Positions 1 through 64,000 of a stretch of DNA of 64,000 bases are shown here, one piece after another; position 1 is the stretch's first letter; every line of letters starts with the position of its first letter. Both the position numbers and the translations under genes were made by a program. The DNA comes from a virus. Where the stretch lies: IMG/VR virus record IMGVR_UViG_3300047553_000177, positions 1 through 64,000 of that record; one strand, written 5' to 3'. The notes beneath the pieces were generated by a model. It ran no database searches. It had not been told where the DNA came from and saw nothing but the letters and a program-made list of their open reading frames with translations.

Positions 1-3000
1 GTATATAAAGAGATGCTTAAGATAGTAGCAGGTAAGACTAGCTTTGAAGAAATTAAAGCAGAGTTAGCTAAAGCTGCAAAGTTAAAACCACATTTAAGAA
101 ATGTAATGAGGTTTGTAAATAAGCTTACAGGGCAAGAAGCTGCTTTATTTTATAGTGGATTTGCTCTTATCAATACAGAGTTTGTAATGCTAAGAAGCAG
201 AACTGTTGGAGAAGTATTACATGTAGATGTTATAAACCCTAACAGAAAAGATGCTATAACTAACACTGTAGATAAATGGAAGTTAAACTTAACTACTCGT
301 GAAGAAGAAAACCCACGAGCTTTATATAGAGAAGTTCCTAAACTAGATAGCAATAATAATCCGGTACTAGAAGAAGGGGAACAAGTTTATCACTTAGTTC
401 CTATAAAAGAGAAGCTAGTTAAAGCTCAGCAGTTGATGAGAAACCTAGAGAATCTTGTACTAAAAAGCAGAAGTAAAGAAGCTATTCCAGTAGCTACAGA
501 AGATGGGTCTATAAGTGAAATAACTGCATCTATAGCAGAACTTATGTGGCTACTAGGCATGAATATAGGAGATAGTGTAAATATCTCAGATACTCAACTA
601 GCAATACAAAATATAATTAACAATGGTACTACTATATTAGATCCATCAAATAAGTATGTAGAATTAAAAGGAGGGCAATTAGCTAACTCACTTGTTTATA
701 ACTTATCTAGACTTTTAAAGCTTGTAGGAAACTTTGGGCAAAAGGATGGAAGTGCATTTGGATTCTTAGATGTTGTAACCCCTAAGCCAGATTATATAAG
801 TCTTAATAGAAATCTTACAACTTCAATTGCTGAGTTATTTGGCCCACTCCTATCATCAGTAGGAGAATCTTATGTGTCTGCTAATGGACAGTCTACCTAT
901 CCAATCAACTTGGCTACTCACATGTCTGACATAGTAAATGTTTTAAAAAACGGTGGTGAAGCAGGTAATGCAGCTCTAACTGAATACTTACAAGATCCAT
1001 TTATAAATGGTGGTAGCAATGAGCATATGAGTATTTTATTCAAATACTTAAAACAATCTCCAGAGTTCAGAAGACAATTTAACACACAAGATTTTGATGC
1101 TGCTAAAGGATTATCGGAATTTGAAGAAGCTTTAATGTACGAAGACTTTTCAAAGTCAGATGTTTTAGTTACTACAATCAATGCATTTATTAATGGTAAC
1201 TCAAATAGTCCTACTTGTTTAATAGCTATACCAACACAGTCAGACCGTAACAAGTATACATTTATAGTTGTACCAAGAGTTTTATCAGGGGCATTTGGAA
1301 TTAAATCTACTGAAAGTACTCTTATTAAATCTCAGATAATACAAGACTTACTTAGAATTGCTAAAGCTAAAAAAGTCGTAGAGGATGCTCAAATAAGTGG
1401 AGACTACAGTAATCTTATAGAAGGAGTACATACTGCTCCAGGTAATAGCTCAGCAATTATAGATAAGACTTCTAAAAAATATTATGGTACTGCATTCAGT
1501 GATAAGTCTTTACAGTTTACTGCTACTAATGATGCAGGATTACAAATTGTAACTGATGCAGTAATTGGTAAAGATACTTTAAATCCTAATGGGGTAGTTC
1601 AGTTAAGTGATCAAATAGAGAAGTATGTAAAAGGAGAGTTGAATGCTGCTGAAAAATCTTTAATAGACAGTAAGATTAACAATATGGTTAATGAGATGTC
1701 TATATATATTGGTAAACAAGCAGATGCTATCTACAATACATTAAAGAAAGATGGGAAGCTAGGAGAGATTGGAGTAGGAAATATAAGTGCTAGCTCAGAT
1801 CCAGAAGCTGGTAAGAATATTTACAGAGGGTTTGTTGTTACAAACATGATAATGAGAAATGAAATAGTAAAACTATTCCGTGGAAGTAGAGCTAACAATA
1901 AAAACTTAGAAGATTTCTATAAACGTATGGGTCACTTAACTACTCCTGGTGTTAAGATGGCTATGAAGGGAGAAGTTGGATCAGAAAGTTGGTTAAATGG
2001 TGAAGAGTACGGTATGATGCCTAACTTTACTGAAACAACTTTCTACGACCCTAAATTAAATATTACACCAGCTTTAGAAGAGCAGGCACATATGACTGCT
2101 AATAATATAGCTAATGGTCTTGTTAGAAATGTACTTAGAAATGCTGGATTAAATACTAATGTAGCAATAGAGTACTCTAGCAGTGAACAAGTTGTAAGAG
2201 TAGATAATGGGGTTACAATTCTTAACAGCCGTCTAGCAGACAGTGAGGAGATGGGTGTAGCTTTAGAGAGGTTATTCCCACAAGTTAAAGATCTTGTTGC
2301 TAAATCTGTAAGTATAGGAAATGAATATCGTCCTGGTAGATTCGACGGTAATGATGGTCAGGCCTACATTAGTTTAGATATGCATAGATCTATTCAACAA
2401 GGATTAGGTCAATGGGAGCAGGAAGATGAAGAAGCTTATAAAGCTTATCAAACTACTGGAGAATTTGTATATCAAGAAGGGTTTGTTCCTAAAGATTTTA
2501 AAGTTGGAGATGCAGTCCCAATCAAACCATACAAACCTTACTTTGAAGATTTATTCTATAATCAAGCAACTGGTGCAATGAATGTAGTTTCAGAAAAGAA
2601 TCACTACTCAGTTGTAATTAGAAGCTATGCTAAGAATCACCCACAACTTTCGGACCTTCTAGATAGAATGGAAGGTAGAGGAGCTTATGCAGGTATGGAT
2701 AAAATACATGTAGTGAACTTTGGATCAGGTAAAAAGATGGGTAAAAGAGGTATGCATAAAATAACTGGACAACCTGGAGAGTATGCAAACATCTCATATA
2801 ACTCAAATAGATCTTCAAAGTTAAGATTCCCTCAGACTATACCTTCTATGAAGTCTAGTCAAACTGTTACATTCAACAGACAGATTAAGAAGAACATGAT
2901 ATCTAATGTTAAAGATATTACTACCTATACTTATAATGCAGGTCTTGCATCAGAGTTTAATATAGATGGTAGGAATATGAAGATTACTTATCACAGAGCA

Positions 3001-5910
3001 ATTGAAGAAAAACTGAAGAGAGATTTAGAAGCTGCTGAAAAAGAATTGTCTATAGATAAATTAAGAGAAGCAGCTGTTCTTAGAGAAGATAACCCACAGA
3101 ACTATAATAAACTTAAACTTGAAATACTTAAGAATGTAAGAGAAATCTTGATGGCTCAAATTCAAGACGGTAATCTTACATCAAACTATAGTAATGCTTT
3201 AGATATAGTATTTACTCCAACTGGTGAACCTAGATTCTCTATTCCTATAGACCTACCTATATTTAATAAAAAGTATGAGTCAATACTTTTATCTATATTC
3301 AACAATCAAGTATTTAAGCAAAAGCTTAAAGGGTTTGAAGCAGTACAGGTAGCAGAGTTAGGTGGTCACTCTACCGACAATGCATTAAACTTCTTGCAGA
3401 TTTCTGAAGATGGTAGAAGAGTAATTCATGCAGATGTAATGATCCGTGAGGATGTAGCTCGTAGATTTGGAATAGAACCTGGGCAATCCTTAGATGCTGT
3501 ACCAGAAGAACTAAGACGTATCATTGGCTATCGTATCCCGAATGCTGATAAAGGAGCTACAGTTATTTTAAAGATTGCTAAAGTTCTCCCAAACAATTAT
3601 GAAAAAGCTGTAGTCATACCTGGTCAGTTAATCAAGTTGATGGGATCTGACTTTGACGTCGATAAATTAAATCTTCTATTCCCAGAAGTAGAAGAAGATC
3701 TTAATAGTCCATTTGGGGTTAGAAAAGTAAATGTAGATTATGCAGCCATAATGCAGAATCCTGACATCATGAGTGATCCAAATATTGTATCAAATAAAAT
3801 GTTGAACAATATAATTACAGATACAATAGAAGCTGTATATGCAAATCCTGCTCACTTATTTGAGGTATTCACTCCACTTGATGATGTAACATTATCAGAT
3901 GAAGCTGAACGTATAGCAAAAGCTATTCCTGAATTAGCAGCAGCTTCTGACTGGAATTCTTGGGAGACAGAGGCAGATACAATTGTTAAGAATATTCGTG
4001 GTAATAAATTACGTGGTATATATGCAAACATAATTGCAGGACGTAACGTTGCTATGCACGGTGTTATACATGTAAATAAAGATTATGCTATTAAGATACA
4101 AGAAGATGATGGAAATGTTACAGAGTATATAGAATACTTAAGTGAATTTGATGGAGTAACAACAGATAAAACTGGAGCTCTATTCCTGTCAGCTGCTGTA
4201 GATGCATCTAAAACTCCTGTACAAAAAGAGCTTAATGACTCTGTACTAACATCTAGAATACGTGCAATGTTTCTAGCATTCTATCCAGAATACAATAGCA
4301 GTACTTGTACAAACTTTTTAAACCAACCTATAATCAGAGAGCTTACTACTTTATTTGAAACTAAGTATAGTGGTAACTTAATGAAATTTAATAAAGCTTA
4401 TAAAGCTATCTTTAAATCGTATAAAGCAGAAACCTTACTTCCAGCTGAAGATCCAAACTATACTATTCCGATGAAGAGATCTGAAATAAATAATCTTTCT
4501 TCAGAGAATAGAGATAAAGCTCAACAGGCTATTATGCTTCATAATTTCAATATGCTTTATAATGCAGGAAGATCTCTACTTTCACTATATAAAAGAATTA
4601 CACCAGACTCTATGGATGGTATGAATCGTATAGGTGGAATACAATCTTACAATGATAAAGCTGCTGAATATGATGTAACCTTAGAGGATGATAATGTACC
4701 TATAAATAATACTACTATATTCTTTGGAGCAGATAAAACTGTGAACGTAGTTGATCAGTTTATTGGTGAAAATTCTATATATGGTTTAGAACGTGGATAC
4801 GAAAACCTTAAAAACTCTATCATGGAGAACTCTGGTATATTCTTCCCGTCTCGTACATCACCAGCATTTATGGCATTCAAAGAAAAATTGAAACTAAATA
4901 CTAGTAAAAATCAGTTTACAGCTGAGATGCATCAACTTATAGACTATAACTTAATGTTTATGATGTTGATGAAACCAGAATCACCTTTCTTCAGAAATGT
5001 TAGCTATACAGAATTGTATAAAGATCCAAAAAATAATATCTATACAAGACTAGTAGAATTAAAGAAGAAGTACCTAGGTTTAGGTGCAGCTAAGTTCTTA
5101 TCTGGATTTGAATCAGACTTCTTACCAGAGAGTAATTACTACGGACTTAAGTTAGATACTTCTACTGCAGGAGAAAGAAGTGAGAAAGAGCAATTTATAA
5201 ATGGATTACGAGCCATGCTGTTTAATCCTATAGTATTTATATCTGCCCCTAATAGTGAAAAAGTTGTTGGACCAGATGGAAAATACAGCCCAGAGATGGA
5301 AGGGAAGATTAAGGAGATAAAGAAATTAGGTAGAGATTTATTAATGCATACATTCTTAACTAATGGATTTAGACAAAGTTCTGATTCATACTCAGACATG
5401 TTACCTGAAGATTTCTTTACCACTCCTATGGATGTAGATGGTAAGAAGGTAAGTATTGCAGATTTCTTCTATGCTGAAAGAGAGAAGTTAAATGATGCTA
5501 CATACTTTAGTGGGGATGACTTAGTTAACTATATGACTATGTTTGGAAAGATGAGAGCTGGAGGAGCCGGACTACTAAATTCTGCCAGCAGTTCTAGTTT
5601 AAATCAGAATTTACCACCATTAGCTTTTAGTGATCACCACGAAAAGTATATAGTTGTTAAAAACAAAGCTACAAAAGCTACGGCTGTTTATCAGAAGACT
5701 GTATTCTCAGAAGGTAAATCTCACTATGTTGGATTAAAAGGTTCATATGCTGCTAAAGGTGCTCACAAATTATACGGTTCAGGTATTGCATGGGTATTAA
5801 AAAACCCTAACAATGTCAATATAGAGACATCAGCAATATATACCCCAGACATGGATAAATCTAGAGCATCAAACCTAGATGAAACTGGAACTGTAAGTTG
5901 TTCACTATAA
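1..5910 (+). CDS. Giant crAss-like phage RNA polymerase protein, 3' part (5' cut by window edge)
   Basis: The reading frame is open from base 1 with no stop before the ATG at 13, so the gene probably begins outside the window. From that ATG it runs 1965 residues. The key feature is SDFDVDKLNLLF, with D1213, D1215 and D1217 (counted from the ATG at 13). This DxDxD triad is the metal-binding signature of the single-chain two-barrel RNA polymerases known from crAss-like phages such as phi14:2. By analogy, the protein is packaged in the virion, enters the cell with the DNA and transcribes early genes. The next giant gene follows after 16 bases. The N-terminal barrel is not identifiable here. I am confident of the family and less so of the domain limits. 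Confidence 0.8.
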   Translation, partial: VYKEMLKIVAGKTSFEEIKAELAKAAKLKPHLRNVMRFVNKLTGQEAALFYSGFALINTEFVMLRSRTVGEVLHVDVINPNRKDAITNTVDKWKLNLTTREEENPRALYREVPKLDSNNNPVLEEGEQVYHLVPIKEKLVKAQQLMRNLENLVLKSRSKEAIPVATEDGSISEITASIAELMWLLGMNIGDSVNISDTQLAIQNIINNGTTILDPSNKYVELKGGQLANSLVYNLSRLLKLVGNFGQKDGSAFGFLDVVTPKPDYISLNRNLTTSIAELFGPLLSSVGESYVSANGQSTYPINLATHMSDIVNVLKNGGEAGNAALTEYLQDPFINGGSNEHMSILFKYLKQSPEFRRQFNTQDFDAAKGLSEFEEALMYEDFSKSDVLVTTINAFINGNSNSPTCLIAIPTQSDRNKYTFIVVPRVLSGAFGIKSTESTLIKSQIIQDLLRIAKAKKVVEDAQISGDYSNLIEGVHTAPGNSSAIIDKTSKKYYGTAFSDKSLQFTATNDAGLQIVTDAVIGKDTLNPNGVVQLSDQIEKYVKGELNAAEKSLIDSKINNMVNEMSIYIGKQADAIYNTLKKDGKLGEIGVGNISASSDPEAGKNIYRGFVVTNMIMRNEIVKLFRGSRANNKNLEDFYKRMGHLTTPGVKMAMKGEVGSESWLNGEEYGMMPNFTETTFYDPKLNITPALEEQAHMTANNIANGLVRNVLRNAGLNTNVAIEYSSSEQVVRVDNGVTILNSRLADSEEMGVALERLFPQVKDLVAKSVSIGNEYRPGRFDGNDGQAYISLDMHRSIQQGLGQWEQEDEEAYKAYQTTGEFVYQEGFVPKDFKVGDAVPIKPYKPYFEDLFYNQATGAMNVVSEKNHYSVVIRSYAKNHPQLSDLLDRMEGRGAYAGMDKIHVVNFGSGKKMGKRGMHKITGQPGEYANISYNSNRSSKLRFPQTIPSMKSSQTVTFNRQIKKNMISNVKDITTYTYNAGLASEFNIDGRNMKITYHRAIEEKLKRDLEAAEKELSIDKLREAAVLREDNPQNYNKLKLEILKNVREILMAQIQDGNLTSNYSNALDIVFTPTGEPRFSIPIDLPIFNKKYESILLSIFNNQVFKQKLKGFEAVQVAELGGHSTDNALNFLQISEDGRRVIHADVMIREDVARRFGIEPGQSLDAVPEELRRIIGYRIPNADKGATVILKIAKVLPNNYEKAVVIPGQLIKLMGSDFDVDKLNLLFPEVEEDLNSPFGVRKVNVDYAAIMQNPDIMSDPNIVSNKMLNNIITDTIEAVYANPAHLFEVFTPLDDVTLSDEAERIAKAIPELAAASDWNSWETEADTIVKNIRGNKLRGIYANIIAGRNVAMHGVIHVNKDYAIKIQEDDGNVTEYIEYLSEFDGVTTDKTGALFLSAAVDASKTPVQKELNDSVLTSRIRAMFLAFYPEYNSSTCTNFLNQPIIRELTTLFETKYSGNLMKFNKAYKAIFKSYKAETLLPAEDPNYTIPMKRSEINNLSSENRDKAQQAIMLHNFNMLYNAGRSLLSLYKRITPDSMDGMNRIGGIQSYNDKAAEYDVTLEDDNVPINNTTIFFGADKTVNVVDQFIGENSIYGLERGYENLKNSIMENSGIFFPSRTSPAFMAFKEKLKLNTSKNQFTAEMHQLIDYNLMFMMLMKPESPFFRNVSYTELYKDPKNNIYTRLVELKKKYLGLGAAKFLSGFESDFLPESNYYGLKLDTSTAGERSEKEQFINGLRAMLFNPIVFISAPNSEKVVGPDGKYSPEMEGKIKEIKKLGRDLLMHTFLTNGFRQSSDSYSDMLPEDFFTTPMDVDGKKVSIADFFYAEREKLNDATYFSGDDLVNYMTMFGKMRAGGAGLLNSASSSSLNQNLPPLAFSDHHEKYIVVKNKATKATAVYQKTVFSEGKSHYVGLKGSYAAKGAHKLYGSGIAWVLKNPNNVNIETSAIYTPDMDKSRASNLDETGTVSCSL

Positions 5911-5914
5911 TACG

Positions 5915-5922
5915 TATATTTG
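5915..5922 (+). promoter_or_regulatory. Bacteroidota-type -7 box (TATATTTG) before the second giant gene
   Basis: TATATTTG fits TAnnTTTG and lies 4 bases before the ATG at 5927. A transcript started from it would be almost leaderless. There is no good -33 TTTG at the usual spacing, so it may act weakly or need a phage factor. Confidence 0.4.
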
Positions 5923-5926
5923 CAAT

Positions 5927-8900
5927 ATGGCTTGTTACTTTTTAAAAATAGATAAAAACGGACAGATTCGACAGTCACCTGTTCACACTAGAGTTATTCA
6001 ATACCTTGATAATAAGATACGTAATAACGAACAGATCTTAGGGACAGATGTCCAATCTATACTTGTAGATGCAGGTATAATGGGATTGTTTGTATCTAAA
6101 GTAAATATATCAGATGGGTTAGATAACATTCAAGATATAGTAGAACTCAATGCTATTTTAGAATTTAACTATGGAGCCAAAGGATCTGCAATAAGATTAA
6201 CTCCTGTAGAAGGAAAGAGAGGATTGGAGATAATAGCTCAGATAGATGAGAATGTATTGAATCAAATCTCTCCTGTTGCTGCTCCTACATTCTCTTCTGA
6301 GAGATATGCATATGAATTTGCTATGGAGCAGAAGATAAGAAGTGAAGGATGGATAAGCCCTGTCATACAATATACAGGAGATCCAAGAGTAAAAGTCATA
6401 GCTGATCCACAAGCTATTGTAAAAATGCCAAATGAGGTAGCAAGGAATACTAAACCAGTATTCAACCCATCTCTACTTGACATTGCAATAGAAGAATCAA
6501 AAGTTACTAAAGAAAGAGTAGCAAGTATTCTAGCTAGATTGGAGCAAGATGCAAAAGATAGTAGAGTAATCGATGCTAATGAAACAAGAGTAGCTATAGA
6601 TGATATATCTGGACAGATAAATAAAATGAAGACAGCTTTCGAAAAGGCTGGAGTACCTGTGCAGATAGATATAGATACAGATTTAGAAGTAAAAGGTAGA
6701 GTTATTAACGAAAAGGGTAAGATATTAACAATCAAGTTAAACCCTGTGTTAATGACTGAAGATACTCACATCCATGAGTTTGCACATATATTAATAGACT
6801 TACTTGGTGAGGATAACCCAGTAGTAGCAAGAGCTTTAAAAGAAGTAAGAAACACTAATCTTTACGATAAGGTAAGAGAAAAATACCCTGAGTTAGATCC
6901 TAAGCAATTAGATTTTGAAGTACTAGTTACAGCTATAGGTTTGGCAGGTGCTAAGTTTAATAGAAATAACCCAAACAAATTACAACAACTTGTAAATAGA
7001 TTGCTAAGAGCATTGAGTAAAGTGTTTGGATTAGAGTCAAATACATCAGCTGTAGAAGAACTTGCCCAAAGCTTGCTACAAGGTAGAATAGATAAAAGCA
7101 TGTTTGAGGGTAAAACTATTAGCTTTTTAATGGCAGATAGTAAGCAAAGTGTAGATGAGAATAAAAAGAAGTTTGAAGAAATCCTTCAAGATTCTCGTAT
7201 AGCCATTGAAGAGTCTATTGCTAAGATTAAACGTAAAGGAGAGAGTGCAGATTTAAAAGCTGCTGCACGTCTAGAAGTATTGCAAAAAAGATTAGAGACT
7301 GCTAAAGAAGTAGAAGATTTTAAAGAGTTTATTGAGTACGGATTTCATTTAGCTAATAGAGCTAAAGATGTTATTAATGATGTATTCGAGCAGTACTCAG
7401 AAAATCCAGAGATGCTTTCTGGTGAGCAGAGATTAGAAATGATGCATAAACTACAAACTGTTGGAGAATATGTATCAGATTTCTTTGGGGCTAAAGATCC
7501 TAGAAATAGTGTTATGGGTAAAATCCATGATTTGATAGACTACAAAGTAAGTATGCTAGAAGGATCTGAGGATATAGAAAGTAATCCAGAGTTCTTAAAG
7601 TTAACAGCTATTGAGCAAAAGATATCTAAAGCTGTAATGAACATGAATAAGGTAGCAAACAAGTATACAAAAGCTGGTATACCTATTCTAGTGGATCTTC
7701 TTATGGAGTACAATAGACCTGAGATTAATGATCAGATTGACAATGCTATAGAGAATATAAAAAATAATCAGAGGCTTATTGCAATTGAACAAGATGCTGA
7801 GTATTTTGAAATTAAAAGATTACAGAAAGAAAAAAAATATAGTTCTGATAAAGATGAGAATGATAGAAAAGCTTTTGAAGCTTTACTTGCTTTGAATATG
7901 GAGCAGCTTGCAAATAAAAAGATAACTAGACAAACTTTAATAAGGGAACTTACTGAAGCTCAAAAAGATAAGTCTGCATTTAGTTATTTAGTAGACCCAA
8001 TTATTTACTCATCTCAAGTAGGGTTACAGATGTTTGCAACTATGCTTAAGGATAAAATGTATCAAGCTAATGATGATACTAGAGAAGATATATCTAAAAT
8101 ATCAAAAGCTTATCAAGCATATGAGAAGATTATGGGTTTAGGAATAGACCCAAACAAATTTAATGAGAAAATATTAGAAGTACATAGCTACAGAGTCTTC
8201 AATCATGAGACTGGTAAGATGGAAGATATGAGAGTACTTTCTTTTGTACAACCTTATGACGTAACAAGATATAAGAGTGAAGAGCAAAAGATGTATAATG
8301 ATTTAGGGAAGACTCACAATAAGCCGGGAGAAACAGCTACAGATGAAGAATTCTCTAAATGGGCTAAAAGTTCAGAAGGGAAAGCTTACTACAAAGATGT
8401 AGCTAACTGGTACAAAAATAATTCTGTACCAAGTGAGTCTGCTAAAGCAGAACTTCAAAAGTTGTTGAATGAAAAGAGTGCTATTAAAAATCTTTTAGAG
8501 CAAGCTAAAAAGACTAAAAAAACAGATCTTATAGCTCACTATGAAATGGAGTTCAGTCTTATTAACTCTATGATTAGTAAGATATACGATCCAGTATATA
8601 AGCAATTCAAATACACAGCTGTTAGACCTAATGATAAATATGTAAATCCTAAATATGCTAATATGGATGCTGCATCTAAAGAATATCATGCAGCTTTATT
8701 AGACTTATATAAAGAAAAACAAAAAACATTAGGGAAAGGATCTAATCAAATTCGTAACTCTTGGGATACTTTTAGTTATATAGTCCCAGCTGTAAGATCT
8801 ACGGGTTTAGAAAAGGTACAGAAAGACGGTGCATACAGTGCTGCTAGAGATGCAGTAAAGAATACTTTTGAATTCTTATCTACAGATACATCTTACGGTG

Positions 8901-10597
8901 ATGCTATAAATGCTAATGGGGAATCTAGAAATAAAGTTATCCCTATATTCTATGTAAATCCTTTAGATGAATCCTTAACAAGTAGAGATATAGCCAGTAC
9001 AATTGCTCAGTTCTCTGGTATGGCTAATATGTTTAAAAGAAAGTCTGAGATCAATAGTGCTGTTGTGATGATGAGAGATGTGATAGAGAATAGAAAACCT
9101 CTAGAAGTAAACTCTGCTAATATCCCAATAGTAAATAAAATAGGTAAGAGACTTGGGTTTGTTAAACATGAAACTAAAGAAGGAGTAGATAATAATTTTA
9201 AACATTTATCTGAGTGGATTGACTCAATCTTCTATGGTGAAAAAGATTTAAAAGAATCTCTTAACATATTTGGTAAAGAAATATCTGCAGCTAAAGTTGC
9301 TAACAAACTTGCTTCTTTTACTGCTTTAAATACATTAGCATTAAACTTATTACAATCAACTAATCAGTTCTTAATAGATAATGTAAGGTTAGTAGAAGAA
9401 GGTGTTGCTGGTCAATTTATGTCAAAGGAAAATTTAGCTTATGCTAAAAAGATGTATTATCTAAGTGCTAATGGTGGACTATCTACACTTAAAGATTTTG
9501 ATTCCTTCTCCCCAGAAAGTAAAGTTGTACAAGCTATACAATATTTTGATGCATTAGGGGAATCATTAAGTATCTCAGAAACTAGACAGACTGGCCCTAA
9601 AGCACTCAGAGCTGTAAATGATATTCCTATGGGGCTTCAAAAAATAGCTGAACATGAAACAGCTGTTACAAGAATGTTTGGAGTACTTGATAGCTATAAA
9701 GGAAAACTCAAAGACAAGGATGGGAATGTAATTAAAAATGAACAAGGAGAAGATGCTAATCTTTGGGATGTGTTCATTAAAAATGAAGCTACAGGTTTAT
9801 TTGAAATAGACCCTAGAGTAGCTAACGTAAAAAAGATAGAGGTAATCAATAGATTATCTGGACTGACTAAGAAAACAAACCAGATTAAAACTGACTTTGA
9901 TAATGCTATGCTTCAAAGAAGAGCAGGGGGAAAACTTTTAATGCTCTTCCGTAGATACTTTGTACCAGCATTGAGAAGAAACTTTGGACACAACGGGCTT
10001 CGTGGAGGAGTTCATCGTGACTTAGAATTAGGTACTATATCAGAAGGTATGTTCTCTACATTTGGCAGGTATATAAAAGAAACATTTAGTAAGCAGGGTG
10101 GAAGAATGAATTTTGTATCTGTATATAAAATGATGGAAGACTTTGAGAAGCAGAACATGAAGAGAATGTCTGTTCAAATAGGATTCTTTATACTCTGCTC
10201 ATTAATAATAATGTCTCTATCTGGAGATGACGATGATGATAATGGATATTGGGAATCGTTTATGTTATACCAAGCTTTACGTATGAATTCTGAATTAACA
10301 CAATTCATCAACCCATCAGAATTCTTAAAGCTTGCATTATCCCCAACTGCTACTGCTCGTCCTTTACAAAGAGCTATAGATTTATTCCATCAAGTTTGGA
10401 CTACAGGTATGGGACATCTTACTGGAGATCCAGATGGATTATATTATGAAAGAAGATCTGGTATCCATGAAAAAGGAGATAGTAAATTAATTGCAAAAGC
10501 AACTAAGCTTCTACCAATAATAGGTGGATTAGAAAAATCTTCTGATCCAGAAACAGCAGCAAGCTGGTTTGATTTAGGAGCTGGTAATACAAAATAG
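5927..10597 (+). CDS. Giant virion protein with zincin metalloprotease motif
   Basis: This is a 1556-residue protein. HEFAH at residues 283-287 is a textbook HExxH zinc-protease motif set in a predicted helix. Long charged helical stretches follow at roughly 400-900. Near the C terminus is one hydrophobic segment (IGFFILCSLIIMSL), followed by a run of aspartates. In crAss-like phages, very large proteins next to the RNA polymerase carry zincin domains and are thought to be capsid cargo ejected with the DNA. The single membrane segment could help DNA or polymerase cross the host envelope (inference). It could mature itself or the polymerase by proteolysis. It ends at a bidirectional terminator facing the replication operon. 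Confidence 0.72.
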   Translation: MACYFLKIDKNGQIRQSPVHTRVIQYLDNKIRNNEQILGTDVQSILVDAGIMGLFVSKVNISDGLDNIQDIVELNAILEFNYGAKGSAIRLTPVEGKRGLEIIAQIDENVLNQISPVAAPTFSSERYAYEFAMEQKIRSEGWISPVIQYTGDPRVKVIADPQAIVKMPNEVARNTKPVFNPSLLDIAIEESKVTKERVASILARLEQDAKDSRVIDANETRVAIDDISGQINKMKTAFEKAGVPVQIDIDTDLEVKGRVINEKGKILTIKLNPVLMTEDTHIHEFAHILIDLLGEDNPVVARALKEVRNTNLYDKVREKYPELDPKQLDFEVLVTAIGLAGAKFNRNNPNKLQQLVNRLLRALSKVFGLESNTSAVEELAQSLLQGRIDKSMFEGKTISFLMADSKQSVDENKKKFEEILQDSRIAIEESIAKIKRKGESADLKAAARLEVLQKRLETAKEVEDFKEFIEYGFHLANRAKDVINDVFEQYSENPEMLSGEQRLEMMHKLQTVGEYVSDFFGAKDPRNSVMGKIHDLIDYKVSMLEGSEDIESNPEFLKLTAIEQKISKAVMNMNKVANKYTKAGIPILVDLLMEYNRPEINDQIDNAIENIKNNQRLIAIEQDAEYFEIKRLQKEKKYSSDKDENDRKAFEALLALNMEQLANKKITRQTLIRELTEAQKDKSAFSYLVDPIIYSSQVGLQMFATMLKDKMYQANDDTREDISKISKAYQAYEKIMGLGIDPNKFNEKILEVHSYRVFNHETGKMEDMRVLSFVQPYDVTRYKSEEQKMYNDLGKTHNKPGETATDEEFSKWAKSSEGKAYYKDVANWYKNNSVPSESAKAELQKLLNEKSAIKNLLEQAKKTKKTDLIAHYEMEFSLINSMISKIYDPVYKQFKYTAVRPNDKYVNPKYANMDAASKEYHAALLDLYKEKQKTLGKGSNQIRNSWDTFSYIVPAVRSTGLEKVQKDGAYSAARDAVKNTFEFLSTDTSYGDAINANGESRNKVIPIFYVNPLDESLTSRDIASTIAQFSGMANMFKRKSEINSAVVMMRDVIENRKPLEVNSANIPIVNKIGKRLGFVKHETKEGVDNNFKHLSEWIDSIFYGEKDLKESLNIFGKEISAAKVANKLASFTALNTLALNLLQSTNQFLIDNVRLVEEGVAGQFMSKENLAYAKKMYYLSANGGLSTLKDFDSFSPESKVVQAIQYFDALGESLSISETRQTGPKALRAVNDIPMGLQKIAEHETAVTRMFGVLDSYKGKLKDKDGNVIKNEQGEDANLWDVFIKNEATGLFEIDPRVANVKKIEVINRLSGLTKKTNQIKTDFDNAMLQRRAGGKLLMLFRRYFVPALRRNFGHNGLRGGVHRDLELGTISEGMFSTFGRYIKETFSKQGGRMNFVSVYKMMEDFEKQNMKRMSVQIGFFILCSLIIMSLSGDDDDDNGYWESFMLYQALRMNSELTQFINPSEFLKLALSPTATARPLQRAIDLFHQVWTTGMGHLTGDPDGLYYERRSGIHEKGDSKLIAKATKLLPIIGGLEKSSDPETAASWFDLGAGNTK

Positions 10598-10618
10598 TAA
10601 TACAAAAGGGCAATAAAA

Positions 10619-10636
10619 AAGGGGCTACTGCCCCTT
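10619..10636. terminator. Bidirectional terminator between convergent operons
   Basis: AAGGGGC and GCCCCTT form a 7-bp stem around TACT. A-rich sequence lies on the left and T-rich sequence on the right, so it can stop transcription from both sides. It sits between the plus-strand gene ending at 10597 and the minus-strand gene ending at 10653. Confidence 0.85.
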
Positions 10637-10652
10637 CTTTATCTTTTTAGTA

Positions 10653-11030
10653 TTAATAATCTTCAAGTTTATAATACCAACCCATATCATCGTACTCTAC
10701 ATGAAGATAGTTAGATCCTAGTACAACAATAAAGTATACATTACATCTTCTACCATCTTTATCAATACATGTCCAAATAGTTGATACACCATCTGATGCA
10801 GGTACTTCAGTTATAGGAAAATACTTCTGAAATATCTTAGAGTAAATCGTGATAACATTATCATCAGATATATGTACAGGAATCTCTAACCCAGTATCAA
10901 AAGATTTCCACTCAAGATCTTGTGAAGAATTTTCTCTAACCCCGATCTTTAAAGTTGTAGCTTTATAAGTAACTTGACCAAATGATGCTAAACTTAGTAT
11001 CAGCAAAAATAAAATTAATAATTTTTTCAT
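10653..11030 (-). CDS. Secreted small protein of unknown function
   Basis: It has 125 residues. The N terminus (MKKLLILFLLILSLASFGQ) is a clear Sec signal peptide with probable cleavage near ASFGQ, so the mature part of about 105 residues should be periplasmic or outside the cell. The mature part is rich in beta-type segments and has two cysteines that could pair (WTC and RRCN). I recognise no family. It is the last gene of the leftward operon. A role at the infected cell envelope, such as superinfection exclusion, is possible but unproven. Confidence 0.7.
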   Translation of the reverse strand: MKKLLILFLLILSLASFGQVTYKATTLKIGVRENSSQDLEWKSFDTGLEIPVHISDDNVITIYSKIFQKYFPITEVPASDGVSTIWTCIDKDGRRCNVYFIVVLGSNYLHVEYDDMGWYYKLEDY

Positions 11031-11035
11031 AAGAT

Positions 11036-11284
11036 TTATTTTGGATCAGTAGTAGTTCCTACCGTAGTAGGATCTACATATACTGAATCATATTGATTAA
11101 TAGTTTCTGGAAATTTAATAGCCTTAAATTCGTAATGCTGTTGCTTTAATTTTACTCTATGATCAGCTAAATATTTAATTAGCCCTATCGTACTTATCAC
11201 AAGAAGAATTCCTATAATCCAATCAGCAATTAGATCATTCCTAGTATCCTTTTCCATCAGAATAAGTATAAGTAATTTTATCAT
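11036..11284 (-). CDS. Small single-pass membrane protein
   Basis: It has 82 residues from the ATG at 11284. A second ATG at 11257 (MEKDTRNDLIADW) gives 73 residues and looks more natural. One hydrophobic segment (IIGILLVISTIGLIKYL) is followed by a soluble basic-to-polar tail, so it probably spans the inner membrane once. The long start overlaps the upstream gene by 44 bases. No family is recognised. Together with the secreted protein downstream it forms an envelope-directed pair at the end of the operon. Confidence 0.6.
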   Translation of the reverse strand: MIKLLILILMEKDTRNDLIADWIIGILLVISTIGLIKYLADHRVKLKQQHYEFKAIKFPETINQYDSVYVDPTTVGTTTDPK

Positions 11285-11573
11285 ATGTGCTTTTAGACTT
11301 CATTGATAATTTAAGCAGTACTAAGTAACCAATTAAATCTGATACAGAATCTTCTGATAAATCATTTATACCTTGATTCTTTATTCTAGATAGTTTGTCA
11401 TCTATCCTAGAACAAATAGCATCAACAGGAGTATTCTGTGAAAAGATATTAATAGGCTCTAATGCAGCATTACCATATGCAGTGTTCTTACTAACTAGCA
11501 TAGTTTGAATCTTACGTAATTCACTAATTACAGATTCTTCAAAATGGTTCTTGTCCATGGATTTGGTTTTCAT
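11241..11573 (-). CDS. DUF1599-like protein (possible nucleotide-metabolism protein)
   Basis: It has 110 residues. The pattern KNTAYGNAAL..., RIDDKLSRIKN and later DLIGYLVLLK resembles DUF1599, a phage family of small helical proteins with a MazG-like flavour and suspected nucleotide-related roles. The conserved DDK and DLIGY blocks are visible. The start overlaps the end of the uracil-DNA glycosylase gene by 35 bases, which suggests translational coupling. An internal ATG (MDKNHFEE) is an alternative start. The family call is by eye and the function is inference. Confidence 0.5.
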   Translation of the reverse strand: MKTKSMDKNHFEESVISELRKIQTMLVSKNTAYGNAALEPINIFSQNTPVDAICSRIDDKLSRIKNQGINDLSEDSVSDLIGYLVLLKLSMKSKSTYDKITYTYSDGKGY

Positions 11574-12324
11574 AAATATTTAACTGAGTTTCAAAGTCTA
11601 AACTATCTGATTTCTCAGGTAGTTTAAACCAGTCAATAGGAGTAGCAACTATCTCATTTACTTTAATAAAATGATTGCACCCAATAAATTTAGCATTTCC
11701 TCCATATACCTCAGCAGCCGGATGAGAAGCTTTGAACATTATATGCTGCTTATCATGCATCATATTTGCTTCTTTAATTATATCCCCAAATGCTTGTTGA
11801 GCAAACTTACCCCATAGCAAGAATATAACTCCGTCTACTTGTTTACAGATTTCTTTAACAATACCTTTAGTAAACCACCCCCAATATTGCTCATGAGAAT
11901 TAGGTCTTCCTTTAGTCACTGTTAAAGTAGTATTTAATAACAACACACCTTGTTTAGCTAGGTGTTCAAGAGTGTAATCAAATTCTATAGACTTGTCTTT
12001 GCTATCCACACCATGAGAATTGTATATCTCTTCTCGGATAACTCTCAGACTAGGATTAATTTTATTACCAACCTTGACACCAAATGCTAAACCTGTAGCA
12101 GCTCCATTGTGATATGGATCTTGTCCTATTATCACAACTCTCAGATCTTTAAGTTGACACAACTCAAAAGCCCTGTATACTTCTGGACTAGCAGGATATA
12201 CAGTGGCTTCTGAACGTTGTGTTTTAACAAAGTCTGTGAGCTGCTTGTACTCTTGAGGATGAGCATCTATGACTGCCTGTCGAATAGACACCCAATCCCC
12301 AAGTTGTTCAAGCATTTTACTCAT
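11539..12324 (-). CDS. ung: Uracil-DNA glycosylase, family 1
   Basis: It has 261 residues, slightly longer than the bacterial enzyme (about 225). All signature motifs are visible: GQDPYH at 67-72 with the catalytic aspartate, LLLNT at 128-132, IFLLWG near 167-172, and KASHPAAE with the catalytic histidine at 201 in place of the more usual HPSPLS. It removes uracil from DNA. UDG genes are part of the crAss-like replication set. It overlaps its upstream neighbour by 8 bases. Confidence 0.93.
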   Translation of the reverse strand: MSKMLEQLGDWVSIRQAVIDAHPQEYKQLTDFVKTQRSEATVYPASPEVYRAFELCQLKDLRVVIIGQDPYHNGAATGLAFGVKVGNKINPSLRVIREEIYNSHGVDSKDKSIEFDYTLEHLAKQGVLLLNTTLTVTKGRPNSHEQYWGWFTKGIVKEICKQVDGVIFLLWGKFAQQAFGDIIKEANMMHDKQHIMFKASHPAAEVYGGNAKFIGCNHFIKVNEIVATPIDWFKLPEKSDSLDFETQLNIYENQIHGQEPF

Positions 12325-13126
12325 AAAATTTTGTATTTACTTTATTCTTTTTAACAATTTTATAGTACTCTGGATTAAATTTTTCTTCAATCATTTTTGG
12401 AGGAGAATGTAACTCATTCTCAATCGGAATTGAAACGTCTAACTCTTCTTCTAATTGTTTCTTTAGAGAAGGGGACTTGAAAAGGATTTTTGCAGTAGTA
12501 CCGTCCATATTAAAGTTATGGTAGTCTAATATCTTTAGCTTAACAAGATCATCTATTTCAGAATATTTACCTTTAACAAAAGAGTCAAATGAATTTCTCA
12601 TCCCATCTGGTATATCAAAGATATACATAACATGAAATGGATCTGTATCTACGTGATATTTATAAGTTTTAAAAGCTTGTAAAGCTCCTTCAAACTTAGT
12701 AAATAATTTATCAGAACTCCATCTATAAAGAAGACAAATAACATTCTCTTCTTCTGGTGTTCCTATAAACGTATTCACTAGATACTTATCCCAAAGAAAT
12801 AATTCTCTATTACCTCCAAGCATTGGACAGATAAATATATTAGACTTATTTGATTTAGCTATAGATAAATCATAACCAACTAAAAAATTCACGGCATTAT
12901 AAACTGGATTGATGTGATTAACTTTATATAAAAGCTTGGCTCTAGCTTTAACTATAGACCCTATCTCTACAAATAAATTATCTGTAGATAGCTTTATTAT
13001 ATTTCCGTTCTCTACCTCTTGTTTATAATCGATGACGCTGCCAGTCATTCGAACTGTTCTACCATTTATTGGTGTAAAGGTGACACTACCATTCGTAGTT
13101 ATCATGCTTTGACTCGATGTACTCAT
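12317..13126 (-). CDS. Conserved-context protein of unknown function
   Basis: It has 269 residues. I recognise no catalytic motif. It starts within the last 41 bases of the exonuclease gene and overlaps the UDG gene by 8 bases, so it lies inside the DNA-repair group. The sequence mixes beta-rich N-terminal segments with a lysine-rich C-terminal end (KIVKKNKVNTKFYE) that could bind nucleic acid (inference). A replication accessory protein is the best guess. Confidence 0.6.
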   Translation of the reverse strand: MSTSSQSMITTNGSVTFTPINGRTVRMTGSVIDYKQEVENGNIIKLSTDNLFVEIGSIVKARAKLLYKVNHINPVYNAVNFLVGYDLSIAKSNKSNIFICPMLGGNRELFLWDKYLVNTFIGTPEEENVICLLYRWSSDKLFTKFEGALQAFKTYKYHVDTDPFHVMYIFDIPDGMRNSFDSFVKGKYSEIDDLVKLKILDYHNFNMDGTTAKILFKSPSLKKQLEEELDVSIPIENELHSPPKMIEEKFNPEYYKIVKKNKVNTKFYE

Positions 13127-13886
13127 CTTGCTGTGGTTCTAAATAGGTTATTGGACTAAGTGGAGGTAGGTTTTGCCCATACTCCCTTTTAACATCATTC
13201 TCATCTTGTAGTAAATATACTAATCTAAAGTTACTATAGAACTGATGAATACCTTCAGTACTACCAAACTTTTTAATATATTGACTCAAGACAAATCCTT
13301 CGACATCTGCAGTCCTACCCTTCAACCAATTTTCAGCAGTCTTAACACCAACTCCTGGTATACCTGTAATGTTATCTGTACTGTCTCCCATCAACACTTG
13401 CTTCCAAAGAAACTGATTAGCTTCATCTGGAGATGTGTGAAGGAATTCTACAGTACGATAATTAAAATGCATACCTGAACATTGATGAAGAACATCTTTA
13501 TCTGGAGAACAGATGATTGTTTTACGTGGTTCATTCTTACTATAATAGCTTACAAGATCATCAGCCTCTAATCCTTCTATACCATAGAATCCCCATTTCT
13601 GCTTAAGGTATTCTCTAAGGGAATAGAATATGACTGGTTTAGGTTTATGTTTCCTATTAGCTTTATAATTACCATCTACTTTATATCTAAAGCAGTTATA
13701 ATCTGTAAGAAATCCTACGTACTGACTAGTTTTGCATTGCTCAAGGATGGTTAAGACCCTAGAGTCTAGCCCTCTTAAGGCCTCCTCTAGAGTCTGTTTA
13801 TCCATCTCATAATAAATTAAGCTATCCCCATCAATTAGACATATCGGCTCTACTGATCCACTACTCTGGTCTAATACTTCTTCCAT
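13086..13886 (-). CDS. 5'-3' exonuclease / flap endonuclease (T4 RNase H / T5 FEN type)
   Basis: It has 266 residues. The PIN-like fold is marked by LIDGDSLIYY at 17-26, GLEADDLVSYY at 105-115, CSPDKDVLH at 126-134 and the helix-hairpin-helix region GDSTDNITGIPGVGVKTAE at 167-185. The clustered aspartates bind the two catalytic metal ions. It would remove RNA primers and 5' flaps during lagging-strand synthesis. The polymerase at 26915 has no such domain of its own, so this free-standing enzyme complements it. Confidence 0.9.
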   Translation of the reverse strand: MEEVLDQSSGSVEPICLIDGDSLIYYEMDKQTLEEALRGLDSRVLTILEQCKTSQYVGFLTDYNCFRYKVDGNYKANRKHKPKPVIFYSLREYLKQKWGFYGIEGLEADDLVSYYSKNEPRKTIICSPDKDVLHQCSGMHFNYRTVEFLHTSPDEANQFLWKQVLMGDSTDNITGIPGVGVKTAENWLKGRTADVEGFVLSQYIKKFGSTEGIHQFYSNFRLVYLLQDENDVKREYGQNLPPLSPITYLEPQQDEYIESKHDNYEW

Positions 13887-13897
13887 ACAAGCTTAAC

Positions 13898-15067
13898 TTA
13901 TAAATTATTTATACGAGCAATTTTAGCTTTGATATCTTCAATTCTAGATGAAGATTTTTCTACAGCTTCTTTACGAGCTTCTACCCATTGTTGGTCAGTC
14001 ATTGCTGCATAAGTTGAAGAGTGATAAATGGAACCATTTACACCTGCCAAACTTGAATGCACAAAATACTGAAGACAACGGATAGCTCCAGTGCTGTCAT
14101 CTGGAACAGCTCCGATGTGCATTGGGTCTACAAAGATGTTGTGAATCTCACCTGAGATACGATTGATATACTCAAGACCTCCAAAGTGTAAACCAGGTAC
14201 ACATGACTGATGGTCATTAGTATTCACTTGATCCCAAGATGCAAGTCTGTGAGTACATCCTACTTTAATGAAGTGTCCAGGGTTAGCATAACCGTTAGGA
14301 CCTTCACAATAGAATGAATCTCCACCATCTCCCATAATAGCAGGTTGGAACAAACGATCTTCTACAAACTCTGGTAAGCCTTCTGACTCAATTTCTCCAG
14401 TGTCTACATTGAATGTACGTTTGTAACGATCTACTACCTCTCCAGTTTCAGCATCGAACTTATGTAAAACTTCAGAAGAAACTTTATAACCGTTCAATAA
14501 ACCTTCCTTGGTGATTTTCATCTGATACATAGTAGCTTTCTTTCTAGCTACGTCTTCATTCAATCCTTTCTCTTCAACAAGTTCTTTATAAAGAACAGGG
14601 TGAACATATTTTAGATTGATGAAGTTGAAGAATCTCTCAGAGAATTCTACACCTTTACCATGGTGCATCTTCTTCCAAAGAATTGGGTTACGTAGCCAAC
14701 GAGTCCACATCTTGATAAGTGGCATGAAATCTAACCCCATGTCCATAGATTCGTAGATTCTCTCTACTAATGCTGCTGGCATTGGAATATTAGATATTAC
14801 ATCTCCAGTCTTCAAGAAAAATTCACCAGTAGCTTTATTCACATAAATGTGTTCACACTTATCTTGAATAAGCTTAGTATAATCTTCAACAGCTAAACCA
14901 TCAAAAGTATCTAAGATAACTTTTAAATCAGCCATAGAGTTTACCTCATCAGCTTTTTTAGCTAACTCTTGCATTTGTTTGTACAACTCTTCAGTGTACG
15001 TTACAGAGAATGACTTCTCTCCGTAAGATCCTACGATGTTTCCATCGATTACATTTAAACTAATCAT
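13898..15067 (-). CDS. RIIB-like protein
   Basis: It has 389 residues. It directly follows the RIIA-like gene in transcription order, as rIIB follows rIIA in T4. A small N-terminal segment (residues 1-75) precedes a long, moderately conserved body of the kind annotated as RIIB in crAss-like phages. T4 RII proteins act at the membrane and counter phage-exclusion systems. The C-terminal end is helical (VEARKEAVEKSSSRIEDIKAK, written here in part). The call rests on gene order and overall character, not on a catalytic motif. Confidence 0.7.
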   Translation of the reverse strand: MISLNVIDGNIVGSYGEKSFSVTYTEELYKQMQELAKKADEVNSMADLKVILDTFDGLAVEDYTKLIQDKCEHIYVNKATGEFFLKTGDVISNIPMPAALVERIYESMDMGLDFMPLIKMWTRWLRNPILWKKMHHGKGVEFSERFFNFINLKYVHPVLYKELVEEKGLNEDVARKKATMYQMKITKEGLLNGYKVSSEVLHKFDAETGEVVDRYKRTFNVDTGEIESEGLPEFVEDRLFQPAIMGDGGDSFYCEGPNGYANPGHFIKVGCTHRLASWDQVNTNDHQSCVPGLHFGGLEYINRISGEIHNIFVDPMHIGAVPDDSTGAIRCLQYFVHSSLAGVNGSIYHSSTYAAMTDQQWVEARKEAVEKSSSRIEDIKAKIARINNL

Positions 15068-15090
15068 ATAAGATTTTGTTATTATTTGTA

Positions 15091-17913
15091 TTACAAATTT
15101 AGTGAAACAAATGACTCGAACTCATTTATTTCTTCAACAGGAATGGTCATTTCGAGTAACCCTTTTGCTTTTAGATACAGCTGAATCTCACGTTTCGTAT
15201 CTTCCTCATCAAACTTATAACTAGAAATCTGAGTTAGGATATGTTGAGAAGTTTCTATGAAATCTTTATAGAAAGAATACACAGCCTCAAACCCTGGAAT
15301 ACGAATCTCAGCTCCTGGAATGTCTGCTAGCATGAACAAGCTACTTGCTGTATTAGCAATAGTCTCCTTATCATCAGGAGAAGTCTTGCATACATACTCT
15401 AAAGCATACATCTTATTCAGTCTTGTAAACACTTCATTAATTAATGGATGAGTGCTATTCTTTACTTTAATAGATATCTTGCCTGTAACTTCCATAATCT
15501 GATCATACATCTTACCAAACAAAGGATTGATAGACTGCAGATGATTAAAGAAATGCTTAAGATCACAAGTTTCAAGACGATGAGCAGCATAGTATATTCT
15601 AAGATAAGGACTACAAGTAATGTAGTCATTCTCAGTCACTGTGTAGAAAAACTCATCGATATGTCTGATATTTGCTACATTCTTCACTTGTCTTACATTG
15701 GCTTCACTGAGCTTAATTAACTGTGGGGTTTTAAAGTCTCTATTGACTTTAGATCCCATAGTATATTCATACAGCTCTCCTTTATTATTAGTAAATCTTG
15801 TAGGAGTACACATGTAGAAATGCATAGGATCCTGTCTACTATTAGAATAAGGAGGAGTATGAACACAGCCAGGATAAACCTCTGAAATACTTGGAGCAAA
15901 TCTTTTCATTATCTCAGCAGCTAACTTAAGCTTCTCCCCATCTTCATCTGTACCATAGTAGATAAGAGTTTCAGTGGCTCTAAGTTCAGATAACTTTGGC
16001 TCTACCTTATCCCACACAGAATCATTCCAATGAATTCCTTGTCTTGAAGTAGACTCACGAACAGTATAACCTACAATCTGCTTGTTCAACTCACGAAGTT
16101 CAGCAGGAGTAAGTTTAATTGTTCCCCCACCTGTAGCAGCTAGAGTATCTTCCTCCTCTTTAAGACTAGCCTCAAAGTCATCAGGAACTATTACATCATC
16201 ATAAACTCTGTAGCTTTCTGACTCTGATAGATACTTCTCAATTTCTAATTGGTTTCTCTTAATCTTCCCTAACTCAGCTTCATACAATACTAAATCTTCT
16301 GGTCGTGTAGCAGGATCATCACACTTGTCCTCTAAATCTTGAGTGGATTTCTTTCTGATAGATATAAAAGAACCACCATTCTCTTTCATAAGATATGCAT
16401 CTTTGAGTCTGGTAAATCCTTCCTTTCTAAAATACACCTTAGAGATGTCGAACTTTTCCCAAGTATCAACATCAGTAGTATTAGATACTATCTTAAACTC
16501 TCCGTTCTCAAGCTTATTAGACAAAGTATGAAGTCTGACATTGAATCCTTCAAATACCTTCCCCATGTGCTCAAACTTAATTCGTTTGTTCACTGGGTAT
16601 ACCGGCTTTAAAGATTTCGTGTCAATGATTCTACTCATAGACTGTAGTACTTTACCATTAGCAGAATAATCATTGTCAAGTCTTCCTGAGAATACTACAT
16701 TCTTACATGCAGCTACCCACTTCAAGAAATCTGTTTCATTCAGCTTCTCTTGCACAAGCTCTGTTGCCTCCTCACCTGCTTTAATAATCAAGCTCTGAAC
16801 AAACTGCTTAGTATGATCAGACCAGATTACTTTCTCACGGCTCGGAGTAACATCGACTCCCTCTTGAATAACTACTTCTTCCCCCTGTTCATTCTTGTAC
16901 ACTTGTCGTATAGGACACTTCAGACCAACTGCCCCATATAACTGCTCCATCTCCAACTCTCGGAAATCCACGTGACCATAGTTAATACCAGTGGTTGCAC
17001 CTTCTGCTTTAACAATGACAATGTGTGGACGTGCATAGTAGTTACTCTCAGTGATAATCAAATGCTTTGAGTTGTAGATAATACTAGGCTTGAAGTCAAT
17101 CTCTCTTTCATACCCATTCTCTTCAACCACATAAAATCTAACATTACTCAAGTAAGTTAATTGCTCACTGACTGCATCTATGAAACGATCTGCATTATGC
17201 TTCTTTACCCCAAATGAAATCTCAGTTCTGTTTAACTCTGTAGTTGGCTCGTAATAAACTTTAGTCCCATCAGAAAATGTGATGTATGGATTCTCTTGGC
17301 CTGTACTAAGATTAAATCGTGGAATTAAGAAATCAGTCTTGTAATTAAAGCAGTTTGCTTTGAATCGTTTCCCTTGATAAATAGTTTCAATAGTGTAGAA
17401 GTCTACACCGGTAGATAATGCAACTTTAGCACCTAAACCGAAGGCACCAAAATTCTCTGAAGTATTACGTTTAGTTGAATAACCTAATTCTAGGATACCT
17501 TCTAAACGTCTACCCCCGATACCAACACCGTAGTCTTTAATTATGAACTGGTCACAATATCCAACCCCAGCATTGTGCTTGTAATAAACGTCAACGTGGT
17601 GATTCTGTACATCAAAATGAGGAAGACTATAATAGTCTGGATCGAAGTTACTGTCTTCGTACTGCTCTCCTTCTCGGTTGATGTAATAATCTTCCACGGT
17701 TTTCTGCCCAGTCAATATCTCTATTGCAATTTCCTTCTCTCGTTGAGAATCGCAGGCATTTGTTACCAGCTCTCTGACGGTTGAAGGGATTGGAGTAGAA
17801 TACTGTGTGGCTTGTAATATGTCAAACACTAACTTCTCTGCACCACGATTGATTCGTTTAGCAACACCAGTGTCTGATCCGACAAACTCGTTGTCAATCT
17901 GTTTGATACTCAT
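15091..17913 (-). CDS. RIIA-like protein with GHKL ATPase domain
   Basis: It has 940 residues. The N-terminal GHKL (Hsp90/MutL/histidine kinase) ATP-binding fold is clear: VRELVTNACD at 46-55 supplies the metal-binding N box, IKDYGVGIGG at 125-134 is the G1 box, and ENFGAFGLGAK at 153-163 is the G2 lid. T4 rIIA is a GHKL protein and works with RIIB, whose homologue lies immediately downstream. It may be anti-exclusion or may affect DNA and membrane organisation. The start overlaps the upstream gene by 4 bases. Confidence 0.82.
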   Translation of the reverse strand: MSIKQIDNEFVGSDTGVAKRINRGAEKLVFDILQATQYSTPIPSTVRELVTNACDSQREKEIAIEILTGQKTVEDYYINREGEQYEDSNFDPDYYSLPHFDVQNHHVDVYYKHNAGVGYCDQFIIKDYGVGIGGRRLEGILELGYSTKRNTSENFGAFGLGAKVALSTGVDFYTIETIYQGKRFKANCFNYKTDFLIPRFNLSTGQENPYITFSDGTKVYYEPTTELNRTEISFGVKKHNADRFIDAVSEQLTYLSNVRFYVVEENGYEREIDFKPSIIYNSKHLIITESNYYARPHIVIVKAEGATTGINYGHVDFRELEMEQLYGAVGLKCPIRQVYKNEQGEEVVIQEGVDVTPSREKVIWSDHTKQFVQSLIIKAGEEATELVQEKLNETDFLKWVAACKNVVFSGRLDNDYSANGKVLQSMSRIIDTKSLKPVYPVNKRIKFEHMGKVFEGFNVRLHTLSNKLENGEFKIVSNTTDVDTWEKFDISKVYFRKEGFTRLKDAYLMKENGGSFISIRKKSTQDLEDKCDDPATRPEDLVLYEAELGKIKRNQLEIEKYLSESESYRVYDDVIVPDDFEASLKEEEDTLAATGGGTIKLTPAELRELNKQIVGYTVRESTSRQGIHWNDSVWDKVEPKLSELRATETLIYYGTDEDGEKLKLAAEIMKRFAPSISEVYPGCVHTPPYSNSRQDPMHFYMCTPTRFTNNKGELYEYTMGSKVNRDFKTPQLIKLSEANVRQVKNVANIRHIDEFFYTVTENDYITCSPYLRIYYAAHRLETCDLKHFFNHLQSINPLFGKMYDQIMEVTGKISIKVKNSTHPLINEVFTRLNKMYALEYVCKTSPDDKETIANTASSLFMLADIPGAEIRIPGFEAVYSFYKDFIETSQHILTQISSYKFDEEDTKREIQLYLKAKGLLEMTIPVEEINEFESFVSLNL

Positions 17914-18275
17914 AATAAGTTTCTAGCTTTTTTGTAATCGTGTTGAATCTCTAATAACATCTTAGTACACATTTCTCTTGGGATAGGTATAATCCTCTTA
18001 TTTGCATGAGTGTTAGTAAAATCTCTTGCTCCTGCTTCTGGATTATTAACCTTTTTATTTAACCAACTCTTATTACCATCAGGATATACTTTGTTGTAAT
18101 CATCTAAACGATTCCACCAGCTGCATAGGTGTAAATAATAAATCTTATCATCACTAACAGCTGTATCGTAAATAGCAATATCAATTCTATTCCCAATAGC
18201 AATGAAGATTAAATCTCCCTTCTGAAATGTATGTGGCTTAAGATATTTAGAGTCTTCATTAATTGTAAGACTCAT
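17910..18275 (-). CDS. Hypothetical protein, 121 aa
   Basis: It has 121 residues and no recognised motif. The N-terminal half is rich in beta segments (HTFQKGDLIFIAIGNRIDIA) with several aromatic residues, and a basic end (KMLLEIQHDYKKARNLL) follows. It sits between the nuclease and RIIA genes and overlaps the latter by 4 bases (ATGA), so it is probably co-translated. I cannot assign a function. Confidence 0.6.
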   Translation of the reverse strand: MSLTINEDSKYLKPHTFQKGDLIFIAIGNRIDIAIYDTAVSDDKIYYLHLCSWWNRLDDYNKVYPDGNKSWLNKKVNNPEAGARDFTNTHANKRIIPIPREMCTKMLLEIQHDYKKARNLL

Positions 18276-18286
18276 AATCTTTTAAT

Positions 18287-18778
18287 TTAAAGCTCTGAGA
18301 TGAGCTTAATTACTTCTATAATTTGTTTTTGATTTTTGGGGACAAAGAGTGGACAAGGTGTACCGTCTTCTATAAGTTTTCTCTTGAAGTTTTTCCAAGT
18401 ATTAGGGAAACGGTCATTAGCAAAACCTTTGCACTCTATAACCCATACAGGTTTACCATCTTTCATGCAGACAAAGTCTGGAGTGTAGGTAATGGCTCTA
18501 ACCTTATCCTTACTCCTGTCCTCAAAAACTCCTGTAGACCTATTCTCAAAAGACATAGCAGGGTAGTTAAACCCTTCCATCAAATTCCAAACATGTTCTT
18601 CATATTCAAAATCTAACTTGGCTTCTTTCAGCTTCTTATAGCAAAATACTTCTAGCATCGATTTGAATTTAATCCCATCGACTTCTTTAGATCTAGATTT
18701 TATTTTGCCTTTATTTAATCCTGAGGTTTTACCTTTTCGTAGAACTCTGGATCGAGGAGCTGGATTTCTTTTAGCCAT
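18287..18778 (-). CDS. PD-(D/E)XK endonuclease
   Basis: It has 163 residues. A basic N terminus (residues 1-35) precedes a compact nuclease core: SMLEVFCYKKL with E43, TPDFV with D101 and VIECKG with E115 and K117. These give the PD...ExK active site typical of this superfamily. YEEHVW in between matches the core of Holliday-junction-resolvase-like and T7 endonuclease I-like members. It probably works in recombination, branch resolution or host DNA degradation. A nuclease of this type is common in crAss-like replication modules. Confidence 0.83.
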   Translation of the reverse strand: MAKRNPAPRSRVLRKGKTSGLNKGKIKSRSKEVDGIKFKSMLEVFCYKKLKEAKLDFEYEEHVWNLMEGFNYPAMSFENRSTGVFEDRSKDKVRAITYTPDFVCMKDGKPVWVIECKGFANDRFPNTWKNFKRKLIEDGTPCPLFVPKNQKQIIEVIKLISEL

Positions 18779-18924
18779 TGTTTTTCTGTTTGCTTTGCCG
18801 TAACTGTGTTTTGCACGTCAAAGTTAGTAGAAGTTCCGAGATTAGAAAATAAAGTTGCACATTTTTGTAGAATTTGATCTATTCTATCTCTAACTGCAGG
18901 GTCTGTATAGTATGGTGAGTTCAT
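18715..18924 (-). CDS. Small hypothetical protein overlapping the nuclease gene
   Basis: It has 69 residues, mostly helical (DRIDQILQKCATLF, EKQWLKEIQLLDPEFYEKV). It begins 4 bases into the end of the primase gene (ATG overlap) and its end overlaps the nuclease start by 64 bases. That tight packing supports translation. The function is unknown. It could be an accessory factor of the primase or nuclease (inference). Confidence 0.6.
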   Translation of the reverse strand: MNSPYYTDPAVRDRIDQILQKCATLFSNLGTSTNFDVQNTVTAKQTEKQWLKEIQLLDPEFYEKVKPQD

Positions 18925-19904
18925 GGTAATTGTATTTTAACTATCATATAAGCTATATCTTGTCCATTATTTTTAATGAAGTCCGATATATCTTTAGATT
19001 TATAGTGAGCTGGCAAAATTACATTAATAAGATTAAACTCTGAACAAATTTTATTAGCCATCATTTGGCCTGGATTATTTTCTTTTTCATAATCATTATC
19101 ATATAATACAGCTACAGTTTTAAATCTTTCCTTTAGATTATCTATCAGTGTCTTACTGGGCATCTGCATCTCACTCTGTAAAGCTATTGCTTGATACCCC
19201 AATACATTAAGACACATAACATCTTTGAGAGATGAAGCAAGTATAACTAACTCTCCTTTATCCACCAACTGATCCCATCCTTGTATATCTTCTTTAGTTG
19301 TGTTACTAAACCACTTACCATCAATTTCATATGGTCTGTAGATTTTATAACGACCACCCAAATTATATACATAACTAGGAGTGTGACATGTATAACGTGC
19401 TTCATTTATCCAAAAGTAATCTATAGGTTGAACATTAAATTTAATTAACAGTGAACGAGGGATGTTAAATTGAGACCAGAAATTTTTATCTTCTTGATTC
19501 CACTCTCTTGCTCTCTTCTGAATTTTAACTGGCCTCTTCTCAACATAAACAGGATCTCCATAAGTAAGCTCAATAGCAACTTTGTTAACCACCCCACGTT
19601 GCAATCCCAACCCAAAGTCAGTATCTATTACTTTAAGAGCTTCTGAATATGTCAAGCCATATTTTCTTTGAATGTATGAGAAACAATCATGACTCTCCCC
19701 ACTACCAAAGTCCTTATACAACAACTTATTATTCCAATACACAATAGAACAGGTAGGATTATTGTCTAATCTTAACTCACTGCAGAATTTCTCATTCAAG
19801 TTCTTGAAATTATGGCAATAGTATCTGAATATATCATACTCAGAGATTTGACATAAGATAGCATCCTTATGCAAATATGCTTCACTACTTCTCGACTCAA
19901 TCAT
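18921..19904 (-). CDS. DnaG-like TOPRIM primase
   Basis: It has 327 residues. The N-terminal half (about 45-95) has the look of a primase polymerase-associated domain (SIVYWNNKLLYKDFGSGESH). The TOPRIM domain lies at about 219-300: LVILASSLKDVMCLNVLGY followed by VAVLYDNDYE with D269 and D271, and ISDFIKNNG near 305-315. The usual first TOPRIM glutamate appears as S224/S225, so metal binding may rely on the DxD pair. There is no N-terminal zinc finger. It would make RNA primers together with the DnaB-like helicase of the same operon. Confidence 0.8.
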   Translation of the reverse strand: MIESRSSEAYLHKDAILCQISEYDIFRYYCHNFKNLNEKFCSELRLDNNPTCSIVYWNNKLLYKDFGSGESHDCFSYIQRKYGLTYSEALKVIDTDFGLGLQRGVVNKVAIELTYGDPVYVEKRPVKIQKRAREWNQEDKNFWSQFNIPRSLLIKFNVQPIDYFWINEARYTCHTPSYVYNLGGRYKIYRPYEIDGKWFSNTTKEDIQGWDQLVDKGELVILASSLKDVMCLNVLGYQAIALQSEMQMPSKTLIDNLKERFKTVAVLYDNDYEKENNPGQMMANKICSEFNLINVILPAHYKSKDISDFIKNNGQDIAYMIVKIQLP

Positions 19905-19927
19905 AAAGCTGCTAATTTAAAAACAAA

Positions 19928-19946
19928 AGGGGGAATAAATCCCCCT
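19928..19946 (-). terminator. Intrinsic terminator after the single-strand-binding-like gene
   Basis: AGGGGG and CCCCCT pair around AATAAAT. Read on the minus strand, the stem is followed by TTTTGTTTTT. It lies just below the gene ending at 19968 and above the primase start at 19904. It would partly end transcription after an abundant binding protein and lower the level of primase. Confidence 0.8.
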
Positions 19947-19967
19947 AATTGTTTTTTGGTTGTTGGT

Positions 19968-20738
19968 TTATGCATCCCAATCATCACCTGCATCTACTGC
20001 AACTGCTTGATTCTCAGTTGCTTTGTCAGCTGTGATTAAGCCTGGACTATAAATCCCTAATTTCAAATCTTTTGAATACTCAGCATTGAAAGAGCCATAG
20101 TCTTCATTTAAAGCTTTGATAAACAAATCATCTCTCATCGGCTTTAATCTTCCGAAGTGACGGTTATAAACTGTCTGATACTTCTCATCTTTAACACCGA
20201 TAAGTACACGTAACTTGTTGTCAGCTAAGACTTTAACATACTCTTTTAGCTCTTTAACATCACCTTTAGCAATAGCATCGATGGTATCAAATGATACTTC
20301 TCCACCATTAGCTACGTTAGCCCAAGCTTTAGTGAAGTTAATAAGAGTATCCTCACCAACATAAGCCTTACGAGTCTTGTCTGCATTCTTCCACCAATCG
20401 TAAGCTGGAACGTCTGCACTCCAAGTCATTTGACCTATGTTATTTACCCACATAAACTTCTCCCCAGATTGAGATGCACGATGCTTTGGTTGCATAAGAA
20501 TCTCAAATCTAACTGTGAAGTTAGGGGACTCATGACGAAGATAAAATACAATCTTATTGTACTCTTCGTTATTGATTTCTACATTATACTCAGGATCTTT
20601 CTGAGCATTGATTCCAATAGCTTGCAACTCTGTTAATGTAGGATTAACTGCTACTACATTAACTGGTGCAATACCTGTGTACAAGGTGATACCACCACCT
20701 GCTACTACTTCTTCTGAATTGTTTGACGCAATTGCCAT
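19968..20738 (-). CDS. Probable single-stranded DNA-binding protein
   Basis: It has 256 residues. There is no catalytic motif, but the C terminus is an acidic tail ending in an aromatic residue (VDAGDDWDA), as in phage and bacterial SSB proteins that recruit partners through this tail. The body carries aromatic and basic residues, including PKHRASQSGEKFMW and VPAYDWW, suited to binding single-stranded DNA. It is followed directly by its own terminator and precedes the primase, consistent with high expression and a replication role. The call rests on tail and context, so a neighbouring structural role is not excluded. Confidence 0.6.
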   Translation of the reverse strand: MAIASNNSEEVVAGGGITLYTGIAPVNVVAVNPTLTELQAIGINAQKDPEYNVEINNEEYNKIVFYLRHESPNFTVRFEILMQPKHRASQSGEKFMWVNNIGQMTWSADVPAYDWWKNADKTRKAYVGEDTLINFTKAWANVANGGEVSFDTIDAIAKGDVKELKEYVKVLADNKLRVLIGVKDEKYQTVYNRHFGRLKPMRDDLFIKALNEDYGSFNAEYSKDLKLGIYSPGLITADKATENQAVAVDAGDDWDA

Positions 20739-20758
20739 TTTTATTTTGATTTTAAAAT

Positions 20759-20827
20759 TTAATAAAACATTTTGTAAATAGGGTCAGCATCTTCTCTCAT
20801 TAAGAATCTGCTTTCCCACTCTGCTAT
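20759..20827 (-). other. In-frame 22-codon extension after the TGA stop
   Basis: Read in frame with the 103-residue gene, the codons after TGA give IAEWESRFLMREDADPIYKM and then two aromatic residues and TAA. The content is acidic and aromatic, like real coding sequence rather than random A+T-rich spacer. It ends 20 bases before the ATG of the next gene at 20738. It has no good start of its own. TGA ends other genes in this operon, so wholesale TGA reassignment is not the explanation. Confidence 0.45.
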
Positions 20828-21139
20828 TCATACACCTTCAGCATCTAATATAGACATCTGATTAGGATCTACTACGGCTGAAGTTGGAACTATAGTATCA
20901 TCAACTAGAGTGAATCTAACTTGAATCTTCTTACGAGCACGTAATCCTACAAGTTTAGGATGCTTAAAGATTTCAGTTACTTCAGCTTTAGTTAAGCCAT
21001 ACTTAGTTGCAATACCATCACGATCGATACCGTCGTTTAAGTCGTTGATGATTCCAGTAACAGTTAATACAACTTTACCAGTATTTTCAGTAGTTGATTC
21101 TACTGTTGGTGAATTTTGAACATTTGCCTCTATAGACAT
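20828..21139 (-). CDS. Small helix-turn-helix-like protein, ends at TGA with an open in-frame extension
   Basis: It has 103 residues to a TGA at 20828-20830. The centre (GIATKYGLTKAEVTEIFKHPKLVGLR) resembles a helix-turn-helix, followed by a basic stretch (RARKKIQVRF). It lies between the ATPase and SSB-like genes. After the TGA the same frame continues for 22 codons to TAA at 20759-20761, with protein-like content (AEWESRFLMREDADPIY). This may be readthrough or a recent nonsense mutation. No family is recognised. Confidence 0.65.
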   Translation of the reverse strand: MSIEANVQNSPTVESTTENTGKVVLTVTGIINDLNDGIDRDGIATKYGLTKAEVTEIFKHPKLVGLRARKKIQVRFTLVDDTIVPTSAVVDPNQMSILDAEGV

Positions 21140-21159
21140 TTTCTTTAATTTTTAAGGGG

Positions 21160-21864
21160 TTAATCAATATAAATTTTACTCCAGTCAAGTTCCATCTCTT
21201 GACCTTTTAGATGTTCACAACGTGAACCTGCATTGATATCATCGTTAGAATTAAACGAGATCATGGTCTTTCCTTCTTGTCTATACACATACCCAATGGC
21301 ATCTGAATTAGCACAAGCAATGTTACGGATCTTACCAGTCAAGTCTAAATCTTTAGCTGATACCTCTTTACCTTTCTTCTCGATCTGCTTATCTTTTAAG
21401 TGACCGATGTAGATAATGTGATCAGATAACTGCTCTAGTCTATCCATCCACTTCTTGATAGCCATTCGTAAATACAAATAGCCTGCACCTTGTGGAAGAG
21501 AAAGTACTGATAATCCTTTGTTATCAGGATCGAAGTTCTTCCCCATCGGAGTTTGACGATAAAGTTCTTTTGCATCTGATTCTGCCCAGACTTCTAGCTG
21601 TGTCAAAGTATCGATAGCAATATATTTGTAAGGCTTTCCATCTTTCATAATTGCTTTACCGATTTGACTTAACTCACTCAAGTTATTGGCTTTAACTTTA
21701 AGAGCTTCAACCATATCCGACCCTTGCTCTAGGTCTATGATTAAGCATCCGTCGAGTTTAGCTAGTGCTGTTGTTTTACCAATCTTTGGTGGTCCGTAGA
21801 TAATCATATGTCTCGGACTCTTACGAAGGGCAGCGACCTTCTCTGTTGGCAGTACTAGTTCCAT
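21160..21864 (-). CDS. RecA-fold ATPase (Sak4-like / phage AAA nucleotide-binding protein)
   Basis: The chosen start is the ATG at 21864, which overlaps the upstream stop as TAATG. A GTG at 21891 is possible. Length is 234 residues. The Walker A motif GPPKIGKT lies at 24-31, the Walker B-like YKYIAIDTL near 80-88, and later IIYIGHLKDK near 160. This is the pattern of Sak4-type single-strand annealing ATPases and related phage AAA proteins in crAss-like replication blocks. It probably handles recombination or strand annealing with the SSB-like protein encoded downstream. Confidence 0.75.
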   Translation of the reverse strand: MELVLPTEKVAALRKSPRHMIIYGPPKIGKTTALAKLDGCLIIDLEQGSDMVEALKVKANNLSELSQIGKAIMKDGKPYKYIAIDTLTQLEVWAESDAKELYRQTPMGKNFDPDNKGLSVLSLPQGAGYLYLRMAIKKWMDRLEQLSDHIIYIGHLKDKQIEKKGKEVSAKDLDLTGKIRNIACANSDAIGYVYRQEGKTMISFNSNDDINAGSRCEHLKGQEMELDWSKIYID

Positions 21865-22133
21865 TACCTTTGGATAAATCTTTGGTTCCACTTTTTGTAA
21901 CTAGCCACAGGATCTTTGAAGTGAACATTAACTTGTTCTAAAGCTTCTTCTACAGTTGAAAATGCAATTCTTTTACATCCAACTCTTACTACAGCTCCAC
22001 AATCTAATACTTCAATACATACTTCATTAGATCTTAGAATTTCTCCTGCACTTGGTAGATATTCTTTTACTCCATTAGTTTCATGATAACCAACTTCTCT
22101 TTCAGGCATTGGCATTGTTGCTTCTTCGTTCAT
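21864..22133 (-). CDS. Hypothetical protein, 89 aa
   Basis: It has 89 residues. The beta-rich middle (VCIEVLDCGAVVRVGCKRIAF) has two cysteines, followed by a helix (TVEEALEQVNVHF) and a basic end. The stop overlaps the ATG of the ATPase gene (TAATG), which suggests translational coupling and a shared function. I recognise no family. Confidence 0.6.
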   Translation of the reverse strand: MNEEATMPMPEREVGYHETNGVKEYLPSAGEILRSNEVCIEVLDCGAVVRVGCKRIAFSTVEEALEQVNVHFKDPVASYKKWNQRFIQR

Positions 22134-22158
22134 AACGTTTAATTGTTAAATTATTAAT

Positions 22159-23133
22159 TTACTTTTTCACTCTTTCAGTCAACGTAAATGTTGACAAATC
22201 AGCTTCGTAGGGAATCATACCCAATTGACCATCACGATTCTTCTCTATGTGGCAGGCTAAGAGACCTTCAGGGTCTTCCCCACAATAACTATCGGTTATT
22301 CCGTATAAGTCGAATGGTCTTTGTAGCATCATCACTACGTGAGCATCCTGCCCAATAGAATCACCACCGAATAGGTCTGTAAGCTGTGGTTGATACTGTT
22401 GTTTGGCACGATACTCTTGCTCGATATTCCTGTTTAGCTGAGATAATAAGATAGTGATACTACCCATTCTAGCTTGTAACCACATACATGTCTTCGATAC
22501 TTGATTTAGTTTCTGAAGCTCTGTGTCTTCTGTCCCTAAAATTAATCTCGAATGGTCGTAAAGATTAATGATTGTATGCTCAGGAAATTTAGTATTAACC
22601 CTGTCATTTATCTGTTTAATCTTCACCATGTTCTGTGGTATAGAGCAGAAGTAAATAGGATACTTCTTATACTTCTCAACTGCATTTTCATACTTCGTAA
22701 TCCTATCATCAGTTAGATTAGAATCTATGCTGTACATTTCTGAGAATGTCATACCAGCATCATGAGAAGCAGATCTCATAATTTGCTGATAATCAGGCAT
22801 CTCGAAAGTCCAGTATAAAACTAGAAGTTTTTTGTCATGATTCTTATCCAACACATCAAAGATTAGTTGGTTTGAAAATGCAGATTTGCCTACACCAGGA
22901 CGACCGGCAATAACATACATCTTTCCAGGCTGTAAACCACCTAGCAAATTCTTATTCAACCTATCCCATTTAGTCGGGAAGACAATTCTCTGACCAGATT
23001 TAGCCAGCTTAATTTCTTCTATCGACTTGTTTACTGAGAGAGAGATGTGTCTGAATTCTTTGAATGTTTCATCAAAGTTGCCTTGTGATTCTACTTTCTG
23101 AGCCTGTTGATTTAGGTTCTGTTGAATTTCCAT
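22159..23133 (-). CDS. DnaB-like replicative helicase
   Basis: It starts at the ATG at 23133 (a GTG lies one codon earlier), 324 residues. It is essentially the RecA-like C-terminal domain of DnaB: Walker A AGRPGVGKS at 76-84, Walker B-like HTIINLYDHSRL near 188-199, an ILLSQLNRNIE block near 229-239, and the C-terminal DSIGQDAHVVMML and HIEKNRDGQLG motifs. The N-terminal domain of bacterial DnaB is missing, so primase contact must differ. It unwinds DNA at the fork. It overlaps the upstream gene by 62 bases in another frame. Confidence 0.9.
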   Translation of the reverse strand: MEIQQNLNQQAQKVESQGNFDETFKEFRHISLSVNKSIEEIKLAKSGQRIVFPTKWDRLNKNLLGGLQPGKMYVIAGRPGVGKSAFSNQLIFDVLDKNHDKKLLVLYWTFEMPDYQQIMRSASHDAGMTFSEMYSIDSNLTDDRITKYENAVEKYKKYPIYFCSIPQNMVKIKQINDRVNTKFPEHTIINLYDHSRLILGTEDTELQKLNQVSKTCMWLQARMGSITILLSQLNRNIEQEYRAKQQYQPQLTDLFGGDSIGQDAHVVMMLQRPFDLYGITDSYCGEDPEGLLACHIEKNRDGQLGMIPYEADLSTFTLTERVKK

Positions 23134-23632
23134 CACTTAAGTCACTATACTTTTCCCACGTGTGATTATTAATCCATGTTTCAAGCTGTTGCATATACCC
23201 TAACCCATTCCCTGACCGTCGTAATTGGAGCTCTCTTTGTAGGCACTCTATAACGTGCTCATGTTTTTTAGCATCATCTCCTACGTACTTTAGATAACGT
23301 GTCTTGGCTTTAGCATTGGCTTTACAATCTGGATCCTTTGCTCTTAATACCCTTACTTGTCCATTAGCCATAACTTTGATAGGGTAGTGAGAGAGGAGGC
23401 CACTCCATATGGAGCTTTCGGACTTACGAAATTCGTCGTTAAATTTTTCTCGTAAGTAACATTCATCCTCCTCTCCCAACTTAACCCAACCGTTGGTTTG
23501 CAATTTCTCACGGTCAATGTTTAACTTTAAATCAGAATCAAGGGCATTACGATTAAGCATAGTCAAGAAAACAAACTCATCAGCTGTAAGACCATAATTA
23601 GAAAGGTCCTCAGTATTGATTTCAATAATCAT
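23072..23632 (-). CDS. Possible helicase loader / replication initiation protein
   Basis: It has 186 residues and is placed directly upstream of and overlapping the DnaB-like gene. The N-terminal helical part (YGLTADEFVFLTMLNRNALD) resembles a winged-helix or DnaD-like module. The centre is basic (RVLRAKDPDCKANAKAKTR), and the C-terminal part (QLETWINNHTWEKYSDL) is helical. Phage helicase loaders and DnaD-like initiators often sit in this position. The assignment is by context only. It has its own promoter candidate inside the preceding helicase gene. Confidence 0.5.
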   Translation of the reverse strand: MIIEINTEDLSNYGLTADEFVFLTMLNRNALDSDLKLNIDREKLQTNGWVKLGEEDECYLREKFNDEFRKSESSIWSGLLSHYPIKVMANGQVRVLRAKDPDCKANAKAKTRYLKYVGDDAKKHEHVIECLQRELQLRRSGNGLGYMQQLETWINNHTWEKYSDLSDGNSTEPKSTGSESRITRQL

Positions 23633-23668
23633 AAAAGTTTTTGTTATACTTTCTATAAGTAATCGTAT

Positions 23669-24865
23669 TCAAATATACGAAGAAATATCATCCAACCAAA
23701 CAACATTAGATAAATTTTTCACTGAACTTTCCAACCACTTTTCTTCCTGTGAATCTTTAACGTAGAGAATAACAACTTCCCCTACCTTATTCTCACTAAG
23801 TCGAAGTAATCTACCCACTCTCTGAATCATTGCAAGGGTCTTACTATCCAAGCCACAGATGATCCCAAGTTGTGCATCGGGAACATCAAAGCCTTGGTTC
23901 AAAGCCTTGGTAGAACAGAGAATCCTACACTCGTTAGTTTTAAAATCTTCTAATGCTTTAGTCTTCTCTTTCTTCCCTATTCCTGAATGAAATCGTCTAG
24001 CTTCACCATCTTCGTTTAGAATCTGATGCATTTGATTTGTAAATTCATTTGTGCCTGCAAACGTTAATATCTTCTTATCAGATTTAATCTTAGCAATTCT
24101 CTGAGTATAAAGAATTTTGTTATAAGCATGTTGAACTACATCTTTACGATCTCTAATTGCTTTATAGAATAGAGTAGCATTCTTCTTTTGTACAGGACTA
24201 GCTGTTGGATCCCTGAGAACTCTTCCAGCTTCGTTAAATGCATCATACATCCCAAGTTGATACTTGTAGTGAACAAACATATTGTTAGCTGCTTTATAGG
24301 CAGTTCTCTCCTCGTCTGTTAAATCAACTGGTATGCAGTACACTGTGTAAGGGGCCACTAATCCTTTCTGTACACATTCATCTAGACTGATGGTATAAAC
24401 CGTTGGGGCTATCTCATCCAGTAATTCTTTGTACTCCTCTTCTTCTGGAGCAGTAGCAGTCATACAAAGAAGTCTGTTGTGGTTATTCTGCAAGAAGACT
24501 TCTCGATAGATTGGGGACAAGCCAAGATGAACTTCATCTGCTACTGTAACAGTGTAAGTTTTATCTCGAAGTTTATGAGCTGATGCATAACATAGAATAT
24601 CTACACTATCTAATACATCTTCATAACCCCACTTCTTAAATTCTTCTTCGAATTGGTCTTGCAATTGATTAGTAGGGACTAAGACCAAGCCTCTACCTCC
24701 ATGTTTACGAATCATAGCTCCACAGGCAATAACACCAACACGACTCTTCCCGAATCCTGTACCAGCTATAACTGAACCTACGAAGTCTGCCTCCTTCCAA
24801 GCAGTGAGAGCTTTCTTCTGCTCTTGATCTTTAATTTGTAAGAGATTGGGAACTTTCTGCATCAT
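23669..24865 (-). CDS. Superfamily 2 helicase (DEAD/DEAH-like)
   Basis: It has 398 residues. The motifs run in order: Q-like QKKALTAW near 16-23, Walker A AGTGFGKS at 34-41, LVLVPTNQL near 60-68, DEVH at 110-113, MTATAP near 134-139, and in the second RecA domain ILTFAGTNEF, STKALNQGFDVP and MIQRVGRLLR. This set marks a nucleic-acid translocase of the UvsW/RecG-like phage type. It may remodel replication forks or recombination intermediates. The start overlaps the DnaA-like gene by 35 bases. Confidence 0.9.
   Translation of the reverse strand: MMQKVPNLLQIKDQEQKKALTAWKEADFVGSVIAGTGFGKSRVGVIACGAMIRKHGGRGLVLVPTNQLQDQFEEEFKKWGYEDVLDSVDILCYASAHKLRDKTYTVTVADEVHLGLSPIYREVFLQNNHNRLLCMTATAPEEEEYKELLDEIAPTVYTISLDECVQKGLVAPYTVYCIPVDLTDEERTAYKAANNMFVHYKYQLGMYDAFNEAGRVLRDPTASPVQKKNATLFYKAIRDRKDVVQHAYNKILYTQRIAKIKSDKKILTFAGTNEFTNQMHQILNEDGEARRFHSGIGKKEKTKALEDFKTNECRILCSTKALNQGFDVPDAQLGIICGLDSKTLAMIQRVGRLLRLSENKVGEVVILYVKDSQEEKWLESSVKNLSNVVWLDDISSYI
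23670..23700 (-). promoter_or_regulatory. Minus-strand promoter inside the SF2 helicase gene
   Basis: On the minus strand TTTG (23700-23697), 19 bases, then TATATTTG (23677-23670) match the -33/-7 elements of Bacteroidota promoters. The gene it would serve starts at 23632, about 38 bases from the -7 box. It overlaps the end of the helicase gene, so it would boost the loader and DnaB genes separately. Confidence 0.55.
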
Positions 24866-25400
24866 CAGAAGATTTAGTATTAGTTAGTATTACCCCAAGC
24901 ATTTCATTCAGATTCTCCATCTCTTCATTCAACTTAATTATCTTTTCCGTTATTTCATCAATGGTAGTAGATTGAACAGATGGGAAAAAGTTAGCTCTTG
25001 CATAAAGACTAGAAGCTCTCTGAAAGTAATCACGATAAGTTGGATCTGAATACATTAGATCTTCATGTAGATTAAACATGTGGTACACAGTAGCTCTATC
25101 ACGATTGATATACTCTGCTATTGCACCTTCTCTAAAGTTTGTGTGAATAGAAATTAAATTAACAACTAAACATCTTCTAATTACATAATCCCTATCTCTA
25201 GATTGTGAAGTAAATTCTTCTCTTGGTATATGAAATAGATGTTCAACTATCTTGATCATCATCTCGGCAATATCGAGAGGGTTTCTGGACTTCTGTAAGT
25301 TTATTGATGAATCCCGTGAAGATTCTATCAAACGTATCAGCTCCATCTTTTTCTTCTTTGAGAAGGCTGGCTTTACTGTTTTTTGAATTTTGTTTATCAT
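24831..25400 (-). CDS. DnaA domain IV-like DNA-binding protein
   Basis: It has 189 residues. Residues about 50-113 resemble the DNA-binding domain IV of bacterial DnaA: an amphipathic helix (IAEMMIKIVEHLFHI), then SQSRDRDYVIRRC at 65-77 in place of the DnaA SKSRKREIV helix, then GAIAEYINRDRATVYH at 92-107 in place of the helix-turn-helix ending RDHSTV. No AAA+ ATPase domain is present. A coiled-coil-like segment near the end (TEKIIKLNEEMENLNEMLGV) could dimerise it. It may recognise DnaA boxes, and box-like repeats occur at 32498-32617. The ATG overlaps the upstream stop (ATGA). Confidence 0.6.
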   Translation of the reverse strand: MINKIQKTVKPAFSKKKKMELIRLIESSRDSSINLQKSRNPLDIAEMMIKIVEHLFHIPREEFTSQSRDRDYVIRRCLVVNLISIHTNFREGAIAEYINRDRATVYHMFNLHEDLMYSDPTYRDYFQRASSLYARANFFPSVQSTTIDEITEKIIKLNEEMENLNEMLGVILTNTKSSDDAESSQSLTN

Positions 25401-25579
25401 TCGTCATTTGATTTAATTTTAATCTTTTCGTTTGGTAAATAGTAACTACATTCTTTTTTCTCTTCATCCCAAGGAACTGTTGTAAAGTATGCTTGGTAAT
25501 ATGGATTAGCCTCAGCTGTATGTCTATAGCAGTTAAAAGCAAGGGGGCAATTATCCCCCTCACACATAGATATGTCCAT
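25397..25579 (-). CDS. Small cysteine-containing protein
   Basis: It has 60 residues. Four cysteines (C6, C11, C17 and C44) with a CEGDNCPLAFNC cluster and a later KKECSYY suggest metal or disulfide stabilisation. Short phage proteins with this CPxxxxC...YYxxYF...C layout are common in Bacteroidota phages but uncharacterised. The start region carries an AGGGGG/CCCCCT stem (around 25543-25561) that could affect translation. Its stop overlaps the next ATG. A longer alternative frame covering 25243-25563 is rejected. Confidence 0.6.
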   Translation of the reverse strand: MDISMCEGDNCPLAFNCYRHTAEANPYYQAYFTTVPWDEEKKECSYYLPNEKIKIKSNDE

Positions 25580-25583
25580 AAAA

Positions 25584-25892
25584 CTACTTTTTAGAAGGTT
25601 TTCTACCAGGCTTTTTAGATCCTACTTTATTTCGAGAACCTACTGGACGACCAGGCTTTTTAGATGTTGTCTTAGATTTTAACTTAACAAGCTCGTCTCT
25701 AAGATCCCACAGCTTATCATTGTGCTCATGCAAAGCATCGAATGCATCTTTAAGAGCATCGTTTTTAACATCTACAAGTTCTTCAGCTTCTTTAAGTCTT
25801 TTATAAAGCTTAACTGCTGTAGAGAAAAAGAATATGCTGCCTATTACACCTAGTACAGCAATAACTGTTGAAATAATTGCAAAAATTTCCAT
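25584..25892 (-). CDS. Membrane-anchored protein with AT-hook-like tail
   Basis: It has 102 residues in three parts. Residues 5-30 form one membrane helix (IISTVIAVLGVIGSIFFF). Residues 30-75 form a charged coiled coil. The last 25 or so residues are very basic with PGRPVGSR and PGRKPSKK, which resemble AT-hooks (GRP core in a basic setting). The layout suggests a membrane protein that holds A+T-rich DNA from the cytoplasmic side, perhaps tethering replicating phage DNA (inference). The neighbours are replication genes. Confidence 0.6.
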   Translation of the reverse strand: MEIFAIISTVIAVLGVIGSIFFFSTAVKLYKRLKEAEELVDVKNDALKDAFDALHEHNDKLWDLRDELVKLKSKTTSKKPGRPVGSRNKVGSKKPGRKPSKK

Positions 25893-26186
25893 TTAATTAA
25901 TGTTATCGATATCGGGAGCTTGAGGCTGCTCCACTTTAAGCCCGTAAGAAAGATCAAACCAAGCAAATGCACGTTCTGCATATGATAATGGCATTCTCTT
26001 TTCTTTTCTAATGTAACGAATAGAATACTCTTTCCATTCATCATGCTGTTTTTGTGTCATCGTATTCTCATTATACCATCTGTCTACTCGACCTAGTAAA
26101 TTCTCATACGTAAAATCATGACCAGCAATTTCAAACATCTTATCTATTAGATGCTTGGTTATCTTTTCATCTTTAGTCATCACCAT
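25893..26186 (-). CDS. Hypothetical protein, 97 aa
   Basis: It has 97 residues, helical and charged (KITKHLIDKMFEIAG, QKQHDEWKEYSIRYIRKEKRM). The stop is adjacent to the next gene and its start overlaps the upstream gene by 14 bases. The aromatic region AFAWFDLSYGLK near the end is distinctive. I recognise no family. Confidence 0.6.
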   Translation of the reverse strand: MVMTKDEKITKHLIDKMFEIAGHDFTYENLLGRVDRWYNENTMTQKQHDEWKEYSIRYIRKEKRMPLSYAERAFAWFDLSYGLKVEQPQAPDIDNIN

Positions 26187-26418
26187 TGTACTCCCACATT
26201 ATATCTTCAACATAGCAATCTCTACAAAGACTAAAAGCACCAGACTCATCTAACTTTTCATAAGCTTCATCCCAATCTTTACAATCAGGATGTTCTTCTA
26301 AATACTTGTCAACCATTTCACTAATAGTATCTGATTCACAGTTGTAACAAGTAGTATCCCTTTCATTCCAAGGAGCATTAGGGTGATTTGTTGCTCCTGG
26401 TGGTAAGTTACTGTTCAT
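26173..26418 (-). CDS. Small protein with possible zinc-binding cysteines
   Basis: It starts at the ATG at 26418 (MNSNLPPGATNHPNAPW), 81 residues. A TTG-started form 27 bases longer is less likely. CYNCESD and a later CRDCYVED give two CxxC pairs that could bind one zinc ion. The middle is acidic and helical (EEHPDCKDWDEAYEKL). It overlaps both neighbours. It may be a small regulator or adaptor, and the function is unknown. Confidence 0.6.
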   Translation of the reverse strand: MNSNLPPGATNHPNAPWNERDTTCYNCESDTISEMVDKYLEEHPDCKDWDEAYEKLDESGAFSLCRDCYVEDIMWEYNGDD

Positions 26419-26752
26419 TTCTAATAGGATTAAAAGTTTCTTCAAATTCCCCTGCTTGATAAGCTCTGATAAGAGCTGATATCTCAGGCAGTTTGTAATA
26501 ATCAGTAGTAGCTAAGAGTTTAGTAAATTCTTCTAAAGCTTTAGTGACTTGTGGCATTTGCACACCATCAGTATCCCATAAAGCTACGAACACTTTACCA
26601 TGCTCTTTCAGAATCGTATCAACAGTTGCTTTTAATAGTTGTTTACTACGTTTAGTATTAAACCATTTAATCTCTTGACATTCATCTGCAGAATAGATAG
26701 CAGTTTGTAACCACATTAATAATGTGAGTACTTTAATTCTTTCTTCTTCCAT
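26408..26752 (-). CDS. Hypothetical protein, 114 aa
   Basis: It has 114 residues, almost all helical (ERIKVLTLLMWLQTAIYSA, LLKATVDTILKEHGKVF). It has no transmembrane-length hydrophobic run and no catalytic motif. It overlaps the next gene by 11 bases and starts just after the stop of the membrane micro-protein at 26754. The function is not recognised. Confidence 0.55.
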   Translation of the reverse strand: MEEERIKVLTLLMWLQTAIYSADECQEIKWFNTKRSKQLLKATVDTILKEHGKVFVALWDTDGVQMPQVTKALEEFTKLLATTDYYKLPEISALIRAYQAGEFEETFNPIRNEQ

Positions 26753-26753
26753 A

Positions 26754-26918
26754 TCACAATTCTTCGATTGATTTAAAGGTTATTACAATAAATCCTATTA
26801 TAATGGATCTTATTATAAGTTTACCAATAGGGTGCTCGTAACTATCAGTTACAACTACATCTTGTCCTGTAAATCCCAATCCGATAACTGGAGATATAGA
26901 AATTGAATAATCTGTCAT
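26754..26918 (-). CDS. 54-residue membrane micro-protein
   Basis: The ATG at 26918 overlaps the DNA polymerase stop as ATGA, and the stop lies just before the next ATG at 26752. The product (MTDYSISISPVIGLGF..., 54 residues) has one hydrophobic helix (IIRSIIIGFIVIT) near the C terminus. The start-stop overlap and the fit into an otherwise unexplained 160-base gap support it as real. The function is unknown. Confidence 0.65.
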   Translation of the reverse strand: MTDYSISISPVIGLGFTGQDVVVTDSYEHPIGKLIIRSIIIGFIVITFKSIEEL

Positions 26919-28852
26919 TTGCTCCAAACTTTAGTAATTGATGTTTCAGCTTTCAATAAGCCATTCTTAATAATAGTGTTTGCTGCCTTCTCCATGAGTT
27001 CAGTCATCTTTAGTTTCCATTCTTCAGCATAATCAATAGGGCAGACTGTATCAATCTGATCATGTACAGTCATTACTATTTTGACTGGTAGATTGTTTTC
27101 TTTAATATGCTTATAAATTAAAACTAAAGCAAGCTTAGTCATATCAGCAGAGCTACCTTGGATAGGAGTATTCTTTGATGCACGTTCGATACTTCCAAGC
27201 TCCATAAAGCTATCTTTATCGTTATACATCTTTGGGGTCCAGCTATTGAACCATCTCTTTCGTTTGAACGGAGGAAATGTTTCAATATAACCATGACGTT
27301 TTCCAAACTCTCCTAATCCATCTAAGAAACTCTGAATCTTAGGGAAGGCTTTGAAGTATTTAGCAATCAATTCTTTTGCTTCTTTTAAGTTGCAATTGAT
27401 TGTTTCAGATAACTTCTTAGGTCCCATCCCATAAGCTAATCCAAAGTTAATCGTCTTAACTTGAGTTCTTAATTTCTTGTGCTCTTTGCAATTGCACTTC
27501 TCTTTTGCTTTTACGTAATCACAATCAGGCTCAGCAGCTTTATTCCATACATCTCCAAATACTAGTTCTGCACATACTGAGTGCAAGTCTTCATTATTTT
27601 CTAGAGCTTTGAGGAATACAGGGTCTTGACTCCCGTATGCAATTACATTTAATTCTTGTGATGAATAGTCACTAGAGACAAATACATATCCTTCAGGGGC
27701 AATGAAACAATTTCTGTACTCGTTAGTAGCAGGGATTTGTTGCATGTTTGGCTCAGAACTACTAACACGACCTGTATCCAGGATTTGTGTGAAATTCGTT
27801 CTGACTTTCTTATCAGCACTTAGGAATGTGTAAAAGTTCTCCCCGAAAGCAGAGGATAACTTATCTTTCTCCTTGTACTTGATATACTCATCAATAAGAT
27901 TATGCTTATACCTATAAGGGGCAAGCTTCTTACCATTAGCACTTTCAAGTTCAGGGACTAGAGTTCTAAATACTTTTAACACTTGAGTAGGGGATGACCA
28001 TTTAACTGTAGAATCTTTTAATTCTTCTACAGGTGTAAATAAATCCATCTGCTTTTGTGCTTTGTATCTAGAAAACCTTTCATCAGCAACAAGAGACTTG
28101 TCTAGTTGTTTCTCTAGTTCAAGTGATGTTGCTTTGTTTCTAACAGCTAGTTTCTTCCAAGCTTCTGTATCAAGGATTAATCCTTCATACTCAATCTCAG
28201 AGAAAACTATTACAGCCATATTCTCAAGCTTAACTACACTACGTAGTTTCTTAAAGTCTATGTCTGCTTGTTGTTTGTGATAAATATCGATTAGATACTC
28301 TACGTCTTTTGAACCATACACAATCTGGTCTACTGTAAAGGGAGTTGATTCTTGTGCTACGAATCTATTTCGTACTTCTTTGTTTAATGTTATCCCTAAG
28401 TAACGTTGTGTAAGCTTGGCAAGAGCAAAGCCATAATCGTCTTTACCACAGTGTAATATCTTCTCAACTAAGAATGTATCGTATACATTATTGAGGCTGA
28501 TATTACAATAGAATTTGAGGAACTTGTAATCGAACTTAGCATTATGAAGTATTTTAATTTTAGAATCATCTTCTAAAACTTCTTTCAACATTGCTATCTC
28601 TTCTTTACTAGTTACTCTGTAGTCAATGACAAATTGTTTCTCTTTGTCACCACATTGAATCATGAGCAATTTCTTTCCTGTGAAGTCGAAACCTTCGGTC
28701 TCGGTATCTACCCCAATCAAATCAATTGATCGTAAGTAATCTACACATTCCTGCATTGTACATGAGTTCAATGGGTATTCAAAGAGATTATCTCCACCAT
28801 TAACTACATAGATAGAATCAGAGTATTTCATTTCTCGTAGATTGATGTGCAT
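26915..28852 (-). CDS. Family A DNA polymerase with 3'-5' exonuclease domain
   Basis: It starts at the ATG at 28852 (MHINLREM), 645 residues. A TTG 15 bases upstream is also possible. The exonuclease domain begins with GVDTETEGF (D49, E51) and includes HNAKFDYKFL near 103-112 and YGSKDVEYL near 179-187. The polymerase domain has TGRVSS at 360-365, motif A DYSSQELN from D395, motif B RTQVKTINFGLAYG at 462-475, and motif C VHDQ at 596-599. It is the replicative polymerase. Family A is one of the two polymerase types found in crAss-like phages. There is no 5' nuclease domain; that activity is encoded at 13086. Confidence 0.95.
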   Translation of the reverse strand: MHINLREMKYSDSIYVVNGGDNLFEYPLNSCTMQECVDYLRSIDLIGVDTETEGFDFTGKKLLMIQCGDKEKQFVIDYRVTSKEEIAMLKEVLEDDSKIKILHNAKFDYKFLKFYCNISLNNVYDTFLVEKILHCGKDDYGFALAKLTQRYLGITLNKEVRNRFVAQESTPFTVDQIVYGSKDVEYLIDIYHKQQADIDFKKLRSVVKLENMAVIVFSEIEYEGLILDTEAWKKLAVRNKATSLELEKQLDKSLVADERFSRYKAQKQMDLFTPVEELKDSTVKWSSPTQVLKVFRTLVPELESANGKKLAPYRYKHNLIDEYIKYKEKDKLSSAFGENFYTFLSADKKVRTNFTQILDTGRVSSSEPNMQQIPATNEYRNCFIAPEGYVFVSSDYSSQELNVIAYGSQDPVFLKALENNEDLHSVCAELVFGDVWNKAAEPDCDYVKAKEKCNCKEHKKLRTQVKTINFGLAYGMGPKKLSETINCNLKEAKELIAKYFKAFPKIQSFLDGLGEFGKRHGYIETFPPFKRKRWFNSWTPKMYNDKDSFMELGSIERASKNTPIQGSSADMTKLALVLIYKHIKENNLPVKIVMTVHDQIDTVCPIDYAEEWKLKMTELMEKAANTIIKNGLLKAETSITKVWSK

Positions 28853-29015
28853 CTTCGTTCTTCTCAATAAAATCGAGAATAGCTTCTACATACTTTTTAT
28901 CGTATGTAACCCCATCAAAGATTACTTTATTACTCTGACAATTTACGTACTCCTTACGTAACTGTACATATCTCCCTGTATCAAGGAGATTTTTAACAAA
29001 CTTCATATGACTCAT
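28818..29015 (-). CDS. Small hypothetical protein before the polymerase
   Basis: It has 65 residues (MSHMKFVKNLLDTGRYVQLR...), basic in the first half and helical at the end (AILDFIEKNEDAH). It overlaps the start of the polymerase gene by about 35 bases, implying coupled translation. It may be a polymerase accessory peptide, but no family is recognised. Confidence 0.55.
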   Translation of the reverse strand: MSHMKFVKNLLDTGRYVQLRKEYVNCQSNKVIFDGVTYDKKYVEAILDFIEKNEDAHQSTRNEIL

Positions 29016-29021
29016 AATTGA

Positions 29022-29288
29022 TTATTTTACATCTTGATCTCCGAACTTTTCTCCGAACTTTTCTCCGTAAGTTTCGTTGTAGTATTCTTTTCCATCTCTA
29101 CTTGTGTCAATCATACACATTCCTTTACATCCATGATTAGCCGCTTTAATAATCTGCTCCTTCTCCATTTGCTTGGCTTGTTCCATTAACTTATAAATAC
29201 TTCCAATTTGCTCAGGAGATAAGTCACCAATCATATCGTCGGTTAAATTATTCCAGAACCATTCAACCGCAGTTTGTTTCTTTTCCAT
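29022..29288 (-). CDS. Hypothetical protein with short C-terminal repeat
   Basis: It has 88 residues. The first two thirds are helical (IGSIYKLMEQAKQMEKEQII). Near the end a 12-base unit is repeated in tandem and encodes GEKFGEKFGDQ. The leader matches that of the upstream gene (AACTAAATAACTATG), so both may share a translation signal. I recognise no family. Confidence 0.6.
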   Translation of the reverse strand: MEKKQTAVEWFWNNLTDDMIGDLSPEQIGSIYKLMEQAKQMEKEQIIKAANHGCKGMCMIDTSRDGKEYYNETYGEKFGEKFGDQDVK

Positions 29289-29559
29289 AGTTATTTAGTT
29301 TTAAAGGTTTTCTATTTCTTCTTTTACTTTTTCCCAATATGTAAACTGATTTTCTGCTGCTGTTAAATCAATTATAACTATTGAATTTATAATCTCATCT
29401 ACTGCTATCAATGCACATTGTTTGTTTGCATCACAATCAACATTTTTAAGATCAGTTTCAATATTGCAAGGTTCAATACTAATGAATATTTCAACTTTAT
29501 TAAACCTTTTAATTAATTCTTCTGCTTTTTCTTTTGGTGTCATAGTTATTTAGTTTTAA
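29288..29559 (-). repeat. Duplicated leader sequence before two adjacent genes
   Basis: The bases just before the ATGs at 29288 and 29543 read TTTAAAACTAAATAACTATG in both cases. No Shine-Dalgarno is present. An A-rich leader of this type is the usual initiation context in Bacteroidota. The identity suggests recent duplication or a shared regulatory target. Confidence 0.6.
29301..29543 (-). CDS. Hypothetical protein, 80 aa
   Basis: It has 80 residues (MTPKEKAEELIKRFNK...), helical at both ends with a beta-like middle and two cysteines (EPCNIETD, DANKQCALIAVDEI). The layout resembles small helper proteins of Bacteroidota phages that begin TPKEKAxELIxKF. Its leader is nearly identical to that of the next gene. 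It is the first protein gene after the tRNA. Confidence 0.6.
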   Translation of the reverse strand: MTPKEKAEELIKRFNKVEIFISIEPCNIETDLKNVDCDANKQCALIAVDEIINSIVIIDLTAAENQFTYWEKVKEEIENL

Positions 29560-29565
29560 AGTTAG

Positions 29566-29659
29566 TAGCACAGACAGGATTCGAACCTGTACGTAAGGAT
29601 TAACGTGTAGCCTTACTCTCTTATTTATTAATAGCGTCTACCATTCCGCCACCTGACTA
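29566..29659 (-). tRNA. tRNA-Leu-like gene, probable anticodon UAA, irregular stems
   Basis: The minus strand has GGTGGCGGAATGGTAGACGC, the D-arm signature of tRNA-Leu. A long variable arm (GTAAGG with CCTTAC) follows, then a T arm (ACAGG TTCGAAT CCTGT). The best anticodon loop is AATAAAT between CTATT and AAGAG, which puts UAA at 34-36 but A instead of U at position 33 and one mismatch in the stem. The acceptor TAGTCAG pairs with CTGTGCTA only with one bulged base. It may read UUA codons, which are abundant here, or it may be decaying. The ends are uncertain by a few bases. Confidence 0.7.
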
Positions 29660-29663
29660 TGTT

Positions 29664-29758
29664 ACTATTAGCTCTTTAGCATTCTACTCCCTGCATGACG
29701 GAATTGTATCTTACTTAGCCCTACGTCCTCAGTACGGGTACTAAAGTTTACTAATAGT
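29664..29758 (-). ncRNA. Structured RNA domain next to the tRNA
   Basis: ACTATTAG (29664-29671) pairs with CTAATAGT (29751-29758). Inside it CTTTAG (29674-29679) pairs with CTAAAG (29741-29746). The interior holds CCCTAC and GTACGGG, which nearly pair. There is no plausible open reading frame on either strand. It begins 5 bases upstream of the tRNA and is probably one domain of a larger minus-strand RNA reaching 30009. Confidence 0.55.
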
Positions 29759-29761
29759 TTT

Positions 29762-29787
29762 GCCTTTTTAAACGACGTCGAGAAGGC
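29762..29787 (-). ncRNA. Hairpin of the structured RNA region
   Basis: GCCTT (29762-29766) and AAGGC (29783-29787) close a loop that contains the self-complementary CGACGTCG (29773-29780). It adjoins the domain at 29664-29758 with only 3 bases between. Confidence 0.45.
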
Positions 29788-29887
29788 TAACTCTATCTCC
29801 TATACGATGAGAACAGTTTCATGATAAATCAGAGGAGTTACTGTGTTTTACGATCTCCTGGCCAACGGAGCTATTGCTTTAAATAAG

Positions 29888-30009
29888 ATAATCACAGTAC
29901 CAGTTTACTAGAGTTTAGAATAGTTAGATATGTATGTACATCTCAATCTAACATCTTTCATCCAAGGTGTTGGTAGCTAGCCATTTGCACGAGCTAGTAC
30001 CGTGATTAT
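29888..30009 (-). ncRNA. Structured RNA domain closed by a 13-bp helix
   Basis: ATAATCACAGTAC (29888-29900) pairs with GTACCGTGATTAT (29997-30009). On the plus strand one pair is A-C, but on the minus strand it is a G-U wobble, so the minus strand forms all 13 pairs. Inside are further helices, including GTTAGAT with ATCTAAC and CTAGC with GCTAG. With the two domains nearer the tRNA it makes a non-coding RNA candidate of about 350 bases. Confidence 0.6.
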
Positions 30010-30045
30010 TATGTGTCTAAAGTTAAATAACAAATCGATACAAAA

Positions 30046-30063
30046 GAGACAAACCCCCGTCTC
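30046..30063 (-). terminator. Candidate minus-strand terminator
   Basis: GAGAC and GTCTC pair around AAACCCCC. On the minus strand the stem is followed by TTTTGT. It lies between the small protein gene ending at 30101 and the structured RNA starting near 30009, and could separate the two transcripts. Confidence 0.5.
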
Positions 30064-30100
30064 TAATGTATCATTTGTTCTATAAGTGGTATATTATCCA

Positions 30101-30268
30101 CTACTCTCTCACTAATCTAACCCCTAAACGAAAGGGTCCAAATAAGAATGCAAGCCAATATGAATCGGCAACATCAGGGAGACATTCCCCAAAAGCAATG
30201 GTTGGAATGAAAATGAATACTTTCTTTTCCGTAGTCAACCATATTTGTATGTGATATTTTGGTTTCAT
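30101..30268 (-). CDS. 55-residue protein overlapping the lipoprotein gene
   Basis: The ATG at 30268 overlaps the stop of the lipoprotein gene (ATGA), and the frame runs to TAG at 30101. The product starts MKPKYHIQIWLTTEKKVFIF and ends with FLFGPFRLGVRLVRE. It has two moderately hydrophobic stretches (VFIFIPTIAFG and YWLAFLFGPF) and may sit at the membrane. The overlap and protein-like content support it. The function is unknown, but its pairing with the lipoprotein suggests an envelope role. The opposite-strand frame at 30066-30254 is a shadow. Confidence 0.65.
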   Translation of the reverse strand: MKPKYHIQIWLTTEKKVFIFIPTIAFGECLPDVADSYWLAFLFGPFRLGVRLVRE

Positions 30269-30441
30269 CTCCATAAATAGTTTTCTGTTAATCTATATTT
30301 TGGTTTTTTAACATGAACAGGATTGTCAATACTTGGACAATGTTGTGGATCAATCGTATTATATACATGATCTGGAATTTCCTTAATTGTTGTACAGCTT
30401 GATATGAGTACAACAGAGATTAGTAATAATAAAGTTTTCAT
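30265..30441 (-). CDS. Small outer-membrane lipoprotein
   Basis: The start is the ATG at 30441 (MKTLLLLISVVLISSCTTIK); the longer TTG-started form would spoil the signal peptide. It has 58 residues. A lipobox (LISSC) places the lipidated cysteine at residue 16, leaving about 43 mature residues rich in proline and basic residues. The size recalls an outer spanin (Rz1-like), but it is far from the lysis cassette and on the early strand, so a superinfection-exclusion lipoprotein is equally possible. Confidence 0.65.
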   Translation of the reverse strand: MKTLLLLISVVLISSCTTIKEIPDHVYNTIDPQHCPSIDNPVHVKKPKYRLTENYLWR

Positions 30442-30454
30442 GATCTTAAATGTT

Positions 30455-30589
30455 TTAATTAATAGGTTCTGCAAGAACTATATCAGTTCCTTCTTGTTGA
30501 GATCTTCTTACTGCAAAATCTCTGTTAGTTGTTACACAGTTTAATCCATTAGACAGTGTATAAATATACAAGTAATATTCTTGTTCCAT
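30455..30589 (-). CDS. 44-residue micro-protein
   Basis: The frame starts at the ATG at 30589 (MEQEYYLYIYTLSNGLNCV...) and ends with TAA at 30455, just before the lipoprotein gene. The content (aromatic N terminus, then TTNRDFAVRRSQQEGTDIV) looks coding rather than random, and it fills a gap in a tightly packed strand. No family or membrane segment is recognised. Confidence 0.55.
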   Translation of the reverse strand: MEQEYYLYIYTLSNGLNCVTTNRDFAVRRSQQEGTDIVLAEPIN

Positions 30590-30629
30590 TGATTTGTAAA
30601 TGAGTTTAGTTAAACAAAAGTAAAAGAAT

Positions 30630-30651
30630 CTAGGGGAAATTAATCCCCTAG
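30630..30651 (-). terminator. Terminator after the gene at 30703
   Basis: CTAGGGG (30630-30636) pairs with CCCCTAG (30645-30651) around AAATTAAT. On the minus strand the stem is followed by ATTCTTTTACTTT. It would end the transcript of the gene at 30703-31287. Confidence 0.8.
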
Positions 30652-30702
30652 AAACTTTCTTAAACAGCGACCAATTATACTAGTTCGAATCGAATGTTAT
30701 CA

Positions 30703-31287
30703 CTAGTTATTGATTTCTCCTGTTATTACAGACGTAGCTGTAACTGCTTTAGAGCCATCCATTGGCAAGAACACATGAGCTGCTTTATCTAAGCAAATCG
30801 TAGTGTTAGCAAAGATGTGTTTGCCATTGTGATAGCAATACTCACCGTCTTTACCTTTACGTTTAGCACTTGTTTCCAAGTTAGCTAATTGATACTCAGT
30901 ACCTTCGGTGGTCTCAAGAACCTGTACTTTAATGTTTCGTGGAGTACCACTGATATTAGCTACAGGATTTAAAACATTAAGTTGTAATGTTTCTCTTCCG
31001 TAACTGTCAGTAACCCAGTCAGCATTATCTGACATGTCAATGCCAAATACATTGTAGACATCAGCAACAGCTGCTGTCATCCATGCTCGTCTTGCTCCAC
31101 CTTGTGAGAAACGTGGATCACTAGCATTTAATAGTGCCAATAGATTTACAGAATTAGATCCGTTTTCGAGAATCTCTGCAAATTCTAATTGAATTTTGTT
31201 ACCAGCAACTTTCCTAGCCGATACCATCAAGGTCTGTCCAACCTGCAATCCCTGCAAGCTTCCAGAATTTAGAGTGTTTTTACTCAT
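30703..31287 (-). CDS. Hypothetical early protein, possibly nucleic-acid binding
   Basis: The likely start is the ATG at 31287 (MSKNTLNSGSLQGLQVGQTL), 194 residues; a TTG-type start gives ten more. The N-terminal half is beta-rich, and the C-terminal half has a basic segment (SAKRKGKDGEYCYHNGKHIF). It has its own terminator and stands alone behind the large structured RNA region, so it is probably strongly expressed early. An SSB-like or DNA-coating role is conceivable, but I see no diagnostic motif. Confidence 0.6.
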   Translation of the reverse strand: MSKNTLNSGSLQGLQVGQTLMVSARKVAGNKIQLEFAEILENGSNSVNLLALLNASDPRFSQGGARRAWMTAAVADVYNVFGIDMSDNADWVTDSYGRETLQLNVLNPVANISGTPRNIKVQVLETTEGTEYQLANLETSAKRKGKDGEYCYHNGKHIFANTTICLDKAAHVFLPMDGSKAVTATSVITGEINN

Positions 31288-31325
31288 GATTTTTATATGT
31301 GATTTATGTAAATCCAAGATTAAAT

Positions 31326-31450
31326 AACATTGCAGCAGACAAACCCTTCATGATGGCCCATTGCCATTCTTTTTAGCTGTCTATTCTGTGCACAAATAAC
31401 TATCTCTACTATAACTTTTCTTGAGGATTCGAGATAGATGCTGCAATGTT
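31326..31450 (-). ncRNA. Structured RNA unit 1, closed by a 12-bp helix
   Basis: AACATTGCAGCA (31326-31337) pairs perfectly with TGCTGCAATGTT (31439-31450). Inside, CTATCTC (31400-31406) pairs with GAGATAG (31431-31437), and GGCCCATTGCC forms a small hairpin. There is no open reading frame of note. It is the member of the array nearest the start of the gene at 31287. Confidence 0.6.
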
Positions 31451-31589
31451 GTACCCCTCTGCACTCAGTTGTAATACTTCATAGCCTATAGACCACAAAT
31501 AAATTGTGTATGGAATAATTCTTACATACTTCATATTACAAACTGCTCACCCTTGGGAAGTGAGTTATGGTGCATTAGCAAAGCAGTTT
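31449..31589 (-). ncRNA. Structured RNA unit 2 (first tandem copy)
   Basis: On the plus strand the unit begins with TTGTACCCCTCTGCACTCAG. One arm pairs CAGTTGTAATA (31466-31476) with TATTACAAACTG (31534-31545) with one bulge. A hairpin pairs CTCAC (31546-31550) with GTGAG (31560-31564) around CCTTGGGAA. AAACTGCT (31540-31547) can also pair with AGCAGTTT (31582-31589), so alternative folds exist. The downstream copy keeps the same elements with different helix sequences. Confidence 0.65.
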
Positions 31590-31605
31590 ATACACTTGCT
31601 TAGGT

Positions 31606-31763
31606 GTTTGTACCACTCTGCATTCAGTGTAACACACTTGCCCTCCAACCGTCATAGTAATTTACTATTAGGGTAACAGTAATCTGCAAGCTCTATTCCT
31701 GTTCACGCTACCTGTGTTACACTGCCAACCCTTGTGAAGTTGGAATGATGCATTAATACAAAC
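31606..31763 (-). ncRNA. Structured RNA unit 3 (second tandem copy, covarying)
   Basis: GTTTGTA (31606-31612) pairs with TACAAAC (31757-31763) and closes the unit. CAGTGTAACACA (31625-31636) pairs perfectly with TGTGTTACACTG (31713-31724). A hairpin pairs CCAAC (31725-31729) with GTTGG (31739-31743) around CCTTGTGAA. Against unit 2, the opening 21 bases differ at two positions and the hairpin stem differs by two compensatory pair changes while the loop is kept, which is direct covariation evidence for an RNA fold. Confidence 0.7.
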
Positions 31764-31821
31764 CAACAACATCTCAGTCGAAAGACTTGTATCGACAAAT
31801 CAGACCTTGATGCTGTTGGTT
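31761..31821 (-). ncRNA. Structured RNA unit 4, long stem with inner hairpins
   Basis: AACCAACAACATC (31761-31773) pairs with GATGCTGTTGGTT (31809-31821). The single plus-strand A-C mismatch becomes a U-G wobble on the minus strand. Inside, AGTC GAAA GACT (31776-31787) forms a compact hairpin, and TGT/ACA a small second one. It is the unit closest to the promoter side of the early operon. Confidence 0.6.
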
Positions 31822-31826
31822 AATGA

Positions 31827-31925
31827 TTATAAAACTGGTGACATTAGGAAACAAAGTATAACAAACAACCAGATAGTTGTTGATATAGTAGCTCCTAATA
31901 TGAATGACTTCTCTTCTGTTTTCAT
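31827..31925 (-). CDS. 32-residue membrane micro-protein
   Basis: The frame from the ATG at 31925 to TAA at 31827 encodes MKTEEKSFILGATISTTIWL followed by a hydrophobic end (FVILCFLMSPVL). A charged head and one membrane helix make a plausible single-pass micro-protein. It starts the leftward transcript just before the structured RNA array. It has an A+T-rich leader and no Shine-Dalgarno. The function is unknown. Confidence 0.55.
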   Translation of the reverse strand: MKTEEKSFILGATISTTIWLFVILCFLMSPVL

Positions 31926-31950
31926 AACAATGTGTTATAAAGTTTAGATG

Positions 31951-31972
31951 GACTAATTTGTAGGCATTAGTC
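31951..31972. other. 7-bp hairpin upstream of the micro-protein
   Basis: GACTAAT (31951-31957) pairs with ATTAGTC (31966-31972) around TTGTAGGC. It lies in the otherwise empty stretch 31926-32069, between two minus-strand small genes. There is no T run, so it is more likely a leader structure than a terminator. Confidence 0.4.
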
Positions 31973-32058
31973 TGATTGCCTTGAAAGGGTTGTGGAGATC
32001 CTGGTAATCAATTACTTAACAACGAAGTGATGATTATTCCCTATATCCCCTGGGTCCC

Positions 32059-32084
32059 GAAGGAACTCCTTAGAGGAGTCCTTC
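32059..32084 (-). other. Strong hairpin overlapping the stop of the small gene at 32070
   Basis: GAAGG and CCTTC, with ACTCCT and AGGAGT inside, form an 11-bp stem with one bulged A and a TAG loop. The stop codon of the small gene lies in the loop and stem. No U run follows on the minus strand, so it may protect an mRNA end or act as a weak terminator. Confidence 0.5.
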
Positions 32085-32228
32085 AGTTGTGGCCCATTCC
32101 ACAGCAGCATCAAACTGCACATGGTCAGCTGGGACCCATAGCATGTCTTCCTTTGGCATCTTGCCAGATTGGAATACGATCTTGCCTGACTTAATCAAAA
32201 GTCCTTTAGGTGTAAGATAAGCTTTCAT
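32070..32228 (-). CDS. Small hypothetical protein, 52 aa
   Basis: The start chosen is the ATG at 32228 (MKAYLTPKGLLIKSGKIVFQ); a TTG-started frame to 32300 is longer but lacks support. The C-terminal part (PADHVQFDAAVEWATTEGLL) is helical and protein-like. The G+C content of this stretch looks higher than its surroundings. A GCCGG/CCGGC hairpin just upstream could control translation. The function is unknown. Confidence 0.45.
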   Translation of the reverse strand: MKAYLTPKGLLIKSGKIVFQSGKMPKEDMLWVPADHVQFDAAVEWATTEGLL

Positions 32229-32300
32229 AAGATTGGTGCCGGGGGGTTTGATCCGGCAATAGTTAGTGGGGTCTTTGAATCTGTAGGATAACACTCTCAA

Positions 32301-32497
32301 AAAATTCCCATCAAAAAAAATTTTCCCCCAAAAAAATTCTATCTACTTTAAAGGTGGTTAATTCGAGACCTTTAGATGTTTGGTTGGTTAGTGCTACTAC
32401 CCATCTTGTTAATATCAACCTAATGATGTTTTTAGGTGTAGGTGAGTTAGTTGGTTCCTTACGAGGACAGTTTGTCCCTGGGTAGTAGAGTCACGTT
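32301..32497. other. Non-coding stretch with homopolymer runs
   Basis: I see no credible gene. It begins with A and C runs (AAAAAATTCCCATC, AAAAAAAATTTTCCCCC), suited to easy melting, and holds one small hairpin, GGACA GTT TGTCC at 32465-32477. It adjoins the repeat cluster proposed as origin. Confidence 0.5.
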
Positions 32498-32617
32498 TAT
32501 TGCACAAAATACTGGACATTTTGCATAAGGGGTTTGGCAAAAATTTTCCACTAAGCCATAGGGGGGTTGGGGATTATTTTCCACTAAAGGGCTGATTCTG
32601 GTGAATATTTTCCACAA
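32498..32617. repeat. DnaA-box-like repeat cluster, candidate replication origin
   Basis: ATTTTCCAC occurs three times on the plus strand, at 32543, 32576 and 32607, spaced 33 and 31 bases (about three helical turns). The third copy extends to TTTTCCACA (32608-32616), a full match to the DnaA box consensus TTWTNCACA; the other two match 8 of 9. TATTGCACA at 32498-32506 also matches 8 of 9. The cluster lies in intergenic DNA between the leftward and rightward operons, a typical origin site. The reading frame on the minus strand at 32459-32656 is judged non-coding. Confidence 0.5.
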
Positions 32618-32730
32618 TAGCTGTCGCAAAAGTTTACTATACTTTCCCCCAAGCATGTCACAATTTTTAAAATATTTGTGACAGATGTGGTTTTTAACAT
32701 CTACCTAATATATACCCGTTAGGAGTACTT

Positions 32731-32768
32731 GGTATAATACCTAAAGGTATAATGTACCCTATAGGGTA
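32731..32768. promoter_or_regulatory. Palindromic operator-like cluster
   Basis: GGTATAATACC (32731-32741) is a perfect palindrome. GGTAT...TACC (32746-32758) repeats the half-site. TACCCTATAGGGTA (32755-32768) is a perfect 14-bp palindrome. Repeated GGTA/TACC half-sites upstream of the rightward promoter suggest binding of a dimeric repressor or activator. Confidence 0.55.
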
Positions 32769-32778
32769 TCGGAAGAGC

Positions 32779-32809
32779 TTGTAACATTTTTACCTTGTTT
32801 TTGTTACAA
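32779..32809 (+). promoter_or_regulatory. Inverted repeat TTGTAAC...GTTACAA
   Basis: TTGTAAC (32779-32785) and GTTACAA (32803-32809) are perfect inverted copies 17 bases apart, just upstream of the -7 box at 32836. It may be a second regulator site or part of the promoter architecture. Confidence 0.45.
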
Positions 32810-32835
32810 AAAGTATAAAGTTAAGATAGCTTGCT

Positions 32836-32843
32836 TATATTTG
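32836..32843 (+). promoter_or_regulatory. TATATTTG -7 box of the rightward small-gene cluster
   Basis: TATATTTG fits TAnnTTTG and is followed by TCAA and the ATG at 32848, as at 5915-5927 (TATATTTGCAAT then ATG). The -33 element is poor, so activation by a phage factor at the palindromes upstream is plausible. Confidence 0.5.
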
Positions 32844-32847
32844 TCAA

Positions 32848-32997
32848 ATGAGACAAGAGGAGTTTTTATTTTTAAGATCACAGGTTAGAGCATTTCACCC
32901 TGACTGGACTGACGAACAAGTTAATGAGGAGTGCAACAAAATCTTATCTGGGGAGTATAATGAAAATGAAGACTCTTGTTTATATTGTGGAAGCTAA
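32848..32997 (+). CDS. 49-residue micro-protein
   Basis: The ATG at 32848 lies 4 bases after the -7 box. The product begins MRQEEFLFLRSQVRAFHPDW, has an acidic middle and ends CLYCGS with a CxxC pair. It is protein-like in composition and is the first rightward gene after the operator cluster, so it may be an early regulator. No family is recognised. Confidence 0.6.
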   Translation: MRQEEFLFLRSQVRAFHPDWTDEQVNEECNKILSGEYNENEDSCLYCGS

Positions 32998-33009
32998 ACC
33001 AAAAATGCT

Positions 33010-33177
33010 ATGAAATTTCAAACATTCTCTTACAAGACCTATGGAACTAAAAAGTTCGGGGTTATGTTCTATTCTAACCTTAAAGGGTATGGAGTAAAAG
33101 TATACTTCAATAGGACTGTGGGGGTATTAATTTTAGAAACAAATGGCAAAAGTAAAACAAACACAGACAACGTTTAA
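33010..33177 (+). CDS. 55-residue micro-protein
   Basis: The frame from the ATG at 33010 to TAA at 33177 encodes MKFQTFSYKTYGTKKFGVMF and then a beta-rich remainder (GYGVKVYFNRTVGVLIL). It overlaps the next gene by 35 bases in another frame. The small basic, beta-type character suggests a nucleic-acid or host-protein binder, but nothing diagnostic is seen. Confidence 0.55.
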   Translation: MKFQTFSYKTYGTKKFGVMFYSNLKGYGVKVYFNRTVGVLILETNGKSKTNTDNV

Positions 33178-33280
33178 AGCTAAACCAAAAGTTAAGAGAC
33201 CTGGGATTCATGCTAAAACTAAACACTCAAAGTTGAAAACTTCTAAGCATTATCACAAACTTTCAGTTGGACAAGGGTAA
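33143..33280 (+). CDS. Small very basic protein, 45 aa
   Basis: MAKVKQTQTTFKAKPKVKRP, then GIHAKTKHSKLKTSKHYHKL and SVGQG. Short lysine-rich proteins with the pattern RPGxHAKxKxSKxKxSKxYxKxxxGQG recur in Bacteroidota phages; their role is not established. The charge suggests binding to DNA, RNA or ribosomes. It ends just before the next promoter. Confidence 0.65.
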   Translation: MAKVKQTQTTFKAKPKVKRPGIHAKTKHSKLKTSKHYHKLSVGQG

Positions 33281-33298
33281 TAAATTTAACTATATTTG
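33267..33298 (+). promoter_or_regulatory. Full -33/-7 promoter of the rightward operon
   Basis: TTG (33267-33269), 21 bases, then TATATTTG (33291-33298). Both elements and the spacing fit the Bacteroidota housekeeping sigma consensus. Transcription would start near 33305 and give a leader of about 270 bases before the gene at 33576. Confidence 0.7.
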
Positions 33299-33299
33299 C

Positions 33300-33575
33300 A
33301 TCTGCAACCGTAATCCTAAACGATCACCCCTGAGGTAACCAAAGTAGGGGGTCAGAAGTCGGGTTCTATTTCTATCGACATAGTTAGAAAAAGTTGTCCC
33401 CGATAGTTGCAAAAATGGAATTGATATAAGATACTGGGGAGGGTTAAAACTATAGGCTGACAGAAATGTTCCTCCGAAGGCTAAAGACGGCAGTAATCTA
33501 AAGGTCAATTTAAAACACAAAAAATTCCAAGGGGATAGGTGTATCCAATCGATAAATTTTATAATTTAGCAGAAT
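33300..33575 (+). ncRNA. Long structured leader of the rightward operon
   Basis: There is no convincing gene in this stretch. CTATCGACA pairs with TTGTC...CGATAG (about 33372-33408), the run of four C near 33327 pairs with GGGG near 33348, and GGAGG near 33440 with CCTCC near 33471. The many G+C blocks stand out from the A+T-rich flanks. It may be a riboregulator, an antitermination site or an mRNA stabiliser for the tail-fibre and lysis genes. Confidence 0.5.
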
Positions 33576-33803
33576 ATGCCTACTTACATTCAAACTGGGA
33601 TTTATCAGCCTCCCTTCACAAAAGAAGAAGACTCTGAGCAAGCAGTCGTTTATATTGATGACAAAGTCATTCAAATACTAGACGATAAAGATGAGCTCGT
33701 TGTACAATTCACATATGAAGAGCTTAGAGGCATCATGGCCATCATGGCTGCTGAACAAGAGAAATCTCATTTGTGGATACAGGCTATAGCTAGAAATAAC
33801 TAA
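33576..33803 (+). CDS. Hypothetical protein, 75 aa
   Basis: It has 75 residues (MPTYIQTGIYQPPFTKEEDS...), acidic with alternating beta strands and a C-terminal helix (LRGIMAIMAAEQEKSHLWIQ). The stop overlaps the ATG of the tail-fibre gene (TAATG). By position it may be a chaperone or accessory of the fibre, but no family is recognised. Confidence 0.6.
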   Translation: MPTYIQTGIYQPPFTKEEDSEQAVVYIDDKVIQILDDKDELVVQFTYEELRGIMAIMAAEQEKSHLWIQAIARNN

Positions 33804-35344
33804 TGGATACTTATAAGTTTAATAAAGATACTGTCCCTACTACAAAATCTACTGTTAGTATCCGTTCTTTAATAGATGTAGAGGAGAATGGGGGTAACAC
33901 AGAGATAGTTGATGGGATAAAAAACAATCAAGTACTTGTTGCACAAGCTTACTACAGGTCCCCAGGAGTATTAGATAAAGTTAAGTCATTCAGATTCAAG
34001 TACTTAGATGATGTAATCAAAGCTGGGTCTGGAATAACAGTAACACAGTCTAACGGAGAGATTACAATAGCAACATCTGGGGGTAGTTATGTCCCATATA
34101 CTGGGGCTACTGGAAACGTTGATCTTGGGGAATACGAACTAAAAGCTGGACAAATAGAATTCGATCAAACCCCAACTGGAACTGCTGGTGTAGCAGTAAT
34201 GAGATGGAATGATACAGATGGGACAGTGGATGTGGGAATGAAAGGTGGTAATGTAACTCTTCAAGTAGGACAAGAACAACTTGCTAGAGTAGTAAATAAA
34301 GTAGGATCAGACTTACTCGAAGCTAATTATCAAGCAGTTAGGGTTAGATTAGTATCTGAGGGTGGAGCAGCAGGGCAAAGACTTGCAGTTGTACTTGCTC
34401 AAGCTAATAATGATACTAACTCAGCAACAACAATAGGGATTGTAACAGAGACAATACTCAATAACCAAGAAGGATTTGTAACAACATCAGGGGTAGTAAG
34501 AGAAATCGACACAACTGGTAGCCTACAAGGGGAGACTTGGGTTGATGGGGATATACTTTATCTAAGTGGGACAACAGCTGGTCAGCTAACTAACATTAAA
34601 CCATCAGCCCCAACACATACAATCATTATAGGCTTTGTAGAATATGCTCATGCTAATCATGGGAAGATATTTGTAAAGGTAGATAATGGTTATGAAATTG
34701 ATGAACTACATAACGTAAACATCTCATCCCCAACAACTAACGATATACTTCAGTATAATGCTAGTAATCTTTGGGTAAATACATCACTATCATCAGCAGG
34801 AATTGAACCAACTATAACATCAGGAACAACTCTACAGTATTTCAGAGGTGACAAAACTTGGGACACATTACCAATTCAGAACTTCCAAACAACAACTGAT
34901 GGTACTGCGGTAACTGGTACAACAACTGGTACATTAACTGCATCAGTTTTAATTCCAGCCAACACTGTTAGCACGGGAGATTTATTGTACATCAAGACAA
35001 GAATCAGGAAAACAGGAACAGCTGGAACGGTAACAACACGTATGTATATCAACACAAGTAGTGCAATTGGTGGATCGTTGATAGCAACATCTGCAACTGC
35101 GGTAGCATCTTCTTTATATTTTCAATATGCAAGAACATTAGCAGTTAAATCAGCAACGAATACCGAATCAATGGCAGGTAACTTAAACGTTAATGCTGAT
35201 GACAATTTATCTGTTACAACTGCGGTCAGTGCATCGAATATCGATTGGACTGTAGATCAGTACTTAGTTGTGGCATTAACAAATGGCTCAACTGCTGATA
35301 CATCAAGAAGTTCATTTATTCACGTTCAAATCAATAAGCCATAA
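33803..35344 (+). CDS. Tail fibre / receptor-binding-like structural protein
   Basis: It has 513 residues. The N-terminal part ends with GSGITVTQSNGEITIATSGG, followed by YVPYTGATGNVDL and a glycine- and threonine-rich beta body with AQANNDTNSATTIGIVTE, GSLQGETWVDGDILYLSGT and a jelly-roll-like C-terminal end. These are features of trimeric fibre or baseplate-attached proteins in Bacteroidota phages. The N terminus probably anchors to the virion and the C-terminal domain to a surface polysaccharide or receptor (inference). Confidence 0.7.
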   Translation: MDTYKFNKDTVPTTKSTVSIRSLIDVEENGGNTEIVDGIKNNQVLVAQAYYRSPGVLDKVKSFRFKYLDDVIKAGSGITVTQSNGEITIATSGGSYVPYTGATGNVDLGEYELKAGQIEFDQTPTGTAGVAVMRWNDTDGTVDVGMKGGNVTLQVGQEQLARVVNKVGSDLLEANYQAVRVRLVSEGGAAGQRLAVVLAQANNDTNSATTIGIVTETILNNQEGFVTTSGVVREIDTTGSLQGETWVDGDILYLSGTTAGQLTNIKPSAPTHTIIIGFVEYAHANHGKIFVKVDNGYEIDELHNVNISSPTTNDILQYNASNLWVNTSLSSAGIEPTITSGTTLQYFRGDKTWDTLPIQNFQTTTDGTAVTGTTTGTLTASVLIPANTVSTGDLLYIKTRIRKTGTAGTVTTRMYINTSSAIGGSLIATSATAVASSLYFQYARTLAVKSATNTESMAGNLNVNADDNLSVTTAVSASNIDWTVDQYLVVALTNGSTADTSRSSFIHVQINKP

Positions 35345-35544
35345 TGGAAATAATTACCTACATAGATGGTTTAGTTACATATAGAGGATACGATTATCCA
35401 TACGAATCTTGTGAAAAAATAGATGACATATGTGTTCACATCTCAATGGGTGCAGGGGTATATGCAATCACTGCAGGCAACACAGTCATTAACAATGTGC
35501 TATGTAACTCAGCTGACGAAATTATTGCTATATTTGAAGCATGA
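35344..35544 (+). CDS. Small hypothetical protein, 66 aa
   Basis: It has 66 residues (MEIITYIDGLVTYRGYDYPY...), beta-rich with three cysteines. The start overlaps the fibre stop and the stop overlaps the next ATG (ATGA), so it is translated with both. It may be a fibre-associated cap or chaperone. No family is recognised. Confidence 0.6.
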   Translation: MEIITYIDGLVTYRGYDYPYESCEKIDDICVHISMGAGVYAITAGNTVINNVLCNSADEIIAIFEA

Positions 35545-36089
35545 AAAAATATTCTTACACAGAACTAGAAGCAGAGTTCAAGAGATTAGGTTACTCTTGG
35601 CCAGACTTCCATCTTATTGGTATTAGATCTAAAGCTAATGTCAATAACAAATTTGATGATCAGTTTTATATAGTACAAGGACCATTACTACATGATCCTG
35701 TTACTTGTACCACTAATCCAGGTAGACACTGGTTGTTAAACTTCATGAACCCTAAGGGTACCGCAGTACTTAAGCCGGGTCAGTATCTAGACACATGGAA
35801 ACTAGGTTTACACAGAGGTAAATATGAAGCTTTAGTACAACGTAAACCTATTACAGTTTACCGTGACACTGACAAAGACGAGACTGCTGAAGAACAAGGT
35901 ATAGAAGATACTGGTTTATTTGGTGTTAATATACACCGTGCTAATCCATCAGCTATAAGTTCACTTATCGAGAAGTGGTCAGCAGGATGTCAAGTACTAA
36001 ATAACCCAAAAGACTTTGCTAAGTTAATCAAGCTTTGTAAAGATTCAGGACTTAAAGACTTTACTTACACCCTATTAAGAGAGTTCTAA
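35541..36089 (+). CDS. Candidate endolysin (L,D-transpeptidase-like fold)
   Basis: It has 182 residues. A helical start (YTELEAEFKRLG) is followed by a compact domain with LHRGKYEALVQRKPITVYRD and the motif HRANPSAISS...KWSAGCQV. The order H, about 15 residues, then SxGC resembles the YkuD catalytic motif (H...S/T-x-G-C). It lies directly before a two-helix holin-like protein and two spanin-like proteins, the usual lysis cassette. It may cleave peptidoglycan cross-links. The enzyme class is inference. Confidence 0.6.
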   Translation: MKKYSYTELEAEFKRLGYSWPDFHLIGIRSKANVNNKFDDQFYIVQGPLLHDPVTCTTNPGRHWLLNFMNPKGTAVLKPGQYLDTWKLGLHRGKYEALVQRKPITVYRDTDKDETAEEQGIEDTGLFGVNIHRANPSAISSLIEKWSAGCQVLNNPKDFAKLIKLCKDSGLKDFTYTLLREF

Positions 36090-36343
36090 TGAAGAAGTGG
36101 ATACTATCTATATTAAGTAAGGACGGAGATCAAAGTTCTAAAAGACTTGTAGGTCTCTACTGTATCCTTACTGGATCAATCTTAGCATGGGTAGCTACAT
36201 TCTCAGAGTACAAAACCCCCGAGTATATGTATAACACTATAATGTTTATAGGAGGTGGAGTATTTGTAGGAACTATGTTAGAAGGAGTGTTTACTCAAAA
36301 GATAAATCTATCTAAACCTAAAGAAGATGAGCAAACCAATTAG
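36089..36343 (+). CDS. Holin-like protein
   Basis: It has 84 residues with two hydrophobic helices (LVGLYCILTGSILAWVATF at about 20-38 and IMFIGGGVFVGTMLEGVF near 50-67), a charged N terminus and a hydrophilic C-terminal tail. It sits between the endolysin candidate and the spanin-like genes. It would let lysin reach the wall at the end of infection. Size and topology fit a class II holin. Confidence 0.6.
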   Translation: MKKWILSILSKDGDQSSKRLVGLYCILTGSILAWVATFSEYKTPEYMYNTIMFIGGGVFVGTMLEGVFTQKINLSKPKEDEQTN

Positions 36344-36692
36344 TTATAAAATTGCACTACAAGGAATTACATTATCAATAATAATATTCTTAATAGCAGT
36401 ATTAATCGGGTTAGTATCACAACTTAAACAGAAAAAAGAGGAGAAAGAAAAAATACAAGCTAAACTAAAAGTAATATCAGATTTGTATGAGCTCAAAATT
36501 GACTCCATCAAGACTATGCACATTATAGACAGTCTAGCCTTTAATGATAGTATCAACAAATACAAGATACTAGCAAATGCAAACCTCATAATAACAATTA
36601 AAAAAGATAGAGATGAAGTCATTGGTCGTATTTCTACTGCTGATAACGATGAACGTGATCAGCTATGGGCAACTTACTCCCCAAAGAATTAA
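36327..36692 (+). CDS. Inner-membrane spanin-like protein
   Basis: It has 121 residues. After a short start it has one N-terminal membrane helix (LSIIIFLIAVLIGLV) followed by a long charged coiled coil (KQKKEEKEKIQAKLK...). This is the architecture of Rz-like i-spanins. It overlaps the holin by 17 bases, and the next gene begins inside its last 80 bases in another frame, a nested arrangement common for spanin pairs. Confidence 0.6.
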   Translation: MSKPISYKIALQGITLSIIIFLIAVLIGLVSQLKQKKEEKEKIQAKLKVISDLYELKIDSIKTMHIIDSLAFNDSINKYKILANANLIITIKKDRDEVIGRISTADNDERDQLWATYSPKN

Positions 36693-37059
36693 CTATAACA
36701 ATCAAGCTGGGGTATTCTTTACAACCAAGCAAGAAGAGGCATTGCTAAAAGCAATGGTAGAATTTGATGCTTGCAAAAAAAGTGAATTCATACTTAAGCA
36801 AAATGTTAATACCTACGAGATAAGACTAGCAGATAAAGACTTGGCAATCAATAAGTTAACTGACTCATATGTTAAATGTCAAGACTCAAGTAAAGCAAAT
36901 CTTGAGAAGATTGGGGAATTACAAGTAGAAATAGACAACATAAATATTGACCTTGCCAATACACAAGAAGATTTAACTACATACAAAATCTCTACTGGGG
37001 TATTTGTGTTTACTACTACTCTATTCATTACTACAACTGTATTAGCTCTAATTAAATAA
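36613..37059 (+). CDS. Spanin-like envelope protein with signal peptide and C-terminal membrane helix
   Basis: It has 148 residues. An N-terminal signal (MKSLVVFLLLITMNVISYGQ) is followed by a periplasmic coiled coil at about 40-125 and a C-terminal hydrophobic helix (VFVFTTTLFITTTVLALI). There is no lipobox. It starts inside the preceding gene. It may pair with the i-spanin or act as a unimolecular spanin. It ends just before a strong promoter. Confidence 0.55.
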   Translation: MKSLVVFLLLITMNVISYGQLTPQRINYNNQAGVFFTTKQEEALLKAMVEFDACKKSEFILKQNVNTYEIRLADKDLAINKLTDSYVKCQDSSKANLEKIGELQVEIDNINIDLANTQEDLTTYKISTGVFVFTTTLFITTTVLALIK

Positions 37060-37063
37060 AAAA

Positions 37064-37096
37064 TTTGGTTATATAAGAGATCTTGTTATACATTTG
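37064..37096 (+). promoter_or_regulatory. Full -33/-7 promoter before the co-chaperonin gene
   Basis: TTTG (37064-37067), 21 bases, then TACATTTG (37089-37096), an excellent match to the Bacteroidota consensus. The ATG follows at 37112. It would drive the co-chaperonin and the terminase group as a separate unit. Confidence 0.72.
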
Positions 37097-37111
37097 CAAA
37101 AAGCAAATCAA

Positions 37112-37399
37112 ATGAACAAGATTAATTTCGAACCTAGCCGTGATTGGATAGTTCTTCCAATCCCTACGAAAACAACAACTGATGCAGGTATTATCTTAAC
37201 TGGAAAATCTGCAGATTCTTTAAGGTCTAACATTCTAGAAGTATTAGCTGCAGGTCCTGACTGTAAATACAGTGTTGGGGATATTGTATATATTCACCCA
37301 GCTTCTGAAGGATTGATTATAGAAATCGATGGATCAGAGTACATCATGGTTAATGAATCAATGGCTGTAGTAGGGAGAGTATCTAAAACATCTAAGTAA
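37112..37399 (+). CDS. GroES-like co-chaperonin (Cpn10)
   Basis: It starts at the ATG at 37112 after the promoter (95 residues); a TTG-started longer frame overlaps the promoter. The Cpn10 pattern is clear: DWIVLPIPTKTTTDAGIILT at the start with the mobile loop region, EVLAAGPDCKYSVGDIVYI in the middle and YIMVNESMAVVGRV at the end. Phage co-chaperonins such as T4 gp31 replace host GroES so that GroEL can fold the capsid protein. No GroEL gene is seen in the window. Confidence 0.85.
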   Translation: MNKINFEPSRDWIVLPIPTKTTTDAGIILTGKSADSLRSNILEVLAAGPDCKYSVGDIVYIHPASEGLIIEIDGSEYIMVNESMAVVGRVSKTSK

Positions 37400-37662
37400 T
37401 GAACGGAACAGTAACAATTAGTTTAAGTGACTATGAGTTATTGAAAAATCAATCTTCTGCAGGAAAGCAAACAGCATTAGATGTTGTAAAAGCTGCAAAA
37501 GAAATAGAGGTATTCCTAACATTCCTAGTCACAAGAGAAAATATTGAAGAATATATATCTGAATTTAACTCATACTCAAAGACTTGTAAAATAGAAATGG
37601 TTGATGGTAGAGCTAAAATAAAGTTTATAGATAAAACAACTTTTGAAAATGAGGAAGATTAA
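37399..37662 (+). CDS. Hypothetical protein, 87 aa
   Basis: It has 87 residues (MNGTVTISLSDYELLKNQSS...), a beta start followed by a long helix and a beta end. It is contiguous with the co-chaperonin gene, and its stop region overlaps the ATG of the next gene. No family is recognised. Confidence 0.55.
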   Translation: MNGTVTISLSDYELLKNQSSAGKQTALDVVKAAKEIEVFLTFLVTRENIEEYISEFNSYSKTCKIEMVDGRAKIKFIDKTTFENEED

Positions 37663-37966
37663 CATTAACACAGACTCAACTCTAAAGTTCATACAAGTAT
37701 TCAACGGCATACTAGAGTTGACGGACACGGAGATGCAGGTTCTATCTTCTCTAATTGATAATAGAGAGACAGTAAACCTATGCTCTCCAGCTAATAAGAG
37801 AAAAGTAGCAGAAACTTTAAACATTAAAGACCACAATACACTTAATAACTATGTCAAAAGACTGAAAGATAAGGGAGCTATTGTAATGACTAAGAATGGG
37901 TATGAGTTATCTAAACTTTTAAATAAAGAAGCTGCACAAATAATCATAACACCTACAGATCTATGA
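37649..37966 (+). CDS. Winged-helix DNA-binding regulator
   Basis: It starts at the ATG at 37649 (MRKININTDSTLKFIQVFNG), 105 residues; the earlier TTG is less likely. The centre reads as a winged helix: LTDTEMQVLSSLIDN, then RKVAETLNIKDHNTLNNYVKRLKDKGAI (in part), then a wing KNGYELSK. MarR-like proteins and phage late regulators share this form. Its place before the terminase group makes a late-gene regulator plausible, perhaps at the GGTA palindromes (inference). Confidence 0.65.
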   Translation: MRKININTDSTLKFIQVFNGILELTDTEMQVLSSLIDNRETVNLCSPANKRKVAETLNIKDHNTLNNYVKRLKDKGAIVMTKNGYELSKLLNKEAAQIIITPTDL

Positions 37967-38292
37967 ACATTTTTAAGAAAGCATGGAACTTTACTAAAGC
38001 AGCGGCTGAATTCTTAAAAGAAGGGCAGCCAATTGTAGAAGAAGCTGTGTACAATAAAAGAATGAAGGCCTGTTTAGAGTGCCCTAATCTTGCAGAAGAC
38101 AATACCTGTAACCTATGTGGGTGCTTTATGCCTAGAAAAGCTGGATGGGCTACATCATTTTGTGTAGATTCCCCAAGAAAATGGGATAAAGAGATTATAG
38201 GAAAAAATGGTAAAAAGATAGACCTACGAAATGCAAAAGGAAAAGATAATAATACAGAAGCTAGCAACAAAGTACAACCTACCTCTGAATAA
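37963..38292 (+). CDS. Zinc-ribbon-like protein
   Basis: It has 109 residues. A helical start (FKKAWNFTKAAAEFLK) precedes CLECPNL, CNLCGCFMPRKAGW and FCVDS, giving five or six cysteines in CxxC pairs suited to zinc. The C-terminal tail is basic. The start overlaps the regulator stop (ATGA), and its end overlaps the HU-like gene by 62 bases. A similar cysteine-rich protein is common next to terminase genes in Bacteroidota phages. Confidence 0.6.
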   Translation: MNIFKKAWNFTKAAAEFLKEGQPIVEEAVYNKRMKACLECPNLAEDNTCNLCGCFMPRKAGWATSFCVDSPRKWDKEIIGKNGKKIDLRNAKGKDNNTEASNKVQPTSE

Positions 38293-38470
38293 AATAGAGG
38301 AGATAGTTTACTTTCAATTCAAGTATGCAGCTAAAATTATCAAACAAGGTGATTTTGAGACAGTTAGACTACCATATTTTGGAAAATTTCATGCAAAAAA
38401 GTCTAGAATTGCTCACATAAACGAACTAAAAAGAAGGAAAAATGAAAGACTTGCTAACGGTAAACAATAA
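38231..38470 (+). CDS. HU/IHF-like DNA-bending protein
   Basis: It has 79 residues, near the length of bacterial HU (about 90). Helices (IIIQKLATKYNLPLNKIEEIV, in part) precede the beta-arm signature VRLPYFGKFHAKKSR, matching the HU pattern with its FGKF turn and basic arm. IHF-like genes are part of the conserved crAss-like gene set. It may compact or bend phage DNA for packaging or transcription. Confidence 0.68.
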   Translation: MQKEKIIIQKLATKYNLPLNKIEEIVYFQFKYAAKIIKQGDFETVRLPYFGKFHAKKSRIAHINELKRRKNERLANGKQ

Positions 38471-38939
38471 CGTAGTTATACCATCACCATATGCATTGAC
38501 TATCCCTGAATTTGAGAAGTTATCTGTAAAAGAACTAAGCTTTGTCTACTTCTATACTGATCATAGGTCTAACTATGCAGCTTATGAAGAAGATGAGAGA
38601 AGAGAAGTATTATCAAAAGATTTGCAGATAAAAGTAAACCCTAAAATTGCAACAGCAGTAGATAAATATAAAGAACTATCTGATACTCATGCAATTAAGC
38701 TTCTTAAATCTGGAAGATTAGCTGTAAATAAGTTAGAACAATACTTTAAAAATATTGACCTAACAGCTATGGATGAAAATGGGAAGCTTCTTTATCAAGC
38801 CAAGGACCTAGTTGCTAATCTATCTAAGATTGGGGAGGTAATTGAAGGACTAGATAGACTTGAAGAACTCGTACAAAAGCAACAGGCCAAGGACAACCCT
38901 AACAGAGCAGGTGTAAAAACAAACAAATATAGTGAATAA
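38442..38939 (+). CDS. Candidate small terminase subunit
   Basis: It has 165 residues, mostly helical, with a polar C-terminal tail (QQAKDNPNRAGVKTNKYSE). It lies two genes before the large terminase. The helical middle (IKLLKSGRLAVNKLEQYF) could oligomerise. The position is typical of the DNA-recognition subunit, but no helix-turn-helix is certain. It overlaps the HU-like gene by 29 bases. Confidence 0.45.
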   Translation: MKDLLTVNNNVVIPSPYALTIPEFEKLSVKELSFVYFYTDHRSNYAAYEEDERREVLSKDLQIKVNPKIATAVDKYKELSDTHAIKLLKSGRLAVNKLEQYFKNIDLTAMDENGKLLYQAKDLVANLSKIGEVIEGLDRLEELVQKQQAKDNPNRAGVKTNKYSE

Positions 38940-39181
38940 TGAATAAACCAATTATACTCCCAGTACTAGTAATGAATGAAGAGACATTCAGACTAAAAAA
39001 GTTAGGGCTAATAGGGGACGACTACAACTATGACTCAGAAGAGATGATATTTTACAATATCGACGCTGTTGCCGTATCTTCTGTAAGTTCAGATATGACT
39101 GAAATATGGGTAGGAGGCAAAGTATTGCAATGCCCTATGAAATTAAGAGCTGTTAGAGATAAAATAGAAAATGTTAAGTAA
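38939..39181 (+). CDS. Hypothetical protein, 80 aa
   Basis: It has 80 residues, beta-rich and acidic (MNKPIILPVLVMNEETFRLK..., AVAVSSVSSDMTEIWVGG). It overlaps the terminase start by 11 bases and the preceding stop by one base. It may be a small head or packaging accessory. No family is recognised. Confidence 0.55.
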   Translation: MNKPIILPVLVMNEETFRLKKLGLIGDDYNYDSEEMIFYNIDAVAVSSVSSDMTEIWVGGKVLQCPMKLRAVRDKIENVK

Positions 39182-41138
39182 TACTCATTTATTTAGTCCA
39201 GCTGCAAACCAGTATAAAGAATATGGTTTTTATACTGATTCACTACCTGGTACTAAACAATACTATGAATATTGGGATGAAGAGCAGAGAAGATGTCTTC
39301 ATGGATACGAAGTTAATGGGGTTAGAATATCTGGTTTTCATTACTTCTATCTAAACTATTGCCCAATAGATAGGATTATAGATGAAGAACAACCTGACGG
39401 GGAGATAATCTCTCGTCGTGATAGAAGCTTCCCTGCATTTTACGATGGGGACTATGAATACTTCTTAGCAATAGATAAAGCTAGAAGAGAGAACAAACAT
39501 ATGATAGTCTTAAAAGCTAGACGTAAAGGGTTTTCTTACAAAGCTGCAGCTATGCTATGTAGAAATTACTTTCATATTAGGAATTCTAAAAACTTTGTAT
39601 TTGCATCTGATAAGCAATACTTAGTTGGAGATGGTATGCTATCAAAAGCTTGGGATATTGTCTCATTTGTAGATGATAATACAGCTTGGACTCAGCCACG
39701 TCTAATTGACAGAGAAATGCACAAGCAATCTGGATACAAAAAGAATGTAAATGGGGCCGATGTAACTCTTGGGTTTAAATCTCAGATTATTGGTGTCAGT
39801 CTTAAAGACGATCCAGATAAAATCCGTGGTAAAGCAGGAGAGTTAATCTTCTTCGAAGAGGCAGGATCTTTCTCAGGGTTATTAAAAGCTTGGGAGGTAG
39901 CAATGCCTACAATGAGACAAGGTTCTAAAACACTTGGAACAATGATAGCATTTGGTACAGGTGGAGAAGAAGGAGTTGGGTTTGACGGTATGGAAGAACT
40001 ATTCTATCACCCAGAAGCTTACGACTGTTTAGGATTTGAAAACGATTGGGATGCAGGTGCTATGGGAACTTACTGTGGATTCTTTGTACCAATCTATAAA
40101 AACTTGGATGGCTTTATAGATGAAAACGGTAATAGTCTCGTAAACGAAGCTATGACCTATGAGGAAACTCAAAGAGAAAAAAAGAAAAAAGGTAATGACC
40201 CAAAAGCCTTCGATCAATATATTGCTGAACACCCCTTTACTCCACAAGAGGCTACTCTCCAAGTAACGGCTAACGTATTTGATGTAGCTTCTTTGAAAGA
40301 GCAGTACAATAAAGTAATTGCCAACAATCTCCAAAGTATAGGAGTTTGTGGTGAGATGTATTATGACACCAACGGCAAAACTAACTTCAGGCCTAATGGC
40401 AATCTTAAACCTATTACAAAATTTCCACATAGAAAGGACGACGATTTAACTGGTTGTGTTGTTGTATATGAACCACCATTCAAAACTGAGAAAGAAGGAT
40501 TTACCCCGAAGAATCTGTACATAATATGTCATGACCCTTATGCTCAAGGTAAATCAGCGTCTGCAAGTTCTCTTGGTGCTGCATATGTTATAAAAGTCCC
40601 TAACAATATATCTAAACCAGATGATATTATTGTGGCCTCTTATGTAGGTCGTCCACAATCACAGGATGAATACAACCGTAATCTCTTCATGCTTGCAGAA
40701 TACTACAATGCAAAGATAGGGTTTGAGAACGATAGAGGAGAAGTAATTCCGTATGCAAAACGATTTAGGAAGATGCATTTACTGCAAGAAGAGTTTGAAA
40801 TGCTGGATAAACGTGAACTTAGGAGTAAGACTGTAAAAAGACAGTACGGTATGCACATGACTGAGCAACGTAAAGCTCAAGGAGAATTATACATCAGAGA
40901 CTGGTTAGTTAGTGGTAGAGGAGTAGATGAAGAAGAAGTTGTAACTTTGAACTTGCATAAAATTTATGACCCAGCATTATTGTTAGAGCTAATCAAGTTT
41001 AACAGAAATGGAAACTTTGACCGGGCTATGGCTTTAATGATTGGGATGTACCACACTAGAGAATTGTACAATAAAGAGTTAAAACTAGACGACTCAGACA
41101 ATTCCACAAATGACTGGTTTGACAAGGTTTATAGTTAG
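39171..41138 (+). CDS. terL: Terminase large subunit
   Basis: It has 655 residues. The ATPase domain has VLKARRKGFSYKAA as the P-loop variant at about 113-126, LIFFEEAGSF as Walker B with catalytic glutamates at about 225-234, and AFGTGG near 262-267 as the coupling motif. The C-terminal nuclease is marked by YIICHDPYA near 448-456 and IGFENDRGE near 510-518 with acidic metal ligands. It drives DNA into the capsid and cuts it. The order terminase, portal, scaffold, major capsid fits crAss-like phages. Confidence 0.88.
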   Translation: MLSNTHLFSPAANQYKEYGFYTDSLPGTKQYYEYWDEEQRRCLHGYEVNGVRISGFHYFYLNYCPIDRIIDEEQPDGEIISRRDRSFPAFYDGDYEYFLAIDKARRENKHMIVLKARRKGFSYKAAAMLCRNYFHIRNSKNFVFASDKQYLVGDGMLSKAWDIVSFVDDNTAWTQPRLIDREMHKQSGYKKNVNGADVTLGFKSQIIGVSLKDDPDKIRGKAGELIFFEEAGSFSGLLKAWEVAMPTMRQGSKTLGTMIAFGTGGEEGVGFDGMEELFYHPEAYDCLGFENDWDAGAMGTYCGFFVPIYKNLDGFIDENGNSLVNEAMTYEETQREKKKKGNDPKAFDQYIAEHPFTPQEATLQVTANVFDVASLKEQYNKVIANNLQSIGVCGEMYYDTNGKTNFRPNGNLKPITKFPHRKDDDLTGCVVVYEPPFKTEKEGFTPKNLYIICHDPYAQGKSASASSLGAAYVIKVPNNISKPDDIIVASYVGRPQSQDEYNRNLFMLAEYYNAKIGFENDRGEVIPYAKRFRKMHLLQEEFEMLDKRELRSKTVKRQYGMHMTEQRKAQGELYIRDWLVSGRGVDEEEVVTLNLHKIYDPALLLELIKFNRNGNFDRAMALMIGMYHTRELYNKELKLDDSDNSTNDWFDKVYS

Positions 41139-41199
41139 TGCTATATAATAAACATTAATATAAAAACCTTATTTTTAAAAACATTCCCTAAAAGGAAGC

Positions 41200-41207
41200 T
41201 AATTTTG
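41200..41207 (+). promoter_or_regulatory. -7 box before the portal gene
   Basis: TAATTTTG fits TAnnTTTG and lies 6 bases before the ATG at 41213. The 74 bases between terminase and portal are otherwise empty. There is no clear -33 element. Confidence 0.45.
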
Positions 41208-41212
41208 TAATA

Positions 41213-43423
41213 ATGTACGGACAAGCCCATATCCCAAAGCAAAGAATCCCACTAAATCAGAAAGATGAGAAGTGGAGAAAAGAATGTGTAGATGCATTCA
41301 TTAACCTATCAAAATTCGGTATTAGTGAACGTCGTAGCTACTTAAAATCTTTATACGATTACTACAACGGTGTCATCGATGAAGAGGATTACAACTATGT
41401 GCTAAAGCCTTATGGGAAAACTAGAAAGAACTTCCCATCTAAACTTAGAAACTATCCTATCATTAAGCCAATCATCGACTTATTACTTGGGGAGAAATCT
41501 AAACGTCCGTTAGAATATTCAGTAACTGTACAAAATGCTGATTCTATAAGTTTAAAAGAGCAGGCTCTAAAAGAGTTAATGCTTAAAAATATACAATCTC
41601 AATTTATACAAGAACTTGCAGCTAAAGGAGAGTTGGAGCAACCAGAGAATATGGAACCCCCAAAACTTCCTAAGCAGATAGAAGAAGAATTCAACAGATC
41701 TTATGTAGATTCTAGAGCTATTAGAGGGCAGGCAGCTTTAAACTACTTAATGTACTTTAACGAAATATACGATAAACTACAAAAACAGTGGTTTCACTTC
41801 TTAATTGCTGGGGAATGTTATTCACATAAAGGAGTACGTCGTAATGAACCTTTCTACGAAGTAATTAATCCACTAGACGTAGACTACGATAAAGATCCAG
41901 ACATTGACTTTGTAGAAGATGCAGATTGGGCCATTATTCGTAAATACTCACATGCATCTACTATTATAGATAACTTAGGGGAGTATTTAACAGATGAGCA
42001 AATCTTAAATTTAGAAAACCCTACACATACATCAGCTGAAGCATATCTTTTATACAGATCAGAAGCATCAGGAGCAGATGATAACATCTATCGGAATAGA
42101 CTGATTGAAGTTGTAACGGTATATTGGAAATCACGTAAAAGAATTGGGTTTGTAACATACAATGATCCAAATACAGGAAACTTAGAAACATTTGAAGTAG
42201 ATGAAGAATATAAGCTCACAAAAGATTTAAAAGATCTTGGAGCTAAAATGGAATGGGAGTGGGTTAATGAAGTATGGGAAGGAACTAGAGTAGATGGCTT
42301 ATACTACATCAACATTCGTCCATATCTAAACCAAAGAAATAGTTTAGATAATCCATCTATTTGTAAACTTCCAATTAATGGAAGAAAGTATTCTGATATT
42401 AATTCACAAAACATATCACTTGTAAGTTTAGGGATTCCATATCAGCTAAATTACAACATTTATAAATACCGTCTTGAATTAGCAATAGCTCGAAGTAAAG
42501 ACATCATTGCTCAATTCGATATTAACATGATCCCAAAGAACTGGGACATGGATAAGTTTATGTACTTTGTAGAAGGTACGGGTATTGCTTGGGTAGACTA
42601 TAACAAAGAAGGTATTCAACTATCTCCACAGCATCAATCAGTATTAGATATGTCTATCAAGACAATCTCACAATACTTAACACTACTTGAATCTATAATG
42701 GTAGAGTGGGAAAAGCTTAGTGGAGTAACTAGACAGCGTCAAGGTCAAATGGGTACTTATGAAGGTAAGTCTACATCACAGCAATCCATTGTACAATCTT
42801 CTCATATTACTGAGGATCTATTCCGTAAATTCTCACACTTCGAAGAAAGAGAGTTAAGAGGATTACTAGATTACTCAAAAGAGGCTTGGTTAAATGGGAA
42901 GAAAGCTATGTTTGTAATGCCAGACGGAACAGTCGATAATGTAGATGTAGATCCACTTAATCACATGGAGACTGAGTATGGCATATTTGTAACTGACTCT
43001 GGTAAAGATTTAGATAAGAAGATGAAGATAGAAGGATTAGCTCAAGCAGCTGTTCAAGGTGGAATGCCAATGTCATCTGTTATATCTATATTTGAAAGTG
43101 ATAGCTTCTCACAAATTAAAGATAAAATTATTCAGGCTGAGAAAACTGCAGAACAATTAAAGCAAGCTCAAGATCAAGCTATGCAAGAGCAAGAGCAACA
43201 GAAGCTACAAATGCAGCAACAGAAATTAGAACAGGATGCACTTGATAAAGAAAAAGATCGTCAAGTTCAAATTGAGACAGCTCTTATTAATGCAGAATCT
43301 TCAGAAAAGAATTCATCAGCTACATTAGAAAAAATGATGCAAGACTTTCAGTTAAAGCAACAACAACTGCAATTAAAAGAAAGAGAGTTAGAGATTAAAG
43401 CATCACAAAATCAGAATCAATGA
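41213..43423 (+). CDS. Portal protein
   Basis: It has 736 residues and directly follows the large terminase. It shows the portal pattern of an N-terminal alpha/beta region (YYNGVIDEEDYNYVLKPYGK), a long wing with FEVINPLDVDYDKDPDI-like strands, a crown-side helix and a very long glutamine-rich C-terminal coiled coil (QQKLQMQQQKLEQDALDKEK). Twelve copies would form the DNA entry vertex. The extended Gln-rich tail is longer than in most portals and may enter the capsid (inference). Confidence 0.82.
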   Translation: MYGQAHIPKQRIPLNQKDEKWRKECVDAFINLSKFGISERRSYLKSLYDYYNGVIDEEDYNYVLKPYGKTRKNFPSKLRNYPIIKPIIDLLLGEKSKRPLEYSVTVQNADSISLKEQALKELMLKNIQSQFIQELAAKGELEQPENMEPPKLPKQIEEEFNRSYVDSRAIRGQAALNYLMYFNEIYDKLQKQWFHFLIAGECYSHKGVRRNEPFYEVINPLDVDYDKDPDIDFVEDADWAIIRKYSHASTIIDNLGEYLTDEQILNLENPTHTSAEAYLLYRSEASGADDNIYRNRLIEVVTVYWKSRKRIGFVTYNDPNTGNLETFEVDEEYKLTKDLKDLGAKMEWEWVNEVWEGTRVDGLYYINIRPYLNQRNSLDNPSICKLPINGRKYSDINSQNISLVSLGIPYQLNYNIYKYRLELAIARSKDIIAQFDINMIPKNWDMDKFMYFVEGTGIAWVDYNKEGIQLSPQHQSVLDMSIKTISQYLTLLESIMVEWEKLSGVTRQRQGQMGTYEGKSTSQQSIVQSSHITEDLFRKFSHFEERELRGLLDYSKEAWLNGKKAMFVMPDGTVDNVDVDPLNHMETEYGIFVTDSGKDLDKKMKIEGLAQAAVQGGMPMSSVISIFESDSFSQIKDKIIQAEKTAEQLKQAQDQAMQEQEQQKLQMQQQKLEQDALDKEKDRQVQIETALINAESSEKNSSATLEKMMQDFQLKQQQLQLKERELEIKASQNQNQ

Positions 43424-43833
43424 GTTATATAAATAAGCTTAAAGAAGTAAAACAAAAAAGTTCTTCTATACCAGCATTAGTAGTAGAAATGCTAGATGCT
43501 GCTAATAAATTTCATATTCTACATTTAACAGTTACTGGTCCTGGAAGTTATTCAGCTCACAAAGCTCTTAATGAATTATATGAATCTTTACCGGGACAAG
43601 CAGATACAATTGCTGAAGGTTACCAAGGAGTTACTGGAGAAATCTTAGATTACCCAGAAGTATCTGCCCCAAAGTTAAAATCAGTTAAAGAAGCTATAAG
43701 TTATATAGAAGAACTTCACGATAAAATCACTAAATTGCAAGACACAATTCCATACACAGAAATTGTGAATGATTTAGATGCTATAAAATCTAGTTTAAAC
43801 TCTGCTAAATATAAACTTAAGTTTTTATCATAA
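43420..43833 (+). CDS. Hypothetical virion or assembly protein, 137 aa
   Basis: It has 137 residues. A start region (MSYINKLKEVKQKSSSIPAL) precedes a domain of helices with LHLTVTGPGSYSAHKALNEL. The pattern (lysine-serine start, SYSAHKALNxLYexLPxxaDxiaEgyqG) resembles a small helical, Dps-like family in Bacteroidota phages (recalled, not checked). The start overlaps the portal stop by 4 bases. The role is unknown. Confidence 0.55.
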   Translation: MSYINKLKEVKQKSSSIPALVVEMLDAANKFHILHLTVTGPGSYSAHKALNELYESLPGQADTIAEGYQGVTGEILDYPEVSAPKLKSVKEAISYIEELHDKITKLQDTIPYTEIVNDLDAIKSSLNSAKYKLKFLS

Positions 43834-45749
43834 TGCTGACTAATCAAGTAAGAAGAGAACTACTTTCTAAAATGAGACAATCTGGATTTCCAGGTAGTAT
43901 ATTAGACGTATACTCTGCTTACGAACAAGGTAGGGATTTAATTGATGAGTTTACTCAGCAACAAAAGCAGGCTGAGACTCAGAGAATGTCTGATATGGCT
44001 GCACAGCAATCTGGGCTATCACAGCCAGAGCAAATGCAACAACCTCAGCCTCAACAACTACCATCTATGCCTCCAGGAATTCCAGGGGCATCCCTCCCAA
44101 AGCCACCAGAACCACAGAATCAAAACTTAGTTCAGTCACAGCTTCCACAACCTATTGGGATGTCAACGACTAAGCAGGGGCAGAAATCTGGGCAACTACT
44201 ATTTGCTAAAGGGGGATTCAAGACAGATCCTCCCCAAAATATACAGGTAGGGAATCCTGATGAGAATAGATTATATACATATAAAAATGATCCAGGATGG
44301 TTTGATAATAGAGCTGTATATAACACCAATCTTAAATACAACGATCAAATAAGACGTGCTGTATATAGTGGTAACTATGGGTACAATCCAGTTACTGGTG
44401 TTCTTGAAAAACTATCTACGAATCAGAGAACAAAAGTTGATGCAGAGACTAAAAGAAGAGAAGCAGAAGGAGAGAATAAAAAAGCATATAACGAATCGAT
44501 AGTTGCAGCAGGGTTTAATCCAGAGACATTTGCAAAGCCTACTGCAGAGGAAGAAAAAGCATATCAAGACAGAATCTTAAAAGATTACATAATACAAGGG
44601 CATAACTTAGCAATTAATAACCCTGCATTTAAAGCAGCTGCTTACTTTACTCCTGCTGGGATGGCATTAGGGGCTATAGAAGGTGCTGCACACCTTGGTG
44701 TAGATGCCGGTAAATTTATACAAAATCCAAGTTGGAAAAATGCAGGAGCTGTTGGTATGGACGCTTTAATGGCTTTTCCACTAGCTAAGCCTGCTTTAAA
44801 TCCTACGTTAAATGAAATAAAGGCTACTATAAGGTCTAGTAAAAAATCTAGAATGCAGTCTCTAGCTGATGCAAATAAATGGTCAGAAGAATGGGCAAGT
44901 CATCCTGGTACATTTGAAAGATTTAAACAAGCTCTTATTGAGGCTAATAAAACTGATCCAGCTCTTGCAAGAGAAATGGCAAAAGATTTTGATACAGCTT
45001 TTAAGTTTAAAGGAAGAGCTGCAGAATATCCATTAGGGATGCAAATTTTAGAAGGCCCAATACATAAAGGTAACTCAGGTGTTTCGTATATACACGGATA
45101 TCCTAGAGATACTTATAAATTCTTTTTAGAGAACTATCCTGAAGGAAAAACATCTATGATGGATAGGGTAACAAATCCTCAAAGACAACTTACAGCAAAT
45201 TGGGTAAGTAGAACATTAAGTCCTGAGGAACGAGTTAGTACTGCAATACATGAAAACACTCATGACTGGATCCCAAATTATCTTCTAAAATCATCTGGAC
45301 AAGAGAAAATGTTTTTAGATAATTTAAGTGAAACAGGTAAAGAATTCTCAGATGCATATAGAGCTTTAGAAGCAGAGGGAAAAACAACCCAACAAATAGA
45401 AAACATACTAGGACGAGAAAAGGCATATGCAGGATATTTAACGGATCCTACAGAGATACATGCAAGAACTATGGAATTAAGAAAGCAATATGGAATAACT
45501 CCTAGTGATAAGATATCTCAAGAATTTTCAGATCAAATATTAGACGATGTTTTAACTAATAAAACTCAAGTAGATCCAGCATTTGGATATATGGTATCTA
45601 ATAAAGGTTTTAACAACATTATGAATAAAGCATTTGGAGTAACTGGAGTTGGAGGAGCAGGATACCTAATGAGTAAACAACAAAAGAAGAAGGGGGGATT
45701 TAAAGATTGTTATACCTGTAGCAGATTAAAGAAATATTCAAAAAAATAA
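43833..45749 (+). CDS. Virion protein with zincin metalloprotease domain
   Basis: It has 638 residues. The N-terminal 130 residues are rich in Gln and Pro. A KGGFKTDPP element lies near 127-135. A hydrophobic middle (AAYFTPAGMALGAIEGAA) precedes the protease domain with AIHENTHDW, where HENTH at 473-477 is a HExxH motif, and DPTEIHARTMELRK near 545-558, which supplies a possible third ligand. It ends with KKGGFKDCYTCSRLKKYSKK. It may mature capsid proteins or be ejected as a wall or envelope protease. The next gene is a degenerate paralogue. Confidence 0.65.
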   Translation: MLTNQVRRELLSKMRQSGFPGSILDVYSAYEQGRDLIDEFTQQQKQAETQRMSDMAAQQSGLSQPEQMQQPQPQQLPSMPPGIPGASLPKPPEPQNQNLVQSQLPQPIGMSTTKQGQKSGQLLFAKGGFKTDPPQNIQVGNPDENRLYTYKNDPGWFDNRAVYNTNLKYNDQIRRAVYSGNYGYNPVTGVLEKLSTNQRTKVDAETKRREAEGENKKAYNESIVAAGFNPETFAKPTAEEEKAYQDRILKDYIIQGHNLAINNPAFKAAAYFTPAGMALGAIEGAAHLGVDAGKFIQNPSWKNAGAVGMDALMAFPLAKPALNPTLNEIKATIRSSKKSRMQSLADANKWSEEWASHPGTFERFKQALIEANKTDPALAREMAKDFDTAFKFKGRAAEYPLGMQILEGPIHKGNSGVSYIHGYPRDTYKFFLENYPEGKTSMMDRVTNPQRQLTANWVSRTLSPEERVSTAIHENTHDWIPNYLLKSSGQEKMFLDNLSETGKEFSDAYRALEAEGKTTQQIENILGREKAYAGYLTDPTEIHARTMELRKQYGITPSDKISQEFSDQILDDVLTNKTQVDPAFGYMVSNKGFNNIMNKAFGVTGVGGAGYLMSKQQKKKGGFKDCYTCSRLKKYSKK

Positions 45750-45752
45750 ATT

Positions 45753-47234
45753 ATGGCAAATAAGATTTTACCCACGTTTGGTAAACGACTAAACTACATT
45801 TGGAATCCAAAGGTGTACACGTCATTGTATGGTCAAGACATCAGATTTGGTGAAAGAGACGGTGATGGTTTGCAGTATACAGATCCTTATCAAGAAAAAA
45901 GCTTTTATAGAAATGCAGAGTATCCTGATTATGATGATGTAGCTTTAAGGTCTAGATCTAGGGGGAACTACGCAGATGCTGTAGTTGTTAATGGAGAAGA
46001 ATATTTAGTAGATCATCCTAAAAGAGGTCCTCATAAGGGTTATGGTATAGTTGAAATACCCAACAAGGGATTGTTTAGAGTAGACTATAGATCTGGTAAA
46101 CCAGAGCTAAGAAGAGCTCCTACTGTATTTAAAGATGGAGGTATAGGTGATCCAATAAAAGCAAATCCAGCTCGAAATCAACCATTTCCAAGTTACTATG
46201 AATCTAACAAAGAAGCCTTTGATGCAGCAGATCAAGCAGCTAGGTCTTATATGACTGATTGGTTTGACAAAAGAGCTACCCTTACAAATCCAGATGGTAC
46301 TCAAAAATATACTGCTGCTCCTTATATGTCTGATTACTTAAAAAAATCTGGACAGTCTGTATATATACCTCAAGGAGGATCTTTATCTAAAACAGGTACA
46401 GGAGATGCAGGAGGTTTAGCTTCTAGTCCTAATTATAACTTACCAATGCCTGGCCCAGGATCCTCACAAAGAGATGTAGATTACTATAATGAACTAGGTA
46501 AGAATCCTTTTTCATATGCTACTGAAGGTATGGAAAAGATTAGAGAAGGATTAGGGAGAAAAGCATCAGACTTAGGAAATACACAAGTAAATACAGCTTA
46601 TTATTTTGCTAATCCCGACTATCAGGGGAATATAGTAGATTATGGTACACAGCCAACAACTCAATTAGAAGAGCAGCTACACCTTGCATCTAACTATGGA
46701 GAGTTTAAAGATCCTACCCATAAAAGTTTATTTACAGATAAAGATATTACAAGTGCTATAAATGCTAAAAATATATCAAAAATGGGGTATGCAGGTATGA
46801 ATGGAAATGAAGCATACTTTGGAAATACACAAGAATTTTATCCTAGACTAATGTCAGCTAGAAGAACGTTTGGGCTTGATCCTGCTAAAGAGTATAGTGC
46901 TGAAGATATGAGTAAATTTTTAGATGAAGGGTATAATAAAATTATAGGTAATAAATACACTGAACCAGGGCAAAAAGAGCATCTAATAGAATTTTATAAG
47001 CAATTAGGATATCCTACCCCTAGTTCTCAATTTATGCAAAACAATCCAAGTCAAGAACAAATAGACTCTGCAAAGAAAAAAGCTGCAGAAAATTTTAGAT
47101 TAACAAATGAAAAATTTGCAATGAATGATGCTGAAGATAAAATATTTAGAGGAAGAAAAGGTGGCTTCCCATGTTACACTTGCAAAAGCTTAAAATCAGA
47201 AGTAACTAAAAAGTTTAACGGAAAGAAAAAATAG
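45753..47234 (+). CDS. Degenerate zincin paralogue, virion-associated
   Basis: It has 493 residues. It parallels the preceding protein: TTQLEEQLHLAS corresponds to STAIHENTHDWI, but the HExxH is replaced by EEQLH (306-310), and NTQEFYPRLMSARRTFG corresponds to DPTEIHARTMELRKQYG. The C-terminal tail RKGGFPCYTCKSLKS also matches. The first metal-binding histidine is lost, so it is probably not an active protease but keeps a structural or targeting role. A KDGG element lies near 127-130. Confidence 0.6.
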   Translation: MANKILPTFGKRLNYIWNPKVYTSLYGQDIRFGERDGDGLQYTDPYQEKSFYRNAEYPDYDDVALRSRSRGNYADAVVVNGEEYLVDHPKRGPHKGYGIVEIPNKGLFRVDYRSGKPELRRAPTVFKDGGIGDPIKANPARNQPFPSYYESNKEAFDAADQAARSYMTDWFDKRATLTNPDGTQKYTAAPYMSDYLKKSGQSVYIPQGGSLSKTGTGDAGGLASSPNYNLPMPGPGSSQRDVDYYNELGKNPFSYATEGMEKIREGLGRKASDLGNTQVNTAYYFANPDYQGNIVDYGTQPTTQLEEQLHLASNYGEFKDPTHKSLFTDKDITSAINAKNISKMGYAGMNGNEAYFGNTQEFYPRLMSARRTFGLDPAKEYSAEDMSKFLDEGYNKIIGNKYTEPGQKEHLIEFYKQLGYPTPSSQFMQNNPSQEQIDSAKKKAAENFRLTNEKFAMNDAEDKIFRGRKGGFPCYTCKSLKSEVTKKFNGKKK

Positions 47235-47300
47235 CAAGTGTTATATATTAATCAAAACTATAAAAAATAAATTTATAGTTTTACGTATAAAGTAAACCAA

Positions 47301-47308
47301 TACCTTTG
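47301..47308 (+). promoter_or_regulatory. -7 box before the scaffold and capsid genes
   Basis: TACCTTTG fits TAnnTTTG and sits 5 bases before the ATG at 47314, with A+T-rich DNA upstream. The -33 element is weak. It would drive the highly expressed capsid genes. Confidence 0.5.
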
Positions 47309-47313
47309 TATAT

Positions 47314-48414
47314 ATGGCAAAACAAGACACAAAACTAAATTTCTCAGACATCACATTCGACGACGTAATGGGTGATGGAATTGAGGCCTCTACAGATAAA
47401 GATCTTAGAGATGAAAACATTGACAATCAAGATGATCTAGAAGATCAAGAGGAGGAGGAAGAAGAAGATGTTCATGAAGATGAACCAGAAAACTCTTACG
47501 ATGACGACTCTTATGATGATGACAATGAAGAAGATGAAGACGATGATGAAGAATCCAGTGCTTCCAGTACAATTGCAGATTCAATAGCTAAAGCTTTGGG
47601 CTTTGAGTTAGAAAATGATTATGCAGATACAGAAGAAGGATTAATCGAATTCACTAAAGACATTGCTCAGAACATTGCAGAAGAGCAGATTCAAGAATTA
47701 TTCTCTCAATTCCCAACTGTACAAAAACACTTAGATTTTGTACTAGCTGGTGGAGACCCAGAAAGATTCTTCGAAGCTTATAACCCTTCTCTAGATTACA
47801 GCAACATTGAAATCGACAAGAATGACACTAGAACTCAAAAAGGATTTGTAGCAGAATTCTTTAAAACTAAAGGTCATGATGAAGAATTCATTAAAGAGAT
47901 GCTAGATGAATTTGAAGACTCTGGGAAGCTTTTTGATAAAGCTATGCATGCTAAAAAACAATTAGCAACATTGCAAGCAAAAGAAAGAGAGCAACTTGTA
48001 CAGTATCAAAGACAACAGCAAGCTGCTGAGTACCAAAGACAACAAGAATTTTGGGAAGAGATAGCTGGAAAAATTGATAGTGGAAATGAGTTTGCAGGAA
48101 TTCGTATCCCGGATCGTGAGAAAGCTAAGTTTTTCGATTATATATCTGCTCCTGTAGATAAAAGTGGAAGAACTAGAAGAGACGTTGACTATGCTCAATC
48201 TAATGTTGAGGTAAAGCTAGCTCTAGATTATTTGATGTATAAAGGATTAAAGATTGAAGATATTATTAACACAAAAGCTAAAACACAAAGTGTTAAAAGT
48301 CTAAGAGATAAAATCCAAAATCATCAAGAGAAAATTAAGAATTACGGTAAAGCCGATAAAAAAATAAAAACATTTGATCCAGACCAACTGGACATGAAGA
48401 AGCTGTTTGAATAA
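47314..48414 (+). CDS. Scaffold-like acidic head assembly protein
   Basis: It has 366 residues. Residues about 30-85 are a very acidic, disordered-looking run (aspartate- and glutamate-rich, e.g. EDQEEEEEEDVHEDEPEN). Next come helical segments and a Gln-rich coiled coil (QRQQQAAEYQRQQEFWEEI) and a basic tail. It is immediately upstream of the capsid gene. The size, charge and place fit a scaffolding protein that guides capsid assembly and then leaves or is cleaved. Confidence 0.65.
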   Translation: MAKQDTKLNFSDITFDDVMGDGIEASTDKDLRDENIDNQDDLEDQEEEEEEDVHEDEPENSYDDDSYDDDNEEDEDDDEESSASSTIADSIAKALGFELENDYADTEEGLIEFTKDIAQNIAEEQIQELFSQFPTVQKHLDFVLAGGDPERFFEAYNPSLDYSNIEIDKNDTRTQKGFVAEFFKTKGHDEEFIKEMLDEFEDSGKLFDKAMHAKKQLATLQAKEREQLVQYQRQQQAAEYQRQQEFWEEIAGKIDSGNEFAGIRIPDREKAKFFDYISAPVDKSGRTRRDVDYAQSNVEVKLALDYLMYKGLKIEDIINTKAKTQSVKSLRDKIQNHQEKIKNYGKADKKIKTFDPDQLDMKKLFE

Positions 48415-48446
48415 AACGCAATTTAACTTTTAAAAAATAAAGAATC

Positions 48447-49862
48447 ATGGCACTAATGCAAGTACTTAAAACGTACTATAACGATGCACAAATGACCGAC
48501 ACAAACTCGTTGGTTAATGCTCTTATGGAACGTCCTGAGGAGTTATCTCCTATTATCACTCACTTGGCTGGTCGTGAAGAGAAGAAGTTCCCACTATCTT
48601 TCTTAACAGAAGGTGTTGGTAACACTAAATCTATCGACCGCTACGAATATGAATATCGTGTTAAAACTCACGAAATCAATGTTCGTCCTGTTATCGCAAG
48701 TTCTGGTGTAGGAACTGGTGGAGCACCTTTCACTCTTACCTTCCCAGACAAATGGTTTATTTTCCCTTACACTTTGGTTTCTCAGTCTGGTGTTTTAGCT
48801 CGTATTATGAATGAGCCAATTGCTGACGGAGCTGGTTGGAAATATACCTTAAAATTAGTTTCTCCAGATGTATCTGCAGTTCCTGCTGCTGATGTAGCTG
48901 ATGGAGCTTTGTGGGGTCAGTTGTTTGCTAACGTGGGAATAGATTTCTCTCGTGGTAATGCTTCTAACTGGACTGCACCTGGTCTAGTTCGTTCTAAAAT
49001 CGGAACTATCCGTAAATCTTATCACTTTGCTGGTAATGCTAAAGATTATGTTGCTCAATTCGAGCTTCCATTAAAAGAAGGTAGCAAAACTAAATTGTGG
49101 ATGGATTACGAAGAGTACCGTCACATGTTGAAGTTCAAAGAAGAATGTGAAATGTACTACTGGTACGGTCAAAAAACTCACGATGCAAATGGTACTTCTA
49201 CCATGCTTGATGAGAATGGTCAGCCAGTTATTTCAGGTCCTGGACTTCTTGAGCAAATCATCAATAAAGATACTTACTCAACTCTTACTCAAGCTAAGAT
49301 TGAAGAAACTATCGGTGACTTGTTCTATGGTATGACTGACGCTACTGACAAGCAAGTTACTTTGTACACTGGTGTAGGTGGAGCTCGTGAATTTGACCGT
49401 GCTCTTAAATCTTACTATACTACAAACACTTACTTACAAACTACTCAGCCTACCTTCATCACAGGTTCTGGTCGTAACTTAGGTATCACTGGTTACTTCA
49501 CTACTTATGAGCACGTTGATGGACATAGAGTTAACGTAGTTAAATCTCCTTTATTTGATCATGGTCCTGTTGCTCAAGCTTCTAAGAAACACCCAGTTTC
49601 TGGATTGCCACTTGAGTCTTACCGTATGGTGTTTGTTGACCAATCTACTTATGATGGTGAAAACAACCTTCAAATGATCAACAAGAAAGGCCGTGAAATG
49701 CTTCGTTGGTGTGTTGCTGGTTCAGTAGTTCCAAAAGGATTTACTGGAAACGACACTCGTGCAAGTGATATTGACGGTGCATCTGTTCACATGTTAAAGA
49801 CTGCTGGTATCTTACTTCGTCGTTTCGATACTAGTTTGGATTTACAATGTGTTGCATCGTAA
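48447..49862 (+). CDS. Major capsid protein
   Basis: It has 471 residues. The gene follows the scaffold-like gene and is followed by a strong terminator. Its codon use differs from its neighbours, with more C and G in third positions (GGT, CGT, AAC), a sign of very high expression. The sequence has an N-terminal helix (LMQVLKTYYNDAQMTD), a long glycine-rich middle and a C-terminal beta-rich part (MLKTAGILLRRFDTSLDLQ), compatible with the HK97 fold. The call relies on context, codon use and size. Confidence 0.8.
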   Translation: MALMQVLKTYYNDAQMTDTNSLVNALMERPEELSPIITHLAGREEKKFPLSFLTEGVGNTKSIDRYEYEYRVKTHEINVRPVIASSGVGTGGAPFTLTFPDKWFIFPYTLVSQSGVLARIMNEPIADGAGWKYTLKLVSPDVSAVPAADVADGALWGQLFANVGIDFSRGNASNWTAPGLVRSKIGTIRKSYHFAGNAKDYVAQFELPLKEGSKTKLWMDYEEYRHMLKFKEECEMYYWYGQKTHDANGTSTMLDENGQPVISGPGLLEQIINKDTYSTLTQAKIEETIGDLFYGMTDATDKQVTLYTGVGGAREFDRALKSYYTTNTYLQTTQPTFITGSGRNLGITGYFTTYEHVDGHRVNVVKSPLFDHGPVAQASKKHPVSGLPLESYRMVFVDQSTYDGENNLQMINKKGREMLRWCVAGSVVPKGFTGNDTRASDIDGASVHMLKTAGILLRRFDTSLDLQCVAS

Positions 49863-49888
49863 TTGTGTTTTTGGTTTGCATATAAAAA

Positions 49889-49917
49889 GGGGGCAGGAAA
49901 GCCTGCCTCCCTTTTTT
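49889..49917 (+). terminator. Strong terminator after the major capsid gene
   Basis: GGGGGCAGG (49889-49897) pairs with CCTGCCTCC (49902-49910) around AAAG, with one G-T pair, and six T follow (49912-49917). It sets the capsid mRNA apart from the connector and tail genes. Confidence 0.88.
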
Positions 49918-49971
49918 AAACTATAAAAAACTTAGGTTATTCTTCCTAAGGATAAGAAAAAGAACAATAAA

Positions 49972-50775
49972 ATGAAAGTAATTATTAGAAGAAAAGAGGT
50001 GTTGAATCACCTTCCCAAGGAAATCCGTGCAGGAGCCAAGGTAAAAATCGGTTCACTATTTGTGAATCGTCTTCCACTCAAAGGATTGGATGGAGAAGAG
50101 GAAAACAAAGTACTCTCTAAAGTAATTGACGTACCACCTGGACATGAAAAGTGGCCAGAGAAAACCAAAGACTTCTGGGCAAGTTTAAGTTTAAAAGTTC
50201 CTTTCGAAGGAGTAGAACTTGATCTTAGCAAAGATGATAATGGGATGCCGTATAATGTAATGGATTATATCTATTACAGCTGGTGTAAAAAGCATAGACA
50301 AGTTGCTATGTCAGAAGAGGAGATGAAAAGTGATGGATCTAAAAGATTCTACATTTACGATCCTCAAAAAGACTTGATTAAGAAGAACACTAGAGTTCAA
50401 GTTAAGAAAGAAGCTGACAAAGAATTTATTAAGCTTGGAGACAATAAGGATAAGATGAAGATGCTTGTAAGAGTATTGATGAATGCAGATCCAGAACGTC
50501 TTTCAGACTTAGAACTTGAAAACAGCTTATACGACTATAAAGAAGATAATGCAGAAAGATTCTTGAAATACTGTAAAGATGACAATTTAGAAATCAGAGC
50601 AGAAATTGAAGAAATGGTTGAGAAAGGAGTAATTCGTAAGATTGGTAATCAACATATCCATGAAGATGATACAATCGGAGAAGATATTAAAGACACAATC
50701 GTTTACTTCAAGAACAAGAAAAATTCTGGTGCTGTTAATGTAATGAGAGCTAAACTTAAAGACTTACAATACTAA
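49972..50775 (+). CDS. Head-tail or structural protein of unknown family, 267 aa
   Basis: It has 267 residues. The basic N-terminal part (MKVIIRRKEVLNHLPKEIRA) is followed by a region with PPGHEKWPEKTKDFW and a long acidic helix section (SDLELENSLYDYKEDNAERF). It follows the capsid gene after an ACTTAGG/CCTAAGG hairpin leader at about 49930. Its position suggests a head completion or decoration role. No family is recognised. Confidence 0.55.
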   Translation: MKVIIRRKEVLNHLPKEIRAGAKVKIGSLFVNRLPLKGLDGEEENKVLSKVIDVPPGHEKWPEKTKDFWASLSLKVPFEGVELDLSKDDNGMPYNVMDYIYYSWCKKHRQVAMSEEEMKSDGSKRFYIYDPQKDLIKKNTRVQVKKEADKEFIKLGDNKDKMKMLVRVLMNADPERLSDLELENSLYDYKEDNAERFLKYCKDDNLEIRAEIEEMVEKGVIRKIGNQHIHEDDTIGEDIKDTIVYFKNKKNSGAVNVMRAKLKDLQY

Positions 50776-50786
50776 ACTAACTGTTA

Positions 50787-51917
50787 ATGACTGTTAACGA
50801 AATGCATATAGCTGTCAACCTGGGGGTGCAAAAAATTGCATCCTTTCAGGTTGATAACCTTTTACCTCAAGAGATAGATCATGAGCTAAACTTAGCTATG
50901 ACTAGATTTGTTAAACAGAGGTATAGTGCTATGTCTAATAGATATGGTAGAGGTTTCGAACAGTCACAGAAACGTATTGATGATTTAAGAACTCTTGTGG
51001 TAGAGCATACAGGAATTACAAGCTATCAAGGTGTAGTATTTAACTCAAACTACTCAGATATCTACATAGATAGATATACCTTCCCACTAGATTATCTATT
51101 CTTAGTATCTGTAAGAGCTAAAGTAGAATATGAATGTAACACTAATATTCAGTCTTTAATTGACACTACTGAGACAACAACAGATGTAGTTAAAGTAAAT
51201 TTAACTCCTCCTCAGTCTGGATATTATATTACAGATATATATGGATATGATACTTCAGGAAACTTAGTACAATTAACTAACTCTAGTTCTAATGAAATAA
51301 CTCATGATATACTTGTAAATAGTGAAAACTATTTTCACGGTATAATTCCTATGACAAACTTCCCTTATGAAGAATCTCTTGGAACAAGTGTTCATATAAG
51401 TCCTATTGCTGATAGTAATAGTATATTCTTAATGAATCCAGCAGGATGGAGTAGTGCAAGTTTTAGTTCAAGTGGAGGGCAATTTGTAGAAGTAAGATGG
51501 ACAAATGGAGATGGGGCTTATTTAACAACTTACTCTGACACCAGAGAAACATATATTTTAACAAATAGAACATATGCAGGTGGAAGTACTAGAATAAGTT
51601 TAGTTAAATTTGCACAGCATGATGACATATTATATATGTTAGATGACCCATTTAATAGAGTAGATTATAAGACACCTTTGTACACAATAGAAGAAAATTA
51701 TATTGACGTGCATACAGATAACGAATTTGTGGTCCCCGAAGTTACTATTAAGTATATTCGTAGACCTGATGACATCTCAATAATTAATGGTATTGGGTGT
51801 GAACTTCCAGAACACACTCATACAGAAATTGTAGAGATGACTATAAAAAGCATACTTGAGGGAATACAAGACCCTAGGTATCAAACTCAAACAATGGAAA
51901 CATTCGAGAGTGAATAA
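50787..51917 (+). CDS. Head-tail connector or tail-ring protein candidate
   Basis: It has 376 residues. The N-terminal helical segment (NLGVQKIASFQVDNLLPQEI) with FVKQRYSAMSNRYGRGFEQ matches the entry of a structural protein common in Bacteroidota podoviruses, where a helical ring domain precedes beta-rich insertions. Residues 60-370 are mainly beta, with aspartate-rich turns. It follows the capsid cluster and is probably a connector ring or tail protein. Confidence 0.55.
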   Translation: MTVNEMHIAVNLGVQKIASFQVDNLLPQEIDHELNLAMTRFVKQRYSAMSNRYGRGFEQSQKRIDDLRTLVVEHTGITSYQGVVFNSNYSDIYIDRYTFPLDYLFLVSVRAKVEYECNTNIQSLIDTTETTTDVVKVNLTPPQSGYYITDIYGYDTSGNLVQLTNSSSNEITHDILVNSENYFHGIIPMTNFPYEESLGTSVHISPIADSNSIFLMNPAGWSSASFSSSGGQFVEVRWTNGDGAYLTTYSDTRETYILTNRTYAGGSTRISLVKFAQHDDILYMLDDPFNRVDYKTPLYTIEENYIDVHTDNEFVVPEVTIKYIRRPDDISIINGIGCELPEHTHTEIVEMTIKSILEGIQDPRYQTQTMETFESE

Positions 51918-51954
51918 TTAAATAAATGTTTAACTGCCTAAAACTTAAATTAAA

Positions 51955-52965
51955 ATGGCACCTCAAAACCTAAACCAAGTATTTGTAGCTAACAATGCTA
52001 CATTACTAGACGATGCTCAAGCATTTAACACAACTGCTGCCGCATCTGCATCTAAAATTGGAGTATGGAATCTAGATGCAGCTACTCCTGCATTTATCGA
52101 TATTGCATCTCCAGTTGATATCGCAAGCTTAAAAAGAATTCAGCTTGTACAGGCTATGCCTTCTGGTAATCCTATTGCATCTCCTATCATTGATGTAAAA
52201 GATATCAAAAGAATTAAGTATACTCAGTATGTTGCTTCACAACGTCATACTGTGGCTGCTACTTTTTCAGCTGCTGTACCAACTGGTAATTCTTACTTAG
52301 TAAAAATTGCACTTCGTACTGCACCTACTGCTTATGCTAACTACACCAATAATGCAGCAGTAGATTTATCTGGAGCTGGTTATGAGTTCCCAATCTTAGG
52401 AAATTTCTCAGCTGGTCGTAATATCCTACAAGTTGTAGAAATTGCTGCTGGTACATCTGCTGCTAACTGTGGTATTGCTGTAACTAGTGCTATTACAAAT
52501 AGCACTGCTCTAAGCAAGCTATTCACAGTATCTGATAACGGAGCTGGAGTTGTTACTATAGTAGCTCGTCATGCTGGAGTTGTATTTGATGTAGTTGCTT
52601 TCAACTCTTCTACTGATGCTAGTGTGATTACTACTTCTACTACCGGATTTGACGCAGGTTGCGGTAACTACTGGCAAGCTTTGTCTGATGAGAAATCTCA
52701 ACGTTCTCGTTATGGCAACTTCAACCGTATGTATTTCCCATTTGCATTCCCTGAGTTTGCAGTTAGTGGAACAGCTTACGATGTTGTTGAGATTCAGTAT
52801 GCTCACTCTCACGCTGCTGATACTGGTATTGCTCGTGCTGCAGAATTAAATACTGTTAAAATCTACTTTGTAGATACTGCTGCTGGTAGCACAGTTGCTG
52901 ATACAGTATTCCTTGGAGCAGATGCAGCTAACTGGGGAAGTACTAACACTGAAAGATTGTTCTAA
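51955..52965 (+). CDS. Abundant structural protein (possible tail tube or capsid decoration)
   Basis: It has 336 residues, alanine- and threonine-rich and almost entirely beta with few charges. Codon use is shifted to favoured codons as in the capsid gene, and the gene has a perfect terminator of its own. That suggests very high copy number. Possible roles are head decoration, tail tube or collar. No catalytic motif is present. Confidence 0.6.
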   Translation: MAPQNLNQVFVANNATLLDDAQAFNTTAAASASKIGVWNLDAATPAFIDIASPVDIASLKRIQLVQAMPSGNPIASPIIDVKDIKRIKYTQYVASQRHTVAATFSAAVPTGNSYLVKIALRTAPTAYANYTNNAAVDLSGAGYEFPILGNFSAGRNILQVVEIAAGTSAANCGIAVTSAITNSTALSKLFTVSDNGAGVVTIVARHAGVVFDVVAFNSSTDASVITTSTTGFDAGCGNYWQALSDEKSQRSRYGNFNRMYFPFAFPEFAVSGTAYDVVEIQYAHSHAADTGIARAAELNTVKIYFVDTAAGSTVADTVFLGADAANWGSTNTERLF

Positions 52966-52980
52966 TCTTAAATTAATTTT

Positions 52981-53010
52981 AAAAGTAGGGGAGTCAAATC
53001 CCCTACTTTT
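52981..53010 (+). terminator. Terminator after the abundant structural gene
   Basis: AAAAGTAGGGG (52981-52991) pairs exactly with CCCCTACTTTT (53000-53010) around AGTCAAAT. A T run lies at the end and an A run at the start, so it may act in both directions. Confidence 0.9.
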
Positions 53011-53038
53011 TAATATCTTTACAATCAATTAAGTAGAC

Positions 53039-53512
53039 ATGCCAGTATCAATAGGAACAATAACAATCTCACCAGATTGTAAATCTATATCAACAACATT
53101 TTCAGGATTAACTGGAAATATTGATGCAACTTATTACAACAATATGACAGAGACAGAAGTAACTGCTACTGTCACAAATGTAGGAGGAAGTGGGACATGG
53201 ACCTTATCTTCTACTACAGCTGGGGAAACATTTAATGGTGTTATCACTATATCATATCCAGACGGGGATATAGAGAAATATGCTGTTGGAACTTGTGAAT
53301 TAGATTGTTGTATTGCTGGACTAGTCACTTCTGCTATTAACTGTACTTGTGAATGTGATAAATGTGATGAGGATTTACGTACAGCTGAGAAGGTTAGATT
53401 ACTTTCTCAATCTGCTATCTACAGTGCTGTTGAACTCAACCTCACTGATGCTATAAATAAGTATAACAAAGCTAAAGAATTTTGCACAGCTTCATGTGCA
53501 TGTGGATGCTAA
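53039..53512 (+). CDS. Cysteine-rich structural protein, 157 aa
   Basis: It has 157 residues. The first 90 are beta-rich (an Ig-like feel, with TISPDCKSISTTFSGLTGNI). The second half has a dense cysteine region (CELDCCIAGL, NCTCECDKCDED) and ends CTASCACGC. The many cysteines point to metal binding or disulfides after release. Its neighbours are tail proteins. Function unknown. Confidence 0.6.
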   Translation: MPVSIGTITISPDCKSISTTFSGLTGNIDATYYNNMTETEVTATVTNVGGSGTWTLSSTTAGETFNGVITISYPDGDIEKYAVGTCELDCCIAGLVTSAINCTCECDKCDEDLRTAEKVRLLSQSAIYSAVELNLTDAINKYNKAKEFCTASCACGC

Positions 53513-53947
53513 ATGGGTTACGTTCCAAGTACAATAAATGGTCAAGACTTTGCAGAACTGGTATCAGATCTACAAGCTTGTATGGCATCTAAGGGCACTT
53601 CCTACTATAATAAAATATCAGGAGGTGTTAAATGCTCTAATCTAGAGCTATCTAAATTAGATTTAATAATCTATTTACTAAATAAATACGATAACAGTAG
53701 TTCATTAGATTGTATATTCTCAGGTCAGACTATGCCTGGAGTAATATATAGCTCTACTCCTACTGCAACAGATACTACGACTTACTTAAATGTCTTTGTA
53801 GATCATGCCTTAAGATTCTGCAAAGATTGCATTGTATCAGATCCTCCTGCAGCTGTTGTTCCTCCAGCAGCTACATATTACTTATATGCAGAGAATGGTA
53901 CAACAGAAATTACTCTAGAATCAGGGGGACACATAAACTTACAATAA
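53513..53947 (+). CDS. Hypothetical tail-associated protein, 144 aa
   Basis: It has 144 residues and starts one base after the previous stop. It has helical and beta parts, four or more cysteines (DLQACMA, VKCSNLE, LDCIF, RFCKDCIVSD) and a short proline-rich linker (DPPAAVVPPAATYYLYAE) before a beta end. The linker and C-terminal beta tip look like an attachment module. It probably belongs with the fibre that follows. Confidence 0.55.
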   Translation: MGYVPSTINGQDFAELVSDLQACMASKGTSYYNKISGGVKCSNLELSKLDLIIYLLNKYDNSSSLDCIFSGQTMPGVIYSSTPTATDTTTYLNVFVDHALRFCKDCIVSDPPAAVVPPAATYYLYAENGTTEITLESGGHINLQ

Positions 53948-55126
53948 ATGGCAACTATTACTTCACTATCAACTTTAGCAAAAACAAGTGTATCAGCAAA
54001 TGACTATTTGTTAATTGCAAACTCATCTGTACCTACAAACTATAAGTTTTTAGCATCAGACTTTTTTCCGTCTATGTCTACTCTAGGTACTAGTAGTGAG
54101 GCTTTATTTGTAAGTGTGACTAATAAAAATACCTTAAACTTTAAAGGTATTAAATCTTTAAATTCACTCTTAACAGTTGCTACTGCAAGTAATAACATTA
54201 CACTGCAGGTTAATGAATCTTTGATAAACTTAGCAAACTGTGATAATGCAACAGCAGGTTTCTTGTCTACAGTAGACTTAACTACAGATGTTACAGGAAC
54301 TCTACCAGTTGCTAACGGTGGTACAGGAGCTACAACTTTAACTTCTAATAGTGTTGTATTAGGGAATGGAACATCGGCTTTAACAGCTTTAGGTGTTGCA
54401 TCTGATGGACAATTAATAATTGGAAGAACTGGTCTTAGTCCAGTATTAGCTACTTTAACTGCAGGTACTAACGTAACTGTTACAAACGGTGCAGGATCTA
54501 TTTCAATAGCTGCAAACCTATCAACATTAGCTGCAAACTTAAATGCCGCTACTTACAATATATATGGATTTACATGGGTAAGTGGTGACGGTGCTAATGA
54601 AGGTATGGCAATTAATTCTGCAGGTAAAGTATTCGTAGGTAGCACTACACCAACAGCATTCTATACCTATGACTTTAACGTAAACCAAAGTATAGCTCTT
54701 AACGGTGCATTGGCACAGAGAATTGAGTTAACTTCAACATCAACACCAGGTTCTTTAGCTATAGCAGCATCAACTGCTTCTGTATCTAACGTAAATGGTG
54801 GTGCAACAGTCCTTGCAGGGGGTGGAGCATCAGGTACTGGTAATGGTGGTACTGTTTCTATTGAAGCAGGGGTAAGTTCTGGATCAGGTAACGGAGGTAA
54901 TGTTACTTTACAACCAGGAAGCAGTTCATCTGGTACTGGTGGAAAGACTAATGTAAATGCTACAGGAACTGCAGGACCATTAGTTAACTTTGTAGGTACG
55001 TCAGGAGCTGCATCAGCTAACTCTGTATCTAGTTCAACTGCATCAGCTGCAGCTAAAACTGGAGCAATTAGAATTCAGATTAATGGAGTAGATGCTTGGA
55101 TTAGAGTGTATGCTTCAGGAGAGTAA
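53948..55126 (+). CDS. Trimeric tail fibre / adhesin-like protein
   Basis: It has 392 residues. It has repeats of the form VANGGTGATTLTSNSVVLGN, TLTAGTNVTVTNGAGSISI and a glycine-rich segment (NGGATVLAGGGASGTGNGGT). These glycine, serine and threonine repeats are typical of trimeric beta-helical phage fibres and head spikes. The N terminus (STLAKTSVSANDYLLIANSS) may bind the virion. It probably contacts the host surface. Confidence 0.68.
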   Translation: MATITSLSTLAKTSVSANDYLLIANSSVPTNYKFLASDFFPSMSTLGTSSEALFVSVTNKNTLNFKGIKSLNSLLTVATASNNITLQVNESLINLANCDNATAGFLSTVDLTTDVTGTLPVANGGTGATTLTSNSVVLGNGTSALTALGVASDGQLIIGRTGLSPVLATLTAGTNVTVTNGAGSISIAANLSTLAANLNAATYNIYGFTWVSGDGANEGMAINSAGKVFVGSTTPTAFYTYDFNVNQSIALNGALAQRIELTSTSTPGSLAIAASTASVSNVNGGATVLAGGGASGTGNGGTVSIEAGVSSGSGNGGNVTLQPGSSSSGTGGKTNVNATGTAGPLVNFVGTSGAASANSVSSSTASAAAKTGAIRIQINGVDAWIRVYASGE

Positions 55127-55145
55127 AACCAAAAAACAAATATAT

Positions 55146-55577
55146 ATGTTAAACCAAACAGAAAAGTACGGAGTAAATGTAACTGCAACTAACAGAGAGT
55201 TCTTAGGGATGTTCAAAGTATTTGCAGAAACAAAAGATGCTAAAAACGTTAAGTTTGCAGTAATCAATGTAGTAAACAGTAAAGTATTACAAGATCATTT
55301 AGCTAGTTTAGAGCAAATGGCTACTCCAACACAAGAATTTGTAGAGCTATCAATAAAAGCAAAAGGACTTATTGAGGCAGAAAACGAAGAAGGCTTAAAG
55401 CAATTAGAACAGGAAAACCTAGAATTAGTAGAAGCTAGAAAAAAGCAACTACAAGACGTTCAAGAAAAATTAAATGAAGAAGCTACTTTGGAACTTAAAC
55501 TTCTAAATGAAAAAATTCTACCAGAAGATTTAAGTGCAGAACAGCTTGAACTTATATCAAAACTAATAAATTCATAA
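55146..55577 (+). CDS. Coiled-coil hypothetical protein, 143 aa
   Basis: It starts at the ATG at 55146 (MLNQTEKYGVNVTATNREFL); an upstream frame overlapping the fibre gene is not used. Residues 60-140 are a long glutamate- and lysine-rich coiled coil (ENLELVEARKKQLQDVQEKL). It may be a fibre chaperone or a tail accessory. No family is recognised. Confidence 0.6.
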   Translation: MLNQTEKYGVNVTATNREFLGMFKVFAETKDAKNVKFAVINVVNSKVLQDHLASLEQMATPTQEFVELSIKAKGLIEAENEEGLKQLEQENLELVEARKKQLQDVQEKLNEEATLELKLLNEKILPEDLSAEQLELISKLINS

Positions 55578-55581
55578 AACA

Positions 55582-56037
55582 ATGGGATACCAGACTAATG
55601 AAGAGATTATTTTAAGTAACATAAATGCCAGTATAGACCTTAGTAATCAAAAAGCTTTTAAAACATATTGGCTAACTAGTGATGGAGATATTCTTGCCAG
55701 TTACTCACCTTTAGAAGGCCGCTTATCTATACCATCAGCCTTAGATACTTATGGAATTTCTGCTGCATATGATACTATGATACTTGTTCAAAAAAGAACA
55801 GCTACTGCTGGAGCAACAGTTAGTAGAAATAGTGCAGATCAGATAAATAATATAGGGGTAGCTTTTGCAGATGTAATAACAGCAATAGATGCTGCATACT
55901 CAACAACTATTGCAAGTTGGGCTCTTGAAATTGTAGATTTAAAAATAGACATGAGTACAATGTTCAATAGTTCTGGAGTTGCAGTAAGTGATATTACTAT
56001 TGCTACAGCAACTGTAAATGTTTGGATAGCAGAATAA
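55582..56037 (+). CDS. Hypothetical structural protein, 151 aa
   Basis: It has 151 residues, acidic and alanine-rich, with beta and helical segments (AVSDITIATATVNVWIAE at the end). The stop overlaps the ATG of the phosphoesterase (TAATG), indicating coupling. The neighbours are fibre and enzyme genes. Function not recognised. Confidence 0.55.
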   Translation: MGYQTNEEIILSNINASIDLSNQKAFKTYWLTSDGDILASYSPLEGRLSIPSALDTYGISAAYDTMILVQKRTATAGATVSRNSADQINNIGVAFADVITAIDAAYSTTIASWALEIVDLKIDMSTMFNSSGVAVSDITIATATVNVWIAE

Positions 56038-57215
56038 TGAAACTAAAAAAACTTATATCGATATTAGAGCAGAAGCCTGGATACTTAAAATCCGGGCCTG
56101 CTTCTTTATCTAAAAGGTTTAACGTATCATTAGAAACAGCTATAGCAGCAATCAGAGCAGTTAAAATAACTCTTAATAAAGTTGATTTAACTAGAGCTCA
56201 AAGTCTAATTAAATTAGAACTCTCTAATGAAAACTCTAATACAATAACAGAGTTTGAAAACTATATCAAAAGTAATGGTATAGATCCAGCTAATATCAAT
56301 TCTGTTAAGTACTGGCAGAATATGAAGGGGGAGCAAAGGTTCTCTGTAGTAACTAAAAGTGAAAGAAATGCAGATGATATAAAGAAAGAGATTGAAGAGT
56401 TTGCATCAACTTATAGTCCAACTACATACTTAGGGATACATAGTTATCACAACAGTACTAAATCAAAATGGGGACATGTTGCTTATGAAATATCACTTCC
56501 TGATATCCATTACGGGAAGTTGACAGAACTAAATGTAGAAGCAATGGAGACCCAATTCTTGGATACTATTCAAGATTTAATGGATAAAGCTCAGGGATTA
56601 AACATACAGAAGATTGTATTACCAATTGGTAATGACGGTATGAACTCTGAAGGAATGAGAATGGCAACTACTAAAGGAACTCCACAACAAGATGTATTAC
56701 ATTGGAGATCAACCTTTAGAGGTTACTGGCAGCTAATTGTTAAAGCTGTAGATTATTTAAAGCAGTATGCACCTGTACAAATCATTGTTGTACCAGGGAA
56801 TCATGATTTCGAGAGAATGTTCTATGCAGGAGATGTTCTTGCAGGATGGTATAGAAATGATGATAACGTCACTGTAGATAACACTCCTGCCTCACGTAAG
56901 TATTTTGAGTATGGTAAAAATATGATTTTATATACTCATGGAGATAAAGAAAAGTTTGCAGACCTACCACTAATAATGGCTACAGAACAGCCTGAAATGT
57001 TTGCTAGATGTTCTTATAGAGAAGCTCATGTTGGGCATTTCCATAAAGAACAAGTAAATGAATTTAGGGGAGTAAAAGTGAGAGTAGTACCATCAATATG
57101 TGCATCAGATGATTGGCATAAAATGATGGGATACGAATCTCTAAGATCAGCACAAGGATTTATTTATAACTACGACGAAGGATTAGATGGATATTTACAA
57201 AGTAACGTTAAATAA
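56037..57215 (+). CDS. Calcineurin-like metallophosphoesterase
   Basis: It starts at the ATG at 56037, 392 residues. The N-terminal 100 residues are a small helical DNA-binding-like region. The enzyme core shows LPDIHYGK near 156-163 (D, H), GNDGMNSE near 199-206, VVPGNHDFE near 252-260, LYTHGDK near 299-305 and VGHFHKE near 335-341, the five metal-binding blocks of the family. It may act as a nuclease or phosphatase. A virion-associated or DNA-repair role is possible. Its place in the tail cluster is unusual. Confidence 0.8.
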   Translation: MKLKKLISILEQKPGYLKSGPASLSKRFNVSLETAIAAIRAVKITLNKVDLTRAQSLIKLELSNENSNTITEFENYIKSNGIDPANINSVKYWQNMKGEQRFSVVTKSERNADDIKKEIEEFASTYSPTTYLGIHSYHNSTKSKWGHVAYEISLPDIHYGKLTELNVEAMETQFLDTIQDLMDKAQGLNIQKIVLPIGNDGMNSEGMRMATTKGTPQQDVLHWRSTFRGYWQLIVKAVDYLKQYAPVQIIVVPGNHDFERMFYAGDVLAGWYRNDDNVTVDNTPASRKYFEYGKNMILYTHGDKEKFADLPLIMATEQPEMFARCSYREAHVGHFHKEQVNEFRGVKVRVVPSICASDDWHKMMGYESLRSAQGFIYNYDEGLDGYLQSNVK

Positions 57216-57217
57216 AG

Positions 57218-57931
57218 ATGACTTTAGACGAAATTGCATACAACCTGCTTAACTCTTTTAGAGGTGGTAGAAGTTCTCAAGATGAGAATATATCTATCGA
57301 CCAAATAAAATTTAATATTAAGCACTATCGTGCTGTATTCATACGTCGTGACTATGCACGTAATGGATTGGTTACTAGACACTTAGAACAAGATTTAAGA
57401 TGTGTAGAACTTGAGCAAGTTGATTTATCAAAATGTTGTAACATAAATATAGAATGTCCTGCATATCGTAGTGTAAATAAAATTCCAAGAACTGTAAGAT
57501 TTAACTTTGAAGAAGCTATTACATATGTAGGGGATGTAACAGGTATTGGAAGATATCAGATGATTAAGCCTTATGAAGTAGCTTATATCGGATATGACAA
57601 GCACACTAAAAATAATCCTAAAGCTTATATGATTGAGGATTATCTTTATATCTTAAACCCTAAAGGAGCTAAGTATGTTAATCTCAGAGGTATTTTTGAA
57701 AATCCTGAGGACGTTTCTAATTTTACTGATTGTAACGGTAATGCTTGTTATACAGACAATACCGACTTTCCTATGCCTATGGATATGGTTCAAGCTATTA
57801 CACAAGGTATGATGGCTGGAGAATTAAGACTATTAGCTGGAACATTCTCAGATACATCTGCAGATAGATCTCAAGATTTAGGGGGAGCAGTACCACAAAT
57901 TCAACAACAACAGCAGAATCAAGGAGAATAA
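57218..57931 (+). CDS. Structural protein of unknown family, 237 aa
   Basis: It has 237 residues. The N-terminal part (LDEIAYNLLNSFRGGRSSQDE) and KFNIKHYRAVFIRRDYARNG are of the kind seen in head-tail and tail adaptor proteins of Bacteroidota phages. The C-terminal part (AITQGMMAGELRLLAGTF) and the Gln-rich end are typical. It probably contributes to the neck or the tail assembly. Confidence 0.58.
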   Translation: MTLDEIAYNLLNSFRGGRSSQDENISIDQIKFNIKHYRAVFIRRDYARNGLVTRHLEQDLRCVELEQVDLSKCCNINIECPAYRSVNKIPRTVRFNFEEAITYVGDVTGIGRYQMIKPYEVAYIGYDKHTKNNPKAYMIEDYLYILNPKGAKYVNLRGIFENPEDVSNFTDCNGNACYTDNTDFPMPMDMVQAITQGMMAGELRLLAGTFSDTSADRSQDLGGAVPQIQQQQQNQGE

Positions 57932-57936
57932 TTTAG

Positions 57937-57944
57937 TACATTTG
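57937..57944 (+). promoter_or_regulatory. -7 box before the basic DUF6321-like gene
   Basis: TACATTTG fits TAnnTTTG and lies 4 bases before the ATG at 57949. The -33 element is weak. It may start a separate short transcript for the basic proteins. Confidence 0.45.
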
Positions 57945-57948
57945 TAAC

Positions 57949-58212
57949 ATGGCAGCTTGGCAAAATAAAGCAGGTAAAAATCCCAAAGGAGGATTAAACG
58001 AAAAAGGTAGAAAATCTTACGAAAGAGAGAACCCTGGCTCTAACCTAAAAGCCCCTCAACCTAAAGGTGGTAAAAGGAGAAACTCATTCTGCTCTAGAAT
58101 GTGTGGAATGAAACGTCGTCTTACTTCTGCAAAGACTGCTAATGATCCTCAATCAAGAATTAATAAATCACTAAGAATCTGGAACTGTGGCAGTTGTAGC
58201 AACTGGTCTTAA
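57949..58212 (+). CDS. DUF6321-like small basic protein
   Basis: It has 87 residues. The pattern QNKAGKNPKGGLNEKGRKSY, ENPGSNLKAPQPKGGKRR and NSFCSRMCGM matches the small basic DUF6321 family seen in many marine and gut phages. The end CGSCSNWS adds a zinc-like pair. The motif NPKGG and the cysteines are conserved in my recollection of the family. The high charge suggests DNA contact, perhaps as packaged cargo. Confidence 0.65.
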   Translation: MAAWQNKAGKNPKGGLNEKGRKSYERENPGSNLKAPQPKGGKRRNSFCSRMCGMKRRLTSAKTANDPQSRINKSLRIWNCGSCSNWS

Positions 58213-58223
58213 CTTTTAATCAA

Positions 58224-58451
58224 ATGACAAACTTTAATTTAGATACACACAAATTGACTGAATACGGAGAATGGATAGGACTTAATGTAATCTGGGGAAC
58301 TTTCTCCTGGGCTATGTTAACCAATAGTATCAGTTGGATTATAGGAATAGTAGGTGGAGGAACCCTTATATGGTTCAATATAGAAAGAGCTTTAAAAGCT
58401 AGAAAAGAACGTCAAATGCTTAATACTTTGAAAGATGAAGAAAATGATTAA
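58224..58451 (+). CDS. Small membrane protein, 75 aa
   Basis: It has 75 residues. It has two short hydrophobic segments (WIGLNVIWGTFSWAML and SWIIGIVGGGTLIWFNI) followed by a charged coiled end (LKARKERQMLNTLKDEEND). Its size and topology recall a second holin-like protein. The last part overlaps the next gene by 17 bases. Function unknown. Confidence 0.5.
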   Translation: MTNFNLDTHKLTEYGEWIGLNVIWGTFSWAMLTNSISWIIGIVGGGTLIWFNIERALKARKERQMLNTLKDEEND

Positions 58452-59610
58452 AAGAAAAGATGGGTCATACTCTCAAAGAGGACTTTGGGATAATATTCGT
58501 GCCAATAAAGGGTCTGGTAAAAAACCTACTAAAGATATGCTTAAGCAAGAATCTAAAATTAAAAAAGAAGAAAACATGAACTCAATGTATAAAAAAGGAG
58601 GCAAGAAGACCTCTAAGAAAAAAGTGATGAAAGAAGCCAAAATGGAAGGTGAATCTTTTATCCAAGAAAACAAAGAACTATCTTTCGGAGCACCACAAAT
58701 GAGAAAAGGTGGGATGAAAAAGTATGAAAATGGTGGCCCAATAGTAACTAAAGGTTTATTCAGAGATTCTGTAAGCACAAAAGTTGGAGATGATTCTAAC
58801 TATTCTTATAATACTACGGTTACAGATAAAAAAGGTAGAACTAGAAAAGTAATTGAAGGTAACTACATGTCTGATAGTACAGGTGATTTAGATTCTGGAA
58901 CTGTTTCAAAATACAACAGAAGAGGAGAACTAAAAAGTAGTAAGCCTTATGGAGAAATGTACAGCAATGAAAGAAGTGGTCCAGTAGAAAAGAAAGGAAC
59001 TACTCAATCTTCTATGAAGAAAAAGAAGGGTGGATTCGATCTTAACAATGATGGAAAAACTACTTTCAAAGATGTTCTTATCGGTCGTGGTGTAATAGAT
59101 AAAAAGAAGAAAGGAGGTTTAAAGAAATATGAAGACGGTGGAAGTACTACCCGTAAGAATATTTTAGGTCAAACTATTAAAGAAACTTATAGTGAATCAG
59201 GTGCTCCGTCTTTTGATGAAAACCGTAGATTAGGCAGTTCTAAGTATACTAAAGAAGTATATAGAAGAGATGGATCACTTGCTAAAGTTAGAGAAAGTGA
59301 TAGTGCCAACAAACTATTTGGATTTGATAATGTTAACAAAGTGACTAAGTATGATAGAGAAGGTAATGTTAAAAGTTTTAAAGGAAGTTCTAGTAAAGAT
59401 GTACCTTATAAAAAAGGTGGAGCCAAATCAATGGAGCCAGGTGGTGGTGGAAGATTTGCTAAGATGGTTTCAGGATTGAAGAAAGAAGGAAAGTCTGAAG
59501 ATTCTGCTAAAGCTATTGCTGCTAGTGTAGGTCGTAAGAAATACGGTAAATCACGTTTTCAAGAAATGGCTGCTGCAGGTAAGAAAAGGATGGGTGGTAA
59601 AAAGTGTTGA
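58435..59610 (+). CDS. KGG-repeat basic virion protein
   Basis: It has 391 residues, very rich in lysine and glycine. Short units of the type KKGG or RKGG, each followed by a hydrophobic residue and often by KKYENGG or KKYEDGG, occur at least seven times (for example MRKGGMKKYENGG and KKKKGGLKKYEDGG). The spacers are low-complexity beta hairpins. The end (GKSRFQEMAAAGKKRMGGKKC) is basic. Similar KGG elements occur in other virion proteins of this window. It may be a packaged DNA-binding core protein or a processed precursor. Confidence 0.6.
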   Translation: MKKMIKRKDGSYSQRGLWDNIRANKGSGKKPTKDMLKQESKIKKEENMNSMYKKGGKKTSKKKVMKEAKMEGESFIQENKELSFGAPQMRKGGMKKYENGGPIVTKGLFRDSVSTKVGDDSNYSYNTTVTDKKGRTRKVIEGNYMSDSTGDLDSGTVSKYNRRGELKSSKPYGEMYSNERSGPVEKKGTTQSSMKKKKGGFDLNNDGKTTFKDVLIGRGVIDKKKKGGLKKYEDGGSTTRKNILGQTIKETYSESGAPSFDENRRLGSSKYTKEVYRRDGSLAKVRESDSANKLFGFDNVNKVTKYDREGNVKSFKGSSSKDVPYKKGGAKSMEPGGGGRFAKMVSGLKKEGKSEDSAKAIAASVGRKKYGKSRFQEMAAAGKKRMGGKKC

Positions 59611-59615
59611 TTAGA

Positions 59616-60119
59616 ATGCAAACCAAATCACACACGTTAAGAACTATACATAAAGATTATAATGAGAAAGCAGAGGAACAAATAAGTTTCAAAACTTTCT
59701 ACGACATTTGTTCCGAGTTTAACCTTGGCATTATTGATACTATACTTGACGGTTATGAGTTCAATATGCAAAATAACCTCGGAACTTTGTCAATTAGAAA
59801 AGTGGATCGAGACCCAAGAAACAAATCAGTAGATTGGGCTGAGACCAACCGATATAAAAAGGAGCTAATTGACAAAGGTGTTAAGCTTTATGACTCTTTA
59901 ACAGGAGAAGGAGAGAAGTGGCAGATTTACTATACTGACAAGTATTACTGTAAATACCACTGGGCAAAGTATAAATGCTTGCTTAAAAACAAGTCAGCAT
60001 ATAGATTTGATCCAACTCGTGGACTTAAAGGGAATAAAGAAAAATTAACAGCATTGTTGAAATCTGATGATATAGCTTATTTAAAATTTAAGAAAAGAAC
60101 ACCTAAGTATAGATCATGA
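59616..60119 (+). CDS. Hypothetical protein, 167 aa
   Basis: It starts at the ATG at 59616 (MQTKSHTLRTIHKDYNEKAE), 167 residues; a GTG 12 bases earlier overlaps the previous stop. A basic helical body with aromatic residues (WQIYYTDKYYCKYHWAKYKC) ends with KKRTPKYRS. The protein is strongly basic and may bind nucleic acid. The stop overlaps the next ATG (ATGA). No family is recognised. Confidence 0.58.
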   Translation: MQTKSHTLRTIHKDYNEKAEEQISFKTFYDICSEFNLGIIDTILDGYEFNMQNNLGTLSIRKVDRDPRNKSVDWAETNRYKKELIDKGVKLYDSLTGEGEKWQIYYTDKYYCKYHWAKYKCLLKNKSAYRFDPTRGLKGNKEKLTALLKSDDIAYLKFKKRTPKYRS

Positions 60120-61009
60120 TACAGAAAACAATATCTAGTAAAGCAATCGTAAGAAAGGTTATGAGGGACTTAAAACCTCCTGGAGATAACTGGCTTGATG
60201 ATTCAATTGAGTGGATTGGAGAAGCTTTAGAACATATCGGGGCAGCCCCACAATTGCTTACAAAAGGATGTGTTTTAACAATAGCTAACTTTAAGGCATT
60301 AATGCCTACTGACTTATATTACATAAATCAGATAGCTATTAATAATGCTGTAACTCCTGAGATATCCACAGAATTCACAGCTATATCTGAAAAGATAGAT
60401 GAGCTAAATGCACTTATTGTAGCTAATCCAAATGATGCAATAGGATATAATTATGAGTTAAGACAGCTAAATGCAAGAATGGCTGTTCTTGAAAATCTAT
60501 ACTTAAACTCTAGCCAACCACTAACTCCATTACAATATGGTACAAGTACATTCCCTGCACATATCCACTGTGAAGAATGTGTAAATCAATTTGCTAAGGC
60601 TAAAGAAACTTACACTGTAGATGGGGATTATATCAAAACATCATTTCAAGATGGGCAGATTTGTTTGAGCTATACAGCATTTCCAGTAGATGAAGATTGT
60701 TATCCAATGGTTCCAGACGATATTAGCTATAAAGAAGCTATGTTCTGGTATATATACAAACAAATGCTATTAGGGGGATATACCCCATCTATGAATGGAA
60801 TTGATTACAATTTTGCAGATGCTAAATGGAAATTCTATTGCACTCAAGCTCGTAATCAAGCTAACTTCCCAAGTATTGATAAGTATGAATCGTTTATGAA
60901 TCAATGGGTTAGACTTATCCCTAACTTAAATAGACATGCAAACTTCTTTGAAAACTTAGGGACAAGAGAAGAATTAAACAGAGGATCATACGGTAGAGGA
61001 TACTATTAA
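60116..61009 (+). CDS. Tail tubular / adaptor protein candidate (Ttub-like)
   Basis: It has 297 residues. The start (MIQKTISSKAIVRKVMRDLK, PPGDNWLDDSIEWIGEALEH) and the following long helix pair resemble the tail adaptor called tail tubular protein in crAss-like phages, related to P22 gp4. A beta region follows and a conserved end with YESFMNQWVRLIPNLNRHAN. It sits just before a very large tail protein, as in P22-like tails. Confidence 0.6.
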   Translation: MIQKTISSKAIVRKVMRDLKPPGDNWLDDSIEWIGEALEHIGAAPQLLTKGCVLTIANFKALMPTDLYYINQIAINNAVTPEISTEFTAISEKIDELNALIVANPNDAIGYNYELRQLNARMAVLENLYLNSSQPLTPLQYGTSTFPAHIHCEECVNQFAKAKETYTVDGDYIKTSFQDGQICLSYTAFPVDEDCYPMVPDDISYKEAMFWYIYKQMLLGGYTPSMNGIDYNFADAKWKFYCTQARNQANFPSIDKYESFMNQWVRLIPNLNRHANFFENLGTREELNRGSYGRGYY

Positions 61010-61020
61010 TAATTATTAGA

Positions 61021-64000
61021 TGGCTTCAGAATTAAAGTTTTTAAAAGGAATGAATAAAGATACTGGTCTTTACGATCAGATCGATGGTACATATAGAGAT
61101 GCCTTAAATGCTGTAGTTGATATTAATAAAGGGGCCATCTCTAATGAGTATGGGAATAAACTAGTAAAAGATCTTGGGTATTCTCCATGTGGACAAATTG
61201 CTCTACCAAATGATAACTTTATAATATTTGGTACAAAAAACGTAGCTGCTGAGTCAGCTATACTATTAGTAAATATTGTAAATAACACGTCTACAACTCT
61301 TTTAAAAACATACAGCACTAACCCTTTTAATAGAGGTCACCTAAACTTTACTGTAGACTCCCCAATAACAGGAGAGTACAGAGTCTCACCTACAGGAGAA
61401 ATAATTATATACTTTACAGATAATAAGTATAAATTTACTGTAGAACCTATAACTAAAATAGAGTATGTAAGTTCTTACAATCCTCCTAGAGTATTTAATG
61501 TTACTCGTCAACAAAATTATTTAGCAAGTTCCCCATCAGATAACCAAAGACTTTATGTACACAACAACTTTGGTCATAACATAAATACTTTAAATCTATT
61601 TATGGATGCAGGTCAAATACCAGAGTTTGATGCTGTAAAAATTCTTCAAGGTGGAGGTGTAGTAAGTGGTGCATATTATCTAGCAATAGCATATGCAGAC
61701 AAAGATTTTACAGAGACAAATGTATTAGGGATGTCAAATCCTGTGTACATTACCCCGTCTCCAGATAAGTATATTCCATTTGAAATGGTTAACGGTGCTC
61801 CAAAAGGAACACAAACAAACAAGTCTATTAAATGGGATATAAAATCTATAAACACAGATTATAAATATTTAGTTCCATTCATACTTCAAAGAGTAGGAGA
61901 TACAGACTATGTATATAAATTAGAATATACAGAGATACTTGGTACTACATCTTCTATAACTTACAGTGGATTAGAAGGTGTAGAAAAAACTACAGTAGAA
62001 GATGCTGTAGTAGATAAAGTTAAATACTTAAGTGCAAAAAGTATTGCACAGCTAGATAATAAACTTTATGCAGCAAATTTAACTGCTAGAAAAGATTTAG
62101 GGTATCAAAGATTTGCTAATGGTCTAGAAGTAGAAGCAGTAGTAAAAAGTGTAACTAAATTTGATTCTCGTATCTACGATATATACAATGTAAATGAAGG
62201 ATACTCTGCTATTACTTTAGCTTATACAACTACTTCAAATACACCAGTAGACTTACAACATATAAAAAATGTTGTATTTCCAGTTCAGAATACAGCTGAT
62301 AGAGGGTATAGAGATGCTACTAGATTATTTAAAGATAAAACATATAGAAGAGGAGAAGTATATGCTTTCTACATATCATTTGTATTAAAAGATGGGTCAG
62401 AGTCATATGCATATCACATTCCTGGAAGACGTATTAGTGCTGCTTATGAAAATCAAATAATGCAGCCAAACGTTCCAGCAGGGACTAACTTTCAACCTCA
62501 AGAATTATTGTCGTCTGACCCTAACTCTAAAACCTATCAGTATTTAGATACAAGTATTACAACAGGTTTAACTACAGGGTATTGGGAAAATCAGAATGAA
62601 ACCTATCCAAATACTCCTGACTTTGCTATATGGTCGACAGATCCACTAGGAACACCTATAGCCAATGGAACATTAGTTGGGCAAAATGTTAGGCATCATA
62701 AAATGCCTTCTAATCATAATTCTACTTTTTCTACTTTAGTTTTAAATACAGATTTTTCTACTCCCGATTTAACAACAGGAAATGCTGATCCTGTTAAGAT
62801 AGAAGAGACTGTAAGAATTTTAGGATTTAGATTAAAAAATATCCGTATCCCTAAATTTATTTTAGAGCAAATACAGGGATATAAAGTTTACTATGCTAAA
62901 AGAAATCAAGGAAATAAAACCATCATAGGCCAAAGTGGGTTACACCCTGGAACTTGGGTTCCTTCAGGAAATCTAAGTGCTTCAAGAAGTTCTGCTACAG
63001 ATGGTCCATTCTATCATTTATGGTATATGATAGGTATGCCAAACTATGGAGGATTCTACTATGAAAATACAGAATGGAGTGGATCAAATGATAATTTAAT
63101 TCTTCAAAGTGTATTTAAGTTTCATGACTTTACACTTTTAAGAAAGCAACATACATTAGCAACAGCTACTCATATTGATCTTCAGTATGTTGCAACTATG
63201 CAGCAATGGAGAGGCAGATACAAAAACATACGTACTAATAACGTACCATCACAAGGAGACGTGTACGAATCATTTAGACACGGGGATGATGAATATGCAT
63301 GGATACATCCTGACTTAGGTAATACTGTAAATCTAGACTACCCCTCTGGTGACCAGGATGTTTGGGGACCTAAGAATGCTTATGGATTTTTAATGGTTGC
63401 AGCTAAATATAGTCAGATAGGTACTCCAGGTGTAGATTCTGGCACATCTGTTCAAGTCAATGCTGGTGGATTGTCTACAAATATAATAACAGCTTACGGA
63501 AATCAAAATATTCTATCTAATCTTCAAACTATATTTTCATTAGATCCAGATAGTGCAACATATCTAAGTGGATTATCTTTTCTAAAAAATGTATCTGCAA
63601 CTGGATTTAAAGGTGCCACATACATTATAAATAATAGTGGAGAAAGCTCTATACTTTTAGGACTTAAATCTGGAATACCTCCATTATTTGGATATAATAG
63701 CACATACAATTCTACAACAGGATTGCCTACATGGGCTAGTACAGATTATCAAGTATTACGTAAAATAATTGGAAGTAATGGTCGTCCAAATATTTATATT
63801 GCAAATCTATGTGCTTCTAAAACAGATGTATTTGAACCATTTGATGAACAAAAATTAGTATGGACTGGACACTATAAATCTCTCTTGACTGTAAGCACTG
63901 TTACAGGTATAGATAGTGCAAATACTAAATTAAATTATTATACAGGTGCAGTCTCAGATAACATATTTGGGGGTGATACTTATATATGTAAATACTCTTA
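61021..64000 (+). CDS. Large tail stabilisation-like protein, 3' end outside the window
   Basis: The frame from the ATG at 61021 is open to the window end (993 complete codons). It begins MASELKFLKGMNKDTGLYDQ. The N-terminal region reads NKDTGLYDQIDGTYRDALNA, a start common to beta-propeller-like phage tail proteins. The rest is beta-rich, with repeated YxxYxL and NxSxT patterns. In crAss-like phages the tail stabilisation protein (P22 gp10-like) occupies this place after the tubular protein. The length already exceeds P22 gp10 (about 470), so it may be fused to other domains. The 3' end is missing. Confidence 0.6.

Follow-up and report, generated by a model that had tools for sequence, protein, structure and literature searches.

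A probable twister ribozyme variant in tandem copies between the early and late genes of a crAss-like phage

Two related structured RNAs, encoded in tandem on the minus strand of a crAss-like phage genome, are probably copies of a hitherto unrecognised twister variant, a self-cleaving ribozyme that would process the early transcript in which they reside. They are units 2 and 3 of a non-coding, structured array of about 500 bases where the early genes begin, and each forms a three-way junction of roughly 140-160 nt. Self-cleavage of both units is very probable, judged from their fold and from residues equivalent to the catalytic ones of twister. The stretch of DNA analysed, referred to as the window, comprises 64 kb of a virus record that is 68.7 kb long.

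Twister, hatchet and pistol ribozymes were discovered by computation and, to our knowledge, their natural roles are largely unknown. A twister variant that is missed by the Rfam models, occupies a fixed genome position in well over a hundred contigs and is accompanied by other ribozyme classes in some of them therefore offers a concrete and testable case for what such ribozymes do. It would also add a post-transcriptional layer to gene control in crAss-like phages, and it puts many natural arm-bearing versions at the disposal of ribozyme engineering. No paper describing the variant was found in the literature searched, and many subscription papers lie outside that literature.

The array and its surroundings

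The window contains genes for terminase, portal protein and DNA polymerase, and its capsid protein shares about 30% identity with capsid proteins of crAss-like phages. On one side of the array is a block of early genes on the minus strand, on the other a block of structural genes on the plus strand. The product of the first sizeable early-strand gene after the array (Table 1) has relatives in 13 contigs and no family match in PHROG or Pfam; it is possibly a single-stranded DNA-binding protein, a candidate assignment that is unproven.

The initial annotation described four adjacent closed helices in a region without a sizeable gene, and this description holds. Perfect 12-bp inverted repeats close unit 1 (31326-31337/31439-31450) and form the long arm of unit 3 (31625-31636/31713-31724), the 13-bp closing helix of unit 4 is seen in the computed fold, and no open reading frame longer than about 56 amino acids is present in the array region. 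Units 1 and 4, however, are not copies of the repeat but structured elements in their own right. Units 2 and 3 are indeed homologous: both match a single covariance model, R1 (unit 2 with 98.6 bits, E 5e-23; unit 3 with 76.3 bits, E 5e-17), both being among the 57 units from which this model was built. The choice of the minus strand is also supported. Its fold surpasses dinucleotide shuffles with a z score of -4.17 (0/100), compared with -2.65 for the plus strand, and the minus strand is therefore the likely RNA strand.

Table 1. Features of the array and its immediate neighbourhood (window coordinates; units numbered as in the initial annotation)
Feature	Position	Strand	Remarks
First sizeable early-strand gene after the array	30703..31317	-	likely start ATG at 31287
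Unit 1	31326..31450	-	closed by perfect 12-bp helix (inverted repeat); between second ribozyme and next gene
Unit 2, downstream twister-like ribozyme	31445..31582	-	R1 match; P5 arm recurs in L030
Unit 2, predicted cleavage site	between U31577 and A31576	-	
Unit 2, P1	31578-31582 with 31450-31454	-	weak, 3 pairs beside L1
Unit 2, P2	31570-31574 with 31460-31464	-	
Unit 2, P4	31560-31564 with 31546-31550	-	L4 31551-31559
Unit 2, T1	31555-31557 (CCC) with 31455-31457 (GGG)	-	
Unit 2, P5 arm	31466-31545	-	
Spacer between the ribozymes	31583..31603	-	holds most of a recurrent element (~31579-31606)
Unit 3, upstream twister-like ribozyme	31604..31760	-	R1 match, covariation, P1 test
Unit 3, predicted cleavage site	between U31755 and A31754	-	
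Unit 3, P1	31756-31760 with 31609-31613	-	
Unit 3, P2	31748-31752 with 31619-31623	-	
Unit 3, P4	31739-31743 with 31725-31729	-	L4 31730-31738
Unit 3, T1	31734-31736 (CAC) with 31614-31616 (GUG)	-	
Unit 3, P5 arm	31625-31724	-	
Unit 4, 12-13 bp hairpin	31756..31825	-	directly upstream of first ribozyme
Small hydrophobic ORF, 32 aa	31827..31925	-	3' end just upstream of unit 4; read from sequence

Origins, too, are typically marked by long inverted repeats where divergent gene blocks meet, and the array could in principle act at the DNA level as origin, packaging or recombination hairpins. We consider this very improbable, given the better folding of the minus strand, a pseudoknot and covariation including wobble pairs that fit RNA, and the fixed orientation of the elements to the early genes together with co-occurring known ribozymes.

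A relationship to GOLLD and ROOL, proposed in the initial annotation, is almost certainly to be dismissed, while its description as a tandem covarying RNA that separates the early from the late module in a crAss-like phage stands. Like these RNAs, the array is a large intergenic region of non-coding structured phage RNA, but it is made up of small repeated units with a ribozyme-like fold and a catalytic-type core. Nothing in Rfam 15 reaches the gathering threshold over the window, and between 31000 and 32900 the Rfam matches at E <= 5 are sub-threshold and outside the array only. The tRNA genes expected in the neighbourhood of such RNAs are absent from the window, and a tRNA occurs within 1 kb in 4 of 99 loci only. 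At one of these (L005, 4010-4230, in record G004) the unit directly abuts the 5' end of a tRNA-Gln gene and would accordingly be the leader of the tRNA. A sub-threshold match to the Rfam 'pan' motif (32770-32860, plus strand; 30.3 bits with a cut-off of 36.2, E 0.002-0.009) is AU-rich and sits in the leader of the plus-strand operon; it may be due to chance.

The remaining parts of the array recur as well. Unit 1 is found again in two contigs (90% identity in L024, 74% in L038), with three compensated pairs across three sequences. Unit 4, whose 3' end runs into the P1 strand of the first ribozyme, lies beside ribozymes in seven IMG/VR contigs (blastn identity 89-94% in L002, L024, L053 and L091), and 2 of its 23 pairs are compensated among five sequences; L002 furthermore has an ORF similar to the small hydrophobic one. 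The recurrent spacer element, CCTAAGCAWG(5-8 nt)AAACTGCTT, has relatives at about 20 places (L006, L057, L070, L093, L183 and others), frequently a short way upstream of a ribozyme unit. Its stem of 3-5 bp covaries (CAC/GUG, GAC/GUC, GUC/GAC, AUC/GAU, UUC/GAA), AAGCA and UGCUU within it are complementary, and an H-type pseudoknot is possible. An in-frame reading of the element as PK[HQ]xxKLL is also possible, and its AUAAACUGCUU portion resembles part of the pistol core.

Unit architecture and covariation

Along the minus strand, each unit starts with one strand of P1, followed by U^AA (^ marks the predicted cut), P2 (UGCAY), CA, two to three bases and the P4 hairpin with the loop UUnnCAAGG. 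The long P5 arm comes next and then an A, the second strand of P2 (RUGCA), GA, the T1 strand and the second strand of P1. T1 is formed by the loop bases nnC and the base triplet that follows GA. The initial annotation had recognised the helices correctly but overlooked this pseudoknot between hairpin loop and 3' tail as well as the outer helix P1.

The P4 stem exists in more than 20 sequence versions, one of which is provided by the compensatory change CTCAC/GTGAG versus CCAAC/GTTGG noticed at the outset between units 2 and 3. Alternatives to the common P2 are UGUAC/GUACA, UGCGU/ACGCA and CACAC/GUGUG, and T1 occurs as CCC/GGG, CAC/GUG, GCC/GGC, UCC/GGA and CUC/GAG, with CCA/UGG in units found by the model alone. 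P1 is 4-5 bp deep and flanks UAA and GAnnn exactly; its mean run is 3.26 compared with 1.41 +/- 0.11 after shuffling. In alignment A1 (57 units), 93.0% of the pairs are standard, 21 of 27 pairs show two-sided changes (shuffled, 13.5 +/- 1.4) and the covariation score is 0.389 (shuffled, 0.143 +/- 0.008). The corresponding values for alignment A2, consisting of 112 model matches, are 92.7% standard pairs (shuffled, 79.6 +/- 0.5), compensatory changes at 19 of 22 pairs and a score of 0.385 (shuffled, 0.148 +/- 0.007; slid controls, 0.05-0.08). The covariation anticipated from the two copies in the window is thus borne out by 57 and 112 units, far above shuffles and slid controls.

A2 was fitted to the nested structure and T1 lies outside the model that made the alignment. 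T1 pairing is therefore an independent test of the fold: it is paired in 98.8% and all three of its pairs covary. The A at the predicted cleavage site is kept in 111 of 112 units and the G after the second P2 strand, the general-base G, in 107 of 109, although invariance in the motif columns is built in to some extent, the 5' motif having been fixed in part by the pattern search and the A1 units selected with the help of the 3' motif; 15 units found by the model alone confirm the main residues. The Y of L2 covaries with the base closing P2 and not with L4. Among the units that look broken are the one at L082 13924, without P4/L4, and that of L180, with a mismatch in T1.

Relationship to twister ribozymes

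In twister ribozymes stems P1, P2 and P4 are essential, P3 and P5 are optional and the fold contains two pseudoknots, T1 and T2 (PMC5408937). As in twister type P1 (RF03160), the units have the stem order P1-L1-P2-L2-P4-L4, each essential stem being backed by compensatory changes, and P5 is present as an optional arm. They also share the length of P1, U^AA and GA in L1, U-nnn-AAG in L4, and the position and length of T1, which connects L4 with L1 by three Watson-Crick pairs. The conserved A of the U^A site and the conserved G in L1 correspond to A6 and G48, the cleavage-site A and the active-site G of the env22 twister (PMC5408937).

The units differ from RF03160 in the canonical T2 pseudoknot, formed by GC in L2 with GC in L4, which is absent: L2 has YC, with the Y paired in P2, and L4 has GG. 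The extra invariant G-C pair on P4 is absent too, the units having U...G at its position. Since these bases in L2, L4 and P4 are replaced, T2 would be altered or reduced, which suggests that twister can change this contact. Neither short- nor long-arm units match the Rfam twister models at E <= 10. Because T2 and the P4 G-C pair are missing and the Rfam models are silent, the units are regarded as a twister variant and not filed as canonical; the 'new class' considered in the initial annotation is better described as a new variant of the twister class.

A canonical twister that lies in a carrier of the variant makes the kinship tangible. Record G004 (locus L005) gives an Rfam twister-P1 match of 49.8 bits (E 8e-11, below the cut-off of 67.2). 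This ribozyme, UAA-UGCA-GC...GGUCACAAGC...UGCA-GAGUGG, has L1, P2, L4 and T1 in common with the units, both being built from the same UAAUGCA, UnnnAAG and UGCAGAnnn parts. Model R1 finds one canonical twister weakly, with 22.7 bits.

That the units have kept a twister-like fold without cutting, and serve as stable structured leaders or as binding sites for phage or host proteins, is quite unlikely. Such a role would agree with the changed T2 and with P5 arms that make up the bulk of each unit and are exchanged as modules, and cleavage activity is deduced from sequence. The residues of twister chemistry are kept, however, as are L1 and T1. In some carriers, genuine twister, hatchet and pistol-like ribozymes are found at this position and on this strand, which points to cutting as the common property.

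Theta ribozymes (PMC10879173) likewise cleave themselves, occur in Caudoviricetes and have been linked to the expression of phage genes. They have an HDV fold, stem from gut phages and are proposed to process tRNA 3' trailers, whereas the twister variant is found in environmental contigs, mostly without a nearby tRNA.

Distribution and co-located ribozymes

Three of the 13 contigs with relatives of the downstream gene product (L002, L005, L006) contain short DNA blocks matching units 2 and 3, and a degenerate pattern made from these blocks was run on IMG/VR. It returned at least 120 stretches, with the expected 3' motif within 400 bases in 111 of 123 matches. A sub-pattern scan yielded 25 contigs, of which the first 120 already included 16; from this overlap we estimate about 190 IMG/VR carrier contigs in all. 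In GTDB genomes the pattern matched 23 times, never with the 3' motif within 400 bases; a real 5' core is present in one case, a lake MAG contig (L149), and the other 22 look like chance. Blastn of the whole region and of the unit core against INPHARED phages gave chance-level matches only, and no cultured phage with the element came to light. Carriers usually have one to three units and, where testable, are crAss-like phages, apparently of a single phage order.

A portal protein of the same family is encoded in 31 of the 50 records examined, 30 of them having been brought in as carriers of the element, and the portal-bearing records include nearly all long ones. Ribozyme and portal gene lie on opposite strands in all 28 records in which the two could be placed. 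The nearest downstream ORF is collinear in 85 of 94 loci, often less than 100 bases away.

Other self-cleaving RNAs share this position. Canonical twisters are found on the same strand in G004, G028 and G045 and, by descriptor, in L104, L110 and L111, all within about 2 kb of a unit except that of L111, at about 3 kb. Hatchet (RF02678) exceeds the threshold in G009/G044, G010 and G017, on the same strand and about 0.9-1.1 kb upstream; loci with hatchets above threshold, in crAss-like phage contigs and about 1 kb upstream of the twister variant, include L018 6387-6553, L171, L172 and L173 (1501 onward). Sub-threshold matches to pistol (RF02679) lie upstream on the same strand in G020 and G048, whereas the window has neither pistol nor hatchet. 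In these phages both classes lie within about 2 kb of the twister variant, have folds unrelated to it and presumably do the same job. The argument that several unrelated self-cleaving classes at one place point to a shared function has been made for other loci (PMC10085705); here, their co-location suggests that this function is cutting.

Exchangeable arms and inserted domains

P5 arms reappear in other contigs alongside different flanks and cores; the arm of unit 2 is nearly identical in L030, whose flanks differ. On the evidence of their sequences, the arms are evidently swapped between phages as modules. In five contigs a domain of about 100-200 bases separates P4 from the T1 bases of L4 as an insertion, with the twister-like core retained (L033 8243-8577; L016 7249-7639; L107 and L182, both minus strand; and L180 from 2232, the unit with the mismatched T1). 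It has a conserved core, GUGGAYAURAAGACUUCU...AGAUGURAAACCAC, is without a match in Rfam and is a possible aptamer or accessory domain. A stretch at L033 8442 that had been taken for a decayed unit is the 3' half of a unit with such an insertion.

These modules raise the question of natural allosteric ribozymes, in which the P5 arm or the P4/L4 insert senses a ligand and switches cutting, a refinement of the twister variant reading that we regard as unlikely. Arms that vary independently of the core and recur across phages, some with compensatory changes, would be expected of sensors, as would the five inserted domains with their conserved core. The average advantage of arm interiors over shuffles in folding is slight, however (mean z -0.98), a motif search across the arms found mild enrichments only, most arms having no common motif, and two units (L027, L085) are almost armless.

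Proposed function

Units 2 and 3 likely act in transcript processing and 5'-end definition, a role deduced from their sequence and placement. Each unit would fold into P1-L1-P2-L2-P4-L4, with T1 locking L4 to L1, and would cleave itself at the U-A step of U^AA (Table 1), so that the upstream product would end in a 2',3'-cyclic phosphate and the downstream one start with a 5'-OH. These cuts would split the long early transcript into units that each start with an intact, tightly folded ribozyme and its P5 arm. A short RNA would be released between the two cuts, and the last unit would remain as leader of the mRNA for the downstream gene and give it a defined structured 5' end. The defined ends and the arms may serve stability, processing or switching. 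As a tentative extension, which is possible but far from assured, interchangeable ribozymes (the variant, canonical twister, hatchet, pistol) may divide a modular early leader of environmental crAss-like phages into units, with P5 and L4 parts as payloads or sensors, switchable in some way, that time or tune the early genes.

RtcB, sought with a view to cutting followed by circularisation, is encoded in none of the 50 records. DUF2828/DUF7788 (TROVE/vWA-like) genes, possibly RNA-binding, lie downstream of the ribozyme in L111 and L047; a general link was rejected, as such genes are downstream in few loci only. L085, a contig with a crAss-like portal, has a tmRNA gene above threshold (2901-3224, minus strand, 86.2 bits). 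In the window, a conserved block with A/T and G runs at 32257-32338 (minus strand), common to several related contigs, lies upstream of the early small ORFs and may be the location of an early promoter.
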